In this document: piece by piece, positions 1 through 64,000 of the stretch
How the letters are laid out: the number at the start of each line of letters is the position of its first letter
Position numbering within the stretch: the stretch's first letter is position 1
DNA from: an uncultured Chlorobiaceae bacterium
GTDB lineage: Bacteria; Bacteroidota; Chlorobiia; Chlorobiales; Chlorobiaceae
Length of the DNA stretch: 64,000 nucleotides
NCBI GenBank assembly: GCA_903824045.1
Contig: CAIJVD010000013.1
Span: 1-64,000 of the forward strand
Reading direction: 5' to 3'
Position numbers and translations under genes: made by a program
Notes under the pieces: generated by a model
What the model was told of the DNA's origin: nothing
Databases searched by the model: none
Seen by the model: the letters and a program-made list of their open reading frames with translations, nothing else

Positions 1-22
1 GTCTTTCAGATTCTGATTGCAT
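1..22 (-). CDS. 5' end of a leftward gene, cut by the window edge
   Basis: Read on the minus strand, an ATG at 22 opens a frame that runs off the window (first residues MQSESER). It is preceded by a textbook ribosome binding site, AGGAGG at 33-28, five bases before the ATG. Only seven codons are visible, so no function can be assigned. The strong SD is notable because most genes here lack one. Confidence 0.55.
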
Positions 23-120
23 AACATCCTCCTTTTCAAAGGGTTACAATTCAATTGGCTCCCTTTATAATTACAACAGGATATTATGAATCGTGCCCAT
101 CTGTGTTCAAGCACTATATA

Positions 121-143
121 ACGTTCACAACAAATTCAACTTA
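121..143 (+). repeat. Solo copy of a RAYT-element end
   Basis: These 23 bases (ACGTTCACAACA then AATTCAACTTA) match 51113-51135, the left end of the RAYT transposase element, with a single mismatch. No transposase lies next to this copy. It is therefore either a solo end left by a lost element or a terminal repeat shared across the genome. Confidence 0.6.
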
Positions 144-144
144 C

Positions 145-345
145 GGCACCATATACCCGCGAATCACGACGATTCGGGGTGGCTTGTTTGGTTGGCGTGG
201 TCTATGCGTTGGTATCCACCGGGGATTTGCATCCCCGGCTAGGAACATGTCGCTCCTCTGGAGCTTGGGGAATTCGGGGGCGACGGCGCAAATGCCGTAG
301 GGACGGCATGCCGGTAGCCATGGGTGCCAACCCATGGAAAATGGC
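145..345. repeat. Intergenic block of four perfect hairpins
   Basis: Four perfect inverted repeats lie in about 180 bp: CGAATC/GATTCG (160-176, loop ACGAC), CCGGGGAT/ATCCCCGG (219-238, loop TTGC), GCTCC/GGAGC (252-264, loop TCT) and CCATGGGT/ACCCATGG (318-337, loop GCCA). No convincing gene occupies the interval. The GCTCC-TCT-GGAGC core recurs at 10972-10984 downstream of purF. The block sits immediately downstream of the Wzi-like gene and probably also ends or protects that transcript. It resembles a composite REP/BIME-like element. Confidence 0.6.
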
Positions 346-354
346 CCTCGGCTT

Positions 355-1698
355 TTAGAAAAAGGATTTGGTGAGGCTCAAGATAAATCCCGGATTTGGT
401 TTTGTTGATTTTGCGGCGTCGAGATAAAACTCCTGGGTGAGTGACCATCCCGGAGCAACTGTGGAGGTGTTGGCAAGCTCAAGGGCCACCGTCGAAGACC
501 TGAGGTTCTCGGGAATCTCGCTGCCATAGCTTCCGTAGTTCCTGAAATAGGCAACTCTGGTCAGCGGGTTGAAAACAGTGTTGAAACGCCAGAGAAGTGA
601 GGCATTCATTCCTTTTACCAACTGCTGATTCCGGGAGATATCGATGAATGGATGGCCGATGCTATACCCTTCATGCACCCAGGCGCCATACTGGCCTCTG
701 AAATAGTTGTCAAATTCTCCGGTGTGTCCGGCAGTGTCGAACCTGGTATCAAGAAACTCAATGTTGGCGCGAACAAGACGGCTGTCAGGGTACTTGTTGA
801 TCCACGATCCACCGATGAGATAGTCGCCCGGCCTCCAGAAGCGAAGTCCGCTGCTGTCCTCGAACATGCTCATGGCATAGAAATACCAGTCGTGCCAGTC
901 CTCCTTGAACTTGATGGCAAACTCAATGGTACCGCGGTGGTCACCGAGGGCATTTGCCTGATCGCTCCATGATGCGCTCGTCCCTCCGCTTTTGCCGAGA
1001 AAAACCTTGGCATAATCTTTCAATCCGGAAGGGTTGCCCTCCCCGCCCCACCAGGTGAGATGATGCAGACCGGCATAGATATTGGTGCCGGCATCTGGGT
1101 TGGTGCCGCCAATCCTGAAGTAGAGAAATTTCTGGTGAAGATAGAGGTTTTTCACCTGCTCGGCCTCCCCCATCCAGCCGTGGGCAAGGTATGCGTTAAC
1201 GGCGAGTCCGTCGACGAGATCGATATAGCCGTTGGTCGAGATCGCTATTTTCGGGATGGTCGGAGCATTCCGGCTGTATACTTCATGACCTGCAGTGAGA
1301 AGCGAGTCGGCCAGACCGAATGATTCCGATTTGCGGCCAAGCGTAAGGCGGAGTTCTTTCCATGTGGCGCCGACGTAGGCATCGGTCCAGAGCAGATCGG
1401 AACTGCTGCGGGAGTGCGCCGTGAGGTCGAAACCGTAGTTCCAGTCGAATACCTTCTCTTCATCGGAACGCTTGAGAATGCGAAAACGCGAAAAGCCCAC
1501 GGTGCCGGATTCGCTGCCGATACGTCCATCCCTTCCCGACCTTATCCAGAACGGCATTCGGGTCCCATCGGACGAAGCAATTCCGCCTGAGACCTCCAGA
1601 GAGTCGATTAGTGCCGGTCGGGCAGCGGATGCCGGCCGGGCAAAGGTCATGAGGGATGCAAAAAGAAGAAGTGGAACAAGACGTGCGAAAGTGGTCAT
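355..1698 (-). CDS. Wzi-like capsule assembly / outer-membrane beta-barrel protein
   Basis: The 447-residue product starts with a signal peptide (hydrophobic stretch about residues 6-20, cleavage after Ala-Ser-Ala near 25). The rest is rich in alternating aromatic and polar segments and ends with Phe-Phe, as expected for an outer-membrane beta barrel. Overall it resembles the capsule-assembly Wzi family, whose members bind surface polysaccharide at the outer membrane. The GRKSESFGLADSLL segment (about 125-138) and repeated Trp/Tyr-rich strands fit that family. The gene stands alone; no capsule export genes adjoin it, though the rfb/manC operon lies 14 kb away. No clear SD precedes the ATG. 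The barrel is well supported; the exact role is inferred. Confidence 0.75.
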   Translation of the reverse strand: MTTFARLVPLLLFASLMTFARPASAARPALIDSLEVSGGIASSDGTRMPFWIRSGRDGRIGSESGTVGFSRFRILKRSDEEKVFDWNYGFDLTAHSRSSSDLLWTDAYVGATWKELRLTLGRKSESFGLADSLLTAGHEVYSRNAPTIPKIAISTNGYIDLVDGLAVNAYLAHGWMGEAEQVKNLYLHQKFLYFRIGGTNPDAGTNIYAGLHHLTWWGGEGNPSGLKDYAKVFLGKSGGTSASWSDQANALGDHRGTIEFAIKFKEDWHDWYFYAMSMFEDSSGLRFWRPGDYLIGGSWINKYPDSRLVRANIEFLDTRFDTAGHTGEFDNYFRGQYGAWVHEGYSIGHPFIDISRNQQLVKGMNASLLWRFNTVFNPLTRVAYFRNYGSYGSEIPENLRSSTVALELANTSTVAPGWSLTQEFYLDAAKSTKPNPGFILSLTKSFF

Positions 1699-1737
1699 GG
1701 TAAAGTGCAGGGCTGAACTATTGAATTGAAAGCACTC

Positions 1738-2205
1738 TCAAAGAGCGTGGCTGAGCTCGACCTTGCGGTCGACAGCATAGGACCACTCACCCTCAGGCCT
1801 CTGGCGATTGCCGGCCCAGAGCTCCAGCGTCACGCCTTTTGCCGATGCATGCCCGGAAGTAAAGATCTCGACCTGATAGTAGAGCTCATCAAGCATATCA
1901 TCCCATGCCTTCTTGAGTCCCTCTCCGGTGGAGGAGTATTCGCTGGCCGGCTGCAGTGCACGAAGATCACTCTGGAAGTAGTCGCCAAGGTAGACGAAGC
2001 TGTCGGGCATCAGAAAACCGCCCCGGAATGTGCCGCGAGGATGCTTGAGGCCGGGAAGTTCGACCCAGAATTCAAGATGGCTTTCGCCGGTCATCTTTCC
2101 GTCAGCCGCAAGCTTTTCAAGAAGCTGCTGCACGGTCTGGCGGATGAGCATCTTGTTGTCAAGAGAGAGCTCGTGGAGCTTGAAATCCGGTGTGTGGTCA
2201 CGCAT
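1738..2205 (-). CDS. Conserved-looking hypothetical protein, 155 aa
   Basis: I do not recognise a family. The product is a soluble, acidic alpha/beta-looking protein of 155 residues with no signal peptide, membrane segment or metal-binding cysteine cluster. It has a Trp/Phe-rich middle (HLEFWVELPG near 43-52) and an acidic helix with WDDMLDELYYQ near 100-110. It ends 39 bp upstream of the Wzi-like start on the same strand, so the two may be cotranscribed. The start is the first ATG in frame and lacks a clear SD. Codon use looks like that of its neighbours. Confidence 0.6.
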   Translation of the reverse strand: MRDHTPDFKLHELSLDNKMLIRQTVQQLLEKLAADGKMTGESHLEFWVELPGLKHPRGTFRGGFLMPDSFVYLGDYFQSDLRALQPASEYSSTGEGLKKAWDDMLDELYYQVEIFTSGHASAKGVTLELWAGNRQRPEGEWSYAVDRKVELSHAL

Positions 2206-2283
2206 GGCGGTATCGGCTTACAAGAGGGTTCCTGTTGATGTGTACTTGCAATTAATATACAGTTTTTCATCCGTCAGAGCCAA

Positions 2284-2326
2284 TTCCACAGAAAAAGGAA
2301 GGGCGTGCAAACCCGCACGCCCTTCT
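2284..2326 (-). terminator. Rho-independent terminator of purH
   Basis: AAGGGCGTGC (2299-2308), a 6-nt loop and GCACGCCCTT (2315-2324) form a perfect 10-bp stem. On the minus strand it is followed by CCTTTTTCTG. It lies about 30 bp past the purH stop. Confidence 0.85.
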
Positions 2327-2354
2327 CCCATTTCCATGTAGTGTTGAGAGGCTC

Positions 2355-3932
2355 TCAATGCTTGAAGTGGCGCATCCCGGTGAATACCATGGCGAGATTG
2401 TTGGCATCGGCGGCCTCAATCACCTCGTTGTCCCTGATGGAACCACCCGGCTGAATAACCGCGGTGCATCCGGCCTCTGCGGCGGCAAGCAGACCGTCGG
2501 CAAAGGGGAAGAATGCGTCTGAAGCTACGACAGATCCCTTCAGGTCGAGACCGACCTCGGAGGCTTTCCAGCGAGCGATTTTGGAGGAGTCGACGCGGGA
2601 CATCTGGCCGGCGCCCACGCCGAATGTCTGGCGGTTCTTGACATAGAGAATCGTGTTGCTCTTGATATGCTTGCAGATCTTCCAGGCGAACATCAGGTCC
2701 GAAAGCTCCTCGCCGGTCGGCTGACGTTTGGTGACAACCTTCAGATCCTCGCGGGCTACGATTTTGCTGTCGCGCTCCTGGACAAGCATGCCGAAGGGGG
2801 TGGACTTGAACTCCCATCCGCCTTGTGGTAGGGCCTTTTTCTGGAGCACCAGCCTGCGGTCCTTCTTCTTCATCAGCAGGTCGAGCACCCCATCCTCAAA
2901 CGCCGGAGCGATAAGGATTTCGGTGAAGATTTCGTTGACCGCCACAGCGGCCTCCATGTCGAGCGGACGGTTGAAGGCGATGATGCCGCCAAACGGCGCC
3001 TGCGTGTCGGTGGCAAATGCACGACGGTAAGCCTCGGCAAGGCTCGGAGCCTGGGCAACGCCGCAAGGGTTGGTATGTTTTATGATTACCACCGTAGGAT
3101 CCTCGCCGCGGAACTCCTCGATGAGGGTTGTTGCAGCGGCGATATCGAGCATGTTGTTGTAGGAGAGCTCCTTGCCGTGCAGCTTGTCAAAAATGTCGTC
3201 GAACGAGCGTGTTCCATCCTGGTCGGTCAGGCGGTAGAGCCCTGCGTTCTGGTGCGGGTTCTCGCCGTAGCGCATGCCGAGCTCGCGCTCCAGCTTGAGG
3301 GTGATGGAGGCTGCCGCATCCTGCTGCGCCGTCGAGGCTGCGCCGGTCAGGTAGGTGGCAATCGCGTTATCATAGCGGGAGGTCTGGGTAAACACCCTGG
3401 TTGCCAGACGCAGGCGGGTCGCTCTGGTCGTGGCGCCGTTGTTCTCGCGCATCTCACGGAGCACAACCGGGTAGTCGGCGCTGTCGATGACAACCGTGAC
3501 AGACTCGTTGTTCTTGGCCGCGCTGCGGAGCATCGAAGGACCGCCGATATCAATATTCTCGATGGCGTCCTCAAAGGTCACATCCGGTTTTGCAACCGTT
3601 GCCTCGAAGGGGTAGAGGTTCACGACGACGATATCTATGAAGCCGATGCCGTTATCGATAGCCTGTTTGACATGGTCGGCGTTGTCGCGGACGGCAAGAA
3701 GCCCTCCGTGAATTTTCGGGTGGAGGGTTTTGACCCGTCCGTCCATGATTTCCGGAAATCCGGTAATGTTGGAGATGGAGGCTGCGCCGATCCCTGAATC
3801 CTGAAGCGCCTTGAGGGTGCCTCCAGTTGAGAAAATTTCAACGCCCATGGAACTCAGTTCCCGGCAGAAATCGACAATACCGGTTTTATCAGAAACCGAC
3901 ACTAAAGCTCTCTTGATTCGAGGGTCAGACAT
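2355..3932 (-). CDS. purH: Bifunctional AICAR formyltransferase / IMP cyclohydrolase
   Basis: PurH catalyses the last two steps of purine synthesis, formylating AICAR with 10-formyl-THF and closing the ring to IMP. The 525-residue length is normal. The N-terminal MGS-like cyclohydrolase domain shows VSVSDKTG (12-19) and [13 protein letters not shown] (65-77). The C-terminal transformylase domain carries the catalytic Lys-His pair in IIKHTNPCG (K285, H286). It is divergent from purN across a 64-bp gap, so the two purine genes probably share a control region. A strong terminator follows. Confidence 0.97.
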
Positions 3933-3996
3933 TTGCAGAATGTTTATTTATGGTTTTATTGCAATGGTAAAGCGGAAATGTAAGAAAAAATCGCAA

Positions 3997-4599
3997 ATGG
4001 CTAACCACAAAACACGACTCGCCCTCTTCTGTTCAGGTACGGGAAGCAATTTCAGGGCGATCTTTCACGCACTCGAAAAAAAGCGGCTCAATGCTGAAAT
4101 TGTGCTCTGCCTCTCCAACCGGTCACAGTGCGGCGCAATGGAGTTCGCTCGGGAGAACAATATTGAAACAGTGCACCTGTCGGAAAAACAGTTCGATTCG
4201 TTCGAAGAGTTCGCCGGAGCGATGGTGGAGAGCCTGAGAGAGCGCCAGATCGACGTGGTGCTGCTTGCAGGATACATGCGCAAGGTACCTCTTGCCGTTG
4301 TAGCGGCATTTCCGGAGAGGATCCTCAACATCCACCCTGCCCTGCTGCCAAAATTCGGTGGCGCGGGGATGTACGGCACCCATGTCCATGCTGCGGTGAT
4401 CGCTGCGGGCGAAGCGGAGAGCGGTGCAACGGTCCATTTTGTCAACGAGGAGTACGACAAAGGCCGAATTCTCTTGCAACGAAAGGTTCCGGTTCTCCAC
4501 GCTGATACGCCCGAATCCCTTGCTGCCAGGGTGCTCGACTGCGAACACGCCCTCTACCCCGACGCCCTTGAGAAAATGCTTGAAGAGCAGAGCCGATGA
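3997..4599 (+). CDS. purN: Phosphoribosylglycinamide (GAR) formyltransferase
   Basis: PurN formylates GAR with 10-formyl-THF in the third step of purine synthesis. From the ATG at 3997 it is 200 residues. FCSGTGSNF (11-19) binds the phosphate. The catalytic triad of the family is visible as Asn111 and His113 in NIHPALLPKFGG and Asp154 in EEYDKGRI. An in-frame ATG at 3964 would add 11 basic residues not typical of the family, so the later start is preferred; neither has a clear SD. The stop overlaps the queE start in an ATGA, implying translational coupling. Confidence 0.95.
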   Translation: MANHKTRLALFCSGTGSNFRAIFHALEKKRLNAEIVLCLSNRSQCGAMEFARENNIETVHLSEKQFDSFEEFAGAMVESLRERQIDVVLLAGYMRKVPLAVVAAFPERILNIHPALLPKFGGAGMYGTHVHAAVIAAGEAESGATVHFVNEEYDKGRILLQRKVPVLHADTPESLAARVLDCEHALYPDALEKMLEEQSR

Positions 4600-5264
4600 G
4601 CGAGATCCTCAACATTTGCGAGATCTTTCACTCCATACAGGGTGAATCCTCCTTTGCCGGCTGGCCCTGTCTCTTCATCCGGCTCTCCGGATGCGGCCAC
4701 GGCTGCGTCGGTTGCGACACCCCCTACGCTCAAAGCGGCGGCACAAGCATGCCGATTGGCGATATTGTCCACCAGGCACTCTCCTTCCAGACGCCGCTCA
4801 TCGAGGTCACGGGCGGAGAACCACTCCTGCAGGCGGGGGTCTATCCCCTCATGCAGCGGCTCTGCGACTCCGGACGGCAGGTGCTGCTTGAAACTGGCGG
4901 ATTCCTTTCGGTTGCAGATGTCGATCGGCGCGTCCACAAAATTATCGACCTCAAGCCTCCCTCCAGCGGTGTCTGCCCGTTGAACAATCCCGAAAATATC
5001 AGGCTCGCGCTCGACGCCCCCTTTATGGAGAGAGCGTCGTTCGAGTTCAAGGCGGTGATTGCATCGAGAACCGACTACCTCTGGGCGCGATCACTTCTTC
5101 TGGAACACCGGCTGACCGACTCCTTTACCATCATGATGGGGGTCGCCTTCGGGATGCTCGACCCCAAAGAGCTTGCCGGATGGATACTCGAAGACCGCCT
5201 GCGGGTACGCCTGCAGCTGCAGCTCCACAAGTATATCTGGGATCCCGGGATCAGAGGCGTTTGA
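4596..5264 (+). CDS. queE: 7-carboxy-7-deazaguanine synthase (radical SAM)
   Basis: QueE converts 6-carboxytetrahydropterin to 7-carboxy-7-deazaguanine in queuosine synthesis, using a 4Fe-4S cluster and SAM. The radical-SAM cysteines are C33, C37 and C40 in the C-x3-C-x2-C spacing (SGCGHGCVGCDTPY). The family N-terminus EIFHSIQGE (9-17) and the SAM-binding GGEP motif (about 74-77) are present. Length of 222 residues is normal. It overlaps purN by 4 bp, an unusual pairing of purine and queuosine genes. Downstream is 140 bp of repeat-containing DNA. Confidence 0.95.
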   Translation: MSEILNICEIFHSIQGESSFAGWPCLFIRLSGCGHGCVGCDTPYAQSGGTSMPIGDIVHQALSFQTPLIEVTGGEPLLQAGVYPLMQRLCDSGRQVLLETGGFLSVADVDRRVHKIIDLKPPSSGVCPLNNPENIRLALDAPFMERASFEFKAVIASRTDYLWARSLLLEHRLTDSFTIMMGVAFGMLDPKELAGWILEDRLRVRLQLQLHKYIWDPGIRGV

Positions 5265-5273
5265 AAAGATTAT

Positions 5274-5304
5274 GAATTCCGGATTTTGAATTTTGGATTG
5301 GCAA
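5274..5304 (+). repeat. Dispersed GGATTTTGAATTT-type repeat
   Basis: A run GAATTCC, GGATTTTGAATTTTGG, ATTGGCAA closely matches 7377-7406 and 46119-46148, all intergenic. It lies just past the queE stop. The following 100 bp to the next gene contain no other recognisable feature apart from a related reverse-oriented AT-rich run. Confidence 0.6.
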
Positions 5305-5404
5305 TCCCCTGGAGCCCGGTTGTTCATCCATAATCCATGATCTATAATTCAATATTCGGAATTTCTTCTTTACCTTTCGTTTTAACCCTTTTAACCGTAG
5401 CGAG

Positions 5405-6394
5405 TTGACCTCACTCTCTGTCATCGTTCCCCTTTTCAACGAACGGGAATCCATTCCTGAACTGCTCGATCAGCTCTATCTGGCCATGGGCGAGCGGGAG
5501 CTGTGCGACCTCTTCGGGGAGCCGTTCAGCTTTGAGATCATCATGGTCGATGACGGCTCGACTGACGCCTCACCGAGCCTTATTACCGGGCTCATTGCCT
5601 CTCGACCCGAGATCCGCCTGATCTCGCTGCAGAGAAACTTCGGCAAGACCGCCGCGCTCTCGGCCGGATTCCTTGCCGCTTCGGGCGAGTATGTCTGCAC
5701 CATCGACGCTGACCTGCAGGATGACCCCCTGGCAATCAAGAGCATGATCAAAAAGCTGCAGGAGGGCTACGATCTGGTGAGCGGCTGGAAGAGGGATCGA
5801 AAGGACCCTCTCTCCAAAACCCTTCCTTCAAAGCTTTTTAATGCCGCAACACGGCTCTTTACCGGCATCTCAATCCATGATTTCAACTGCGGGCTCAAGG
5901 TATACCGGAGTGGTGTCGTCCGGCGGCTGGAGCTGCATGGAGATATGCACCGCTACATTCCCGTGCTGGCTCAGTGGAATGGCTTCAGGGTCACCGAACT
6001 TCCGGTAAACCACCGGGCGAGAAAATTCGGAAGCACCAAATACGGCTCTTCACGATTTTTTTCAGGCCTCTTTGACTTTCTCTCGGTACTCTTCATCACC
6101 CGCTACCTGCGCCGTCCAATGCACTTTTTCGGGATGGCCGGACTTGTCAGTTTTCTGTTCGGCTTCTGCATCAGCCTCTACGTGACGCTCGACAAGATCC
6201 TGCTCCACAAGCCGGTCAGCAACCGACCGATTCTCTTTCTCGGCATCCTGCTGCTCATTCTTGGCGTCCAGCTTTTTTCGACAGGGCTGCTCGGAGAGAT
6301 GCTCTCAACCTCTTCGACAAAAGGCACACAGTTCACCGTCCGCGAAACGGCAAACCTCACCCCTACGCAGGCAAAAATGCTGCCGATTGGGTGA
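5405..6394 (+). CDS. Family 2 glycosyltransferase, DPM1/GtrB-like, membrane-anchored
   Basis: This is a GT2 enzyme of the polyprenyl-phosphate sugar transferase type. It has the GT-A opening LSVIVPLFNERESI (4-17), the MVDDGSTD nucleotide-binding motif (about 48-55) and the metal-binding DADLQDDP (about 100-107). Two hydrophobic helices follow (about 237-260 and 273-296), the usual anchor of GtrB and ArnC relatives. Such enzymes charge undecaprenyl phosphate with a sugar for transfer on the outer side of the membrane. The likely start is TTG at 5405; the first in-frame ATG would remove the core of the domain. Sugar specificity cannot be read from the sequence. Confidence 0.85.
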   Translation: MTSLSVIVPLFNERESIPELLDQLYLAMGERELCDLFGEPFSFEIIMVDDGSTDASPSLITGLIASRPEIRLISLQRNFGKTAALSAGFLAASGEYVCTIDADLQDDPLAIKSMIKKLQEGYDLVSGWKRDRKDPLSKTLPSKLFNAATRLFTGISIHDFNCGLKVYRSGVVRRLELHGDMHRYIPVLAQWNGFRVTELPVNHRARKFGSTKYGSSRFFSGLFDFLSVLFITRYLRRPMHFFGMAGLVSFLFGFCISLYVTLDKILLHKPVSNRPILFLGILLLILGVQLFSTGLLGEMLSTSSTKGTQFTVRETANLTPTQAKMLPIG

Positions 6395-6423
6395 GAGTTT
6401 TGGATTGAAGAGGGTGGTCCACA

Positions 6424-6443
6424 AATCCCGACTTGTCGGGATT
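6424..6443. repeat. CCCGA/TCGGG palindrome
   Basis: AATCCCGAC-TT-GTCGGGATT is a perfect 9-bp inverted repeat 30 bp past the glycosyltransferase stop. Related CATCCCGA/TCGGGATG hairpins occur at 31595-31615 and 46274-46300. There is no T-run, so it is not a standard terminator. Confidence 0.55.
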
Positions 6444-6527
6444 ATCACGAATTGGGAGAGGAGATGATCGGCACGCTTGCACAGGACACGAAACTCACAG
6501 AGGTCACATAAAAAACTTCTTTATTTC

Positions 6528-7364
6528 ATGAAACGAGTTGGAGCTCATGTCAGTATTGCGGGCGGCGTTGAAAATGCGCCGATTCAGGCTCGTAGCATCG
6601 GGGCGAAGGCTTTCGCCCTCTTCACAAAAAACCAGCGACAGTGGAGGGCTCCGAAACTGAGTGCTCCCTCTCTGGACGCTTTCCTCAGGAACTGCGATGA
6701 CGGAGGCTTCCGGCCGGAGCATATCCTCCCGCACGACAGTTATCTCATCAATCTCGGCAACCCGGATCCGGAGAAGCTGAATGTTTCGCGACAGGCATTC
6801 ATAGAGGAGATGCAGCGCGTGGAAACGCTTGGGCTAGTGATGCTGAATTTTCATCCGGGAAGCCATCTGAGGCTGATCGATGAGGAGCGCTGCATTGAGC
6901 TTATTGCCGAATCGATCAACATGGCCCTCGAGGCGACCTCGACGGTTACTGCGGTCATCGAAAACACGGCCGGTCAGGGGAGCAACCTCGGGTACCGGTT
7001 CGAGCAGCTTGCCTCGCTCATCGACAAGGTCGACGACAAAAGCCGGGTCGGGGTCTGCCTCGACACCTGCCACCTCTTTGCCGCCGGTTACGACCTCTCT
7101 ACTGCAGCGGCAACTGAAGCAACCTTCATGGAGTTCGACCGGATCGTGGGCGTTGGGTACCTGAGGGGAATGCACCTCAACGATGCGCTCCACCCGCTCG
7201 GCAGCCATCTCGACCGGCATGCATGCATAGGGAAGGGAACGATCGGGCTGGAGGCTTTCCGCTATATCATGGCCCATCCGGCCTGCGAGGAGATTCCGCT
7301 CATCCTCGAAACACCCGACTCCGACGGATGGCAGGAGGAGATCCAGCTGCTCTATTCGCTCTGA
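6528..7364 (+). CDS. nfo: Endonuclease IV (AP endonuclease)
   Basis: Nfo cleaves DNA 5' of abasic sites in base-excision repair using three zinc ions. From the ATG at 6528 the protein has 278 residues and all nine zinc ligands fall at the E. coli numbering: H69, H109, E145, D179, H182, H216, D229, H231 and E261. They sit in [46 protein letters not shown] and LETP. The start at [13 protein letters not shown] matches the family; 17 upstream codons are open but unlike it. It is flanked by repeat-containing spacers and is probably monocistronic. Confidence 0.97.
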
Positions 7365-7376
7365 GGGTCAGGAGGG

Positions 7377-7406
7377 GATTCCGGATTTTGAATTTCGGAT
7401 TGGAAA
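7377..7406 (+). repeat. Dispersed GGATTTTGAATTT-type repeat
   Basis: GATTCC, GGATTTTGAATTTCGG, ATTGGAAA matches 46119-46148 closely and 5274-5304 with small changes. It lies just past the nfo stop. Together with the 65-bp hairpin at 7461 it fills most of the spacer to ftsX. Confidence 0.6.
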
Positions 7407-7460
7407 CCCAAAGAACTACAGGGAAGATATGTTGGCAACAACGCGACAGATCCGGCATTT

Positions 7461-7525
7461 TGTCATCTCGACTGAAAGGAGAGATCTCAATGCAGATCAG
7501 ATTCCTCTCTCTGTTCGGGATGACA
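7461..7525. repeat. 65-bp imperfect hairpin repeat, copy 1
   Basis: The element starts TGTCATCTCGACTGAAAGG and ends TCGGGATGACA, with TGTCAT/ATGACA ends and long imperfectly complementary arms. A second copy of exactly 65 bp lies at 15139-15203. It is a miniature palindromic repeat with no coding capacity, located between convergent nfo and ftsX. Confidence 0.7.
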
Positions 7526-7594
7526 AGGTATTCGCGGTCGAAATAAAAAAGCTCACGCTGGGCTACCGTCTCCCACGCAGGAAAAGCTGCTGTG

Positions 7595-8476
7595 CTACCT
7601 CCTGCTGGCGGCTTTCAGATATTTGCGGACCGAGAGGGTGCTGCCAAGAATACCGAGCGTGAGGCCGAGGAGAATGGTTGACGGATAGACGAGGAGCGCG
7701 GAGGGGCGGAGCACCTTGTAGATGGCGGGCTCATAGCTGTAGAGCAGCTGGTCGAAACAGAGGTAGACCGCCCCGGCAGCAAGCAGGCCGGCAAGGACTC
7801 CCTGAAGCGCGCCTTCGATAATGTAGGGCCCACCGATAAGCCATCCCGTTGCACCGACCAGACGCATGGTGCGAATCTTTTCCCGCCGTGAATACATGGC
7901 CAGGCGGATGGTATAGCCGATCAGCACAATGGTTGCCAAAGAGATCAGCACCCCTGTTCCGCCGGTCAGCAGGGTAAAGAGCCTGGCGTTCTGTTCGATC
8001 TGGCCGAGAAATGCCTGGTTGTAGCGGATATCGGCACCAGGCACAATACGCTGCAGGGCGGGAAGAATGCGCCTGACGCTGTCGGGCTGTGCATAATCGG
8101 GAAGAAACTTCACCTTGATCGAGCGCGGCAGGGGGTTCGAACCCAGAATTTTGACAATATCCTCGCCGAAGTCGCGGCTGAAGGTCTTTGCCGCTTCATC
8201 CTTCGATATCGAGATGCTCTCCCTGACTCCCCTGATCTTCTTTATCTGGCCAGCTGCGTCGGCTACCTGGTCGGCACTTATCGAGTCGCCGAGAAACAGC
8301 TCGACCTCCATCCTTCCCCTCAGCTCCTGGATGACGTCAAAAAAGCTGAGCGATACCGTGCCGAAAAGGCCAAGCAGAACAAGGGCAAAAAAACTGATGG
8401 CGACGGTGATGGCGGCCGGAAGCTTCGCCCTTCCTATGCTTGAAAACCCCTCCTTGATGACGAACGAAAGTGACAT
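7595..8476 (-). CDS. ftsX: Cell-division ABC-transporter-like permease FtsX
   Basis: FtsX with FtsE activates peptidoglycan hydrolases at the septum. From the ATG at 8476 it has 293 residues: TM1 (about 17-42), a periplasmic domain of roughly 100 residues rich in charged helices, then three further membrane helices (about 170-195, 218-240, 258-282). The cytoplasmic loop with RREKIRTMRLVGAT (about 198-211) is the family's signature coupling segment. A TTG at 8515 would add 13 residues; the ATG fits the usual FtsX N-terminus (LSFVIKEGFSSI) better. FtsE is not in the window, so the pair is not adjacent here. Confidence 0.9.
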   Translation of the reverse strand: MSLSFVIKEGFSSIGRAKLPAAITVAISFFALVLLGLFGTVSLSFFDVIQELRGRMEVELFLGDSISADQVADAAGQIKKIRGVRESISISKDEAAKTFSRDFGEDIVKILGSNPLPRSIKVKFLPDYAQPDSVRRILPALQRIVPGADIRYNQAFLGQIEQNARLFTLLTGGTGVLISLATIVLIGYTIRLAMYSRREKIRTMRLVGATGWLIGGPYIIEGALQGVLAGLLAAGAVYLCFDQLLYSYEPAIYKVLRPSALLVYPSTILLGLTLGILGSTLSVRKYLKAASRR

Positions 8477-8618
8477 GAGAACGCTTTTTTCGGTGATAGA
8501 CCCGGTGAACCGCAAACACCTGAAAGCAAATTCGGTTACACCTCCTGCATGAACATCTCAAAGAATCAGCAAAACAAGTTGGAAAAACAAGTTTTTTTTC
8601 TTTTAATTAGAGCTGGCC

Positions 8619-8691
8619 GGGGCTATAGCTCAGTTGGTAGAGCATTTGCATGGCATGCAAAGGGTCAGGAGTTCGAGTCTCCTTAGCTCCA
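8619..8691 (+). tRNA. tRNA-Ala, anticodon GGC
   Basis: The 73-nt cloverleaf folds fully: acceptor GGGGCTA/TAGCTCC (one G-U), D arm GCTC/GAGC, anticodon stem TTTGC/GCAAA with loop ATGGCAT giving anticodon GGC, and T arm AGGAG/CTCCT with loop TTCGAGT. The discriminator is A and CCA is not encoded. It reads GCC/GCU alanine codons. A terminator follows at once. Confidence 0.95.
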
Positions 8692-8695
8692 CAGA

Positions 8696-8730
8696 AAAAA
8701 AAAGCGCAGCAAAGAGTCTGCGCTTTTTCT
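8696..8730. terminator. Terminator after tRNA-Ala, probably bidirectional
   Basis: AAAAAGCGCAG (8699-8709), an 8-nt loop and CTGCGCTTTTT (8718-8728) form a strong stem with an A-run before and a T-run after. It ends the tRNA on the plus strand and can end the leftward membrane-protein gene whose stop is at 8747. Confidence 0.85.
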
Positions 8731-8746
8731 GTTTCTGCCCGTTCGA

Positions 8747-9274
8747 TCACCCCTGTTTTTTCCTGCCGACCTTGGCAACAAGAAAGACGAGACCAACAAA
8801 GAGCGATGCCCCGAGACCGGCGGCAATATTGAAGAGGCCGGCAAGAAGCACAACCGGCAGCGTGAAGTGGACTGCTCTGCCCGTATACCCCTGGCTCAAC
8901 ATAAAGGTAAGTGCCGTCAGGCCGGTGAAAAAAAAGCTGGTCGCAATGCTGCCGGCAAACGAGACAAAGAGCTTTTCGCCCCTCCCCTCCCTGATGGCAA
9001 CTCGCCTCTGCACCTGCTGTTCCGAGCGCGGATCAAACAGCCGCTTTACCATCATTGCCGCAAAGGCAAACACAACCAGCACACCGGCGTGAATGCCGTA
9101 AACCCTGAAAAGCTCGGCGCGGGAGGGATCAAACGCTCCCTCTCCCAGCCTGGATGAGGCAAGACCAAGCATGAAGACCGAGGTAAAGTAAAAAAGGGAG
9201 CCCCAGAGCAGGGTTATCGATACCCAGAGCAGAGGGCCTGGCGGTGGCGGATTTTTCGTGCTGTCTGTTGTCAT
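8747..9274 (-). CDS. Four-helix integral membrane protein of unknown function
   Basis: The 175-residue product has a proline-rich cytoplasmic-looking N-terminus and four hydrophobic segments (about 15-37, 58-76, 103-127 and 136-166). A basic loop with RRVAIREGRGEK lies between helices 2 and 3, and the C-terminus is basic. No catalytic or metal-binding motif is visible and I do not recognise the family. It is convergent with tRNA-Ala and divergent from purF, so it is probably a single-gene unit. The ATG start is clear. Confidence 0.7.
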   Translation of the reverse strand: MTTDSTKNPPPPGPLLWVSITLLWGSLFYFTSVFMLGLASSRLGEGAFDPSRAELFRVYGIHAGVLVVFAFAAMMVKRLFDPRSEQQVQRRVAIREGRGEKLFVSFAGSIATSFFFTGLTALTFMLSQGYTGRAVHFTLPVVLLAGLFNIAAGLGASLFVGLVFLVAKVGRKKQG

Positions 9275-9457
9275 AATCAGAGGGAATAATGGTGAGCCAA
9301 AACCTTAAATTGTTAGGGAATATAACCCTTGACAGGAGCAGTCAATTCCCTCTCCCCTTTTTCTTTTACATTTTCACTGAATCTGTTTGAATATTGATCT
9401 GCATTTGCCATTATTAGGGTGCCTGGAGTTTGCCCCCAACTTAAACATACCTTGCAT

Positions 9458-10951
9458 ATGTGTGGAGTTTTCGGTGTTTTCAATTCTAAAACTCCCGCGG
9501 AAGATACCTTCTATGGTCTGTACTCCCTTCAGCACAGGGGGCAGGAGGCTGCCGGTATCGTCGTTGCCGAATACAACAAGGTCAAGAAAAAGACCCTCTT
9601 CAAGCAGCACAAGGGGATGGGGCTCGTTGCAGAAGTCTTCAGAGATGAGACGATTTTCGAAAACCTCAGCGGATATGCCGGCATCGGCCACAACCGCTAC
9701 TCGACCACCGGTTCCTCCAAGTCAAACAACAACATTCAGCCCTTCTCGCTGACCTACCGTTCCGGAAGCCTTGCAATCGCCCATAACGGAAACCTGACGA
9801 ACTCCCGCACGCTCCGTCGCGAGCTGACGGAGGCCGGCGTCATCTTCCAGGCCTCCTCGGACACCGAAATTATCCCCCATCTTGCCGCCAGAAGCCGCGA
9901 AAAAGAGCCCGTACAGCAGATATACGAAGCACTCCGCCAGGTAGAGGGCGCATATTCGATGGTGATTCTTGCCAACAACCAGATGATCGCCGCAAGGGAT
10001 CCCTACGGATTCAGGCCGCTTGCTCTCGGCAAAAAGGTCGATCCCCTGACCGGAGAGCTTGCCTACATCGTGGCGAGTGAAACCTGCGCGTTCGACATCA
10101 TACAGGCCGAATACATCCGGGACATAGAACCGGGCGAAATTCTCCTCATAGACCACCTGGCCGTATCCAACGAAAAGCCGATATCGCTCTTCCTTCCCCC
10201 CTCAAAGCGCAAGGCGCGCTGCATCTTTGAGTACGTCTATTTCGCACGGCCCGACAGCTTCATTTTCCAGCACTCTGTAGACAAGATCCGCCGGAACCTC
10301 GGAAAGAACCTCGCCAGGGAGTCCGAGATCGAACAGCAGCCCGGAGAGAAGGAGCTGACCGTCGTCAGCGTGCCGGACTCCTCCAATACCGCGGCGCTCG
10401 GATTTGTCCGGGAGAGCAACAAGATGGATCGTCCTGCCAGGTTTGAGCACGGACTGATCCGCAACCACTATGTTGGAAGAACCTTCATCCAGCCGGGCAT
10501 ACACAGCCGCGACATCAAGGTCCGCTCAAAGTACAACATTGTGCGGGGCGTGCTACAGGATCGGCCAATCATTCTCATCGACGACTCGATTGTGCGCGGC
10601 ACAACCGCAAAAATGCTGATCAAGCTGATCCGCGAAGCCGACCCGAAAGCCATACACCTGCATATCAGCTCACCGCCGATCACCAATCCCTGCTTCTACG
10701 GCATGGATTTTCCGACCAAGCGCCAGCTCTTGACCCATATGTTCGACACGCTTGAAAACGACACTGAGGAGATCGAGAAGATCAGGGAGTACATCGGCGT
10801 AGATTCACTCAAATACCTCTCGATGGATGGATTGATGAAAAGCGCTCCAAGCTTCGAGGGTGAAGAGGGCAGCTACTGTACGGCGTGCTTCAGCGGGGAC
10901 TACCCGATAAAGGTGACCGACGCGACCACCGACAAGGAAGAGAACGATTGA
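9458..10951 (+). CDS. purF: Amidophosphoribosyltransferase (Fe-S type)
   Basis: PurF makes phosphoribosylamine from PRPP and glutamine, the committed step of purine synthesis. The ATG at 9458 puts the nucleophile Cys directly after Met (MCGVFGVF), so only Met removal is needed and there is no propeptide. The Ntn glutaminase domain has LQHRGQEAAGI (about 24-34); the PRPP loop is ILIDDSIVRGTT (about 369-380). The C-terminal CTACFSGDYP plus Cys residues in KARCIFEYV and NPCFYGMDF match the four 4Fe-4S ligands of the Bacillus-type enzyme. The cluster makes oxygen-sensitive turnover likely, in keeping with an anaerobe. About 180 bp of leader precedes it; no riboswitch is evident. Confidence 0.97.
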   Translation: MCGVFGVFNSKTPAEDTFYGLYSLQHRGQEAAGIVVAEYNKVKKKTLFKQHKGMGLVAEVFRDETIFENLSGYAGIGHNRYSTTGSSKSNNNIQPFSLTYRSGSLAIAHNGNLTNSRTLRRELTEAGVIFQASSDTEIIPHLAARSREKEPVQQIYEALRQVEGAYSMVILANNQMIAARDPYGFRPLALGKKVDPLTGELAYIVASETCAFDIIQAEYIRDIEPGEILLIDHLAVSNEKPISLFLPPSKRKARCIFEYVYFARPDSFIFQHSVDKIRRNLGKNLARESEIEQQPGEKELTVVSVPDSSNTAALGFVRESNKMDRPARFEHGLIRNHYVGRTFIQPGIHSRDIKVRSKYNIVRGVLQDRPIILIDDSIVRGTTAKMLIKLIREADPKAIHLHISSPPITNPCFYGMDFPTKRQLLTHMFDTLENDTEEIEKIREYIGVDSLKYLSMDGLMKSAPSFEGEEGSYCTACFSGDYPIKVTDATTDKEEND

Positions 10952-11037
10952 TTTCCGGGGCGTGTCGTCGCGCTCCTCTGGAGCTCAGCAAAGATGCCAC
11001 CCATTCCACACACCCGCTCCGCGGTTGAAAACAAACC

Positions 11038-11072
11038 AAAAAAAAGGGCGAACAAGGTGTCGGCCCTTTTTG
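11038..11072 (+). terminator. Terminator downstream of purF
   Basis: AAAAAGGGC (11041-11049) pairs with GCCCTTTTT (11063-11071) around a 13-nt loop, giving a T-run on both strands. It lies about 90 bp past the purF stop and could also serve leftward transcripts. Confidence 0.7.
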
Positions 11073-11104
11073 CGTAGTACACTTTGGTTTTAACAGAGAG
11101 CGCG

Positions 11105-11194
11105 CCGTCCACTTTCGTCCACGTTTCTGTCCACCAGGTCCACAATTTCTTGGTCCACGCGCCTGCTCTACAGAATCCAAAATCCTGAATTTCC
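11105..11194. repeat. GTGGAC-rich tract and AT-rich repeat remnant
   Basis: On the plus strand GTCCAC occurs five times between about 11107 and 11157, that is, GTGGAC on the minus strand, at irregular 10-15 bp spacing. It is followed at 11173-11194 by a reverse-oriented GGATTTTGGATTC repeat. A related GTGGAC tract lies at 35175-35202. No coding signal is seen. Confidence 0.45.
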
Positions 11195-11629
11195 CTACTT
11201 TTTCCCCTGTTTGAACTCTATTCTTACCGAGGTGTGCGGGACGGCTTCGAGCCTCTTTTTGGGGATGGGCTTGCCTGACTTGATGCAGATACCGTAGGTA
11301 CGGTTGCGTATCCTGTCGAGCGCCTGATCAATATAGCCTATATACTTTTCGTCACGGGCGATGAACATGAAACGCTGCTCGCGGTCCATGGTCTCCGTTC
11401 CGTGGTCGGCCATGTGCATGGAGTAGTTGGAGTTGATCGAGTCCTCAACATTCTCGTCCGAGAGCGAGGAACGGAGAATATCGAGGTCGCGCAGCACCTC
11501 TTCCCGCCTCTTCAAGAGAAGCTTTCTGAAGTGTTCAAGCTCCTCGTCGGTCAGATAGGTTTTAGTCAGTACCAGTTCCTCGATAACTTCATTTTCCTTC
11601 TTTGACGCACTGTCGCTTTTTTTGGCCAT
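11195..11629 (-). CDS. TraR/DksA-family protein with degenerate zinc finger
   Basis: The 144-residue protein has the DksA layout: a basic N-terminal tail, a long coiled-coil hairpin (about 28-105) and a C-terminal globular knob (RNRTYGICIKSGKPIPKKRLEAVP, 109-132 in two parts). DksA-type proteins enter the RNA polymerase secondary channel and tune rRNA and amino-acid promoters, often with ppGpp. The four zinc-binding cysteines are reduced to one, C115, so the knob is probably held without zinc, as is common in Bacteroidetes/Chlorobi relatives. It lies 57 bp downstream of ileS on the same strand and is likely cotranscribed. Family assignment is firm; the regulatory targets are not known. Confidence 0.85.
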   Translation of the reverse strand: MAKKSDSASKKENEVIEELVLTKTYLTDEELEHFRKLLLKRREEVLRDLDILRSSLSDENVEDSINSNYSMHMADHGTETMDREQRFMFIARDEKYIGYIDQALDRIRNRTYGICIKSGKPIPKKRLEAVPHTSVRIEFKQGKK

Positions 11630-11686
11630 GATACTCGTATTTGCTTGTTCTAACGAAAAACCGTAAAAAAGAGATGAATTATACTA

Positions 11687-14600
11687 CTACCCGACATATT
11701 TTTCAAGTGATAACCGGCAGATTTCTCCATTGACCGACTCCTCTTTTGCCGATGCGGAGGGCGAGAGGGCGGTTGAGGATGTATCGAGGCGCACCGCAAG
11801 CGTTTCAGCCATAATATACGCATCATTTTTTGTTACCGCATCCATGAGTTTTTCCGATCCGGCGATCTGAAGCGATATCCGGTCGGTGATCTCCAGTCCG
11901 CTCTCCTTGCGGAGGGTCTGAATGCGGCTGACCAGCTCGCGTGAAAGGCCGAGCATCTCGAGCTCTTCGTTCATCTCCGTATCGAGGGCAACCATAATCC
12001 CGTGCGTTTCATCCGAGGCAACGAGCCACCCTTCAATATCCTCATGCATGATCTCCACGTCCTCACGGAGCAGCTCAAAGAGCTTTCCGTCAAGGTCGAG
12101 CGAGAGTTTTCCCTCTTTTTCGATCAGCGCAATCTGCTTGTGGCTCATCATTCGGATGGCATCGGCAAGAGCCTTCATATCCTTGCCGAAACGGGGGCCG
12201 AGGGTCTTGAAGTTCGGCTTGACCTTCTTGCTGATGACCGAGCCGTCCTCTTCGATATACTCGATCTTCTGAACATTGACCTCTTCGAGAATGATGTCGG
12301 CAACAAGGCGGTACTCCTCGCGTGAGGCGGCATCGTCGACGGCCAGGAGAATCCTCTTGAGCGGCTGGCGCACCTTGATGGAGGCTTTTTCGCGCATCGT
12401 GCGCACCAGTGAGGTGATGATCTGCGCCTTTTTCATGCGGCGTTCGAGCGGCAGGTCGACCGCCTGCGAGTCGAGCAGGGGGAAATCGGCCAGATGAACC
12501 GAGATGCAGCTCTGGCGGCCACTGACGCTGTTCAGGTTCTGGTAGATACGGTCGGCCAGAAAGGGGGTAAAGGGAGCCAGAAGCATCGAAACCGTTTCGA
12601 GACAGGTGTAAAGGGTCTGGTAGGCGGCGATCTTGTCGGGGCCCATGTCGCTCTTCCAGAACCGTTTGCGCGAGCGGCGGATATACCAGTTTGAAAGATC
12701 GTCAACAACGAAATCGTTGATCATCCTTGCCGCTCCGGTAAGGTCATACTGCTCCATGCGCAGGTGAACCGCGCCAACCAGCGAGTTCAGGCTGGAGATC
12801 GCCCAGCGGTCGAGCTCGGAGCGACTGTGCAGCGGAACCGGGGCCTCGGCAAAGGTGAAGCCGTCGACATTGGCATAAAGCACAAAGAAGTTGTAGCTGT
12901 TGATGAAGGCGCGGAAGAACTTGCGCTGCTCCTCCTCGATCTCCTCCGCGTTGAACGATTTCGGCCGCCATGGCGGGCTTGAGACAATCAGGTACCAGCG
13001 CAGCGCGTCGGCCCCGTATTTGCCCATAGTTTCGAACGGATCGACCACATTGCCCTTCGACTTCGACATCTTCTGGCCGCTCTTGTCGAGGATGTGGCCG
13101 TTGACGATCAGGTTCTTGTAGGCCGGGCGGTCGAAAATCAGCGATGCGATGGCGTGCAGCGTATAGAACCAACCCCTGGTCTGATCGACCCCTTCGGCGA
13201 TAAAATCCGCCGGGAAGGTGGCATCAAAGAGTTCGCGGTTTTCGAAGGGGTAGTGGAGCTGGGCGAAGGGCATCGAGCCGCTGTCGAACCAGACGTCAAC
13301 CAATTCGGGCGTCCGGTTGAAGCGCCGGCCATCCCTGATAAAGTAGATCCTGTCAACAAAGGGCTTGTGGAGGTCGAGCTCCACAGCGCCGCAATCAAGC
13401 GCATCACCAAGGAGGCAGCGCTGGCCGTCGATATCTATAAATCCCTCTCGCAGCTCGGCAACCGATCCGACGGCAAAGAGCTTGCCCGTCGAAGCATCCT
13501 CGCCGATTGCAAAATCCTCCGCCACCCATACCGGAAGAGGTGAACCCCAGAACCGCTCACGCGAAAGCGCCCAGTCCTTGTTCTCCTCAAGCCAGTTGCC
13601 AAATCGGCCGCTGCCGATCTCGGGAGGGCACCAGTTGATGGTTTTGTTGAGCTCCACCATCCGCTCGGCAATGCTGGTCGTGCGGATATACCATGACTCG
13701 CGGGCATAGTAGATCACCGGCACATCGTAGCGCCAGGAAAACGGGTAGGTGTGGGTGATGGTCTCCTTGCGATAAAGCTTCCCCGCCTCCTTGAGCTGAC
13801 GGATAATGAGGGGATCGGTATCCTTGAAGAACATGCCTGCATAGTCGCTCACCTCGTCGGTAAAACAGCCGTTGCGGGCGACCGGCTGGAGCATCGGCAG
13901 GTCATATTTTTTTGCTATTTCATAGTCGTCCGCGCCGAAGGCCGGAGCGATATGGACGATTCCGGTACCGTCACCGGTCGAGACGAATGAGCCGGAGGTA
14001 ACATACCAGCAGCGCTTTTCGGGATGGAGATAGTCGAAAAGCGGCTCATAGTCGAGTCCTTCAAGGTCGCTGCCCTTCAACTCTGAAACAATCTGCCAGA
14101 GCGACTCGCCCTCTTCGTTCTTCTCCTGAAGCACCTGAATCCGTGATTTGGCCAGTATGAGCAGCTCACCGGTTACGGTGTTCTTAACCCTCACGTAATC
14201 GATATCGCGACCCACACAGAGCGCCACATTGGAGATCAGTGTCCATGGGGTGGTTGTCCAGACCAGGATGCTCTCCTCTGCCCCTTTCAGCTTGAAGCGG
14301 ACGTAAACGCTCGGGTCCTGCACCTCCTTGTAGCCAAGCGCCAGCTCATGCGAGCTCAGCACGGTCTCGCTCTTGGGATCCTGGGGAACGATCTTGTAAT
14401 CCTTGTAGATCAGCCCCTTGTCAAAAATTGTTTTAAGCGCCCACCATACCGACTCGATATAGTTGTTGTCGCAGGTGATATAGGGATTGTCCATATCGAC
14501 CCAGTAGCCCATCTGCTCGGTAAGCTTTCCCCACCCCTCGCGGTTGTCGTCGATGTGGTGGTAGACCAGCTCCCTTGCCTCACGGTTGAACTCCCCTTCT

Positions 14601-14944
14601 CCGTACTCCACGACCTGCGACTTGTTCTTCAGGCCGAGCTTCTTTTCGACCGAGATCTCAACGGGAAGGCCATGCGTATCCCATCCGGCCTTGCGCGGCA
14701 CGCGGTAGCCCTGCATGGTCTTGTAGCGGCAGACTGCGTCCTTTATGGTACGGCTGAAAACATGGTGAACGCCCGGCTTGCCGTTGACCGTCGGCGGCCC
14801 CTCATAGAACGAGTAGACCCTGCCCGCCGGCCGGGCATCAAGGCTCTTCTGAAAAATTCCGTGTTCATTCCAGTATGCAAGAACTTCAGCCTCTACTGCG
14901 CTGTAGGGGAGATTGGTTGGATACTCGGCAAATTTATGCTCCAT
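11687..14944 (-). CDS. ileS: Isoleucyl-tRNA synthetase (IleRS2-like)
   Basis: IleS charges tRNA-Ile. At 1085 residues it is long and resembles the eukaryote-like IleRS2 branch: the HIGH site is GKPGVHHV (56-63) and the KMSKS loop is KMSKSKGN (about 625-632). The editing domain lies between them and the tRNA-binding helical and C-terminal domains follow. IleRS2 enzymes are typically less sensitive to mupirocin; that trait is family knowledge, not visible here. I found no T-box-like leader upstream. The DksA-family gene follows in the same direction. Confidence 0.97.
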
Positions 14945-15138
14945 AGTTCGTCTGAATCATTCAATCAAAAACAGGCCCGCAACTCTAAAAAGAGAGTCAA
15001 TATACAAGAATCCTCCCTAAAGTGCTATCAACATGTCGCCCCCACTATTCGCGCTGAGGATCAGCCGGAGATTCTGGATTTTGGATTGAAAAGAGGGGGT
15101 AGTGAACGTTGTAAACGAAGAAATGGTGGCCACCATAT

Positions 15139-15203
15139 TGTCATCTCGACTGAAAGGAGAGATCTCGATGCGGATGGGATCGCTCTCTCTGGTCGGGATG
15201 ACA
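15139..15203. repeat. 65-bp imperfect hairpin repeat, copy 2
   Basis: Same length and same ends as 7461-7525: TGTCATCTCGACTGAAAGG at the left and GTCGGGATGACA at the right. The left arm is nearly identical, and the central part differs by a few bases. Confidence 0.7.
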
Positions 15204-15227
15204 ATAAAAGACACGCCCCTCATTTCA

Positions 15228-15275
15228 AAAAAAAAGGCAGGCTTTCCGGTATTCGAAAAGCCTGCCTGAAAAACT
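15228..15275 (-). terminator. Terminator of the small 73-aa gene
   Basis: GGCAGGCTTT (15236-15245) pairs with AAAGCCTGCC around a loop of about 12 nt. On the minus strand it is followed by at least eight T residues. It lies about 20 bp past the stop at 15296 and closes the leftward polysaccharide/small-protein run. Confidence 0.9.
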
Positions 15276-15295
15276 GCTGGTCTACCCTGCGGGTT

Positions 15296-15517
15296 CTATT
15301 TTTTCCCTTCGAGCGAGTTGCTTACACCGTCGAGTACCTGCTTTGCAACAACCGTCATGGAGTCGAGCGCCTGGGAGACGAGCTTGCTCAGGGGGTGAAG
15401 GGTGCTGTCAAGAATACTGCCGGCACTGAGCAGAAGCGTAGCGATATCGCCTTTGCCGAACTCGGGCGCACTGCCCTCCTGCTGTTCCTGAACGGATGGG
15501 GTGATCTCTTCAGACAT
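15296..15517 (-). CDS. Small 73-aa protein, possibly chlorosome envelope CsmB/CsmF-like
   Basis: From the ATG at 15517 the product has 73 residues: an acidic hydrophilic head (about 1-23) and an amphipathic, Leu/Val/Ser-rich tail (LLLSAGSILDSTLHPLSK, then a VAKQVLDGVSNSLEGKK end). Size, lack of a signal peptide, amphipathic helices and the Lys-Lys end resemble the CsmB/CsmF motif family of chlorosome envelope proteins. That link rests on remembered pattern only. A TTG or GTG up to 15559 would add 14 residues and is less likely. It has its own strong terminator and starts 109 bp past the manC stop. It could equally be an unrelated small protein. Confidence 0.5.
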   Translation of the reverse strand: MSEEITPSVQEQQEGSAPEFGKGDIATLLLSAGSILDSTLHPLSKLVSQALDSMTVVAKQVLDGVSNSLEGKK

Positions 15518-15625
15518 ATGAAACTCTGGTTTAAGGTTTAACGCCGGCGGGCCGGTCAAAGTGCAATGGAAAATGTACTACTTTTAATCATCCCGTCAAA
15601 AAATCGGGTGACGACAATCACCGCT

Positions 15626-17041
15626 TTACTGACGTCCGTACCGGTCATCAACGCGGACAATGTCATCCTCGCCGAGATAACTTCCGGTCTGCACCTCGAT
15701 CAGCTCAAGCTGAACAGTTCCGTGGTTCTCGAGACGATGAAACGCTCCGACAGGAATGTAGGTCGACTGGTCTTCGCTGAGCGTGATCGTCCTCTCCTCA
15801 ACGGTAACAATGGCAGTCCCCTTTACCACGATCCAGTGTTCGGCACGGTGATGGTGCTTCTGCAACGAAAGAGCCGCCCCGGGCTTGACCGTGATGCGCT
15901 TGACCTTGAAGCGGTCGGCATGATCGACGGTTTCGTAGGTACCCCAGGGCCTGTAGACACGCCTGTGGCTCTCGGCTTCATCACGCGAGTGTTTTTTCAG
16001 TTCCTCGACCAGCACCTTGACATCCTGAACTCTGGATTTGGATGCAACGAGCACGGCATCGGATGTTTCGACGATGACATGGTCATCAAGCCCGATGACC
16101 GATACAAGGCGGCTGGTAGCGTGGATATAGCTGTTTCGGACATCGTGGAGCAGCACGTCTCCCTTCTGCACATTGCCCGACTCATCACGCTTTTCGACAT
16201 CCCAGAGAGCCGACCATGCCCCGACGTCGTTCCACCCCGCATCGAGAGGTACCAGCGCCGCATTGGAGGTCTTTTCCATAACGGCGTAGTCGATCGAGTC
16301 GGAGGGCGATGCCTCAAAGGATGCGGCATCGAGGCGAAGGAAGTCGAGATCCCTGACCGCCTTTTGCACCGCCTCGCGACAGGCGGCAGGAATGGCTGGC
16401 GCCTGCTTTTCGAGCTCCTTCAGATAGCTTTCAGCACGGAAAAGAAAGATCCCGCTGTTCCAGAAATAGTTGCCGGCGGCAAGGTAGCGTCCGGCAGTCT
16501 CCCTGTCGGGCTTCTCGACAAATTCAAGCACAGGGAAGGTGCTCTTTCCTTCAGAGCTCTTCACCTCTGCCCTGATATATCCGTATCCGGTTTCGGGGGA
16601 GGTTGGAGCTATGCCGAAGGTGACCAGTGCACCCTCTTCGGCCGCAGCTCTTCCCGCCTCAATGGCAAGGCCGAATGCAACGGGGTCGAGAATCAAATGG
16701 TCGGCCGGCAGCACCAGCATCATGGCATCAGGGTGCTTTTCGGCGATCAGAATGGCCGCTGCAGCAGTGGCTGGGGCAGTATTGCGCCCCAGGGGTTCAA
16801 GAATGATCTCTCCGATATCCGTACCGATCTCATGGAGCTGCTCGGCAACAAGAAAACGGTGACTCTCGTTGCAGACACAGTAGACCGGCCCAATCTCCGG
16901 GGCTGAGGCGAGACGAAGCACCGTATCCTGCAGCATGGTGTTTTCGCCGGTCAGCGAGAGAAGCTGCTTGGGGTAGAGCGCACGGGAGAGAGGCCAGAGC
17001 CTGGTTCCTGAACCACCGCTGAGAATGACTGGAATGATCAT
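15626..17041 (-). CDS. manC: Mannose-1-phosphate guanylyltransferase / mannose-6-phosphate isomerase
   Basis: This bifunctional enzyme makes GDP-mannose from Man-1-P and can interconvert Man-6-P and Fru-6-P. The N-terminal nucleotidyltransferase has SGGSGTRLWPLSR (8-20) with PKQLL (24-28), and later FVEKPD and NSGIFLF. The C-terminal cupin domain shows the type II isomerase signature QKHHHRAEHW (near 395-405) and a YIPVGAFHRLEN metal site. Length of 471 residues is normal for ManC/AlgA. It is the last gene of the rfbA-rfbC-rfbD-rfbB-galE-manC run, 18 bp after galE. It supplies GDP-mannose or fucose-type precursors for surface polysaccharide. Confidence 0.95.
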   Translation of the reverse strand: MIIPVILSGGSGTRLWPLSRALYPKQLLSLTGENTMLQDTVLRLASAPEIGPVYCVCNESHRFLVAEQLHEIGTDIGEIILEPLGRNTAPATAAAAILIAEKHPDAMMLVLPADHLILDPVAFGLAIEAGRAAAEEGALVTFGIAPTSPETGYGYIRAEVKSSEGKSTFPVLEFVEKPDRETAGRYLAAGNYFWNSGIFLFRAESYLKELEKQAPAIPAACREAVQKAVRDLDFLRLDAASFEASPSDSIDYAVMEKTSNAALVPLDAGWNDVGAWSALWDVEKRDESGNVQKGDVLLHDVRNSYIHATSRLVSVIGLDDHVIVETSDAVLVASKSRVQDVKVLVEELKKHSRDEAESHRRVYRPWGTYETVDHADRFKVKRITVKPGAALSLQKHHHRAEHWIVVKGTAIVTVEERTITLSEDQSTYIPVGAFHRLENHGTVQLELIEVQTGSYLGEDDIVRVDDRYGRQ

Positions 17042-17059
17042 GGCTTAAAACGTGAGGAG

Positions 17060-18040
17060 TTATCGTTTGGCGATCTTTTCGTACATCTTCCAGGTCGAAG
17101 AGACAAGGGTATCGACGTCACTATACTTCGGAACCCAGCCGAGAAGCTCCTTTGCCTTTGCCGAGGAGGCCACAAGCTCTGCCGGATCGCCGGCCCGACG
17201 GCCGACAACATCCGCAGCAACAGCTCTTCCTGTAATGGCACGAACCCGTTCAACCATCTCGAAGACGCTCACGCCGCTCTGGCTGCCGAGGTTCACCGTC
17301 AGGCTCCGCTGCCGGGTACGAATGTATTCAAAGGCTGTAACGTGAGCCTCCGCCAGATCGCTCACATGCACATAGTCGCGGATGCAGCTTCCATCGCGCG
17401 TCGGGTAGTCGTCGCCATAGATGGAGAGCCTGGGGCGAATCCCCGCGGCGACCTCCATCACGATTGGCAGAAGATTCTCGGGATTGAGCTCAAGGCCCCC
17501 GATGCGGCCGCGTTCGTCGTAGCCTGCCGCGTTAAAGTAACGGATCGCACCGTAACGCAGCCCTTTGAGCCGGTCGTACCAGTCGAGCACGCGCTCTACC
17601 TCAAGCTTGGTGAAACCGTAAAAGTTTTCCGGAGAGGTCGGATGACTCTCGTCAATCGGCAGGTATTGCGGGCTTCCGTAGACCGCCGCCGAGGAGGAGA
17701 AGATCAGCGCTTCTATGCCGGCCGCCAGCGCCTGGTTGAGAATGTTGATGGTGCCGATGATATTGGAGTGTGCATAGATTTCCGGATGCAGCATCGACTG
17801 GCCGGCCGCTTTGAGCGCAGCAAGGTGGACGCATCCGTCAAACCCCCCGTTCGTCATCACCTCACGCAGCTGCTCCGGGCGCATGATGTCGCCATGCACA
17901 AACCGGGCTTCCCTGAAGAGGTTCTCCCTCAGCCCTGTCTGGAGGTTGTCGAAAACCGTAACCTCATAACCTCTGTCGAGAAATGCTCTTGTAACATGGC
18001 TGCCGATATAGCCGGCGCCGCCGATAACGAGAATTCGCAT
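17060..18040 (-). CDS. galE: UDP-glucose 4-epimerase
   Basis: GalE interconverts UDP-glucose and UDP-galactose with bound NAD. It is an extended SDR of 326 residues: GGAGYIGSH (7-15) binds NAD, SSSAAVYG carries the catalytic Ser, and YGFTK (Tyr-x3-Lys) completes the site. The AAGYDERGRIGG segment is typical of the substrate-binding half. It lies between rfbB (24-bp gap) and manC in one leftward operon. UDP-GlcNAc epimerase activity cannot be excluded from sequence. Confidence 0.93.
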   Translation of the reverse strand: MRILVIGGAGYIGSHVTRAFLDRGYEVTVFDNLQTGLRENLFREARFVHGDIMRPEQLREVMTNGGFDGCVHLAALKAAGQSMLHPEIYAHSNIIGTINILNQALAAGIEALIFSSSAAVYGSPQYLPIDESHPTSPENFYGFTKLEVERVLDWYDRLKGLRYGAIRYFNAAGYDERGRIGGLELNPENLLPIVMEVAAGIRPRLSIYGDDYPTRDGSCIRDYVHVSDLAEAHVTAFEYIRTRQRSLTVNLGSQSGVSVFEMVERVRAITGRAVAADVVGRRAGDPAELVASSAKAKELLGWVPKYSDVDTLVSSTWKMYEKIAKR

Positions 18041-18064
18041 AACATTATTGATCTTTGTTGATGG

Positions 18065-19120
18065 TTACTCCTGACGACCGCCGTACATCCGGTCGTAATA
18101 GTGCTGGTAGCTTCCCGAGGTGACATTGTTGAGCCACTCATGGTTCCCAAGGTACCAGTCAACAGTCAGTTCCAAGCCTTTCTCGAAGGAGATTGAGGGC
18201 ACCCAGCCAAGCTCTCGCTGAAGCTTCGAGGAGTCGATGGCGTAGCGGAGGTCATGACCGGCGCGGTCGGTCACATAGGTGATGAGTGCTTCGGATTCGC
18301 CCGGCTGCCGGCCGAGCTTTTCGTTCATGATCCTGCAGAGGAGCAGGATCAGGTCGATGTTGGTCCATTCGTTATGACCGCCGATGTTGTAGGTCTCGCC
18401 GGTTTTGCCGCGATGGAAGATGACGTCGATCGCCTGGGCGTGATCAACGACCCAGAGCCAGTCGCGGATATTCTCGCCCTTTCCGTAGACCGGAAGCGGC
18501 CGTTTCCGGCAAATGTTGTTGATGAAAAGCGGAATCAGCTTTTCGGGAAACTGGTATGATCCGTAGTTGTTGGAGCAGTTGCTGATCACCACCGGGAGAC
18601 CAAAGGTGTCGTGGTATGCGCGGACGAAGTGGTCGGAGGAGGCTTTCGATGCCGAGTAGGGGCTGTGAGGATCGTAGGGGGTCTCTTCGGTGAAAAGGCC
18701 ATCCTTTCCAAGCGAACCGTAGACCTCATCGGTCGAGATATGGTAGAACCGCTTTCCCTCGAAGCTGGACTTCCATGCGGCCCTGGCGGCATTGAGCAGA
18801 TTGACCGTACCCAGAACGTTGGTGATGACAAACTCCGTCGGGTTTGCAATCGAGCGATCGACGTGCGACTCGGCGGCCAGATGGATCACCCCATCGAAAC
18901 GGCTCTCTTCGAAGAGCTTCACAAGAAAGGGTGCGTCGGTGATATCACCCTTGATGAAGCGGTAGCGGGGATTCTGCTCGACATCGCTGAGATTGGCAAG
19001 ATTGCCTGCGTAGGTGAGGCTGTCGAGATTGGTGATGGTGCAGTCGGGGTGTGCCTTCAGGAAGTGGCGAACAACATGGGAGCCGATGAAACCCGCTCCT
19101 CCGGTGACAAGAATATGCAT
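18065..19120 (-). CDS. rfbB: dTDP-glucose 4,6-dehydratase
   Basis: RfbB converts dTDP-glucose to dTDP-4-keto-6-deoxyglucose, the second step of dTDP-rhamnose synthesis. The 351-residue extended SDR has GGAGFIGSH (7-15), the dehydratase-specific STDEVYG triad (Thr, Asp, Glu) and YSASK as Tyr-x3-Lys. SNCSNNYGSYQFPEKLIP is the family's substrate-binding signature. It follows rfbD by 21 bp. All four rhamnose genes lie together in the order rfbA, rfbC, rfbD, rfbB. Confidence 0.97.
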   Translation of the reverse strand: MHILVTGGAGFIGSHVVRHFLKAHPDCTITNLDSLTYAGNLANLSDVEQNPRYRFIKGDITDAPFLVKLFEESRFDGVIHLAAESHVDRSIANPTEFVITNVLGTVNLLNAARAAWKSSFEGKRFYHISTDEVYGSLGKDGLFTEETPYDPHSPYSASKASSDHFVRAYHDTFGLPVVISNCSNNYGSYQFPEKLIPLFINNICRKRPLPVYGKGENIRDWLWVVDHAQAIDVIFHRGKTGETYNIGGHNEWTNIDLILLLCRIMNEKLGRQPGESEALITYVTDRAGHDLRYAIDSSKLQRELGWVPSISFEKGLELTVDWYLGNHEWLNNVTSGSYQHYYDRMYGGRQE

Positions 19121-19141
19121 GGGGGTGCTGTTTGTTCAGGG

Positions 19142-20014
19142 TTATGATTCTTTTTCACGCATTGCTGCGAGCATGGCTGCAAGCGAGGTTCGCCAGTGGG
19201 GAATCTCGAGCCCCCAAGCCTCCTTGACCGCCCGCTTGTTCAGGACGCTGTAGTGCGGCCGATTTACTGCCGAAGGGTACTCGCTGCTCTCTACCGGCAG
19301 AACACGGCAGGAGAGCGAAGCCATCTCCATGACCGCAAGGGCAACATCGTACCAGGAACAGACACCCTCATTGGAGTAATGAAAGGTCTGGCTGTAGGTG
19401 CGCTTCGGGTCATGGCGCCCGATGATATCAAGCAGCGCAGAGGCAAGGTCGGCGGCCCAGGTGGGCGTGCCTGCCTGGTCGAAAACCACCTTGAGCTCAT
19501 CACGTTCCCTGCCGAGACGAAGCATGGTTTTCACAAAGTTATTGCCATAAACGGAGTAGAGCCAGGATGTCCTGACTATGATGTATGAGGCTCCGGAGAG
19601 GCGGATACGCTCCTCCCCCTCCCATTTCGAAAGCCCGTAAACCCCGTTCGGACTCGGAGGATCACTCTCGGTGTATGGCCGAGAGGAGTGGCCGTCAAAA
19701 ACATAATCGGTTGAGATATGCAGCAGAAGGGCAGCTCGATTTCTGGCGCAGGCCGCCAGAACCGCAGGACCATCCCTGTTGACAGCGAAGGCCGCCAGGG
19801 CATCCGACTCTGCCCGGTCAACCGCGGTGTAGGCCGCACAGTTCACGATGACCTCTATCGAGAGATCGCTGCAAATCTGACGAACCCTCTCCCTATCGGT
19901 AATATCGAGTTCCGGAAGATCGTAAAAATAAAAGCGATGGGCGCCGGTGCGGGACGAAAGGTCCTGAAGTTCCGAGCCAAGCTGGCCCCTGCTGCCGGTT
20001 ACAAGAATATTCAT
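19142..20014 (-). CDS. rfbD: dTDP-4-dehydrorhamnose reductase
   Basis: RfbD performs the final NAD(P)H reduction to dTDP-L-rhamnose. The 290-residue protein starts with the cofactor motif TGSRGQLGSEL (6-16), has NCAAYTAVDRAE (about 59-70), HISTDYVFDG (about 100-109) and the catalytic YGLSK. These are the usual RmlD signatures. It starts 13 bp after the rfbC stop. Confidence 0.96.
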   Translation of the reverse strand: MNILVTGSRGQLGSELQDLSSRTGAHRFYFYDLPELDITDRERVRQICSDLSIEVIVNCAAYTAVDRAESDALAAFAVNRDGPAVLAACARNRAALLLHISTDYVFDGHSSRPYTESDPPSPNGVYGLSKWEGEERIRLSGASYIIVRTSWLYSVYGNNFVKTMLRLGRERDELKVVFDQAGTPTWAADLASALLDIIGRHDPKRTYSQTFHYSNEGVCSWYDVALAVMEMASLSCRVLPVESSEYPSAVNRPHYSVLNKRAVKEAWGLEIPHWRTSLAAMLAAMREKES

Positions 20015-20027
20015 GAATCAGGCGCGG

Positions 20028-20627
20028 TCAAAGTGAAACAGAGTGTGTGGGATAGAGCCGTTCGCGCCGGTACTCCTCATAGCGGAAACAGTCGACGGAC
20101 TCAAATGCCGGCTGCACCGCGTCTTTGACTGAAACCTTGATCTCGGAATCGGGCAGCTGCCAGTCGATGCCGAGCGCCGGATCGTTCCACTTGATGCCTG
20201 CGTCGTGCGAAGGGGTATAGTAGTTGTCGCACTTGTAGGCAAAGATCGCCTCCGGGGAGAGCACAGCGAAGCCGTGGGCAAACCCTTTCGGCACCCAGAG
20301 CATGTTCTTGAGGCGGGCATCGAGCACACACGACACATGCCGGCCGTACCACGGCGAGCCAAGACGGAGATCGACCGCGACGTCGAGCACACGACCCTGA
20401 ACCGCCCGAACAAGCTTCGACTGCGTAAAGGGGGGCTTCTGGAAATGAAGGCCCCTGAGCACCCCGCGAGCTGATTTTGACTCGTTGTCCTGAACAAAGT
20501 CGACCTTGCCGACATGCTCTTCGATCAGGTCCTGACGAAATGACTCCAGAAAATAGCCCCGCTCGTCACCATGCACGGCTGGCTGGAAAATAAGGACATC
20601 GGGTATGGCAGAAACCGTAACTTGCAT
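20028..20627 (-). CDS. rfbC: dTDP-4-dehydrorhamnose 3,5-epimerase
   Basis: RfbC epimerises C3 and C5 of dTDP-4-keto-6-deoxyglucose. It is a cupin of 199 residues with the RGLHFQ motif bearing the catalytic His (about 58-63), VDLRLGSPWYG, GFAHGF (about 118-123) and YKCDNYYTP carrying the catalytic Tyr region. GIKWNDPALGIDW is the C-terminal family signature. A spacer of 101 bp separates it from rfbA, the largest in the operon. Confidence 0.97.
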   Translation of the reverse strand: MQVTVSAIPDVLIFQPAVHGDERGYFLESFRQDLIEEHVGKVDFVQDNESKSARGVLRGLHFQKPPFTQSKLVRAVQGRVLDVAVDLRLGSPWYGRHVSCVLDARLKNMLWVPKGFAHGFAVLSPEAIFAYKCDNYYTPSHDAGIKWNDPALGIDWQLPDSEIKVSVKDAVQPAFESVDCFRYEEYRRERLYPTHSVSL

Positions 20628-20728
20628 AGAGAAAATACGTTCGTAACAGATATAGAGTGAATAAACAGGCTCTTCAATGATAACGCTTTAGCGGGAGAAT
20701 TCCCTTCTTCGGGGCCAAATGCAGCTTC

Positions 20729-21613
20729 CTAAAAGGGCCTCTGGCCAGGGAGACGGCGAAGATAGGCTCCGTACTGGTTTTTCATCAGCGGTTCGGACAA
20801 GCGAAGAAGGTCCTCATCGCTTATCCATTTGTTGCGCCAGGCAATCTCTTCGGGGCAGGCGATTTTCAGGCCCTGCCTTTTCTCAACGGTCTGGATGAAG
20901 TTGCCCGCCTCCTGGAATGACTCGTGCGTGCCGGTGTCGAGCCAGGCAAACCCCCTTCCCATCATGGAGCACTTCAGCTGATTGCGCCGCAGGTAGACCT
21001 CGTTGACCGAGGTTATCTCAAGCTCGCCGCGTTCTGACGGCAGAATCTCCTTTGCTATGCCGACAACGTCATTGGGATAGTAGTAGAGGCCGACGACCGC
21101 GTAGTTCGATTTGGGGTTCTGCGGCTTTTCGGCAATGGAGAGCACATTGCCTTCGGCATCGAATTCCGCAACCCCGTATCGCTCCGGATCGCTGACATAG
21201 TAACCGAAGATGTTGGCCTTGGCCTCCACGCTCACGGTACGGACTGCGGCCTCGAGCATGCCGGTGAAGGAGTAGCCGAAAAAGATGTTGTCGCCAAGTA
21301 CCAGCGCCACGTCGTCGCTGCCAATAAAGGTTTCGCCGAGAATGAAGGCCTGGGCAAGCCCGTCGGGAGAGGGCTGAACGGTGTAGGAGAGCGAGATTCC
21401 CCAGTCGCTGCCGTCGCCGAGCAGCTTCATGAACATCGGCTGGTCCTCTGGCGTGGTGATGATGAGAATATCCCTTATCCCCGAAAGCATCAGGGTGGTC
21501 AGGGGGTAGTAGATCATCGGCTTGTCATAGACCGGGAGCAGCTGTTTGGATATCCCCCTGGTGACAGGGTAGAGCCTGGTGCCTGAACCGCCGGCAAGAA
21601 TGATTCCTTTCAT
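20729..21613 (-). CDS. rfbA: Glucose-1-phosphate thymidylyltransferase
   Basis: RfbA forms dTDP-glucose from Glc-1-P and dTTP, the entry to dTDP-rhamnose. The 294-residue protein opens with [12 protein letters not shown] (5-16) and [16 protein letters not shown] (24-39), the nucleotidyltransferase signatures, and carries LGDNIFFG (about 107-114) and [16 protein letters not shown]. As first gene of the leftward operon it marks where the promoter should lie, in the 107 bp up to the lptE-like stop. Confidence 0.97.
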
Positions 21614-21720
21614 ATCTCTCTGTTATCTTGTTGCAATCGCCTGTCGGTCACCCCGGCAAGTATGTTGACGGCATTGATGAATATACGTAATCCAAAATTT
21701 TTCCAGCGACTTACGGTTAT

Positions 21721-22230
21721 TTACCAGCCCGAAATCACCCTGTCGGAGATAGCGTCGGCAATCTGGCCGAGGGCAAAGCGCCTCGCCTGCTCTTCTGCCG
21801 CAAAGTTTCCGGCCGGATAGTCGGCAAATCCGGCAAACGATTGCGCAAAGAGAGCTCTCTTTTGGACCCGATCGGTCAAGATGGCACGCACAACAATGGT
21901 GATGCGATTTGTCGCTGCCCTGTCGGTGCGGGCGGAGAGCTGGGCAGGCTCATCAGAAAATGAGACGATCTCGCCATCGAGCGTCGCGTCTGCCCGGGAG
22001 GCTGAGGGGGTGATGCGAAGAGTGCTCTGTGACTCGATCCGGTCGGTGAGGGATCTGGTGATTTCCCCCCTGAAGCGGGCAATACCGGCTCCGGAACGGT
22101 CCTCGAAGACAGGAATGGCGAGGCTCTTCAGGTGCGTAGGCAGCGCCCCCCCGCTGAAGGCGTAACACCCCTGGAGCATCGCAAAGAGCGCAAAGATGAG
22201 CATGGTGGCAAGAACGCCTTTTCTGGGCAT
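21721..22230 (-). CDS. LptE-like LPS-assembly lipoprotein
   Basis: The product is a small lipoprotein: from the ATG at 22230 a hydrophobic signal runs to a lipobox ending MLQGC with C22. After it, YAFSGG, LPTHLKSLAIPVFEDRSG and an alternating beta/helix layout match the LptE-type family of Bacteroidetes and Chlorobi. LptE plugs and assembles the LptD barrel that puts LPS on the surface. GAGAGGA lies 5 bp before this ATG; an upstream start at 22263 would overlap the SDR gene. It follows the SDR gene by 13 bp and may be read with the RLP cluster. Confidence 0.75.
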   Translation of the reverse strand: MPRKGVLATMLIFALFAMLQGCYAFSGGALPTHLKSLAIPVFEDRSGAGIARFRGEITRSLTDRIESQSTLRITPSASRADATLDGEIVSFSDEPAQLSARTDRAATNRITIVVRAILTDRVQKRALFAQSFAGFADYPAGNFAAEEQARRFALGQIADAISDRVISGW

Positions 22231-22243
22231 GACGATCCTCTCG

Positions 22244-23068
22244 TTAGTAGGTTCGGCGGTCAATCCTCTTGAGTATTTTACGGAAGGGATAGGTCATGAG
22301 CAACCATTTTTTTCGCCATCCGTTAAGGGCCGAAAGATAGACTCCTGTGCGTGAATCACTCCAGCCGGAAGCGAGTTTCACGGCAAGCCTTGCGGCAACC
22401 GAAGGGGGCTGGGCAAAAATATCGAGAATGGTGTTGAAGGTGTTGAGCTGCCGAAGAAGCTCGGGCGTCTGAGGAGCACCGCTGACCATGCCGGTACGCA
22501 CAAGGCCGGGGTGGAGCAGCATGACACAAATCCCCGTATCGCGGAACTCGGCGGCAACCGCAAAGGTCAGACGGGCAATAGCCGCTTTGGTCGAGCCGTA
22601 GGCGCTGATCCATGGGGTATTTGAGGCCCGATCGGTGCCGGAGCCAGCCATGTTGATGATCTTTCCGTTTATCTTCTCACGCTGGAAGTAGTTGAGCGCC
22701 GCTCGGCATCCGTTGTAGGTACCCTTGATATTGGTATCGATGACCCTCCCCCACTCGGCGGGGTCGCTGTCGGAAATACGGCCGAACTGCTCGGAAATCC
22801 CCGCGTTGTTGACGAGGCAGTCGACCCTGCCGAAATGGGCGGCCGCATCATTGATGAGGCGCTCCATATCGGCAGGCGAAGTGACGTCACAAACGCAGCC
22901 CAAGACTGAGCCGGGCGGAAACTCCCGAACAGCAGCGTCGACATTCGCGGCGGAAGAAGAGGTGATCACCACCCTCGATCCCTCACGAACGAACTCGCGG
23001 GCAATAGCCTTGCCAATCCCTTTTGTCGAACCGGTTATGACGGCAACCCTGTTGTCGAGAATACCCAT
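22244..23068 (-). CDS. Short-chain dehydrogenase/reductase in the RLP cluster
   Basis: A classical SDR of 274 residues. TGSTKGIG (12-19) is the cofactor loop, NNAG lies near 87-90, and the catalytic set is Ser of MAGSGTD near 144 with YGSTK as Tyr-x3-Lys near 156-160. A basic C-terminal extension (WRKKWLL to the end, KRIDRR) is unusual and may lie on the membrane surface. An AAAGGAG sits about 13 bp before the ATG. It starts 18 bp after the RLP stop, so a shared transcript is likely. Its substrate is unknown; an aldehyde or ketone from the RLP/aldolase genes is an inference from position. Confidence 0.85.
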   Translation of the reverse strand: MGILDNRVAVITGSTKGIGKAIAREFVREGSRVVITSSSAANVDAAVREFPPGSVLGCVCDVTSPADMERLINDAAAHFGRVDCLVNNAGISEQFGRISDSDPAEWGRVIDTNIKGTYNGCRAALNYFQREKINGKIINMAGSGTDRASNTPWISAYGSTKAAIARLTFAVAAEFRDTGICVMLLHPGLVRTGMVSGAPQTPELLRQLNTFNTILDIFAQPPSVAARLAVKLASGWSDSRTGVYLSALNGWRKKWLLMTYPFRKILKRIDRRTY

Positions 23069-23086
23069 ATGCAGGCTGTTACTCCT

Positions 23087-24388
23087 TTACTTTTTTCCTT
23101 TTGCGCCGTCAACCATCGCCTGAAGTTCCGGCCGGCCTGCTGCATAGCGCTCAAGCGGGATCCCCTGCTCGATCGCCTCCCACGCCCGGCGGATGCTCGC
23201 AGCTCCGGCGCGGGGGCCCATCGGATGAGCGAAAATGCCGCGACCGGGCACAAACCCGAAATCGACACTGCCGACCTTCCGGTAGACCGTCTCAAGCGTC
23301 AGGGCTGAGTCGCTGCCTCCCGGTACGGGAAGGGAGCGCCTGATGTGACCGAAATCCTTAAGGCACTCCTCGACATTCTTCATGACCTCCTCTTCGGGAG
23401 TCATCATCCTGCTGCCGAATCCAGGCATGATGATGGAGTCAAGTCCGGCAAGCCGCTGCAGTTTGGTCATAACCCGTGAATGGACTCCGTACTTCTCCAT
23501 CCGGCTGAAGGCGGCGATAAAGGGGAAGTGGCCGATGAGAGGAACTTTGGTGTGCTTTGCCAGCATCCTGACAGCACTGAGACCAACAGGCAGCGCGTTG
23601 ACGAGCAGGGCGTTGGCCCCGTTGCTGACGGCAATGTCGTGCTGCTCGATGAGCCGGTCGACCTCGTCGGTCACGTTGGCAAGGTAGACTTTCGGCTCCC
23701 CCGTCTCCCGTTCCGCTCGTTTGCGTGCATCACCCAGCGCATGAGAGCGCTCGATGAGGGTAGACCAGTCCACATCGGCCAGCATTTCATCGTCCTTGGC
23801 GATGTCGAGCCCGCCGAGCCAGCTCTGGTAGGCGATCTCTGCGAACTCGGCCGGGCTGAGGCCGATGTTGGGTTTCACCACACCGAAAAAGATAGGACGG
23901 TTGTATGCTTTCAACAGGTCGCGTATCCCCTCGACACCAAATTTTGGTCCGTCAAAGGCCGCGAGGTAGGTGTCAGGAAAGGCAATATCGAGCAGCTTGA
24001 CCACCGGAATGCCGGGCGTAAAAAAAGCCCCTTCGCCGCAGACAGCGGAGAGCAGGTTCGGAAGCTTTGGACCGAAATTGCAGTGCGGGTGGGCAATGGT
24101 GACCCGGCAGGCGTGAATCGGGCCAGACTCGGAGTGCTTGACCGGGTAGCTGAGTTGCTCAAGCTCCCCTTCAACCCTCAGGCTGATAACCTTGGCGCCA
24201 TGCTTTGGGCGAAAATCCTCGTCGTAGCCGATGCGCTGCCACTGGGCGGTGGACTGCTCGCTGCAGAAATGCGCAAGCGCCGTCTCGATATCCCCCACGC
24301 ACTCCAGGTAGTAGTCCAGCGTCAGATAGTCAGCCATGTCGAGCTGCTCCCTGGAAGAGAAAAAGCCTTTGATATCCTCAGTGTTCAT
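23087..24388 (-). CDS. RuBisCO-like protein (form IV)
   Basis: This 433-residue protein has the RuBisCO large-subunit fold but is not a carboxylase. The metal site is kept: [10 protein letters not shown] with K198 (the position that is carbamylated), D200 and E201. The KPKxG loop is KPNIG (K172 kept, second Lys changed to Asn). His287 is kept but the following Arg is Phe, and loop 6 is PGFGSR (322-327) without the catalytic Lys. The phosphate loops GGSDS (357-361) and GRGIFAHP (382-389) remain partly intact. The pattern predicts metal-dependent enolisation of a phosphorylated ketose without CO2 fixation. Green sulfur bacterial RLPs have been linked to sulfur oxidation and stress phenotypes in Chlorobaculum tepidum. 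Two aldolases and an SDR adjoin it. Confidence 0.95.
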
Positions 24389-24465
24389 GAAAAAAAGTCA
24401 TACCCCCGATGCCGGTTTTCCGGGAAGGGAGCCCATTAATGAGAAAGGAACGGCTGGATAATGAA

Positions 24466-24489
24466 GCGGCAGGGCTTCCACCCTGCCGC
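24466..24489. other. Strong hairpin between the LsrF-like and RLP genes
   Basis: GCGGCAGGG (24466-24474), loop CTTCCA, CCCTGCCGC (24481-24489): a perfect 9-bp GC-rich stem with no T-run on either side. It lies in the 124-bp gap of an otherwise tight leftward run. It is more likely an RNA-processing or stability hairpin, or a partial attenuator, than a terminator. Confidence 0.6.
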
Positions 24490-24512
24490 AATGCGCTCTG
24501 TGAGCCTTGAAG

Positions 24513-25394
24513 TTATCCTTCAGCCTTGATTGAGTTGAAATACTCGAAAGCCTCTTTCGGGGAGAGCTGCTCATGCACTACCTTGTTGACGGCTTTCATC
24601 ATCGCGAGCGGAGTGTCGCTCTGGAAGATGTTGCGGCCCATATCGACGCCCGAGGCGCCCTCCTGGATAGCACGGTAAGACATCGTAAGCGCCTCCAGCT
24701 CGGGAAGCTTCTTGCCGCCGGCCATGACGATCGGCACGGGGCATGAGGCAACAACCGTTTCGAACTCTTCAGGAACATAGTAGGTCTTGACGATCTGCGC
24801 ACCGAGCTCGGCGGCAATTCTCGTAGCAAGCCTGAAGTATTTGGCATCGCGCACCATATCCTTGCCGACGGCCGTAACGGCCATGGTGGGAATGCCGTAG
24901 CGAAGGCCCATATCGACAAGCCTGGTCATGTTGTGTATCGAACGGGTCTCGAACTCTCCGCCGATAAAGATCTGGAGGGTGATGGCCGCCACGTTCATGC
25001 GGATGGCATCCTCGATATCGACGGCAAGCTCTTCATCGGAGAGTTCCTTGAGAATGCTCGGGCCTCCGCTGCAGCGCATGACGACGGCCTTGGTCAGTGT
25101 CGGAGGAACCGTCGTACGAAGGATTCCGCGGGTCAGCATGATGGCGTCGGCGTAGGGCATGAGCGGCACGATGTTGACGTCAGGACGTTCCAGACCGGTG
25201 GTAGGGCCCTGGAAGTAACCGTGGTCGATGGCAAGCATGACGGTTTTGCCGGTATCGGGTCGGAAAATTCTGGAAAGGCGGTTTTTCATGCCCCAATCGA
25301 GCGAGTGCGCCCCCTTGAGGAAGAAGCCGTAGTTGTTGACCGGGATGTCGGTATAGTACTCTTTTGCCTGCTTGTCCTTGTCGTATTCGGCCAT
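24513..25394 (-). CDS. LsrF/DhnA-type class I aldolase or thiolase
   Basis: A TIM-barrel DhnA-family protein of 293 residues, closest in pattern to LsrF, the thiolase that cleaves the phosphorylated AI-2 product 3-hydroxy-5-phosphonooxypentane-2,4-dione. [11 protein letters not shown] (54-64) opens the barrel and K203 in [11 protein letters not shown] is the Schiff-base lysine, at the LsrF position. VMAGGKK and [11 protein letters not shown] form the phosphate site. AGGAGAG lies 7 bp before the ATG. No AI-2 uptake or kinase genes are in the window, so AI-2 breakdown is doubtful. It sits between the RLP (124-bp gap) and the aldolase-SDR fusion (41-bp gap). A fructose-bisphosphate aldolase role is possible but less likely. 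Confidence 0.85.
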
Positions 25395-25435
25395 GGTAAT
25401 GCTCTCCTGTTTTTGTTTTTCGGTATGTAGTCCGT

Positions 25436-27553
25436 TCAGCGAAGGGCCGCCGCAATATTGCCGCCGTCCACCGTTGTGATAGATCCTGTTGTCCTGGTTT
25501 CGAGTGCCAGATGCACGAAGGCCTCGGCAACATCCTCCGCCGTCACCTCGAGCTGCAGGAGGTTGCCGGCCATGTACTCCTGTTCGCTCAGGCCGCGGGC
25601 AGTGGAGCGGGCCTTGATCATCTCTGCGGTCAAAAGGCCACTGCGGATGCGGTCGGCATTGATGCCGTTCGAGCGGATCCCGTCACGCCCGTGATCGAGC
25701 GCATACTGACGCACGAGGAACATCGTGGCAGCTTTTGGCAGACCGTAGGGACCGAAATCCGGGCCGGGGTTGACCGCCTGCTTCGAGACATTGAAAAGCA
25801 GCACTCCGCCTGTGCCCTGAAGCCTCATGACTCTGACCGCCTGCTGGGCGATCGACTGGTGAGAGAAAAAATTGAGTTCAAAGCTCTTGCGGAGCACCTC
25901 ATCGGGAACATCCCCGATGCGGCCCTGAAGAGCCGCCCCGACGTTGGAGACAATAATGTCAACTCCGCCGAACTGCCTGCATGCAGCGTCGAATGCCGCA
26001 CGCACCTCTTCACGCGAGGTGACGTCGCAAGGCATGGCAAGAGCGTTGCCCCCTATCTCCACTCTGGCGCGTTCGAGCGACGCCCTGGTAAGATCGAGGA
26101 TAACCAGCTCTGCGCCTCTCTGGCGGAAGGCTTTTGCGGTGGCCAGGCCGATGCCGCTTGCGGCTCCGGTAACCATGACAACCTTGCCGGCAAAGTGGTC
26201 GTGATGGACCTTGTTCATCTTGGCCTGCTCCATGTCCCAATACTCGATCTCGAAGGCCTCCCGGTCGCTTATGGACTCGAAGTTGCCCATCGACTCGGCA
26301 TCAAGGATTGCCGAGGCCGTACATTCGGCGATGTCGGCGTTGACCGCGGCAGCTTCGGCCGTCCTGCCGAGGCCAAAAAGCCCAAGCCCTGGGACAAGCA
26401 CAACTCTCGGCAACGGATCAAGCATGGCAACCTTCAGGCCGGTGGCAAGAACCCCTGCATTGAAATATTCCGTGTACGCCTCCCTGTAGCGCTGGACTGC
26501 AGTCTGGACTGCCACCTTGAACTCCTGAAGATCCTCGGCATCCGGAGCCGGAACGACAAGCGGAAGGTTCTTGGTGCGGATGATAAAGTCTGGCGTCATG
26601 GCCCCCTTCCGGCTCATGCCCTCAAGCTCCTCACTGTCAACATAGTCACGAATGGCGGGAGAGGTACGGAAATCAAGAATGAACTGATTGTACTCCCGCG
26701 TGCCGGGCGATCTCTCCTCGACGCATGCACCCCTGATAACAGGCGCAACATCCTCGAGGGGAACGATGGCAGCAGGCAGAGTGGCTTTCACAAAGGGTTT
26801 CCTTCCGACGGCGGCGATGCGGGCCTCAACTCTCGAAACAGCCTCAATCATGCGACGGTATGCTTCCTCAGCGGTGGCACCAAAGGTCACCAGGCCGTGC
26901 TTGTGCAAGATGAGCCCTTCAATCTCCGGTTTTGCTGCGTAAACAGCGACAGCTGAACGGGCAAGACCGAGACCGGGCTTGATATAGGGAACCGAACCGA
27001 AACCCTCACCAAGAACCTCCCTGCAGAGCTGCTCGCCATCTGGCTGATTGCTCAGGGTCAACATGGCAAAGGAGTGCGTATGGAAAATATAGCGATGTGG
27101 CAGAAATGCGTGCAGCAGCGTCTCGATGGAGGGCGTCAGCCGCTTCTCGGCCATATGGTCGGTCAGGCTGAAGAGATTGAGCAGCAGGATATGCTTGAAC
27201 TCCTTTGTCGAGAAGCGCTGAAGCTCCTCCTCGCTGATGCGGTCGTTACTGCTGAAAAGCTTTCCGAGGTTGCGAAGGGGCGCGAGCTTGACTGGCGTGT
27301 AATCGTGAGCGCTGACCTTGCTGAGGTCAACGCCACTGGCCTTGATGAGGAGCACGTCTGCACGGTTCCCGACCATATCGACCAGCTCACATTTGACCGA
27401 GGTATTGCCGCCGCCATGCATGACCAGAGAGTTTTCCCTGCCCAGCAGTCGGGAGGCGTAGACAAGTTCGGCCAGTTCGGAAGGCATCTCGGGTATGCTG
27501 CATTGCTCACGTGCAAAGCGTTGAAGATCAGCGTCATTCCAAAGATTCTGCAT
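25436..27553 (-). CDS. Class II aldolase - short-chain dehydrogenase fusion (RhaEW-like)
   Basis: A two-domain fusion of 705 residues. Residues about 20-300 are a class II aldolase/adducin domain with [10 protein letters not shown] (45-54), E144, the zinc ligands H158 and H160 (HTH) and H219 in [10 protein letters not shown]. Residues about 455-705 are an SDR with TGAASGIG (462-469), SNVG (536-539), S590, and YGLPK (Y603, K607). The same architecture occurs in RhaEW, which cleaves rhamnulose-1-phosphate to DHAP and lactaldehyde and oxidises the latter. No rhamnose isomerase or kinase is present in the window, so another 1-phospho-ketose is plausible, such as 5-deoxyribulose-1-P or methylthioribulose-1-P. 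AAGAGG lies 11 bp before the ATG. It is the first gene of the RLP run after the small membrane protein. Confidence 0.92.
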
Positions 27554-27633
27554 AGGAGAAGGTACCTCTTACGCCGCATCAGGGCGTCTCTTGTTATTAT
27601 TGTTACCAACAGGTTGGAAAGAGAGTGTGCTCT

Positions 27634-27870
27634 TCAGCTCCGGGCACTCTGCTTCCTTTTATGCCATCCCTCAATAAAAAAACCCGAAAAATAGATAAGG
27701 AGGAAACCGGGAATCACGACCGAGAGAAAAAGGATCTTCTCGCCTGGAGAGTGCAGCTGACCCGAAGACCAGATCATCCAGACCAGCAGGGACCAGCCCG
27801 GCCCGACAAAGAGAAACATCAAGTTCCAGAGTCTTTTAAAGCTGTATTTCATAGCAGATTGCCGATTCAT
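27634..27870 (-). CDS. Small two-helix membrane protein
   Basis: The 78-residue product has two hydrophobic helices (about 15-34 and 45-66), a basic N-terminus and a basic C-terminal tail, so both ends are probably cytoplasmic. I do not recognise a family. It starts 20 bp after the bchV stop and ends 80 bp before the aldolase-SDR fusion, all leftward, so it is probably cotranscribed with bchV. An internal ATG at 27852 is an alternative start; neither has a clear SD. Confidence 0.6.
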   Translation of the reverse strand: MNRQSAMKYSFKRLWNLMFLFVGPGWSLLVWMIWSSGQLHSPGEKILFLSVVIPGFLLIYFSGFFIEGWHKRKQSARS

Positions 27871-27890
27871 GAGAGAAGCTGCGGCCCGCT

Positions 27891-28364
27891 TCAGATATGG
27901 CCGTCGATCCTGAGTTTGCGTTCGTTGAGTTTTTCAAGAATGATCCTGGTGAGGTACTGCAGCGCATTGAGCACATAGGTAAGATATGCCAGGTATGCAT
28001 CCCAGATAAGCACCTCGCGGTCAGCATTGAAGTAGGCCAGAAAGAAGTAGAGGAGGTGGAAAAATGCAGCCACGGTGCTCCCGATATCCTCCCAGAGAAA
28101 CTCCGGAGAGTAGACCCACTGATCAAAAATCTCCTTTTCGAAAAACATCCCTGTCGTAAAGAGAAGCGCAAAAAAGAGCGTCTTGAAGAGAATCGCTATG
28201 CTGACCCAGTAGAACCCTTCAACCAGAAAACCGTTGGCGTAGAAGAGTGTGGTGGTGAGGCCGGCGACAAAGAGGAGAAACTGAATCGGAGCAAGAATGA
28301 TCTGGATATCTGTCCAGACGGAGGCATTTCGTTTGGCAAGCTGTTCCGGAGTATAGCGAGGCAT
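27891..28364 (-). CDS. bchV: 3-vinyl bacteriochlorophyllide hydratase, BchV/BchF family
   Basis: The enzyme hydrates the C3-vinyl group to 1-hydroxyethyl in bacteriochlorophyll c/d/e synthesis. The 157-residue protein starts [17 protein letters not shown], the hallmark N-terminus of BchF/BchV, and has several hydrophobic helices (about 22-44, 52-72, 92-112, 118-140). Green sulfur bacteria carry two paralogues. I choose BchV because in Chlorobaculum tepidum the BchV locus is, as I remember it, close to the RLP gene; BchF is the alternative. It is divergent from recX with 193 bp between the starts, where its promoter must lie. No SD is evident. Confidence 0.85.
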
Positions 28365-28557
28365 TTTTTTTCGTTTGACTGAGAGAAAAAACCTGTCGGA
28401 GGCCTGAATCTTAAAGCATGAAATATAGCAAAATAGCAGAGAGAGAAAAAACCCGCAAGCGACCCCAGGCTGCCCAAAGGGTTTACTTTTTCAGTTTTTC
28501 GCTGCATCTTAAGAAAAGAAGATCCGGCAGATCCGACCGATCACATTGCCAACCGCC

Positions 28558-29055
28558 ATGAAAGAGAACGACAATCCACCCGACGCACTGGCATTTGCCT
28601 TCAAGCTGCTAAGTCTTCGCAGCCACAGCCGCGTGGAGCTGGAACAGAAACTCCTGAAGAAGGGGTGCGACACCGCTGATATCCTGCGGGCTATGGACAA
28701 ACTGAGCGGCCTGGGTTTAATCGACGACCGCTCCTTCGCCATGGAGCTGATCCGCAGCCGGTCGCGTCGAAAGCCTGCCGGACGGCTGAGAATGCGCTAT
28801 GAGCTCAAAAAAAAGGGGGTTGAGGATTCGATTTCCGACGAACTTCTGCGGGATTATGACGGCAGTGAACTCTGCATGCAGGCAGCTGAGAGAAAAATTC
28901 CGTCCCTCAGGGGAGGCTCGGCGGAAAATCGGAAAAGAAAGCTGGAACGCTTCCTGCATAACCGGGGCTTTGATTGGCAGGATATACAGAAAGCGCTCAA
29001 ACTTTTGCCCGAAGAGGCGGAGGATGACGAACCGGCCCCGGACGATCAGCCGTGA
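28558..29055 (+). CDS. recX: Regulatory protein RecX
   Basis: RecX binds and restrains RecA filaments. From the ATG at 28558 it is 165 residues of tandem three-helix repeats: [23 protein letters not shown] and [16 protein letters not shown] are the typical first two modules, read in shorter pieces at about 10-32 and 52-67. [14 protein letters not shown] begins the next. An acidic tail ([12 protein letters not shown]) ends it. recA is not adjacent. It converges with pyrH and the two coding ends overlap by 10 bp. A TTG at 28546 could add four residues. Confidence 0.88.
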
Positions 29056-29756
29056 ACGAGTGTGCCGACCTTCTCCCCTTTCAGGAGTCTTGTGAAATTC
29101 CCCTTGACGTTCATATTCAGCACCACAATGGGAAGTACGTTTTCCCGGCAGAGGGTGATAGCCGTCATGTCCATGACACGAAGATTCTTCTTGATGACAT
29201 CGATGTAGGAGATGTCTGCAAAGAACTCGGCATGCGGGTTCTTTTCGGGATCGGAATCATAGACGCCGTCAACTCTGGTTCCTTTGACTATCACATCAGC
29301 CTGAATCTCGATAGCCCTGAGCGATGCGGCCGTGTCGGTGGTAAAGTAGGGGTTGCCGGTGCCGGCACCGAAAATGACCACACGCCCCTTCTCAAGGTGG
29401 CGGACGGCTCGGCGCTTGATGAAGGGTTCGGCCATCTGCTCCATCTTGATAGCAGTCTGAAGACGGGTAAAGACCCCTTTGCGCTCAAGCACATCCTGAA
29501 AGGCAAGGGAGTTGATCACCGTAGCAAGCATCCCCATGTAGTCGGCCTGCACGCGGTCCATCTTTTCGGCAGCCTCGGAGACGCCGCGAAAAATGTTGCC
29601 TCCTCCGATTACCAGCGCAATTTCCGCCCCCAGTTCGCGTGCCTCGGAGATCTCCTCGGCATAACGCTCCAGCATTTCGGCATTCAGGCCGTAACCGTCA
29701 GGGCCGGCAAGCGCTTCACCGCTTAACTTCAGCAAGATGCGTTTGTATTGCAGCAT
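29046..29756 (-). CDS. pyrH: UMP kinase
   Basis: PyrH phosphorylates UMP to UDP, an early step in pyrimidine nucleotide supply, as a hexamer regulated by GTP and UTP. The 236-residue length is normal. Signature segments are KLSGEAL (10-16), [10 protein letters not shown] (about 49-58), [13 protein letters not shown] (about 130-142) and [13 protein letters not shown]. It lies downstream of rpsB and tsf, as in many bacteria, but a terminator separates it from tsf. Confidence 0.97.
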
Positions 29757-29812
29757 GTTCTGATCCTCCCGATTGTTAGAAAATGTGTTTTTCTGCCCGG
29801 CAAATTCTGGTC

Positions 29813-29847
29813 AAAAAAAAAGCCCCGAATAACGAGGCTCTCTTTTT
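29813..29847 (-). terminator. Terminator between tsf and pyrH
   Basis: AGCCCCG-AATAA-CGAGGCT (29821-29839) forms a stem with one C-A mismatch. On the minus strand it is followed by nine T residues. It lies just past the tsf stop and would reduce read-through into pyrH. Confidence 0.75.
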
Positions 29848-29849
29848 CT

Positions 29850-30716
29850 TTACTCTCCTAACTGGCAGCGAACAAACCCGGAAACATCGACCTTCGCCTG
29901 ATGCGACTTCCGGAACTCTTCGAGAACATCCGATACCTTGCTATTGCTCTCCTTGATGAAGTTCTGCTCGGTAAGCACCACCTCCTGGTAGTACTTCTCA
30001 AGTCTTCCCTGAACAATCTTGTCAACAAACTCCTCTTTCTTGCCCTGGGAGAGCGCCTGCTGGCGGTAGATCTCCGACTCCTTGGCGATGTAGTCGTCAG
30101 GAACCTTTGTTCGGTCGGTTACAATCGGGGCAGCTGCAGCGATCTGCATGGCAAGGTCGCGGGCAAGCTCTTTGACAACTTCCGGCTTGTCGGTAGCGAT
30201 ATGTATAATGGCGCCCAACTGAGCACCCGGATGAATATAGGCTTCGACCAGTCCGTCGGCAGCATCACAATAGACAAGACGCTTGAGATCGATCTTCTCT
30301 CCAAGCTTGCCGGTCATGGTTTTGATGGCATCGTCGACCTTCTCGCCACCATATGCCTCGCCGAGCGGAAGCTGAAGCAGTGCTTCGGGTGAGCTTATGC
30401 GGTTTGCAAGCGCAAGATCGCCGAGCGCGCCGGCAAAACCGGTGAAGACATCGCCGCGAGCAACAAAGTCGGTCTCGCAGTTGAGTTCCAGAATGATGCC
30501 GGCCTTCCGGTCGTCGGTCATCCGGACGGTTACCACGCCCTCTTTTGCATCACGGTCAGCCCTTTTGGCGGCAAGTGCCGCACCTTTCTTGCGCAGGTAA
30601 TCGATGGCTTTCTGCATGTCACCGCCCGTCTCGTCGAGGGCTTTTTTGCAGTCCATCATTCCTACGCCTGTTATATCGCGAAGCTCTTTAACGTCTTTTG
30701 CTGAAGTCTGGCTCAT
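29850..30716 (-). CDS. tsf: Elongation factor Ts
   Basis: EF-Ts is the nucleotide exchange factor of EF-Tu. The 288-residue protein opens with the UBA-like domain [19 protein letters not shown] (9-27), followed by [20 protein letters not shown] and the core with [12 protein letters not shown], which contacts EF-Tu. It starts 33 bp after the rpsB stop, the usual rpsB-tsf pairing, and is followed by a terminator. Confidence 0.97.
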
Positions 30717-30749
30717 TGGATAATTGACTCTTTTGTTTAGTAACCTTGA

Positions 30750-31505
30750 TTATTCGCTGATCTCTTCCTCTGCACCTGCCTCGACCTCTTCGTCAAGACC
30801 CTGAAGAACTTCTGCTTCGACCTTCAGCTCCCTGGCGCTGATAACGGTGTCGGCAACAGCCTTGACCATAAGCTGAATGGAGCGGATGGCATCGTCATTT
30901 GCAGGAATGACATAATCGACAAGCTCAGGATCGCAGTTGGTGTCGACCATGGCGAAGATGGGAATACTGAGTGAGCGTGCCTCCTTGATGGCGATATGCT
31001 CTTTCTTGATGTCGACGATAAAGAGGGCTGCAGGAAGCCTGTTCATGTTGGCGATGCCGCCGAGGATCCTCATGAGCTTCTCTTTTTCACGGCCGAGCAT
31101 GAGACGCTCTTTCTTGGTGATCATATCGAAGGTACCGTCGGTCTCCATGCGATCGATGGAGTTCATCCGGCGGATGCTCTGGCGAATGGTCGAGAAGTTG
31201 GTAAGCATGCCGCCAAGCCAGCGCTCACAGACATAAGGCATGCCTGCGCGTTCCGCTTCTGCGGCGATAATCTGTTTGGCCTGTTTTTTTGTTCCGACGA
31301 ACATGATCTCCCTGCCGGTCTGTGCGATTGCTTCGAGCGCCTTAAGGGCCTCGTCGGCAAGGACGACGGTTTTCTGAAGATCAATGATGTGGACGCCGTT
31401 CTTCTCCATGAAGATATACGGCTTCATTTTCGGTGACCAGCGGCGGGCAAGGTGACCGAAGTGGACTCCTGCGCGGAGCATCTCATCAAGCTGGAAATGT
31501 GACAT
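30750..31505 (-). CDS. rpsB: 30S ribosomal protein S2
   Basis: S2 of 251 residues with the signatures [15 protein letters not shown] (13-27), [17 protein letters not shown] (30-46), and [12 protein letters not shown]. The C-terminus carries an acidic tail ([13 protein letters not shown]) longer than the core family. It is preceded by a 164-bp spacer with two hairpins after rpsI, unusual inside a ribosomal-protein run, and followed by tsf. Confidence 0.97.
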
Positions 31506-31559
31506 AACTGCCTTTGTTGTTGTTTAGTTAATCCTCTACCGTGCCTCTACTATCCGGTA

Positions 31560-31615
31560 CCCGGCGCCAGGCGCCGGGCACTTCCGGAAAGCTTCATCCC
31601 GAAGTGATCGGGATG
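31560..31615. other. Two perfect hairpins in the rpsI-rpsB spacer
   Basis: CCCGGCGCC-A-GGCGCCGGG (31560-31578) and CATCCCGA-AGTGA-TCGGGATG (31595-31615) are perfect 9- and 8-bp inverted repeats 16 bp apart. Neither has a T-run. They lie in the leader region of rpsB-tsf on the minus strand. The second belongs to the CCCGA/TCGGG family also seen at 6424 and 46274. Confidence 0.6.
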
Positions 31616-31669
31616 AGCATGGTATGTGAAGTTGTGAACTGTGTTGCAAATAAAACGGGAAACGAAAAA

Positions 31670-32059
31670 TCAACGTTTGGAGAACTGGAAGCGCTTGCGG
31701 GCTTTCTTGCGTCCAAACTTTTTCCGCTCGACCATACGGGGATCCCTGGTAAGAAGCCTCTCGGTCTTCAGCACAGCACGGGCTGCAGCATCAAACTCGG
31801 TAAGCGCACGGGCAATGGCAAGGCTTACTGCGCCTGACTGGCCGCTGACGCCGCCACCCTGAACATTGACCTTGATATCAAACTCTTCTGTTTTCTCGGT
31901 AAGCACAAGAGGCCTGAGAGCCTGCTGGCGCTTGAATTCGTCTTTAAAATACTCCTCGACTGGCAGCTTGTTGATGATGATCCTGCCTTTTCCCGGGGAC
32001 AGAAACGCTCTGGCCACGGAGGTTTTACGGCGTCCTACTGTATCGATAACCTCTTTCAT
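31670..32059 (-). CDS. rpsI: 30S ribosomal protein S9
   Basis: S9 of 129 residues. [18 protein letters not shown] (8-25), [19 protein letters not shown] and the basic C-terminal tail ending RFQFSKR, which reaches the P-site tRNA, identify it. The gene follows rplM by 18 bp, the conserved rplM-rpsI operon. Confidence 0.97.
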
Positions 32060-32077
32060 TCCCTCTCGCTTTAGTGT

Positions 32078-32527
32078 TTAGTTTACTTTCATTTCGACAG
32101 GTGTCTGCGCCTCATGCGGGTGCTCGGCGCCTGCATAGACCTTGAGCTTGCGGAAGAGCTGGCGGCCGAGATTGTTGTGCGGCAGCATGCCCCACACAGC
32201 GTGCTCGATCACTCTTTCAGGCTTTTTCTTGAGCAGATCCTTGACATGATCAATCTTGACGCCGCCCGGATAATGGGAGTGTGAAAAGTAGCTCTTCTGA
32301 TCTTGCTTTTTGCCGGTAAGTGCCACTTTTTCAGCATTGGTCACTACAATAAAGTCACCGGTATCGATATGAGGCGTAAACTGCGGCTTGTGCTTACCCC
32401 TGAGAACTTTTGCGATTTCAGAAGCCATCCTGCCCAATACCTGCCCTTCGGCATCAATGATATACCATTTCCGTTCGACTTCTGCAGGCTTTGCCGAATA
32501 TGTCTTGAAACTTAACGTCTTGCTCAT
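32078..32527 (-). CDS. rplM: 50S ribosomal protein L13
   Basis: L13 of 149 residues from the ATG at 32527 ([14 protein letters not shown]). Family signatures are [19 protein letters not shown] (21-39), [12 protein letters not shown] and the [13 protein letters not shown] segment. An in-frame start 9 bp upstream is possible but would be atypical. It is first in the leftward rplM-rpsI-rpsB-tsf run; its promoter must lie in the AT-rich 150 bp shared with divergent der. Confidence 0.97.
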
Positions 32528-32678
32528 GCTGTACAATATGATTAACTGGACTTTTCCGAAAAATAAAGTTCGTTAATGTAAATTATTTCAGATAATTCTA
32601 CAAATTATACCTTATATCTCTACAGGAATTCCCCGATCGCCCTGAACCATTTTCATTACCAAGACCGCTCCCTCTCTC

Positions 32679-33992
32679 ATGAAGCCTTTAATCGCTCTCG
32701 TCGGCCGCCCGAATGTCGGAAAATCAACCCTGTTCAACCGGATTCTCCGTCAGCGGAGCGCCATTGTGGACAGCACCCCTGGCGTGACAAGGGATCGCCA
32801 TGTTCTGGAGGGTGAGTGGCAGGGAAAGCAGTTTCTCCTGATGGACACCGGCGGCTACAACGCAGACCCGGACCTCATCAGCAAGGCGATGCTTGAGCAA
32901 ACCCTGATGGCCATTCGTGATGCCGACATCATCCTCTTCTTGACCGATGCACGCGCCGGACTCTCCTATGAGGATCTCGAACTCGCCAGACTGCTGCAGC
33001 GGACTTTCCAGCACAAGCAGCTCTTCTTTGCGGTCAACAAGGTCGAGAGCCCGCAGCTCCTCATCGATGCCGAGTCGTTCATCCAGACCGGGTTCACCAA
33101 CCCCTACTTCATCTCGGCAAAGGACGGCGCCGGCGTGGCCGACCTCCTTGACGACATCCTCGAGGCCTTTCCGGAGCTGGAAAACATCCCCGAAAAGGAG
33201 GACGGCGCCATAAACCTCGCCATAGTCGGCAGGCCTAACGTCGGAAAATCAAGCTTTGTCAACGCCCTGCTCGGCGCAAACCGCCACATCGTCTCAAGCG
33301 TGGCTGGCACAACCCGTGATGCCATCGACAGCCGCTTCATTCGCAAGCAGCAGGAGTTTATCCTGATCGACACGGCCGGCCTGAGAAAACGCACAAAAAT
33401 CGACCGTGGTATAGAGTACTACAGCTCCCTGCGCACCGAAAAGGCGATCGAGCGGTGCGACGTCGCACTGGTGATGCTCGATGCCCAGCCCGGCATTGAA
33501 AAGCAGGATATGAAAATCATCAACATGGCTGTCGAGAAGAAAAAAGGGGCGCTTCTGTTGATCAACAAGTGGGACCTGATCGAAAAGGACTCAAAAACAA
33601 GCAAGATCTATGAGGAGACGCTGCGTTCGCACATGGGCAACCTCTCGTATGTTCCAGTGATCTTCATCTCCGCCCTTACCAAAAAGAACCTCTACCGGGC
33701 AATCGACAAGGCGCAGGAGATCGCAGAGAACCGGGCACGCAAGATCAGCACCAGCGCGCTCAACCGATTCCTCGAGGAGGTGCTTCAGCAAAAACACCCG
33801 TCGAGCAGAACCGGCAAGGAGCTGAAGATCAAGTACATGACGCAGATCGAATCGCACTGGCCGATATTTGCTTTTTTCTGCAATGATCCCGAGCTTGTAC
33901 AGGACAATTTCAGGAAGTTCCTTGAAAACAAGCTCCGCGAAGAGTTCAACCTCGAAGGGATACCGATCTCGCTCCGCTTCATGCCGAAGTAG
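32679..33992 (+). CDS. der: Ribosome-assembly GTPase Der (EngA)
   Basis: Der has two tandem GTPase domains and acts late in 50S assembly. In 437 residues, G1 motifs GRPNVGKST (9-17) and GRPNVGKSS (about 184-192), switch motifs DTGGY and DTAGLRKR, and NKWDLIE in domain 2 are all present. The C-terminal KH-like domain includes the KQHPSSR-type and KIKYMTQ segments. It starts the rightward group der, mrp, NFU. Confidence 0.96.
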
Positions 33993-34038
33993 GCGATCAC
34001 TTTTCAGCCACAGCTAAAACATTTAATTGGTACAACGC

Positions 34039-35160
34039 ATGTCTACAATACAGGAAGAAGAGATCCTCAGGGCGCTTTCAACCGTTCAGGAGCCCGACCT
34101 GAAAAAGGATCTGGTTACGCTCGGCATGATCGAGGATATCGCTGTCGATGCTGCCAGGAACGTCTCGTTTACCGTGGTGCTCACCACCCCGGCATGCCCG
34201 ATGAAGGCGCAGATCAAAGAGGCCTGCGTCAATGCCGTCCGTGCCAATGTGCCGGATGCCGCATCGGTGGAGGTCAACATGACCTCAAAAGTCACCTCAT
34301 CATGCAGCCATCACGGTGGAAATCACCATGGCGGCGCGCATCATCACGCGGAGGGGCACACCTGCAGTCATAACCAACCGCTGAAAGAGGTGAAAAACAT
34401 CATCGCCGTAGCCTCCGGAAAAGGCGGCGTCGGAAAATCAACCTTTGCCGTCAACCTCGCCGTCTCCCTTGCACAAACCGGTGCAAAGGTGGGGCTGATT
34501 GACGCCGACCTCTATGGACCGAGCATCCCCACCATGTTCGGCCTGCTCGACACGAAGCCTGAACTCTCCGGAAAAAACCTGGTGCCGCTTGAAAAATACG
34601 GCGTAAAGCTGATGTCGATAGGATTTCTGGTCGATCCCGAAACTGCCCTCGTCTGGCGCGGCCCAATGGCATCAAGCGCCATCCGCCAGTTTATTAATGA
34701 GGTGGAGTGGAAGGATCTGGACTACCTTATTTTCGACCTTCCTCCGGGTACTGGCGACATTCAGCTCACCCTTGCCCAGACCGTTCCTCTCGGAGGAGCC
34801 ATCATCGTCACAACGCCGCAGGATGTGGCCCTTGCCGATGTCTCGAAAGCGGTAAGCATGTTCCGCAAGCTCGACGTGCCTCTCCTCGGACTGGTTGAGA
34901 ACATGAGCTACTACGAACTGCCGGACGGCACGAAAGACTATATTTTCGGCCACCACGGAGGAGAGATTTTTGCAAGAACCCACTCGCTCGCCTTCCTCGG
35001 ATCCATTCCGATCGACCGGTCGGTACGTGAGGGCGGCGACAGCGGAGTCCCCTGCGTGATCGCCCATCCCGACTCCTCTTCCTCGCAGGCCGTCAAGCGG
35101 GCCTCAATGGAGGTTGCCAGAAGAGTATCGATCACCAACGCGGAGCTTGGGGGGGAGTGA
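34039..35160 (+). CDS. Mrp/ApbC Fe-S carrier ATPase with His-rich linker
   Basis: Mrp-family P-loop ATPases carry and deliver Fe-S clusters. From the ATG at 34039 the protein has 373 residues: a MIP18 domain (about 5-82), a metal-rich linker at 89-111 with nine His and two Cys in 23 residues, then the ATPase with deviant Walker A GKGGVGKST (127-135) and DLPPGTGD. The usual CxxC of the ATPase half is absent; the site reads VENMSYYELPDGTK. The His/Cys linker is unusual and could bind metal. It lies 46 bp after der and 264 bp before an NFU-domain gene, an apt Fe-S pairing. Confidence 0.92.
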   Translation: MSTIQEEEILRALSTVQEPDLKKDLVTLGMIEDIAVDAARNVSFTVVLTTPACPMKAQIKEACVNAVRANVPDAASVEVNMTSKVTSSCSHHGGNHHGGAHHHAEGHTCSHNQPLKEVKNIIAVASGKGGVGKSTFAVNLAVSLAQTGAKVGLIDADLYGPSIPTMFGLLDTKPELSGKNLVPLEKYGVKLMSIGFLVDPETALVWRGPMASSAIRQFINEVEWKDLDYLIFDLPPGTGDIQLTLAQTVPLGGAIIVTTPQDVALADVSKAVSMFRKLDVPLLGLVENMSYYELPDGTKDYIFGHHGGEIFARTHSLAFLGSIPIDRSVREGGDSGVPCVIAHPDSSSSQAVKRASMEVARRVSITNAELGGE

Positions 35161-35174
35161 AAAGAAAGTGGAGC

Positions 35175-35290
35175 GTGGACGTTGTGGACGAAGAAATGGT
35201 GGATATGGTGGCCTCAAGCGGACAAAGAGTTGAAGAGTGCCTGCCGTGTAAGTCCGTGTTTGTCCGTGTTTGTCCGTGTTTGTCTGTGTT
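35175..35290. repeat. GTGGAC tract and 10-bp tandem repeat in the mrp-nfu spacer
   Basis: 35175-35202 (GTGGACGTTGTGGACGAAG, then AAATGGTGG) matches 15102-15129 at 25 of 28 positions. At 35251-35290 a 10-bp unit TGTCCGTGTT repeats four times with one change in the first and one in the last copy. The rest of the 264-bp spacer shows nothing else. No gene is supported here. Confidence 0.65.
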
Positions 35291-35424
35291 CTCCCTTGCT
35301 CGTCAGTGTTCTTCCCTCTTCCGGATTTGTTTTTTTGCGCGGGAGGTTTGATATTAGGGCAGTGTAGACCGGAGAGAAGAGAAGAGAAGAAAAGCATACA
35401 ATCATTATTAAACACCTTCACACC

Positions 35425-35685
35425 ATGAGCACCAGCAAGAATTATCTGCCGAACAGCGATGCACTCTACGACAGGGTCATCACCGCACTTGAAACCGTAC
35501 GTCCCTACCTTCAGGTTGATGGCGGAGACTGCCAGATTGTCGGCATCACCAAGGATATGGTTGTCGATGTGAAGTTGCTGGGAGCATGCGGTTCATGCCC
35601 GATGAGCACGCTGACCTTGCGCGCAGGCGTCGAGCAGGCCATCAAAAAGGCTGTTCCGGAAGTAGTAAGGGTGGAGTCGGTATAA
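35425..35685 (+). CDS. NifU C-terminal (NFU) domain Fe-S scaffold protein
   Basis: A stand-alone NFU domain of 86 residues that assembles or hands on a 4Fe-4S cluster. VRPYLQVDGGDCQIVGI (25-41) and the cluster-binding CGSCPMSTLTLR (C55, C58) are the signature. It lies downstream of the Mrp ATPase, so the two likely act in one Fe-S delivery path. The ATG follows a purine-rich leader but no strong SD. Confidence 0.92.
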   Translation: MSTSKNYLPNSDALYDRVITALETVRPYLQVDGGDCQIVGITKDMVVDVKLLGACGSCPMSTLTLRAGVEQAIKKAVPEVVRVESV

Positions 35686-35705
35686 CCCCGATCGGTCCAA
35701 CCTGG

Positions 35706-35750
35706 TTAGCCCGGTGAGCCGTTGCGGGTGAAGAAACGCTCGCAACCGGT
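35706..35750. terminator. Possible hairpin between convergent nfu and ftsK
   Basis: CCGTTGCG (35719-35726) and CGCAACCGG (35740-35749) pair with one bulged base around a 14-nt loop. There is no T-run, so termination is uncertain, but the position between convergent genes is right. Confidence 0.3.
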
Positions 35751-35765
35751 TCATCGAGGCACCCT

Positions 35766-38186
35766 CTATTCGTCGAGATTTCTTAGCAGCAACTCCAGGG
35801 AGTCTTCATTATTGATGAGGACCTCTCTCGGGCGGCTCCCGTCTGCTTCGCCAACGATCCCGCTCTGTTCAAGCTGATCCATAACCCTTCCCGCACGGCT
35901 GAACCCAAGCCTGAGCCTTCGCTGCAAGAGCGAAACGCTGGCCTGCTGGTGCATCACCACAAGCCTGGCTGCCTCCTCGAACATGGCGTCACGACCGTCC
36001 TTCTCCTGGGATGCCATAGACTGGTAGCCGCTGCCGCCTTTCTGCGCGTCCGGAACCGGAAGCATGTACATGGTCTTCAGGCCATGCTGCCTGCCGATGA
36101 ACGAGGTGATCTCCTCGACCTCGCCCGATGAGACATAGGGCCCCTGCAGACGCATGGATTTCGGCTGGTCGGAGGGCTGGTAGAGCATGTCGCCATTACC
36201 GAGAAGCTGTTCGGCACCTGAGCCGTCGAGAATGGTTCGGGAGTCGATTCGGCTGGCAACCTGAAAGGCGATTCTGGCCGGAAAATTGGCCTTGATAATG
36301 CCGGTGATAACATCGACCGAGGGGCGCTGGGTCGCGACGATCAGGTGAATGCCGACGGCCCTGGCGAGCTGTGCGATTCTGGTAATCGGCTCCTCAACAT
36401 CCCTTCCTGCGGTGATCATAAGGTCGGCAAGCTCGTCGATGACCACAACGATATAGGGCATGGCCTCGTCGGGAAAACGGCGATTATGGTCACCAATGTT
36501 GCGGACGCAGGCTTTTTCAAGGGTTTCATAGCGGAGCTCCATCTCCTTGACGACACAGCGCAGCGCAAAAACCGCCTTCTGGGGGTCGGTGATGATCCTC
36601 TCCTCCATCCCCGGAAAGCACATAAGAAAGTGGTTCTTCAGATGCTGGTACTGGAAAAGCTCAACCCTCTTGGGATCGATCAGCACAAACTTCACCTTGT
36701 CGGGACTGCATGCATAGAGCAGACTGGAGAGGATGACATTGATGCAGACGCTCTTGCCGGCTCCGGTCGCGCCGGCTATGAGAAGATGCGGCATGGCGGC
36801 CAGATCGGCAATGAATACCTCGTTGGCGATGGTCTTTCCGAGGACGATGGGGAGCGTCAGCTTGCTGTTCTTGAACTTCTCGACCTGCAGCACTGAGCGA
36901 AGCCATACGGTCTTCGGCTTGCCGTTCGGAATCTCGACGCCGACCGCGTTCTTTCCCGGAATAGGGGCGATGATGCGGATACCCCTTGCGGCGAGCGCCA
37001 TGGCAAGATCGTTTTCAAGGGATTTGACCCTGCTGACCTTGACATCGGGAGCAAGCTCAAGCTCAAAGAGCGTCACTCGGGGGCCGACGGTGGTGGAGAT
37101 CCTGACGACCTCGATCTTGTAGATGCTGAGTTTCTCGAGAAGCTTGCGCTTGCTTTCGGCAAGATGGCGCTCATCGATGCGGTCGTCATCATCCGGCACC
37201 TTTTCAAGGAGATCTATCGAGGGAAAGCGGTAGGGCTCACGGTCCTTGGTCTTGACTTTAAGCTTGCGTTCGTCGAGGTCGGCCTCCTGTTCATGAATCG
37301 ATGGCCGGAGGATCATCTCGGGCTCACCCGGCAGCGCTGGAGGCAGCGTGGTTGCCGCATCTTCTTCTTCTGAACGCTCCAGAGGAGGCAGAGGGGGCAG
37401 CTCAGCCGAAGCAGCGAGGGGTTGGCGGGATGCCCAGGGCAGCTCTGCAGCACTCCTCTCCGGCCGGGAGTCATCTCTCTTCACGACCGCCGCCCCTTTC
37501 AGCTGGCGCCCTTCATCTTTTTTTTTGGGCACGAAGCGCTCCGCCGCTTTTCGGATATCTGCAAAGGCGACCGCAAGGGCTTTGAAGGCCCCCTCAGCCG
37601 TATGCTTGATGAGGGAGAGAACTCTCCTGCCCATATAGAAGGTAAAGACGGCAGCAATGACGGCAAGAAGCACCCAGGCTCCAGCTTCGCCGATAACCTT
37701 CAGCCTTTCGGCCAGCATTCTGCCGGTCTCTCCTGCCATAAAATCACTGAAAGGGAAGGAGGTGAGGCCGAACATCGCCGCAATATCAATGGAGATGATC
37801 ACGCTGTAAAGAAAAAAGGAGAGCGCGGGCTTGATACTTTTGGCCCGATAGAGTGACAGACCGCAGAAAAAGGTGGAGATCGCTGGCAGAATAACCAAAA
37901 AGCCGTAGGTGCGGATGATAGAGGCCGAGATCTTTACCCCCAACGGTCCGAAAGGGCTGTGAATATGTTCAGAGGCCTGAAGGGCGGGCTTGCTGAAGAT
38001 GTCGCGCCATGCCAGCGGGCCGATAGTTGCCTCATCATCAGCATGAAAACCCAGCAGGAAGCAGATGAGGAAAAATGAGCCGAGCATGAAGAGTATACCG
38101 ATGATCTCTCTCTTGAGCACCGCGCGGTCCAGAGCACTCCGGGCTGCGGGCTTTTTCTCTTTCTTTATTTTTAACGTTCTCTTCAC
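35766..38186 (-). CDS. ftsK: DNA translocase FtsK/SpoIIIE
   Basis: FtsK pumps chromosomal DNA at the closing septum and activates dimer resolution. The 806-residue protein has four membrane helices (about 28-47, 85-108, 118-138, 165-186), a charged linker rich in Pro and Glu, then the RecA-like motor with Walker A GATGAGKS (about 470-477) and Walker B VVVIDELADL. The C-terminal winged-helix gamma domain (SVSLLQRRLRLGFSRAGRVM in parts) reads KOPS-type sites. It is convergent with nfu and shares orientation with gcvT upstream (21-bp gap). Confidence 0.96.
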   Translation of the reverse strand: MKRTLKIKKEKKPAARSALDRAVLKREIIGILFMLGSFFLICFLLGFHADDEATIGPLAWRDIFSKPALQASEHIHSPFGPLGVKISASIIRTYGFLVILPAISTFFCGLSLYRAKSIKPALSFFLYSVIISIDIAAMFGLTSFPFSDFMAGETGRMLAERLKVIGEAGAWVLLAVIAAVFTFYMGRRVLSLIKHTAEGAFKALAVAFADIRKAAERFVPKKKDEGRQLKGAAVVKRDDSRPERSAAELPWASRQPLAASAELPPLPPLERSEEEDAATTLPPALPGEPEMILRPSIHEQEADLDERKLKVKTKDREPYRFPSIDLLEKVPDDDDRIDERHLAESKRKLLEKLSIYKIEVVRISTTVGPRVTLFELELAPDVKVSRVKSLENDLAMALAARGIRIIAPIPGKNAVGVEIPNGKPKTVWLRSVLQVEKFKNSKLTLPIVLGKTIANEVFIADLAAMPHLLIAGATGAGKSVCINVILSSLLYACSPDKVKFVLIDPKRVELFQYQHLKNHFLMCFPGMEERIITDPQKAVFALRCVVKEMELRYETLEKACVRNIGDHNRRFPDEAMPYIVVVIDELADLMITAGRDVEEPITRIAQLARAVGIHLIVATQRPSVDVITGIIKANFPARIAFQVASRIDSRTILDGSGAEQLLGNGDMLYQPSDQPKSMRLQGPYVSSGEVEEITSFIGRQHGLKTMYMLPVPDAQKGGSGYQSMASQEKDGRDAMFEEAARLVVMHQQASVSLLQRRLRLGFSRAGRVMDQLEQSGIVGEADGSRPREVLINNEDSLELLLRNLDE

Positions 38187-38207
38187 TCTATTGATACTTT
38201 GCGGCTC

Positions 38208-39305
38208 TTAGCCCAGAGATGTTTTAACAAAAGGGAGCGCGGCAATCTGGCCGGGATGCAGAACCCCGCGAACCTCGACCAGTATCGGCGTGCCAGGTAG
38301 TATATATTCGCGAAGGACCGAGCAGGTTCCCACAGGCAGCTGCAGCGTCGGCGAAAGCGTGCCGCTGCATACGCTGCCGATCTCCTGGCGATCCGCATTG
38401 TAGACCTTGAAGTGCTGGCGAGGAAGCACCCGCCCTTCGAGCGTAAATCCCGCAACGCCCCGCTTCAAATTGAGTTCGACCTGCTGGCATGCCTCCCTGC
38501 CAACAAAGTGCCCTTTATTCATTTTTACCACCCACTTCAGGCGTGCTTCAAGGGGGTTGGTATCCTGGTCGATCTCATGACCGTAGAGCGAGTATCCCAT
38601 TTCGAGACGCAGCGTGTCGCGGGCACCGAGTCCGATCGGCTGGATCCCGTGATCGCGCCCGGCTTCGTAGAGAGCCTCCCACAAAGGGAGCGCCAGATCG
38701 TTGGAGAGGCAGATCTCAACGCCGGTTTCGCCGGTATATCCTGTTCGTGCGATAATGAGTTCCGAGCTGTGAAAGGGCGCATCGCAGAAGCGGAATAAAC
38801 CGAGAGCTTCAACATCAATCGTTGGAAAGACCCGCTGGAGAATATCGATGGCAAGGGGACCCTGGAGGGCGATAAGTGAAAGTCGGTCGGTATGGTCCTC
38901 GAGCTCGACACCTTCAAATTGCACGACATGCTGCTCGAGCCATGCATAGTCCTTTTGGGTATTGCTCGCGTTGACAATCAGGAAGAAGGTCTCGCTGTCG
39001 ATGCGGTAGATGATGAGATCGTCAACAATGCCGCCGCTGGGATAGAGCATGAGATTGTACTGAGCCTGACCGTCCTCGGCTTTCGAAAGGTCGTTGGTCG
39101 TTACAGACTGGAGGAACTCCTCCGCCCTGACCCCCTTGACATAGAAGTTGCCCATGTGCGAAACGTCGAACAGGCCCGCGGTCGTTCTGACTGCCCTGTG
39201 CTCGGCAATAATTCCCGAATACTGTACCGGCATCAGATAGCCGCCGAAATCGATAATTTTAGCACCGGCCTTTTCATGCCAGGAGTACAATGCTGTTTTT
39301 TTCAT
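38208..39305 (-). CDS. gcvT: Aminomethyltransferase (glycine cleavage T protein)
   Basis: GcvT releases ammonia and passes the methylene group from the H protein to THF. From the ATG at 39305 it has 365 residues. Signatures are [16 protein letters not shown] (27-42), DVSHMGNF, the [17 protein letters not shown] segment with the catalytic Asp, and [20 protein letters not shown] is just upstream of the ATG. No other gcv genes are adjacent, and I found no glycine-riboswitch pattern in the upstream 200 bp. ftsK follows within 21 bp. Confidence 0.95.
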
Positions 39306-39509
39306 GACCACCCTATACTGATTGATTAAGCAGAGTTACCGCCACTAAAAACAACATCACAAAGGAACTTACGATAGTGATTCTCAGGGGCATTGAGAGC
39401 GTTCGATGAAGGGAGGGGGAGGCCTGCCTTCAGGTAGAGCCAATATACGAATAGAGATTTCTTAAAAAGAGCAGGGCTATAAATTTGTTTCGCATGAAGT
39501 TGCTGCTCA

Positions 39510-40145
39510 CTATGTGCCGATGATGACTGCGTTGGAGAGTTCATTGCGGTGCCCGGGTATCGGGGGGAAGTGCGCAGCAAGAATGTCGCCGCAACGATCG
39601 ACCGCAGAGGCGATGGCTTCGGTCTGCCGGCCGCTTTTGATGCCCGCAATGACGGCGTCGACGACCTCCTGCCAGACGGCAGAGTCGACATGGCTGTTGA
39701 CACCCTTGTCGGCAACCACCCGCACCTGCCGTTCAAAGAGAGAGATGTAAATCAAAACTCCGGTATGCTGCCGGGTGTTGGTGATATTGCGCCGGTAAAA
39801 TGCAGAGAGCGCCGCCTCGTCAACCTCTTCCTTCATGTCCGATGCCTTGACGAAAAGCCGCTTCAGGAGCGACACCCTTGAGGTCAGCTCATGAAGTGCT
39901 ATGAAGGTGAGGCCGAACGCCGCAAGAAAAAACCACATGTGCTCGTCGCCAAAAGCAAGCGTCACGGCGATGGCGATGATGAAAGAGAAGAGAAGTGCCC
40001 CGAGCAATGCCGCAAGCGGGTAGTGATAGCTTGAAGCAACCGCCATGACGACGATCTCCCCGGAGCTTCGCTGCTCGGCATGCTCAATGCGCGACTCAAT
40101 CGTTCTACGATCCTCTTTTGAAAGAAATTTTTCTGCCGGGTCCAT
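39510..40145 (-). CDS. TPM-domain membrane protein
   Basis: A TPM-domain protein of 211 residues with two adjacent membrane helices (about 45-80) near the N-terminus and a soluble TPM-like half (RHNITNTRQHTGVLIYISLFERQVRVVADKG type sequence, about 115-148). Some TPM-domain proteins have acid-phosphatase activity or act in photosystem II repair in other lineages. It is the last gene of a leftward lemA, TPM, TPM run, 30 bp after its neighbour. Start is the ATG at 40145; a GTG precedes it. Function here is unknown. Confidence 0.8.
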   Translation of the reverse strand: MDPAEKFLSKEDRRTIESRIEHAEQRSSGEIVVMAVASSYHYPLAALLGALLFSFIIAIAVTLAFGDEHMWFFLAAFGLTFIALHELTSRVSLLKRLFVKASDMKEEVDEAALSAFYRRNITNTRQHTGVLIYISLFERQVRVVADKGVNSHVDSAVWQEVVDAVIAGIKSGRQTEAIASAVDRCGDILAAHFPPIPGHRNELSNAVIIGT

Positions 40146-40175
40146 CACTCTCTCCTCTGCATGCGTTTTCGTAAG

Positions 40176-40928
40176 CTACCAATCGCCTGATGCTCCACCG
40201 CCGCCGAAGCCGCCACCGCCGCCGCTGAAACCACCGCCATCACCAAATCCGCCGCCACCTCCACCAAAAAAGCCGCCGCCGGGCCCGCCGAAGATCATTG
40301 GGCCGCCGCCCCTGTGACCTCGTGAAAGCTGCGAGACAAAATAGATTACCAGAAGTATAATGACCAGAAGCGGCAGCGACGGACGAGAGCCCTTTCGGTC
40401 TGCCTTGGGCTTGGCTTTGTACTGGCCATGCACCCCGTCAATGATCGAAGAGACCCCTTTGGCAAATCCCGCGTCGAACTGGCCGGCGCTGAATGCAGGA
40501 ACGATCTCGTCCCTGACAATCCTGCCTGCAAGAAGGTCGGTAAGCGAGCCCTCAAGCCCGTAGCCGACCTCGATGCGCACTTTATGCTCATCCCTGGAGA
40601 CGATGAGCAGCACACCGTTATCGCTCCCCTTATGGCCTATCTTCCAGGCCTCGGCAACCCGTATGGAAAAATCCTCGATCGGATCGCCCTCGAGTGAGGG
40701 AACCGTGAGGATGACGATCTGCGTCGACTCTGCCGATTCGAACTGCTGGAGCTTCGCCTCAATCTCCGCCTTTGCCTCGGGCGAGATCATCGCACCGTAA
40801 TCGTTGATCCGGCCCGATAGAGCCGGCACCTTTGCGGCATGAAGGGCGCCCAGGGGCAGAAGCTGCATCAGCAACAACGCCACAACAAACATGAGTCCTG
40901 ACTGCCTCTGCCTTGCTGAGGGAACCAT
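40176..40928 (-). CDS. YgcG-type TPM-domain protein with Gly-rich tail
   Basis: The 250-residue product has a signal peptide (about 12-32), a periplasmic TPM domain (ALSGRINDYGAMIS to about 175), a membrane helix (about 190-207) and a C-terminal tail of about 40 residues almost entirely Gly/Phe, ending GGGGASGDW. This is the usual YgcG layout. The adjacent lemA gene is its usual partner. The tail's simple sequence is normal for the family and not a sequencing artefact. Confidence 0.88.
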   Translation of the reverse strand: MVPSARQRQSGLMFVVALLLMQLLPLGALHAAKVPALSGRINDYGAMISPEAKAEIEAKLQQFESAESTQIVILTVPSLEGDPIEDFSIRVAEAWKIGHKGSDNGVLLIVSRDEHKVRIEVGYGLEGSLTDLLAGRIVRDEIVPAFSAGQFDAGFAKGVSSIIDGVHGQYKAKPKADRKGSRPSLPLLVIILLVIYFVSQLSRGHRGGGPMIFGGPGGGFFGGGGGGFGDGGGFSGGGGGFGGGGASGDW

Positions 40929-40942
40929 AGCGCAACCCCTTT

Positions 40943-41530
40943 TCAGAATTTCACCGCCGGCACGGCCTTCGCCGCTTCGTCAGCCTTGTAGTACTCCTTG
41001 GCTTTGAGTTTCAGAAGCAGGCTGTTGGTCAGGGAGTTGGGGAACTGCCTGATCGAGTAGTTAAAGGTCTCGACCGTACCATTGTAACGCTGACGGGCAA
41101 CGCTGATGCGGTTCTCTGTCCCCTCAAGCTGGTTCTGCAGATCCCTGAAATTCTGGTTTGCCTTCAGCTCGGGATAGCGCTCGACGGCAACAAGCAGGCG
41201 GGAGAGCGATGAGGAGAGTCCGCCCTGTGCAGCACGGAATTTCGACATTGCCGCGGGATCGCTGAGCATCGCCGGGGTAAGCTGTATCGACGTAGCTTTC
41301 GCTCTGGCCTCAACCACCGCCGTCAGAGTCTCCTTTTCAAAGTTGGCCGCCCCCTTCACCGTTGCCACAAGATTGGGCACAAGGTCGGCTCTGCGCTGCA
41401 GCTGCGACTCAAGGTCACCCCACGAACGGTTAACCGCCTCCTCGTTCTGCTGTATCGAATTATAGCCGCACCCGGAGAGGGTGGTAAAAAAAAGAAAAAA
41501 CGCTATCAGCCTTGCTATAGAACGTTTCAT
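40943..41530 (-). CDS. lemA: LemA family lipoprotein
   Basis: A LemA protein of 195 residues: lipoprotein signal with C21 in LSGC, then long helices. [32 protein letters not shown] (about 23-54, read in parts) and the [18 protein letters not shown] segment are diagnostic. LemA proteins are predicted to be surface helical bundles; their role is not settled. It is first in the lemA-ygcG-TPM operon, 14 bp before the TPM gene. Confidence 0.93.
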
Positions 41531-41600
41531 GTGTGTGCTCCCGTGGTTGTTGTTGGTTGTTTCAAATTTTGATCGGTCGGATCAGGATCATGTGAATCCC

Positions 41601-43808
41601 TCAGCTGATGAGGCGCTCTACGGTAAAAACGCCTTGTACTTTTTTCAGTTTGTCCATGAGTGTACCCAGCTTTTCTGCATTGCGAACGTAGATCATCACG
41701 GTTCCTACAAACATTCCGTCCCTGGCATGGAGCGAAATGCTGCGTATGTTGGTGTCGAACTTGGAGATGACCGTCGTAAGCTGGTTGGTGATGCCGAGCC
41801 GGTCCTCGCCAACGATTCTGATGCCGGCAAGAAAGTCGGTCTCTACCTTACGGTTCCAAGAGACCGCGACGACCCGCTCGCTTTTCAGCAGGTTCTCGTT
41901 GCTGACGTTGATACAGTTCTTCCGGTGGATCTTGACCACCCCTTCGGCTGTGACAAAACCGAGCACGTCATCACCGGGCACCGGCTGGCAGCACTTGGCG
42001 TAGGCGTAGGCGATATTGCTCATGCCGGCAATAACGACCTCATCTCTTTTGGCGGCCTTGCCATCCGGTTCCTGATCCTGCCGGGCGATCTGAAGATAGT
42101 CATTGACCTCGCGAGCCTCATCGCTCGAGCTCCTGGCTACCTGCGGCTCGCCCTCCTTGCGGGAGTTCGTTACCCTCTCTATGACCTCTTCGCCGTTGAT
42201 CTGCTGGCTGGCAAGGGCGCTGAAGAAGTCCGCAGGGGTCTTGATGCCCTGTCCCTTGACCTGGCGAATAATGTCGTTGTCGGAAAAGAGCTTTTTGGTG
42301 CCGGAGAGCATCTTCTCCCACATGCCGCGCCCTTTCTCGATCTGCACTCTCCGATCCTCATTGATGGCCGCGCGTATTTTGAGCTTGGCACGCTGTGTAA
42401 CGACGATCTTCAGCCAGTCCGCCTTCGGCTTCTGGTTTTTCGAGGTGATGATCTCCACCCGGTCACCCGATTTAAGCTGCGCGTTCAGGCGGACGATCTT
42501 GCCATTCACCTTTGCGCCGATACAGCCGTTGCCAACCTCGGTATGAATGGCATAGGCGAAATCGATCGGCGTTGCGCCGGCAGGCATGGTCTTCATGTCC
42601 CCCTTGGGGGTAAAAACGTAGATCTCATCGTGATAGAGGTTGAGCTTGAAGCCCTCCATGAATTCGGCGGCGGAATCGGCATCCTTGATAAGCTCCCTTG
42701 CCCAGCGCAGGAAGGAGTCAATATGGGCGTCATCCTTCGACATCTTCTCCTTGTAGCGCCAGTGGGCCGCAACACCGAGCTCGGCAAACCCATGCATGCG
42801 CTTGGTGCGGATCTGCAGCTCGATCATGTTTCCCTTCGGTCCGATAATAGCCGAATGGAGCGACTGGTAGCCGTTATGCTTCGGGATGGAGATGTAGTCC
42901 TTGAAATGCTGCGGAATCGGGGGATATTTCTGTGTGATGAAACCGTAGACCGCGAAACAGTCGGCGATGCGCTCGGTGTCGATGATCACCCTCAGACCGT
43001 AAAGATCGTGGATGTCCTCAAAGACCTTGTTCTTGTTGCGCATCTTGTTGTAGATCGAAAAGAGATGCTTTGCCCGCCCCTGAACCTCGACCTTGAACCC
43101 CTGCTTTTCCAAATCGCTCTTGATGGGTGCAATCATCTTGCTGAGATAGCTGATCCTCTCGGCCCTGCTCAGGCGAACCTTCTGCAGGAGAAAATCGTAC
43201 ATCTCGGGATCGATGTACTTGAGCGCGAGATTCTCGAACTCGACCTTCATCTTGCCGAGACCGAAACGGTGTGCAAGCGGGGCATAGATATCCCTGGTCT
43301 CGAGCGCGATCTTCAGCCGCCGGTGCTCCGGAAGCGACTCAAGGGTCCTCATGTTGTGCAACCTGTCGCAGAACTTGATCAGGATCACCCTGATATCCTT
43401 GACCATAGAGAGCAGCATCTTGCGAAACCCTTCCGCCTGGGTGGTCTCGCGGTTGATCATGATGCCGGAGATCTTGGTAAGGCCTTCAACAATATCGGCT
43501 ACTTCGGTGCCAAGCTCAGTAGCAATATCCTCATAGGTATAGCCGCTGTCTTCGATGACGTCATGCAGAAGCGCTGCTGCTACGGAAACTCCGTCCAGCG
43601 GAAGTTCGTTGAGCAGAATGGTAGCCACCTCGACGGGATGGTAGAAAAAGGGCTCGCCGGAAGCTCTTTTTTCACCCTCGTGTGCCCGATAGCACATAAA
43701 AAAGGCCCGCTGAATCAGTGATTCGTCAAAGCTCTTGAGATTCCTGCGGGAGAGCTGGAGTATCTCGTGGAGCTTTTTGTAATGTTCCTTATCTATCTGG
43801 GCTAACAT
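41601..43808 (-). CDS. Rel/SpoT (p)ppGpp synthetase/hydrolase
   Basis: A full-length RSH enzyme of 735 residues that makes and degrades (p)ppGpp. The hydrolase domain keeps its His-Asp site (H57; H82-D83 in LLHDVIEDSG). The synthetase domain shows HNGYQSLH and LQIRTKRMHGFAELGVAAHW. TGS (about 390-450) and C-terminal ACT (about 655-730) domains follow. Both activities appear intact, so it is probably the main bifunctional Rel. A DksA-family protein in the window is a possible partner. The operon context is monocistronic. Confidence 0.95.
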   Translation of the reverse strand: MLAQIDKEHYKKLHEILQLSRRNLKSFDESLIQRAFFMCYRAHEGEKRASGEPFFYHPVEVATILLNELPLDGVSVAAALLHDVIEDSGYTYEDIATELGTEVADIVEGLTKISGIMINRETTQAEGFRKMLLSMVKDIRVILIKFCDRLHNMRTLESLPEHRRLKIALETRDIYAPLAHRFGLGKMKVEFENLALKYIDPEMYDFLLQKVRLSRAERISYLSKMIAPIKSDLEKQGFKVEVQGRAKHLFSIYNKMRNKNKVFEDIHDLYGLRVIIDTERIADCFAVYGFITQKYPPIPQHFKDYISIPKHNGYQSLHSAIIGPKGNMIELQIRTKRMHGFAELGVAAHWRYKEKMSKDDAHIDSFLRWARELIKDADSAAEFMEGFKLNLYHDEIYVFTPKGDMKTMPAGATPIDFAYAIHTEVGNGCIGAKVNGKIVRLNAQLKSGDRVEIITSKNQKPKADWLKIVVTQRAKLKIRAAINEDRRVQIEKGRGMWEKMLSGTKKLFSDNDIIRQVKGQGIKTPADFFSALASQQINGEEVIERVTNSRKEGEPQVARSSSDEAREVNDYLQIARQDQEPDGKAAKRDEVVIAGMSNIAYAYAKCCQPVPGDDVLGFVTAEGVVKIHRKNCINVSNENLLKSERVVAVSWNRKVETDFLAGIRIVGEDRLGITNQLTTVISKFDTNIRSISLHARDGMFVGTVMIYVRNAEKLGTLMDKLKKVQGVFTVERLIS

Positions 43809-43905
43809 TGCGGCAATAACTCCGGTGACAGGTAACGGAAATGGTCGGTTACTTCTATATAAAGCGTTATTTCCTCACAACAAAACAAGGTGCGGCAAAA
43901 ATCAT

Positions 43906-45954
43906 CTAACCCTCAGGCGGCACCTTCTGCATAGCCTGCTCGAGCCGCGCTATCTCGTCACGCAGGTATGCAGCTTTTTCATAGTCCGTCTGAACGGCCG
44001 CCTCCTGCATCTCAAGCCGGAGTTCAGCGGCCATGGCATAACCCTCCTGGGGGGTCATCGTTTCGAGCAGGCCTGAAAGCAGCCGTTCGGGTTTCGGCTC
44101 AAGACCGAACCGCTTCCTGCGGTAGCGCTCCTCTGCGTCTGCAACGCTGGTCGTGTCGAGAATCTGGTCGACCGACTTGATGATCGAGCGGGGCTCAATG
44201 CCGTGATCCTCATTATACTGACGCTGTATCAAACGGCGCCTTGCGGTTTCGTCGAGCACATCCTGGATGGAGCGGGTCACCACATCAGCATAGAGCACCA
44301 CAAAGCCGTCAACATTTCTGGCCGCCCTGCCGGCGATCTGCATCAGCGAGCGGGTGTTGCGCAGGAAGCCCTCCTTGTCGGCATCGAGGATCGCAACAAG
44401 GGAGACCTCCGGAAGATCTAGCCCCTCCCTCAGCAGATTGACCCCGACAAGCACATCGATCTCCCCTACCCTGAGCTCCCGAAGAATCTGTATCCGCTCA
44501 AGGCTCTTGATCTCGGAGTGCAGGTATCGCGAACGGATACCGGTCTTGCGCAGAAAGTCGTGGAGATCCTCAGCCATTCTCTTGGTCATGGTCATAACGA
44601 GCGCCTTGTTGCCTTTTGCCATATGCAGCCGTATTTCGGCAAGCAGGTTGTCGATCTGCCCCTTGACAGGACGCACCTCCACTGGCGGATCGAGCAGGCC
44701 TGTCGGGCGGACAAGCTGCTCGACTACCACACCGCCGGAACGGAGCAGCTCGTGCTCGCCCGGAGTTGCACTGACGCAGATGACCTGCGGCACCATCTCC
44801 TCGAACTCCTCGAAACGAAGCGGCCGGTTGTCAAGCGCCGAGGGAAGCCGAAATCCGTGCTCGACCAGAATGGTCTTGCGGGATCGGTCGCCCCCGTACA
44901 TCCCCCGTATCTGCGGAAGGGTAACATGCGACTCGTCAACAACAACAAGGTAGTCCTGAGGAAAATAATCGAGCAGGCAGTAGGGGCGCTCGCCTGGCTT
45001 CCGGCCCGAGAGGTGGCGGGAGTAGTTCTCAATGCCCGAACAGTACCCAAGCTCCTTCATCATCTCGAGATCGTACCTGGTCCGCTCCTCAAGTCTGCGG
45101 GCCTCGAGCAGTCGGTTTTCGGAACGAAAAAGATTCAGCCGGACTGCAAGCTCGTCCTCAATGGCCAGCATGGCCTCCTTGAGCTTCGCCTCCTCGGCCA
45201 CAAACTGACGGGCGGGATAGATGAAGGCATAGTCGTCGAGGCCAAGCACCTCACCGCTATGAATATCGAAGGTCTGGAGGCTTTCAATCTGGTTACCGAA
45301 AAACTCCACCCTGAGCGCCAGCTCCTCATGGGCGGGAACCAGGTCAATAATATCACCCCGGACACGAAACTTCCCCGGTGCCGGGTCGATGTCATCGCGC
45401 ACATAGTGCAGGGCAATAAGCTCCTTGAGAAACTGGTCCCGGTCCTTCTCCATGCCGGAACGCAGTTCGAGAATCTGTGCCTTCCAGTCCTCAGGCGAGC
45501 CGAGGCCGTAGATGCAGCTGACAGAGCTGACGACGATGACATCCTTCCTGCCGCTGAGCAGCGAACTGGTGGCCCTCAATCGAAGGCGCTCGATCTCGTC
45601 GTTGATGCGCAGATCTTTTGCGATATACTTGTCGAGCGAGGGGAGGTATGCCTCGGGCTGGTAAAAATCGTAGTAGCTGATGAAATACTCGACGGCATTG
45701 TCCGGAAAAAACTGTTTGAGCTCCCCGTAAAGCTGCGCAGCAAGAGTCTTGTTATGGCTCATCACCAGAACAGGCTTGCCTGCATTTGCAATGACATTCG
45801 ATATGGTGAAGGTCTTGCCTGAACCGGTCACTCCGAGCAGGGTCTGGTAGGTGCTCCCCGAAACGACCCCCTCCGTGAGCGCCTCGATGGCTTTCGGCTG
45901 ATCGCCCGTCGGACTGTATGGGCTGACCAGCCTGAATGTGTCGCTTCCCTGCAT
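43906..45954 (-). CDS. uvrB: Excinuclease ABC subunit B
   Basis: UvrB verifies damage and recruits UvrC in nucleotide-excision repair. From the ATG at 45954 it has 682 residues. Walker A is GVTGSGKT (41-48), the DNA-gripping beta hairpin carries [13 protein letters not shown] (about 92-104), helicase motifs include DESH and QIAGRAARN, and the C-terminal UVR domain is [21 protein letters not shown] lies about 9 bp before this ATG; a 22-residue upstream extension is unlike the family. Confidence 0.97.
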
Positions 45955-46118
45955 ATAATAATTCCCTCTCTGTTGATTGGATTCGGCACGCTTCATGCCG
46001 AGCCCCGGATCTGCCTGCACTATGCGCTCTGACGAGCACGGTTATCTTCCCTGTAAAGAACTATTAAAGCTATTTGTTAGTTCTTCCAAAAACTTATCTA
46101 CACTTTGGAGAAATATTT

Positions 46119-46148
46119 GATTTTGGATTCCGAATTTCGGATTGGAAA
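46119..46148 (+). repeat. Dispersed GATTTTGGATTCCGAATTT-type repeat
   Basis: The segment contains GAATTTCGGATTGGAAA, shared exactly with 7377-7406. The remaining 285-bp uvrB-M16 spacer is AT-rich with nothing else recognised. Confidence 0.55.
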
Positions 46149-46239
46149 TGACAATCGACGGTAATTGCTTATTTTGACCCAAAGGCACGGCAAGCAGGTT
46201 GCAATTATCCCCTATTAATGACGTTATTAAGGTTTTTTC

Positions 46240-49185
46240 ATGCCGGCCAACATTCACCACTCTGTGATCGTCCGCATCCCGATGCTCGCCATCGGGATGC
46301 TCTTTTTGCATTTAATTGCCTGTAAGCCAATGATGAACGAAGTCAAGCACTATCCATACGCCACGGTTCCGGGAGACTCCCTCCACACAAGAATCTACAC
46401 ACTCAAAAACGGCCTGACCGTCTATATGAGCCCGCATCGTGAGGAGCCAAGAATCTACACCTCCATTGCCGTCAGAGCAGGAAGCAAGAACGACCCGGCG
46501 GAGACGACCGGCCTTGCACACTACCTCGAACACATGCTCTTCAAGGGGACCGATGCGATCGGCTCGCTCGACTATGAGAAGGAGCATACCGAGCTCGAAA
46601 AGATCACGGAACTCTACGAAGAGTACCGCTCGACCTCCGACATCGAAAAACGGGCAGCCATCTACAAGGATATCGACAGCATCTCCAATGTTGCCGCCCG
46701 CTTTACCGTCCCGAACGAGTACGACAAGCTGCTCAACTCCATCGGAGCCCACGGCACCAACGCCTACACCTGGGTGGAACAGACCGTTTACGTCAACGAC
46801 ATTCCCTCCAACAAGCTCGACCAGTGGCTCACCATTGAAGCCGAACGGTTCCGCAATCCTGTCATGAGGCTCTTCCATACCGAACTCGAAACGGTCTACG
46901 AAGAGAAAAACATGACGATGGACAGCGACAGCCGCAAAATCTGGGAAAACCTCTTTGCCGGCCTCTTCAAAAAGCACACCTACGGGACACAGACGACCAT
47001 CGGCAAGGCCGAGCACCTGAAAAACCCGTCGATCCGCAACGTCATCGACTACTATCGCACCTACTATGTGCCGAACAACATGGCACTCTGCATCTCCGGC
47101 GATTTCGATCCCGATGCAACCATAAAAGTGATCGACGAGAAGTTTTCAGCCCTCCAGCCGAAGGAGGTTCCCCACTTCACCCCCGCAGTCGAAGCGCCTA
47201 TAGCCAAACCGGCTGTCGTCAAGGTCAAGGGGCCGGAAGCTGAGGAGCTGGTCATCGGATTCCGCTTCAACGGCATCAACAGTTCGGATGCCGACTACCT
47301 GACGCTGATCGACAAGGTACTCTACAACTCCACCGCCGGCCTGATCGATCTCAACCTGAACCAGCAACAGAAAGTACTTGATGCGGGTTCGATGCTGGTG
47401 ATGATGAAAGATTACTCCGCTCATATCCTCAGCGCAAAACCGAGGGAGGGCCAAAGCCTTGATGAGGTACGCACACTCCTGCTCGAGCAGCTTGAACTGC
47501 TCAAGGAGGGGAAATTTCCCGACTGGCTGCTTGAGGCGATAATCAACGACCTTAAAGTTGAGCAGCTGAAACTCTATGAAAGCAACCGCGGAAGGGCCGA
47601 GGCATACGTCGACACCTTCGTCTGGGGGATGGAGTGGCAGAATCACGTCAACCAGTTCAAGCGGCTTGAGAAGATCACGAAAAAAGATCTCGTGGAATTT
47701 GCCCGGAAGCACTACAGCTCGAATTATGTAGCGATCTACAAGGGGAACGGGAAGTCGAAAAGCGAGACCAAGATCCCCAAGCCGCCAATCACCCCGATCA
47801 AGGTGAACAGGGATACCTCATCAGTTTTTGCCGAAAAGCTTCTGGCCCGGAAATCTGAAAAGATAGCGCCTGCCTTTGTCGACTACAACAAGGATATTAC
47901 CTTCCTCGACCTCAATCCTTCGATAAAGCTGCACTATCTGCAGAACCACGAAAACGAGCTCTTCTCGCTCTACTACGTCTTCGATGTCGGCAAAAACAGC
48001 AGCCGCAAAATCGATCTTGCGCTCGACTACATCTCCTATCTCGGCACCTCAAAACTCACCCCGGCGGAGTTCAGCCAGGAACTCTACAAAATCGGTGCAA
48101 GCTTTTCGGCATTCACCTCGGAGAACTACGTCTACCTGAAGCTCTCGGGACTCGGCAAGAACGCCCCGGCTGCAATCCGGATGCTGGAAAATCTTCTGCT
48201 CGATACCCGTCCTGACGAGGAGGCTCTTGCAAAGCTCAAGGCCGGCGTCCTGAAGGAGCGAGCCGACGACAAGCTCTCGAAGAAAAAGATTCTCTTCGAA
48301 GCCATGAGCAACTATGGCAAATACGGCCCCTCCTCCCCGTTCACCAACGTCCTGAGCAACAAGGAGCTGGAAAATGTTACTTCCAGGGAGCTGATCGATG
48401 AACTGCACACACTGCTGCAATACCGCCACAGGGTGCTCTATTTTGGCCCCGCGTCGTCCAGTGAGGTGCTTGGCGAGCTGCGTTCGGTGCGCCACTACCC
48501 GGAATCCTTCAAAACTCCTCCCGAAGTTGATCCCTATCCCGAACTTGAGCAGCCGGAGAATCTGGTCTATGTCGTAAACTATGACATGACCCAGGCGGAG
48601 GTCATGATGCTGACCAGGGATGAAATCTACGACCCCTCCTCGGTGCCGCTCGTCACGCTCTTCAACGAATACTACGGCGGCGGGATGTCCTCTGTGGTCT
48701 TCCAGGAGCTGAGGGAGGCCAAAGCCCTTGCCTATTCGGTCTTCTCGGTCTACAGGGCTCCGAAGCAGAAGGGCCGGCACAACTATATCGTCAGCTACAT
48801 CGGCACACAGGCCGACAAGCTGCCTGAAGCTCTCGAAGGGATCCGCCACCTGATGAACGAGCTGCCGAAATCACCGGAGCTCTTTGCATCGGCACGGGAC
48901 GGCATCATGCAGAAAATCGCCACCGAACGACTCACAAGGGCTGAAATCCTCTTCAATTATGAGGATGCCGTGAGGCTTGGCCACGGCTATGATATCCGCA
49001 AGGACATCTTCCGTGACACCGAAGCCATGAGCCTTGAGGATGTCGAGAAATTCCACAAAAAGCATTTCGGCGACAAGAAGCACGTCATGCTTGTCCTTGG
49101 CAAAAAAGAAAATCTCGACATGAACACCCTGAGGAAATACGGAACCGTCAGGGAGCTTACGCTGAAAGATGTTTTCGGCTATTGA
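46240..49185 (+). CDS. M16 (pitrilysin-like) zinc peptidase lipoprotein
   Basis: A long M16 peptidase of 981 residues with a lipobox ending LIAC (Cys near 28), so it is probably anchored at the envelope. The N-terminal catalytic half has the inverted zinc motif HxxEH in AHYLEHMLF (H94, E97, H98) and a downstream Glu in YEEKNMTMD near 219-227. The C-terminal half is the usual inactive M16 partner domain; [24 protein letters not shown] (in parts, near 807-830) carries the R/Y substrate motif. An ATG at 46282 would still give a short signal peptide. It is followed by an LptF/G gene 18 bp away. The substrate is unknown. Confidence 0.92.
46274..46300 (+). promoter_or_regulatory. Terminator-like hairpin inside the start region of the M16 peptidase gene
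   Basis: GCATCCCGATG (46274-46284), loop CTCGC, CATCGGGATGC (46290-46300): perfect 11-bp stem followed by TCTTTTTGC. It lies 34 bp into the reading frame, within the signal-peptide codons. An ATG at 46282 lies inside it. It could act as an attenuator, hide a start codon, or be an inserted palindromic repeat of the CCCGA/TCGGG family. Confidence 0.5.
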
Positions 49186-49203
49186 GGGATCTTATGGGAT
49201 GCC

Positions 49204-50283
49204 ATGAAAATTCTTGACCGGTACATATTCAGGCAGTTCGCAAAAACCTTCCTGTTCACCACAGCGGTTTTTGTCTGCCTGTTCATGCTCATTAACATGG
49301 TTGACCGGCTCGATGAGTTCATGGATAAAAAGCTCAATTTCGGCCAAATTGCGAGCTACTACCTCTTCACCCTCCCCTCCACCCTGCTTGCAACCTCGCC
49401 CTTAAGCGCCCTGCTCTCTTCGATTGTCGTTGCCGGAAGGCTCTCCTCTTCAAGCGAACTGCCGGCCATTCGCTCGGCCGGCGTCAGCATGCGCCAACTC
49501 CTCTACCCATTTCTCTTCGGAGGTGCCCTTATCTGCGCCTTTAACATAGTCAACTCCTCCCTGCTTGCGCCTGCCGCCTTCAACAGCAAGAACTCCTTCG
49601 AGAAGAAGTATTTCAGCAAACGGCCGATCCTGCAGCATGAAATACGCAACATCCATATTCTCGAACCCGGCAACCGGATCATCTCCATAAGCAGCTCCGA
49701 GCTCGATGGATCAAGCCTGTCGGGTGTTTCCATTGAGGAGTTCAATGACTCCCGCCTCCGCTCGAGAACCGATGCCTCATCTATGCACTATGACGCCACC
49801 GCGGGCGTGTGGATCATGCAGGATGCCTCGACTCGCCTCTTTGAGGGTGGCACTGAACAGTTCAGCTTCATGCCGCTGAAATCGATCAGGCTTGCCCTGA
49901 CCCCTCACTCTCTGAAGGAGCTCGACCTGCAGCCGGACGAAATGAACCTCCTCCGCCACTACCGCTACCTCTCCGAAAAACGGGCAGCCGGATTTGCCGG
50001 ACTTGACAATACCGTGGTCAAACTGCATACAAAACTATCCATGCCCCTGGCCACCCTCGTGGTCATCCTGATCGGGGTCCCGCTCTCGGCAAAGAAGAAA
50101 AGGGGGGGGCTTGCAGGAGAGATCAGCATCTCGCTCTTCGCAAGCTTTATCTTTCTTGGCCTCCAGAAAACCATGTCGATGGCCGGATCACAGGGCGCTC
50201 TCGACCCTGTTCTGGCGGCGTGGCTTCCCGATCTTCTTTTTCTCGGAGTCGGCTGGGTGATCTACAAAACCTCAATCGACTGA
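49204..50283 (+). CDS. LptF/LptG family LPS export permease
   Basis: A YjgP/YjgQ-type permease of 359 residues: two pairs and a trio of membrane helices around a periplasmic beta-jellyroll-like domain (about 125-260). MKILDRYIFRQFAKTFLFT is the family start and PLSALLSSIVVAGRLSSSSEL the first signature. It forms the LptB2FG transporter that lifts LPS from the inner membrane. The LptE-like gene at 21.7 kb belongs to the same system. LptF and LptG cannot be told apart with confidence. Confidence 0.9.
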   Translation: MKILDRYIFRQFAKTFLFTTAVFVCLFMLINMVDRLDEFMDKKLNFGQIASYYLFTLPSTLLATSPLSALLSSIVVAGRLSSSSELPAIRSAGVSMRQLLYPFLFGGALICAFNIVNSSLLAPAAFNSKNSFEKKYFSKRPILQHEIRNIHILEPGNRIISISSSELDGSSLSGVSIEEFNDSRLRSRTDASSMHYDATAGVWIMQDASTRLFEGGTEQFSFMPLKSIRLALTPHSLKELDLQPDEMNLLRHYRYLSEKRAAGFAGLDNTVVKLHTKLSMPLATLVVILIGVPLSAKKKRGGLAGEISISLFASFIFLGLQKTMSMAGSQGALDPVLAAWLPDLLFLGVGWVIYKTSID

Positions 50284-50288
50284 AGCTC

Positions 50289-51098
50289 ATGGAAGCCCCG
50301 ACCATCCGGACTATCGTCCTCATGACCGATTTCGGCCTCACAGACAGCTATGTCGGCCAGATGAAGGGGGTCATCCTCAGCATCGCACCTGAGGCCCGCA
50401 TCATCGACCTCACGCATGCCGTAACGCCCCAGAACATTACCGAGGGAGCGTTCCTGCTTGGCAAGTCGACTGCCTATTTCCCAGAAGGCTCCATTTTTGT
50501 CGCAGTGGTCGATCCGGGAGTCGGCTCATCACGCAAGGCGATCGCCCTCAAAACCGGGACTCACACCTTTCTGGGTCCTGACAACGGCCTCTTCACCGCT
50601 CTCCTGCAGAGCAGGGCTATCTCAACATGCGTCACCATCACCGAAAGCCGCTACGCTCTTCCGCAAAAAAGCTCGACCTTTCATGGTCGCGATATTTTTG
50701 CGCCAGCCGCCGCACACCTTGCCTCCGGCGTGCCGCTCTCTTCGCTCGGCGAAGAGATGGACCCTGCCTCATGCCGCGTGATCCCCATGCCGGAATGCAC
50801 TACCCTGGATAACGGAAAGTCATGGGAGGGGAGCATCATCTATAGCGATCACTTCGGCAATCTGGTCACCTCAATCGACTCATCGCTACTTGAAAGCCCA
50901 CACAATTGGGTGGTAAGAGCGGGAACCGGCTCTCCCCTTCCAATCTGCACCACCTACGCAGAGGCCGGCGACCTGCAACCCCTCGCCTACAGAGGCAGCA
51001 GCGGAATGATCGAGATCGGAGTAAGAAACGGCAATGCAAAAGAGATCCTTGGGCTCAGGAGCGGAGAGCCCGTCAGAGCTTACCATTTCTGCCGGTAG
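50289..51098 (+). CDS. SAM hydrolase (adenosine-forming), DUF62 family
   Basis: This family hydrolyses S-adenosylmethionine to adenosine and methionine. From the ATG at 50289 it has 269 residues. MTDFGLTDSYVGQMKG (12-27), VVDPGVGSSR and FHGRDIFAPAAAHL are diagnostic, and the conserved Asp-Arg-His set falls at D75, R82 and H132, with the family spacing. It starts 5 bp after the lptF/G stop and is likely coupled to it. Its purpose in a phototroph is unclear; SAM pool control is an inference. The RAYT element begins directly after its stop. Confidence 0.9.
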   Translation: MEAPTIRTIVLMTDFGLTDSYVGQMKGVILSIAPEARIIDLTHAVTPQNITEGAFLLGKSTAYFPEGSIFVAVVDPGVGSSRKAIALKTGTHTFLGPDNGLFTALLQSRAISTCVTITESRYALPQKSSTFHGRDIFAPAAAHLASGVPLSSLGEEMDPASCRVIPMPECTTLDNGKSWEGSIIYSDHFGNLVTSIDSSLLESPHNWVVRAGTGSPLPICTTYAEAGDLQPLAYRGSSGMIEIGVRNGNAKEILGLRSGEPVRAYHFCR

Positions 51099-51099
51099 T

Positions 51100-51269
51100 G
51101 AAAAGTTAGGGGACGTTCACAACAATTTCAACTTATTCACAACTCCGTCTCACAATCAGATTCACAGCTGCGGCAGATATCCCAGAAAAGTTAGGGGACG
51201 TTCACAACAATTTCAACTTATTCACAACTCCGTCTCACAATCAGATTCACAGCTGCGGCAGATATCCCA
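51100..51269. repeat. 85-bp exact tandem duplication at the RAYT gene end
   Basis: 51100-51184 and 51185-51269 are two identical 85-bp copies in direct tandem. The unit includes the left element end and the last 17 codons plus stop of the RAYT gene. Only the second copy is joined to the gene; the first is a detached coding fragment. Confidence 0.9.
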
Positions 51270-52291
51270 AGCAAGCGCGCCGCTCCCGCATAGCTCATCC
51301 CAAGCTCCCGAACATACTCCACTGCAAGCTTTTTCCGCAATGCCGAACACTCCCGCATTCGACACCCGCCCTGCATAGCCAGCACCATTATACCCGCCTT
51401 TTCACATGCGATCTTTAACCGCTCTTCGGCTTCTTCATCCCTGGAAACAGCCGGTAGTCGCTCTTTTACCGAATCTTCAACCGCATCAAGAATCTCGCGA
51501 ACAAAATCTCCGCTACCCAATATACGCTCATCACTAAACTGTTTCTCCCCCCGATTCCTCAGCGACTTTACCTCGGACCATCCGCCTATCGAACGGATCA
51601 ATCCTCCCCCCGTCAGCTCCTCTTGACGCCCAAGACCGAACTCGGATGCAACAAACTCACTGTAGGCCTTCCGGGCGGAGGACTCTCGTTCTCCGAAATA
51701 TCCAAGCACATGCACTCTATCCTGCCAATCATGCTGGATCTTGTTCATCACAACTGCATGCCCGCTCCACCGATAACTCTCAAGCTCCTCAACTGATCCG
51801 ACAAGGCCTGCTCGCAATGGATTGAGATGAATATAGCTGACCAGCCTGTGGAAGTAGGGTTCCTCTTCGCAGACAATCGATTTATACCTGTTCTGGAAAA
51901 GATGTCCGTGCCGCTGGTGCCTGCGATTGTACCATGAGGCATACCCTGTTAACAGCTTACGCATGAAGGTTGACAGACCAAGAGCTCCGCTTTCCAGCAA
52001 AATATGAGCATGATTGGTCATCAGAGCCCAAGCGAATATTTTTGTCCCGGTTGCCGCTGAAACTTTCCCCATCCGGGAAACAAAAAAAGTGCGATCTGCA
52101 TCATCGGAAACAATGCGATTCCCTTCAATACCCCGCACCATAACATGATGCAGTGTGCCTGGTGCATCCAGTCGCGCGCCTCTCGGCATGGCAGTTTATA
52201 GTCAGAGGTTATATTAACCGTATAGTATCGGAATATTACGGATATAATACAAACACAAAGAAGTTAGTTTAGTTTGTTGTGAACGTCCCCT
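51108..52291. mobile_element. RAYT-bearing element with 18-bp inverted ends
   Basis: AGGGGACGTTCACAACAA at 51108-51125 (again at 51193-51210) is exactly inverted at 52274-52291. The interval holds one gene, the RAYT-like transposase. The element lies between the SAM hydrolase and the rpoD terminator and interrupts neither. A solo copy of the left end is at 121-143. No flanking target duplication could be identified. This is unlike typical IS200/IS605 ends, which are usually non-inverted hairpins. Confidence 0.7.
51218..52189 (-). CDS. REP-associated tyrosine transposase (RAYT), Y1_Tnp family
   Basis: RAYTs are single-copy relatives of IS200 transposases that process REP hairpins by HUH single-strand cleavage. 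The 323-residue protein has the catalytic HUH pair H60-A-H62 in MTNHAHILLE and the nucleophile candidate Y119 in SYIHLNPLRAGL. The family segment RHGHLFQNRYKS (about 93-104) is present. A C-terminal extension (about 255-323) includes a DnaA-like helix-turn-helix ending ARLLGISAAAVNLIVRR. The catalytic motifs look intact. The gene is flanked by inverted 18-bp ends and its stop lies inside the 85-bp duplication. Confidence 0.9.
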   Translation of the reverse strand: MPRGARLDAPGTLHHVMVRGIEGNRIVSDDADRTFFVSRMGKVSAATGTKIFAWALMTNHAHILLESGALGLSTFMRKLLTGYASWYNRRHQRHGHLFQNRYKSIVCEEEPYFHRLVSYIHLNPLRAGLVGSVEELESYRWSGHAVVMNKIQHDWQDRVHVLGYFGERESSARKAYSEFVASEFGLGRQEELTGGGLIRSIGGWSEVKSLRNRGEKQFSDERILGSGDFVREILDAVEDSVKERLPAVSRDEEAEERLKIACEKAGIMVLAMQGGCRMRECSALRKKLAVEYVRELGMSYAGAARLLGISAAAVNLIVRRSCE

Positions 52292-52306
52292 ATCCGTTGG
52301 GCGTAC

Positions 52307-52340
52307 AAAAAAAAAGGCACCGGATTGTTTCCGATGCCTT
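52307..52340 (-). terminator. Rho-independent terminator of rpoD
   Basis: AAGGCACCGGA and TCCGATGCCTT (52314-52340) pair with one C-A mismatch. On the minus strand it is followed by nine T residues. It lies 32 bp past the rpoD stop. Confidence 0.9.
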
Positions 52341-52371
52341 GAAAAGTGACGTAAACTGCCTTGTTGGCATC

Positions 52372-53271
52372 TCAGCTGCCGATGTACTCTTTGAGCACCT
52401 TGCTGTATGCGGACTGGCGAAGCCTGCGTATCGCTTTCTCCTTGATCTGGCGTACGCGCTCACGGGTCAGTTTGAACTTCTCTCCGATCTCCTCGAGCGT
52501 CAGAGGGTTATCCATGCCGATACCGAAGTAGGAGCGAATCACGTCAGCCTCTCGTGGTGCAAGCACCGAGAGGGAGCGTTCGACCTCAAGCGTCAGCGAG
52601 TCGCGGTTGAGACCGTAGTCAGGCAGATGGCCGTCGTTCTGAAGAACGTCGAGCAGACGGTTGTCGTCACCCTGGGCAAACGGGGCGTCCACGGAGACGT
52701 GACGGCCGGCGATTTTGAGGGTGTCGGCAACATCCTGGGAGTCCATGTCGAGAAGGGTTGCGAGCTCGCGTGTGTTGGGATCGCGTTCGAACTCCTGCTC
52801 GAGCTGGCTGTATGCCTTGCTGATCTTGTTGAGGGTGCCTACCCGGTTGAGCGGGAGACGTACAATCCTTGACTGTTCGGCCAGGGCCTGAAGGATCGAC
52901 TGACGAATCCACCAGACCGCGTAGGAGATGAACTTGAAGCCGCGGGTCTCATCAAAACGCTTTGCCGCCTTGATAAGACCAAGATTTCCTTCATTGATGA
53001 GGTCACCAAGCGTGAGCCCCTGATTCTGGTACTGCTTTGCCACCGAAACGACAAAGCGGAGGTTTCCCTTGATCAGTTTATCGAGAGCGCGCTTTGCACG
53101 CTTGTATTCGGTCGTGTCGACCGGCATATCGAAGCCTTCCTTGATTGCCTTGGTAAGCCGCACCTCATCTTCTGCCGTAAGCAGATCATATTTTCCAATC
53201 TCCTGCAGGTAACGATCAAGAGAGAGACTCTCACGATTTGTTATCTGTTTGCTAATTTTCAGCTGCCTCAT
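52372..53271 (-). CDS. rpoD: Primary sigma factor RpoD/SigA type
   Basis: A group 1-like sigma-70 of 299 residues lacking region 1.1, typical of Chlorobi and Bacteroidetes. From the ATG at 53271 it starts [15 protein letters not shown]. Region 2 has [27 protein letters not shown] and the -10 binding [13 protein letters not shown]. Region 4 ends with [30 protein letters not shown] lies 9 bp before the start, so 28 upstream in-frame codons are discounted. A strong terminator follows. Confidence 0.95.
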
Positions 53272-53429
53272 AATAGTATCCCTTTCCTTGCGAACTTCAG
53301 CGATTAAACGTACATTCCGGTTCGGCAATAAACCGGGAAAGCCGTAAAATACCATTTACGGCTGACAAATCTAAAAAATCCCTTCTTTTTTCTCACTATC
53401 CCCCGCGACCGGCAAAGCACCGGCCACCA

Positions 53430-56141
53430 TCACTCACCAAGAACGGCGAGGTTGCTCTGAAGCTTCTCCAGATTTACTTCGGCGTCCCGGAGCTTTTCAT
53501 GCTCTTTGGCAATAACCTCTTCGGGTGCATTGTCTGCAAAGCCGGGATTTGAAAGTTTTTTCCGGATCGACACAACATATGCAGAGATATTGCTGATCTC
53601 TTTCTGAAGTCGCGACCGCTCCTTGTCGAACGATATTAAACCCTCAAGCAGTACAAAGAGTTCATTGCCGTCGACCACCGAGCCGGCGGCATGCTTCGGC
53701 CGCTCCATACTCTGGATGAGTTCCGGGCGGCACTGACCGAGCGCGGCGACAAGCGGGAGATTCTCCTGCAAGAGAGCTTGCGCTGCGTCACTGCCTGGAC
53801 GAAGAAGCAGTGCGGCTTCAATGTTGTGGGGTACGCCGAAGAGAGACCGGAGGCTCCTGACCTCGGTGACAACCTTCTGTATCAGCAGAAATCCGCTCTC
53901 CGCCATGCCGCAAAGATCGGGATCTGAGGAGGGCATCTGGTCAAGCGCAATGCTCTCGGAGGAGGTACGGGGAAGGATATGGTGCCAGATCTCGTCGGTA
54001 ATGAAGGGCATGACCGGATGGAGCGCCTTGAGGGTGCCCTCGAGAACATGAACGGCGAGGCAGACGGTGCGCCGCGCATCCTCTGCTGAAAGAGAACCGG
54101 AGAGACGAACCTTGAGGGTTTCGAGGTACCAGTCGCAGTAGTCACCCCAGAAAAACTCATAGACATTCTTGACGATATCGTTGACCCTGAACTGGGCGAA
54201 TGCGCCGTGGTAGCGTTCGAGCATGGCGTTAAATGAGCCAAGCAGCCACTCTCCGGCAAGATCAGAGGTCACACTGCGGGGGTCGAACTGGCGGTAAGCC
54301 GTGGCAAAATCATCCTGATCGGTGAAATATTTCTCGCGCTGCATGAAGACAAGACGGGAGGCGTTCCAGATCTTGGTCGCAAAGTTGCGGCCGAGCTCGC
54401 ACTTCTCTTCGCCAAAAAGCACATCCTGGCCGAGGGGCGCGATGTAGATAATGGTGAAGCGCAGGGCATCGGTACCGTAGGTATCGATCACCTTGAGTGG
54501 ATCGGGAGAGTTGCCGAGCGACTTGGAGAGCTTGCGCCCCTTCATGTCGCGGATGATGCTCGTCAGGTAGACGTCACGGAACGGCACGTCCCCCTTGAAA
54601 TAGAGGCCCGCCATGATCATGCGGGCAACCCAGAAGAAAATGATGTCCGGGCCGGTAACCAGCGTATCGGTCGGATAGAAGGTGCGCAGGTCGTCGTTGT
54701 CGCTCTGCATGTCGGTCCAGCCGAGCGTGGTGAGCGGCCAGAGCCATGAGGAGAACCAGGTGTCGAGCACATCGTCGTCCTGGACAAGCTTGTCGGTGCC
54801 GGCAAGATGGCAGGCCTCTTCAAAGGTGGAGGCAACCCATACCCTGCCTTCGGGATCATACCATGCGGGAATCCGGTGACCCCACCAGAGCTGGCGGGAG
54901 ATGCACCAGTCGCGGATGTTCTCCATCCAGTGACGGTAGGTATTGATCCAGTGCGGCGGATGGAAGCGGATCTCTCCGTCATTGACCACCTTGAGCGCCC
55001 TCTCGGCCAGCGGCTCCATCCGGACAAACCACTGCTCGGAAAGGTAGGGCTCGACGACAACATCGGCCCTTTCGGAATAGCCTACATTATGTTCATACTC
55101 CTCGACGCGAACCAGGTTACCGCTCTCCTCGAGGTCCTTGAGAATCTTTTCGCGGGCATCGAACCGGTCCATCCCCCCGTAGCCGAAGGTATCGGTCATT
55201 TTGCCGTCTTTTCCTACCACCGAAATGACCGGAAGGTTGTGGCGCTTGGCGACCTCATAGTCGTTCGGATCATGAGCAGGCGTAATCTTCAGTGCGCCCG
55301 TGCCAAACTCCGTGTCAACATAGTCGTCGGCAATGACCGGAATGTGGCGTCCCGCAACCGGCACAATGGCCAGCTGGCCGACGAGGTCACTGTAGCGGGG
55401 ATCATTGGGGTTGACAGCAATGGCAACGTCAGCAAGAATGGTTTCAGGGCGGACGGTGGCGATAGTGATGAAACGGCCGGGATGGTTGACCAGCTGGTAC
55501 TGCACATAGACCAGCTTGTCGCGGCGGCTCTTCATGATCACCTCCTCATCAGAGAGGGCGGTCTGCGATACCGGGCACCAGTTGATGATCCGTGTCCCGC
55601 GATAGATCAGACCGTCGCGGTAAAGAGTGATGAAGGCGTTGATAACCGCCGTTGAGGCGCTCTCATCCATCGTAAAGAGGTTGCGCCGCCAGTCGCACGA
55701 AATCCCCAGGCGCCGAAGCTGCTTGAGAATAAGGCCACCGTACTCATCCCTCCACTGCCAGACATGGCCGAGAAACTCCTTGCGACCCAGATCGTGACGG
55801 GTCACGCCCTCTTTTTTGAGCTTGCGTTCGACCACCGTCTGGGTGGCAATGCCCGCATGATCGGTACCCGGAAGCCAGAGCGCCTCCTTGCCGGTCATCC
55901 TGCTGTAGCGGATGAAAATATCCTGAAGCGTATGGTTGAGAACATGACCGAGAGTCAGGCTGCCGGTGACGTTCGGCGGTGGCATGAGCACGGTATAGGG
56001 CGCCTTGCCACTCTCCTTAACCCTGGAGCTCTCCGCATGGAAGACGCCAAGCGCCTCCCAGTGCGAACTCCGCCAGCGCTCTTCGACGTCGTGATGATTA
56101 TAGCGATTTTCCAGATTGAATGGCTGAGCGTGATCGGTCAT
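53430..56141 (-). CDS. valS: Valyl-tRNA synthetase
   Basis: ValS charges tRNA-Val. The 903-residue enzyme has [15 protein letters not shown] (54-68): the HIGH motif reads TLGH, so its first His is Thr63 rather than His. KLSKS is present as RKLSKSLGN (about 530-538). The [13 protein letters not shown] segment and the C-terminal coiled coil (last 70 residues, rich in Glu/Lys/Leu) fit ValRS. It lies 41 bp after the clpP stop on the same strand. Confidence 0.97.
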
Positions 56142-56182
56142 GATAAAAAAATCGGTTACTGCTGATAAAAAACGTTTGCCGG

Positions 56183-56860
56183 TTACTCGGTCTTTTCGGG
56201 GATGGGCCGCTTTTCGAAAATCGAGTCGATGATGCCGTAGTCGAGCGCCTCCTGGGCGTTCATCCAGCGGTCGCGCTCGGAATCCTCACGGACCTGCTGT
56301 ACACTCTTGCCGGTGTGGCTGGCCAGAAGTTCATCAAGAAGTATGCGGATTTTCTCTATTTCACGAGCCTGAATGATGATGTCGGTCTCCTGGCCATGCG
56401 CTCCGCCGGAAGGCTGGTGGATCATGATTCTCGAATGGGGAAGTGACGCCCTCTTGCCCTTCGCTCCGCTTGCAAGCAGGAATGCGCCCATGCTGGCCGC
56501 CATGCCGACGCAGACGGTTGAGACATCAGGACGGATGTACTGCATGGTATCGTAGATGCCGAGACCGGCCGAAACGCTGCCTCCGGGAGAGTTGACATAG
56601 ATATAGATATCGCGCTCCGGGTCCTCCGACTCAAGAAAAATAAGCTGGGCCATGATCAGCCCGGCCACATGCTCGTCAATTCCGCTTCCGAGAAAGATGA
56701 TCCGCTCGCGAAGCAGCCTTGAGAAGATGTCGAATGCGCGCTCACCCCTGCCGGAGGTCTCGATAACCATCGGCACAAGCGTACTCGTGATTCCCTGTTC
56801 TATGGCGCCGGAATAGAGTTTCGCGGCATGATGCTGAAATCCGAAATTGATATTGGCCAT
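56183..56860 (-). CDS. clpP: ATP-dependent Clp protease proteolytic subunit
   Basis: ClpP is the serine peptidase chamber of ClpXP/ClpAP. The 225-residue protein keeps the nucleophile S123 in GMAASMGAF and H148 in [10 protein letters not shown], with [14 protein letters not shown] as the substrate strand. A short N-terminal propeptide-like stretch precedes the core. No clpX is adjacent. It shares its upstream 190 bp with divergent thyX. Confidence 0.97.
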
Positions 56861-57053
56861 AAGATTCTGACGTTTGAGTTAGGCAGGCCTTTTGGGCTCC
56901 ACAAGCTTTTAAAATACGGAGTGATAACAACAATTCAACAATTACGGTTCCAATTAGCAAAAAAAGGCGAGCATCGCCAAAACCGCAGGAGGGGAAAAAA
57001 CTGCCCGATTTGCCTATATTCTTTTACCAAAAAAACCATAAACTCCCACGCAC

Positions 57054-57704
57054 ATGCAGGTCCGCCTCATTTCAGTCACCAACCCCCTTATCCAGGTCGA
57101 CGGCAAACAGCTCACCCCCGAGGGACTTATCGCTTACTGCGCGAGGGTATCGAGCCCCCACCAGGAGACTCCCGACTACCAGAAACTGCTCGCGTACTGC
57201 ATCGCCCACAAGCACTGGAGCGTCTTTGAAATGGTGGATATGACCGTCGAAATCGTGACATCGAGAGCCATCTCTCCGCAGATTCTCCGACATAAAAGTT
57301 TTCAGTTCCAGGAGTTTTCACAAAGGTATGCCAAGGCGCAGGAGATTGAGCACTACACACCGCGGCGACAGGACAGCAAGAACCGGCAGAACTCGCTGGA
57401 CGATCTCGACACAGAGACCGTTGAATGGTTCGACCAGGCGCAGGAACGCATCGCCCGTCTTGCTCTTGAAGAGTATAATGCCGCGCTCGAAAAGGGAATC
57501 GCAAAGGAGTGCGCAAGGGTGCTGCTTCCTCTTGGAACACAGACGAAGCTCTACATGAAGGGATCAGTGCGGAGCTGGATACACTATCTGGAGGTGCGTA
57601 CCGACAGGAGTACCCAGCAGGAACACCGCGAAATTGCCGACGCCATCAAAACGGTTTTCACCTCGCAGTTCCCGGTCACGGCGGCAGCACTGGGCTGGGC
57701 TTAG
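57054..57704 (+). CDS. thyX: FAD-dependent thymidylate synthase
   Basis: ThyX makes dTMP from dUMP with methylene-THF, NADPH and FAD, replacing ThyA. In 216 residues, the ThyX motif RHRx7S reads RHKx7S (R79, H80, K81, S89, in [11 protein letters not shown]), so the second Arg is Lys. The dUMP-binding region [12 protein letters not shown] and [10 protein letters not shown] are present. Its TAG overlaps the accD stop by 3 bp in convergent orientation. Upstream, a TATATT at 57014 could be a -10 box. Confidence 0.95.
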
Positions 57705-58540
57705 AGCCGCAACATGTCGAACAGGCTGACCAGCCTCGATTTCAGCTCCTTGCGGTGAACGATGATATCAACAAAACCGTGCTCGAGCAGAAACTCTGCG
57801 CGCTGGAATCCCTCGGGCAGATCCCTCTTGATGGTATCGCGGATAACACGCGGGCCGGCAAAGCCGATAAGCGCCTTTGGCTCGCTGACGTTGATATCTC
57901 CAAGCATGGCGAAGGATGCGCTGATACCGCCCATCGTCGGGTCGGTCATCAGGGAGATGAAGGGAAGCTTTTTTTCACTGAGCCGGGTGAGCCGGGCTGC
58001 GGTCTTGGCCATCTGCATGAGGCTGAAGGCGCCCTCCATCATCCTGGCACCACCTGACTGGGAGATCACCACAAGAGGCGCATTGAGCTCAATTGCCTTA
58101 TCGACGGCACGAGAGATTTTCTCTCCGACCACAGAACCCATAGATCCACCGATAAAACCAAAATCCATAGCTGAAATCACGAGCGGATGAGAGCCGCTCA
58201 GACCATGGGCGTTGCGGCATGCTTCGGTTTTGCCGCTTTTTTCGATGGTGTCGTGAACCCTGTCGGGATATCTCTTGGTGTCGGTAAAACCAAGAGGGTC
58301 AGCCGAGCGAAGATTATCGGCAAACTCGGTACACTTGCCATCGTCAAAAAGAATTGAAAAATACTTGTAGGGAGAGATCCTGAAATGATGGCCGCATTCA
58401 GAACAGGTGAAAAAGTGATCTTCAAGCTGCTTTTTATGAAGCATCGCGCCACACTCATCACACTTCCACCACAACCCTTCCGGTATGTCACGCTTGTCGG
58501 TCGTTCGTATCGCAGGTTTTACACGTTGGAACCAGGCCAT
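57701..58540 (-). CDS. accD: Acetyl-CoA carboxylase carboxyltransferase subunit beta
   Basis: AccD with AccA transfers carboxyl from biotin to acetyl-CoA to give malonyl-CoA for fatty acids. From the ATG at 58540 (MAWFQRVKP) it has 279 residues. Zinc-ribbon cysteines are CDEC and CSEC 15 residues apart. [17 protein letters not shown] and [11 protein letters not shown] are the crotonase-fold signatures. It is divergent from the patatin gene. Confidence 0.96.
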
Positions 58541-58657
58541 TTTCACAATTAGAGGTAAAGGTTATACATTAAAGCTGAAGATATGAACTCCCGAGGAGAA
58601 CTCAAAAAGAGACAGCAGGAACTCTCGGAGCGGACAAATGAATCAGGAGCGCCTCAA

Positions 58658-61438
58658 TTGCCTAAAGTCAGTACCATATTCTCCATAGTAGCACTCATTG
58701 CCGCTCTTCTTCCCGCAACCGCACCGCCTGTGGCGAGGGCGGCTGAGAGCGTCAGCACGATCTATCCCGATACGCTCACCACTGCTGTTCACCGGTTCCT
58801 GCTGCGCCCCTACATGCGTCCGGCAAGAAAAACCGTGGGAATTGCCCTGTCGGGCGGAGGCGCCAACGCCCTTTCACAAATTGGAGTGCTCAAGGCTCTT
58901 GAAGAGAAGGGCGTCCCTGTCGATTACATCGCCGGCACAAGCATGGGCGCAATCATCGGCGGCCTCTACAGCGCCGGATACACTCCCGATGAACTTGAAA
59001 AAATCTCCGAAAGCCTTCCCTGGCAGTCCATCATCTCTGTAAGCAACGGATACGCACGGTCGAATATTTTTCTTGAACAGCAGCAGATCAGGGACCGGGC
59101 AAGCATAGCCATACGTTTCGACAAGCTGAAGCTCCTGATGCCAAAATCACTCAGCTCTTCACAGCCGATCACGAGCACTCTTGACATCCTCGCACTCAAC
59201 AGCATCTACAGTGCGGAGGATTTCACCACCCTTCCGGTCAACTTCAGGGCCGTTTCGACCGACCTTGTCTCTGGCCGGCGCATCACGCTAAGCTCAGGCT
59301 CCCTCTCCGAAGCGATGAGGGCAAGCAGCACCATCCCCATACTCTTCGAGCCAATCGTGCGGGAGGGCTATCAGCTCGTTGACGGAGGACTTGTCGCCAA
59401 CCTTCCGGTCGACGAACTTGACACCCTCCACGCCGGATATAAGATCGCTGTCGACACTCACGGAAGCATGTATGCCAATAGCGGCGAGATCGACCTTCCC
59501 TGGAAGGCCGCAGACCAGGCGATGGGCATTCTGACAAAGATCCAGTACCCCGCGCAGCTCGACAAAGCCGACATCATCATAACTCCCGACCTCGGCAATC
59601 ACAAGGCTACCGATTTTTCCGACATCAGGAATCTTGTTGCCGCAGGGTATGCCAAAGGCAGGCTCCTTGCCGATACCATACAACGCAGTATTACCCTGAA
59701 AGGCCGTGACCGGAGCCTCCCCTCTGTGGAGCATTATGCCAAAAGCGTTCAGTTCCCTTCAGACAACCCGTTTTTCACCGAACATTACCGGGCAGTGCAG
59801 GGGATGGTGCGCAGCTCCTCGAACCTTCAGAGCACACTACAGGAGCTGCTCTCCACAGATCTCTTCACCAGGGTTTACGCCGAACTCGACCAGCGTCGCA
59901 AAAAAGTGGTTTTTCACCTTGACCCCCTGCCCGAAATAACAGCCATTTCGGTGACGGATGGCCCTCCCGAAGCAGTTGCACCCAAAGAGATCGAAGCATG
60001 TTTCAAACCCTTAACAGGCCGCATCTATACCAATAGTGAAGCCACCAGAGCGCTCGAGTCACTGGTGAAGCACTACAGGCAGAAAGGGTTCAGCCTGGTC
60101 AGCATCGAGCGTATCACCCTCCGGGAGGGCACCCTCGCCGTAAAGCTCTCTTCCGGAAAGCCTGACTCTCTTGACATACGGCGCGACAGAAACATGACCG
60201 GGTTGACTGCAATAACGCGTGAAATCAAAATCGAGCGTGCCACCCCCCTTCACCTCGACAGGGCGGAAGAGTCGGTCAACAACCTCTACGAAACGGGAGC
60301 ATTCAACCGTGTATCCATCTCCGCCCACCCCAGAAAGAGTGCTGAGGGAGAAAGCAGCTCCATCATCAGATTCTCGCTCGACGAAAAGCCCTCCTCGGTC
60401 ATGCGACTTGGCCTGAGATATGACGAAACGAACGATGCCCAGTTTCTGCTTGATTTCAGGAACGAGAATCTCGGCGGAACGACCGGGTCGATCGGTGGCT
60501 GGATGAAAACAAGCTCGAAAAACAATCTCTTGAATCTTGAGTTCAGCATTCCACGAATCGGGCCATCACACCTCACACTCTCCTCACGCATCTTTTATGA
60601 CCAGCACCTCCTCGAGAACCGCGACATAGTCTTTTCAAAAGAGTTTTTCGGATCACGCTCCAGCTACTCGGAAAATTACGGCATACAGAAATACGGCATC
60701 AGCTCGGCCTTCGGCACCAGAATCCAGAAAAACGGCCAGTTCATGGTCGACATGACCCTGCAAAACTCCCAATCCTTTTCATCCGATAACAGCCACGGCA
60801 GGCTGAGCACCTCCAATTTCACCATGTTCTGTCTGGGCACACAGCTCACACTCGACTCGCGAAACAGCGCCGAACAGGCCTCATCGGGCAGCTACACCAA
60901 CCTCAGATATTCGCTAACCTCTCCCGTGCTCGATATTGAGGAGCTCTTTTGGCAAACATCAGGCATCCACGAAGAGAACATCCGCCTTGGCAAACAGACG
61001 ACACTCCGGCTTTCGGGAGTTTTCGGTCTGAGCAGCAGTTCGGCCCCCCTTGCCGAGAAATTTTTTCTGGGCGGTCCGGGCAACGGCTACAGCAAACGCT
61101 TCATCGGCCTGAAAGAGTGTGACCTACCCGGAAACAATATTGCCTCGGCAGGAGTGAGTCTGAACTACTCCCCCTCCTTTGCCGTCATCTTTCCGACAAC
61201 TGCAGCCCTGCACTACAATCTGGGAAATGCCTGGGAGAAGCGCGAGGAAATCTCCTTCAGCTCACTGCTTCACGGAATCGGAGCAAGCCTCATGTGGGAG
61301 ACCCCGCTCGGTCCTGCAGAGCTGACCCTCTCCAAAGCATTCGCCTTGAAGCCTGTCGAAGGGAACGGAGGAACCAGTTCGTCGTCAATACGATTTTCCG
61401 ATACCCTGCTCTATTTCAGCATAGGCCATGACTTTTGA
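58658..61438 (+). CDS. Patatin-like phospholipase with C-terminal beta barrel (PlpD-like)
   Basis: A patatin domain joined to a POTRA-like segment and an outer-membrane barrel, the type Vd (PlpD) layout. With the TTG at 58658 the product has 926 residues; AGGAG lies 8 bp before it and a normal signal peptide follows. An ATG at 58583 would place 25 polar residues before the signal and lacks an SD. GGGANA forms the oxyanion loop, GTSMG holds the Ser nucleophile (S95) and DGG (about 243-245) the Asp. About 545-926 form the barrel, ending with Phe. It could release its patatin domain or act at the outer membrane; lipid substrate is unknown. Confidence 0.88.
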   Translation: MPKVSTIFSIVALIAALLPATAPPVARAAESVSTIYPDTLTTAVHRFLLRPYMRPARKTVGIALSGGGANALSQIGVLKALEEKGVPVDYIAGTSMGAIIGGLYSAGYTPDELEKISESLPWQSIISVSNGYARSNIFLEQQQIRDRASIAIRFDKLKLLMPKSLSSSQPITSTLDILALNSIYSAEDFTTLPVNFRAVSTDLVSGRRITLSSGSLSEAMRASSTIPILFEPIVREGYQLVDGGLVANLPVDELDTLHAGYKIAVDTHGSMYANSGEIDLPWKAADQAMGILTKIQYPAQLDKADIIITPDLGNHKATDFSDIRNLVAAGYAKGRLLADTIQRSITLKGRDRSLPSVEHYAKSVQFPSDNPFFTEHYRAVQGMVRSSSNLQSTLQELLSTDLFTRVYAELDQRRKKVVFHLDPLPEITAISVTDGPPEAVAPKEIEACFKPLTGRIYTNSEATRALESLVKHYRQKGFSLVSIERITLREGTLAVKLSSGKPDSLDIRRDRNMTGLTAITREIKIERATPLHLDRAEESVNNLYETGAFNRVSISAHPRKSAEGESSSIIRFSLDEKPSSVMRLGLRYDETNDAQFLLDFRNENLGGTTGSIGGWMKTSSKNNLLNLEFSIPRIGPSHLTLSSRIFYDQHLLENRDIVFSKEFFGSRSSYSENYGIQKYGISSAFGTRIQKNGQFMVDMTLQNSQSFSSDNSHGRLSTSNFTMFCLGTQLTLDSRNSAEQASSGSYTNLRYSLTSPVLDIEELFWQTSGIHEENIRLGKQTTLRLSGVFGLSSSSAPLAEKFFLGGPGNGYSKRFIGLKECDLPGNNIASAGVSLNYSPSFAVIFPTTAALHYNLGNAWEKREEISFSSLLHGIGASLMWETPLGPAELTLSKAFALKPVEGNGGTSSSSIRFSDTLLYFSIGHDF

Positions 61439-61513
61439 GCCAAACTTTTTTGTATTTTTCCGCAATCCGCTACCGATGCGGGATGGCGCATTTTTACCAT
61501 AAAACAACAGCGC

Positions 61514-62290
61514 GTGGAAAAAGCCCGCAAACCGCACATACTGGTCTGCAACGATGACGGCATTGAAGGCGAGGGAATTCATGCCCTGGCCGCTGCAATG
61601 AAGAAAATCGGCAACGTTACGGTCGTAGCCCCGGCTGAACCCCACAGCGGCATGAGTCATGCCATGACCCTCGGCCTGCCACTGAGAATCCGCAAGTTTT
61701 CCCGAAACGGCCGTTTTTTCGGCTACACTGTCTCAGGCACCCCTGTCGACTGCATCAAGGTGGCGCTCAGCCATATCCTGCCGACAAGACCGGATCTGAT
61801 TGTCTCCGGTATCAACTACGGGAGCAACACTGCCACCAACACGCTCTACAGCGGCACTGTGGCGGCGGCCCTCGAGGGTGCCATCCAGGGCATAACCTCC
61901 CTGGCATTCTCGCTGGCCACCTATGAACATGCCGACTTTACCTATGCGGGAAAATTCGCCCGGAAACTTGCAAAAAAAGTGCTGCACGAAGGGCTCCCGC
62001 CCGACACCGTGCTCTCCGTCAATATCCCGAACCTGCCGGAAGCCGAGATAGCAGGAATCGTCATCACCGAGCAGGGGAGCTCCCGCTGGGAGGAGGACGC
62101 CATCGAGCGCAACGACATGTACGGCAATCCCTACTACTGGCTGAACGGAACACTCCAGCTGCTTGATAACGACATGCGCAAGGATGAGTTTGCCGTCCGA
62201 CGCAACTATGTCGCCGTGACGCCGCTCTCCTGCGACTTCACCAACCACGCCTACATCGGCACTCTTGAACAATGGAACCTGCAAAAATAA
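61514..62290 (+). CDS. surE: 5'-nucleotidase SurE
   Basis: SurE hydrolyses nucleoside monophosphates and is a survival protein. The 258-residue protein starts at GTG 61514. [12 protein letters not shown] (12-23) holds the metal-binding Asp-Asp, [14 protein letters not shown] the conserved Ser, SGTPVDCIK and SGINYGSN the remaining ligands. bshC starts 4 bp after its stop. Confidence 0.95.
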
Positions 62291-62294
62291 CAGC

Positions 62295-63986
62295 GTGAAC
62301 ACCTTCCTGCTCGATTACCAGCATATCCTGACACCTAAAAAAGGTTTCTCAAAGCTTTTTCGGGACTATACCTCCGAAGGCCCTGACCGCCCCGGACTGG
62401 TAGAGGAGTGCTTTCATCTCGACTATCAGAAAGAGGCCGATTACTACCGGCAGCTCGGCATGCTCGGATCGAGAAAATTTGACCGTGAAACACTGGTACG
62501 TGTTCTCAAAAAACAGAACACCAGCTACGGATGCGGCGAGCTGCAGCTCCGTGAAATAGAGAAGCTCCGAACGCCCCGATGCATGGCCATCGTTACCGGC
62601 CAGCAGCTCGGACTTTTCACCGGCCCCCTCTACACCATCTACAAAGCCCTGACCGCGATTGTCGTTGCTGAACGCCAGAAGGCTCTCTTTCCGGAATATG
62701 ATTTTGTCCCGGTTTTCTGGCTCGAGGGCGAGGATCACGACTTCGAAGAGTCGGCACACACCGCGATTTTTGCAGAAAACCAGGTAGTCCACTTCACCCA
62801 GGAACCCTACCGGCGGGTGACGGATCAGATGGTGGCAAACAGCTGCTTCGGCAACGAGATAACCGGTTGTATTGAGGAGTTCCTCCGTCAGCTGCCCGAC
62901 TCAGCCCATAAGGAGCGCGTTTCAGAGATTCTGCGGGAGTGCTACCTGCCGGGAAGCACTTTTGAAATGAGCTTTGCCAGAACCATGATGGCGCTCTTCA
63001 GCGACCAGCCCCTGATCCTCTTTTCCAGCCAGGATCCCGAACTCAAACGGCTGGCGGCCCCAATATTTCTCAAGGAGCTCACCTCCGCCCCCGCATCCTC
63101 ATACAATGTCGTCGCCCAGAGTTCGAAACTCGAAAGCCTCGGCTACACTGCACAGGCCAAACCCCGCTCGGTCAACCTCTTCTACCTCAACCATAACAGC
63201 CAGCGGCTGAAAATAGAGCACTCCCCCGATGACTCTTTTTCCATCGCTCCAGACCGGCAGCGCTATTCAAAGCACCAGATGCTCGAACTCTGCCAGGATC
63301 ACCCCGAACGGTTCAGCCCGAACGTCGTGCTCCGACCGATCGTCCAGGACTTCATCCTGCCGACCTTTGCCTGCATCGCGGGGCCCGGAGAGATCAGCTA
63401 CCTTGCCCAGTACAGGAAAAATTACGAGCACTTCGGCATCACCATGCCGTTTATCATTCCGAGAGGAAGCTTTACACTGGTAGAGCCAAAAATAAGCCGG
63501 ATCATGGACAAGCTGCTCCATGTAACCGGAAAGCCGGGTTTCTCACGAAAGCAGATCTACCATTCGGTATTCAGCGAACTCGCCCAGCTGAAAAAGAATG
63601 CAGTTGGCGTGGCTGAAAACCCCCTGCTCGAGGGGATATTCGAGGAGAAAAAGAGCGAGATCCGCGAAATACTGGCCAGCCTCGGGCCGGTGCTAACAAA
63701 GATCGATCCTACGCTGGAGCCGCTGCTCGGCGCTTCGATCGCGCAGTCGGAAAAGATTATCGAAGGCATTGAGCAGAAAGCATGGAAGGCAAGCAGAAGA
63801 AAGCATGAAGAGCTTCTCGAGCAGATCCTCAAAGCCGAAACCGCGCTCTTTCCCGAAGGGGTGCCCCAGGAGCGGCTGATCAACATTTTCTACTATCTCA
63901 ATAAATACGGAATGGAGTTGATCGAGACCCTGAAAAACCTGCTGAGCGGACATTCAACTGAATCGCATATCATCGTCGAATTGTAG
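62295..63986 (+). CDS. bshC: Bacillithiol biosynthesis cysteine-adding enzyme BshC
   Basis: BshC adds cysteine to GlcN-malate to finish bacillithiol; green sulfur bacteria use an N-methylated form. With the GTG at 62295 it has 563 residues. [20 protein letters not shown] (about 96-115), [12 protein letters not shown] and the [11 protein letters not shown] segment are diagnostic. A coiled-coil C-terminal region follows. A TTG at 62265 would overlap surE by 26 bp and is unlike the family start NTFLLDYQ. The stop lies 14 bp before the window end. Confidence 0.95.
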
Positions 63987-64000
63987 ACGCCACCCAACCA

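Follow-up and report, generated by a model that had tools for sequence, protein, structure and literature searches.

The closest described systems to the unit studied here are the TIRYT/TIRtron elements (Di Nocera et al. 2013, PMC3733652). As presented in that paper and in PMC6006769, they combine a long Y1 transposase carrying an HTH tail with flanking inverted repeats that bear a GGGG-type motif, and with moderately abundant dispersed copies of the terminal inverted repeats (TIRs), found in dimers or clusters; their end consensus, GGGGWSAS, covers the majority of examples, not all. PMC6006769 equates them with TnpA_REP subclass 2.1, where it puts RAYT group 1 of Bertels et al. 2017, and ranks this subclass as the second largest of TnpA_Y1. 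No biochemical study of any group-1 RAYT, or of subclass 2.1, was found in the literature. Two other systems come near. REPtrons, the group 2 and 3 TnpA_REP systems of E. coli and Stenotrophomonas, carry GTAG-tagged hairpins, and GTAG guides their cut, which falls at CT or CA (PMC8266576). The IS200/IS605 elements (IS608, ISDra2) have a short TnpA (~150 aa) and subterminal hairpins, transpose as intact insertion sequences (IS), and are marked by near-identical multiple copies.

We analysed a stretch of 64,000 nt, hereafter the window, in which a RAYT gene lies between inverted ends. Its features are the following.

51218-52189, minus strand: RAYT/TIRYT gene of 323 aa, Y1 HUH transposase with C-terminal HTH (from sequence, Pfam and fold match).
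52264-52291, minus strand: left (5') terminal inverted repeat, with the exact 18-mer at 52274-52291.
51193-51220, plus strand: right (3') terminal inverted repeat, proximal copy, with the exact 18-mer at 51193-51210.
51108-51125, plus strand: outer reiterated copy of the right end, matching AGGGGACGTTCACAACAA.
51100-51184, plus strand: unit 1 of an 85-bp perfect tandem duplication, starting with GAAAAGTTA directly followed by GGGG, 9 nt outside the tag.
51185-51269, plus strand: unit 2 of this duplication, holding the real 3' end of the RAYT gene.
52307-52341, minus strand: terminator-like hairpin of an rpoD-type gene (from sequence and alignment with relatives).
121-273, plus strand: repeat of ~150-160 bp starting with the TIR of the unit minus its GGGG tag; its family is found elsewhere in the genome.

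Exact copies of the 18-mer AGGGGACGTTCACAACAA lie at 51108-51125(+), 51193-51210(+) and 52274-52291(-), for a chance expectation of 0.03 at up to 3 mismatches in the whole window. The 18-bp inverted pair announced in the first-pass annotation is real, and the exact inverted match between the ends of the unit reaches 19 bp (TAGGGG...). That annotation had, however, paired the left end with 51108-51125, an outer copy within the 85-bp duplication that it had missed: the inverted match stands, and of the two right-end copies 51193-51210(+) lies closer to the gene. The inner edge of the right end (51193-51220) overlaps the TAA stop codon of the RAYT gene, and the duplication copies the last codons of the gene together with the right end. 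No matching direct repeat indicative of a target-site duplication was seen across the two flanks of the unit.

The open reading frame, 51218-52189(-), is intact, as had been reported. The protein matches PF01797 (Y1_Tnp, E 4e-10) and has both H60-A-H62 (HUH) and Y119-IHL-N123-P124 (Y---NP), the fixed residues being invariant in the alignment; it also matches the NCBIfam model for REP-associated tyrosine transposases, with a score under the cut-off of that model. A C-terminal HTH_23-like match at 284-320 (E 0.0015, under the Pfam cut-off) reaches E 2e-4 when the tail is searched alone, and the terminal helices are present in the AlphaFold model (mean pLDDT 82). A sequence search of the PDB gave no match; by fold, the best match of the model is 4er8, the E. 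coli RAYT (TnpA_REP), ahead of the ISDra2 and IS608 transposases. As a side observation, the RAYT frames at two other loci (L040 in G009, L043 in G019) run without a stop into a lipoprotein gene, which we take to be MsrB-like, giving frames of ~500 aa that could reflect overlap, readthrough or fusion.

By the published descriptions of the class, the unit of the window is most likely a TIRtron, i.e. a group-1 RAYT (TIRYT) gene between matching inverted ends. The Y1 HUH and Y---NP motifs of group 1 are there, and so is the long protein (323 aa) with a C-terminal HTH, which in TIRYTs is of the HTH_23, HTH_28 or DnaA-like type. The unit also has the GGGG tag and an inverted repeat of 18-19 bp. Its motif, GGGGACGT, departs from the GGGGWSAS of PMC3733652 at two of the eight positions, having G where the consensus has A (position 7) and T where it has S (position 8). 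With groups 2 and 3 the unit shares the catalytic fold (4er8), HUH, Y---NP, and short copies of flanking sequence dispersed in the genome, whereas GGGGACG inverted repeats take the place of their GTAG-tagged hairpins, no pair of which was seen on reading the flanks of the RAYT units in this genome. With IS200/IS605 it shares the fold and, by prediction, the Y1 HUH chemistry. In contrast to these elements it has matching inverted repeats and a protein about twice as long, and the other copies in the genome are only 82% and 37% identical to it. The 37% copy is a third, distant Y1 transposase gene with a 286-codon frame (G000:C35:69471-70004, L029). We also weighed a link to CGTC-tagged REPs and abandoned it, since such repeats are described as having no dedicated transposase.

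We then asked how general these ends are. Homologues were taken from Chlorobiaceae, Desulfobacterota and other phyla, 94 of the genes having enough flank. GGGACG was found within 170 bp upstream in 86 of them and the inverted motif downstream in 67; the corresponding counts for control 6-mers were 0-4 and 1-8. The first-pass annotation had raised the possibility of a new end type, on the premise that RAYTs are usually flanked by REP hairpins. The data do not support a new type. The premise fails for group 1, of which GGGG-type inverted repeats are the published mark, and the unit is a real, well-defined example of a known transposase kind, whose ends belong with the published TIRYT/TIRtron ends. 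Searching the literature for the GGGGACG end brought up nothing relevant, and the one hit to GGGGACAG that was inspected proved to be a primer.

The end consensus is bipartite and spans ~27 nt: the GGGGACG tag comes first, a middle part follows in which a T and an A are conserved, and the inner block resembles ACTTA. The middle is specific to each element. For elements picked by the tag alone, regardless of end-to-end match, the left and right ends of the same element agree, over the 14 nt that follow the tag, at 11.5 positions, a value never reached in 20,000 permutations; ends of different elements agree at 6.5, and against the element with the nearest protein the match is 9.8 (P = 6e-6). 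At the rpoD site, the variable part reads CACAAC at both ends in this genome (G000), CATAAC at both ends in G015, and is of the CTCGAC type in G007, where the two ends also agree. The ends thus differ between species yet agree within each, which argues that they still function as a pair with their own enzyme.

Copies of the ends are also dispersed. A search of the genome and its relatives for the 18-mer, as the first-pass annotation had advised, gave few places in relatives and 28 here (up to 3 mismatches), that is ~17 loci with tandems merged, the exact count being uncertain because contigs C6, C18 and C32 end in or near a ~160-bp repeat to which some of the ends belong. One member of this repeat is the one at 121-273 of the window, and members lie on contigs C3, C6, C18 and C32. 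Most of the ~17 loci are without a RAYT. The 15-base core (up to 1 mismatch) gave 23 places, versus 0-6 in each relative searched. On one contig (G000:C7, positions 2350, 6511, 7703 and 9600; L152), four GGGGACGTTCG-type ends that share an orientation are spread over 7.3 kb, and segments between them are repeated.

Tandem reiterations are seen at left ends of RAYT units as well as at right ends. We counted direct tag pairs no more than 130 nt apart, and measured the matched length on the outer and inner sides of the tag. The outer match was bimodal, either 0-2 nt, as by chance, or 5-12 nt outside GGGG (median ~7). A peak at 5-10 nt was predicted, and the prediction recorded before a new set was viewed, made of 41 genomes reached via homologue loci and 389 genomes of one class. 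This validation set is largely, not wholly, separate: one event, L273 (= L235), is common to it and the discovery set; this event was left out of the first, one-strand count and kept in the both-strand count. On one strand, 8 pairs fell at 0-1, 11 at 5-10 and 2 at 11. With both strands the distribution kept its shape: 36 of 72 tag pairs were at 5-12 nt and none beyond 12, as compared with 38 of 102 in the discovery set. Among exact tandems, 15 of 17 fell in the 5-12 nt range in the discovery set (10.2 expected under a random duplication phase, P = 0.003) and 11 of 11 in the validation set (6.6 expected, P = 0.001), the P values being modest because many units are short. The border is a band rather than a single position, and about half of the tag pairs have no shared flank. 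This restricted outer border seems undescribed: neither it nor the matching of left and right ends across homologues is mentioned in the accessible parts of PMC3733652 and PMC6006769.

We consider it likely that the unit is a TIRtron whose enzyme nicks at a set distance outside GGGG, yielding reiterations, solo ends and, rarely, insertions of the whole unit. The RAYT would recognise its own end sequence and, by way of a 5'-phosphotyrosine link, nick one strand on the outer side of the GGGG tag, ~6-9 nt away from it. Tandem reiterations would arise when copying starts at the nick, stops at a variable point and is followed by rejoining, and the same nick-derived rejoining or partial copying would give dispersed solo ends and, on rare occasions, whole-unit insertions. 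That the outer border is the nick site, which strand is cut and that copying starts from the nick are all inferred. The wider proposal, that reiterations of GGGGAC ends record the cut of group-1 RAYTs, made at a fixed distance of 5-12 nt (~7) beyond the tag with little regard to the sequence of the flank, and that the copying seeds families of solo ends, is put forward tentatively, with somewhat more doubt than belief. No conserved dinucleotide was apparent by eye at the putative cut, unlike the cut between C and T in the studied groups. A distance-based rule, if true, would set them apart from the RAYTs studied so far, which follow a guide dinucleotide. If the border is the cut, it provides a concrete substrate and cut position for an in vitro test of subclass 2.1, and past RAYT activity becomes readable from genomes alone. 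The proposal also suggests a route by which short non-coding copies of ends could arise.

Could the tandem copies stem from ordinary replication slippage at the G-run or at a panhandle, with no transposase involved? GGGG tracts and inverted repeats can stall the polymerase, and a border that is a band and not one nucleotide would suit such a process. On the other hand, microhomology at the junctions is mostly 0-3 nt, and the inner match of long-flank pairs varies from 6 to 76 nt, against a narrow 5-12 nt at the outer border. Moreover, random 6-mer pairs decay geometrically, with 39 of 2237 at 5-12 nt, far from the proportions seen for tag pairs in both sets. We regard slippage as unlikely, and a nick by the RAYT as the better account of the reiterations.

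The history of the unit was read from its site. In 13 relatives rpoD adjoins the SAM-hydrolase gene without a RAYT unit, so that the unit is an insertion, as the check for empty sites suggested in the first-pass annotation was meant to reveal. Of these junctions, 11 measure 24-251 bp (G002, G005, G006, G008, G016, G022, G024, G029, G031, G032, G034), and the other two (G009, G011) hold other DNA. In G007 and G015, as in the window, a RAYT in the same orientation directly follows the same rpoD-type terminator hairpin, but the gene beyond the RAYT is another one in those two. Since the rpoD-side insertion is common to the window genome and these two other species, in which it is intact, at dS 0.64-0.94, it is old and inherited in place. 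Among the rpoD-site copies dN/dS is 0.10-0.14 (dS 0.41-0.94), and the value of ~0.13 indicates that the window gene is under purifying selection and was thereby retained.

This long vertical retention under selection, together with the lack of identical copies, would also be expected of a fully domesticated RAYT, kept for a host function, whose ends are fossils of an old transposon. Fossil ends accord poorly, however, with the agreement of the ends within species and their divergence between species at the orthologous rpoD site, and with the many solo ends and the perfect reiterations of 85, 42 and 38 bp in this genome, which, being perfect, are probably recent. Domestication appears improbable to us, and the TIRtron reading given above remains preferred. 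That the unit is a currently active IS jumping whole is very unlikely: inverted ends, a second unit and empty sites in relatives speak for it, but the two units differ at 18% of residues, their end sequences are not the same, and three species share the rpoD-side insertion.

The suggestion that the unit may still be mobile is borne out in part. In its favour are the empty rpoD sites, the dispersed ends, and the second unit of this genome (82% identical, with different end sequences), which lies between hemN and a Gfo/Idh gene, a site with gaps of 63-84 bp and no unit in seven relatives. Against it, the rpoD-side insertion is shared with two other species and no identical full-length copy of the window unit was found, so that present activity is unproven. 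In G026, a RAYT with a similar terminator adjoins an FKBP gene. A one-ended move of the unit was considered there and set aside, because a neighbouring gene for a 254-aa secreted protein travels along, which makes a rearrangement more likely. In the same genome, the rpoD-type terminator with ~56 bp of flank is present both at the rpoD site and at the other RAYT site (L126 on G026:C8, L124 on G026:C50).
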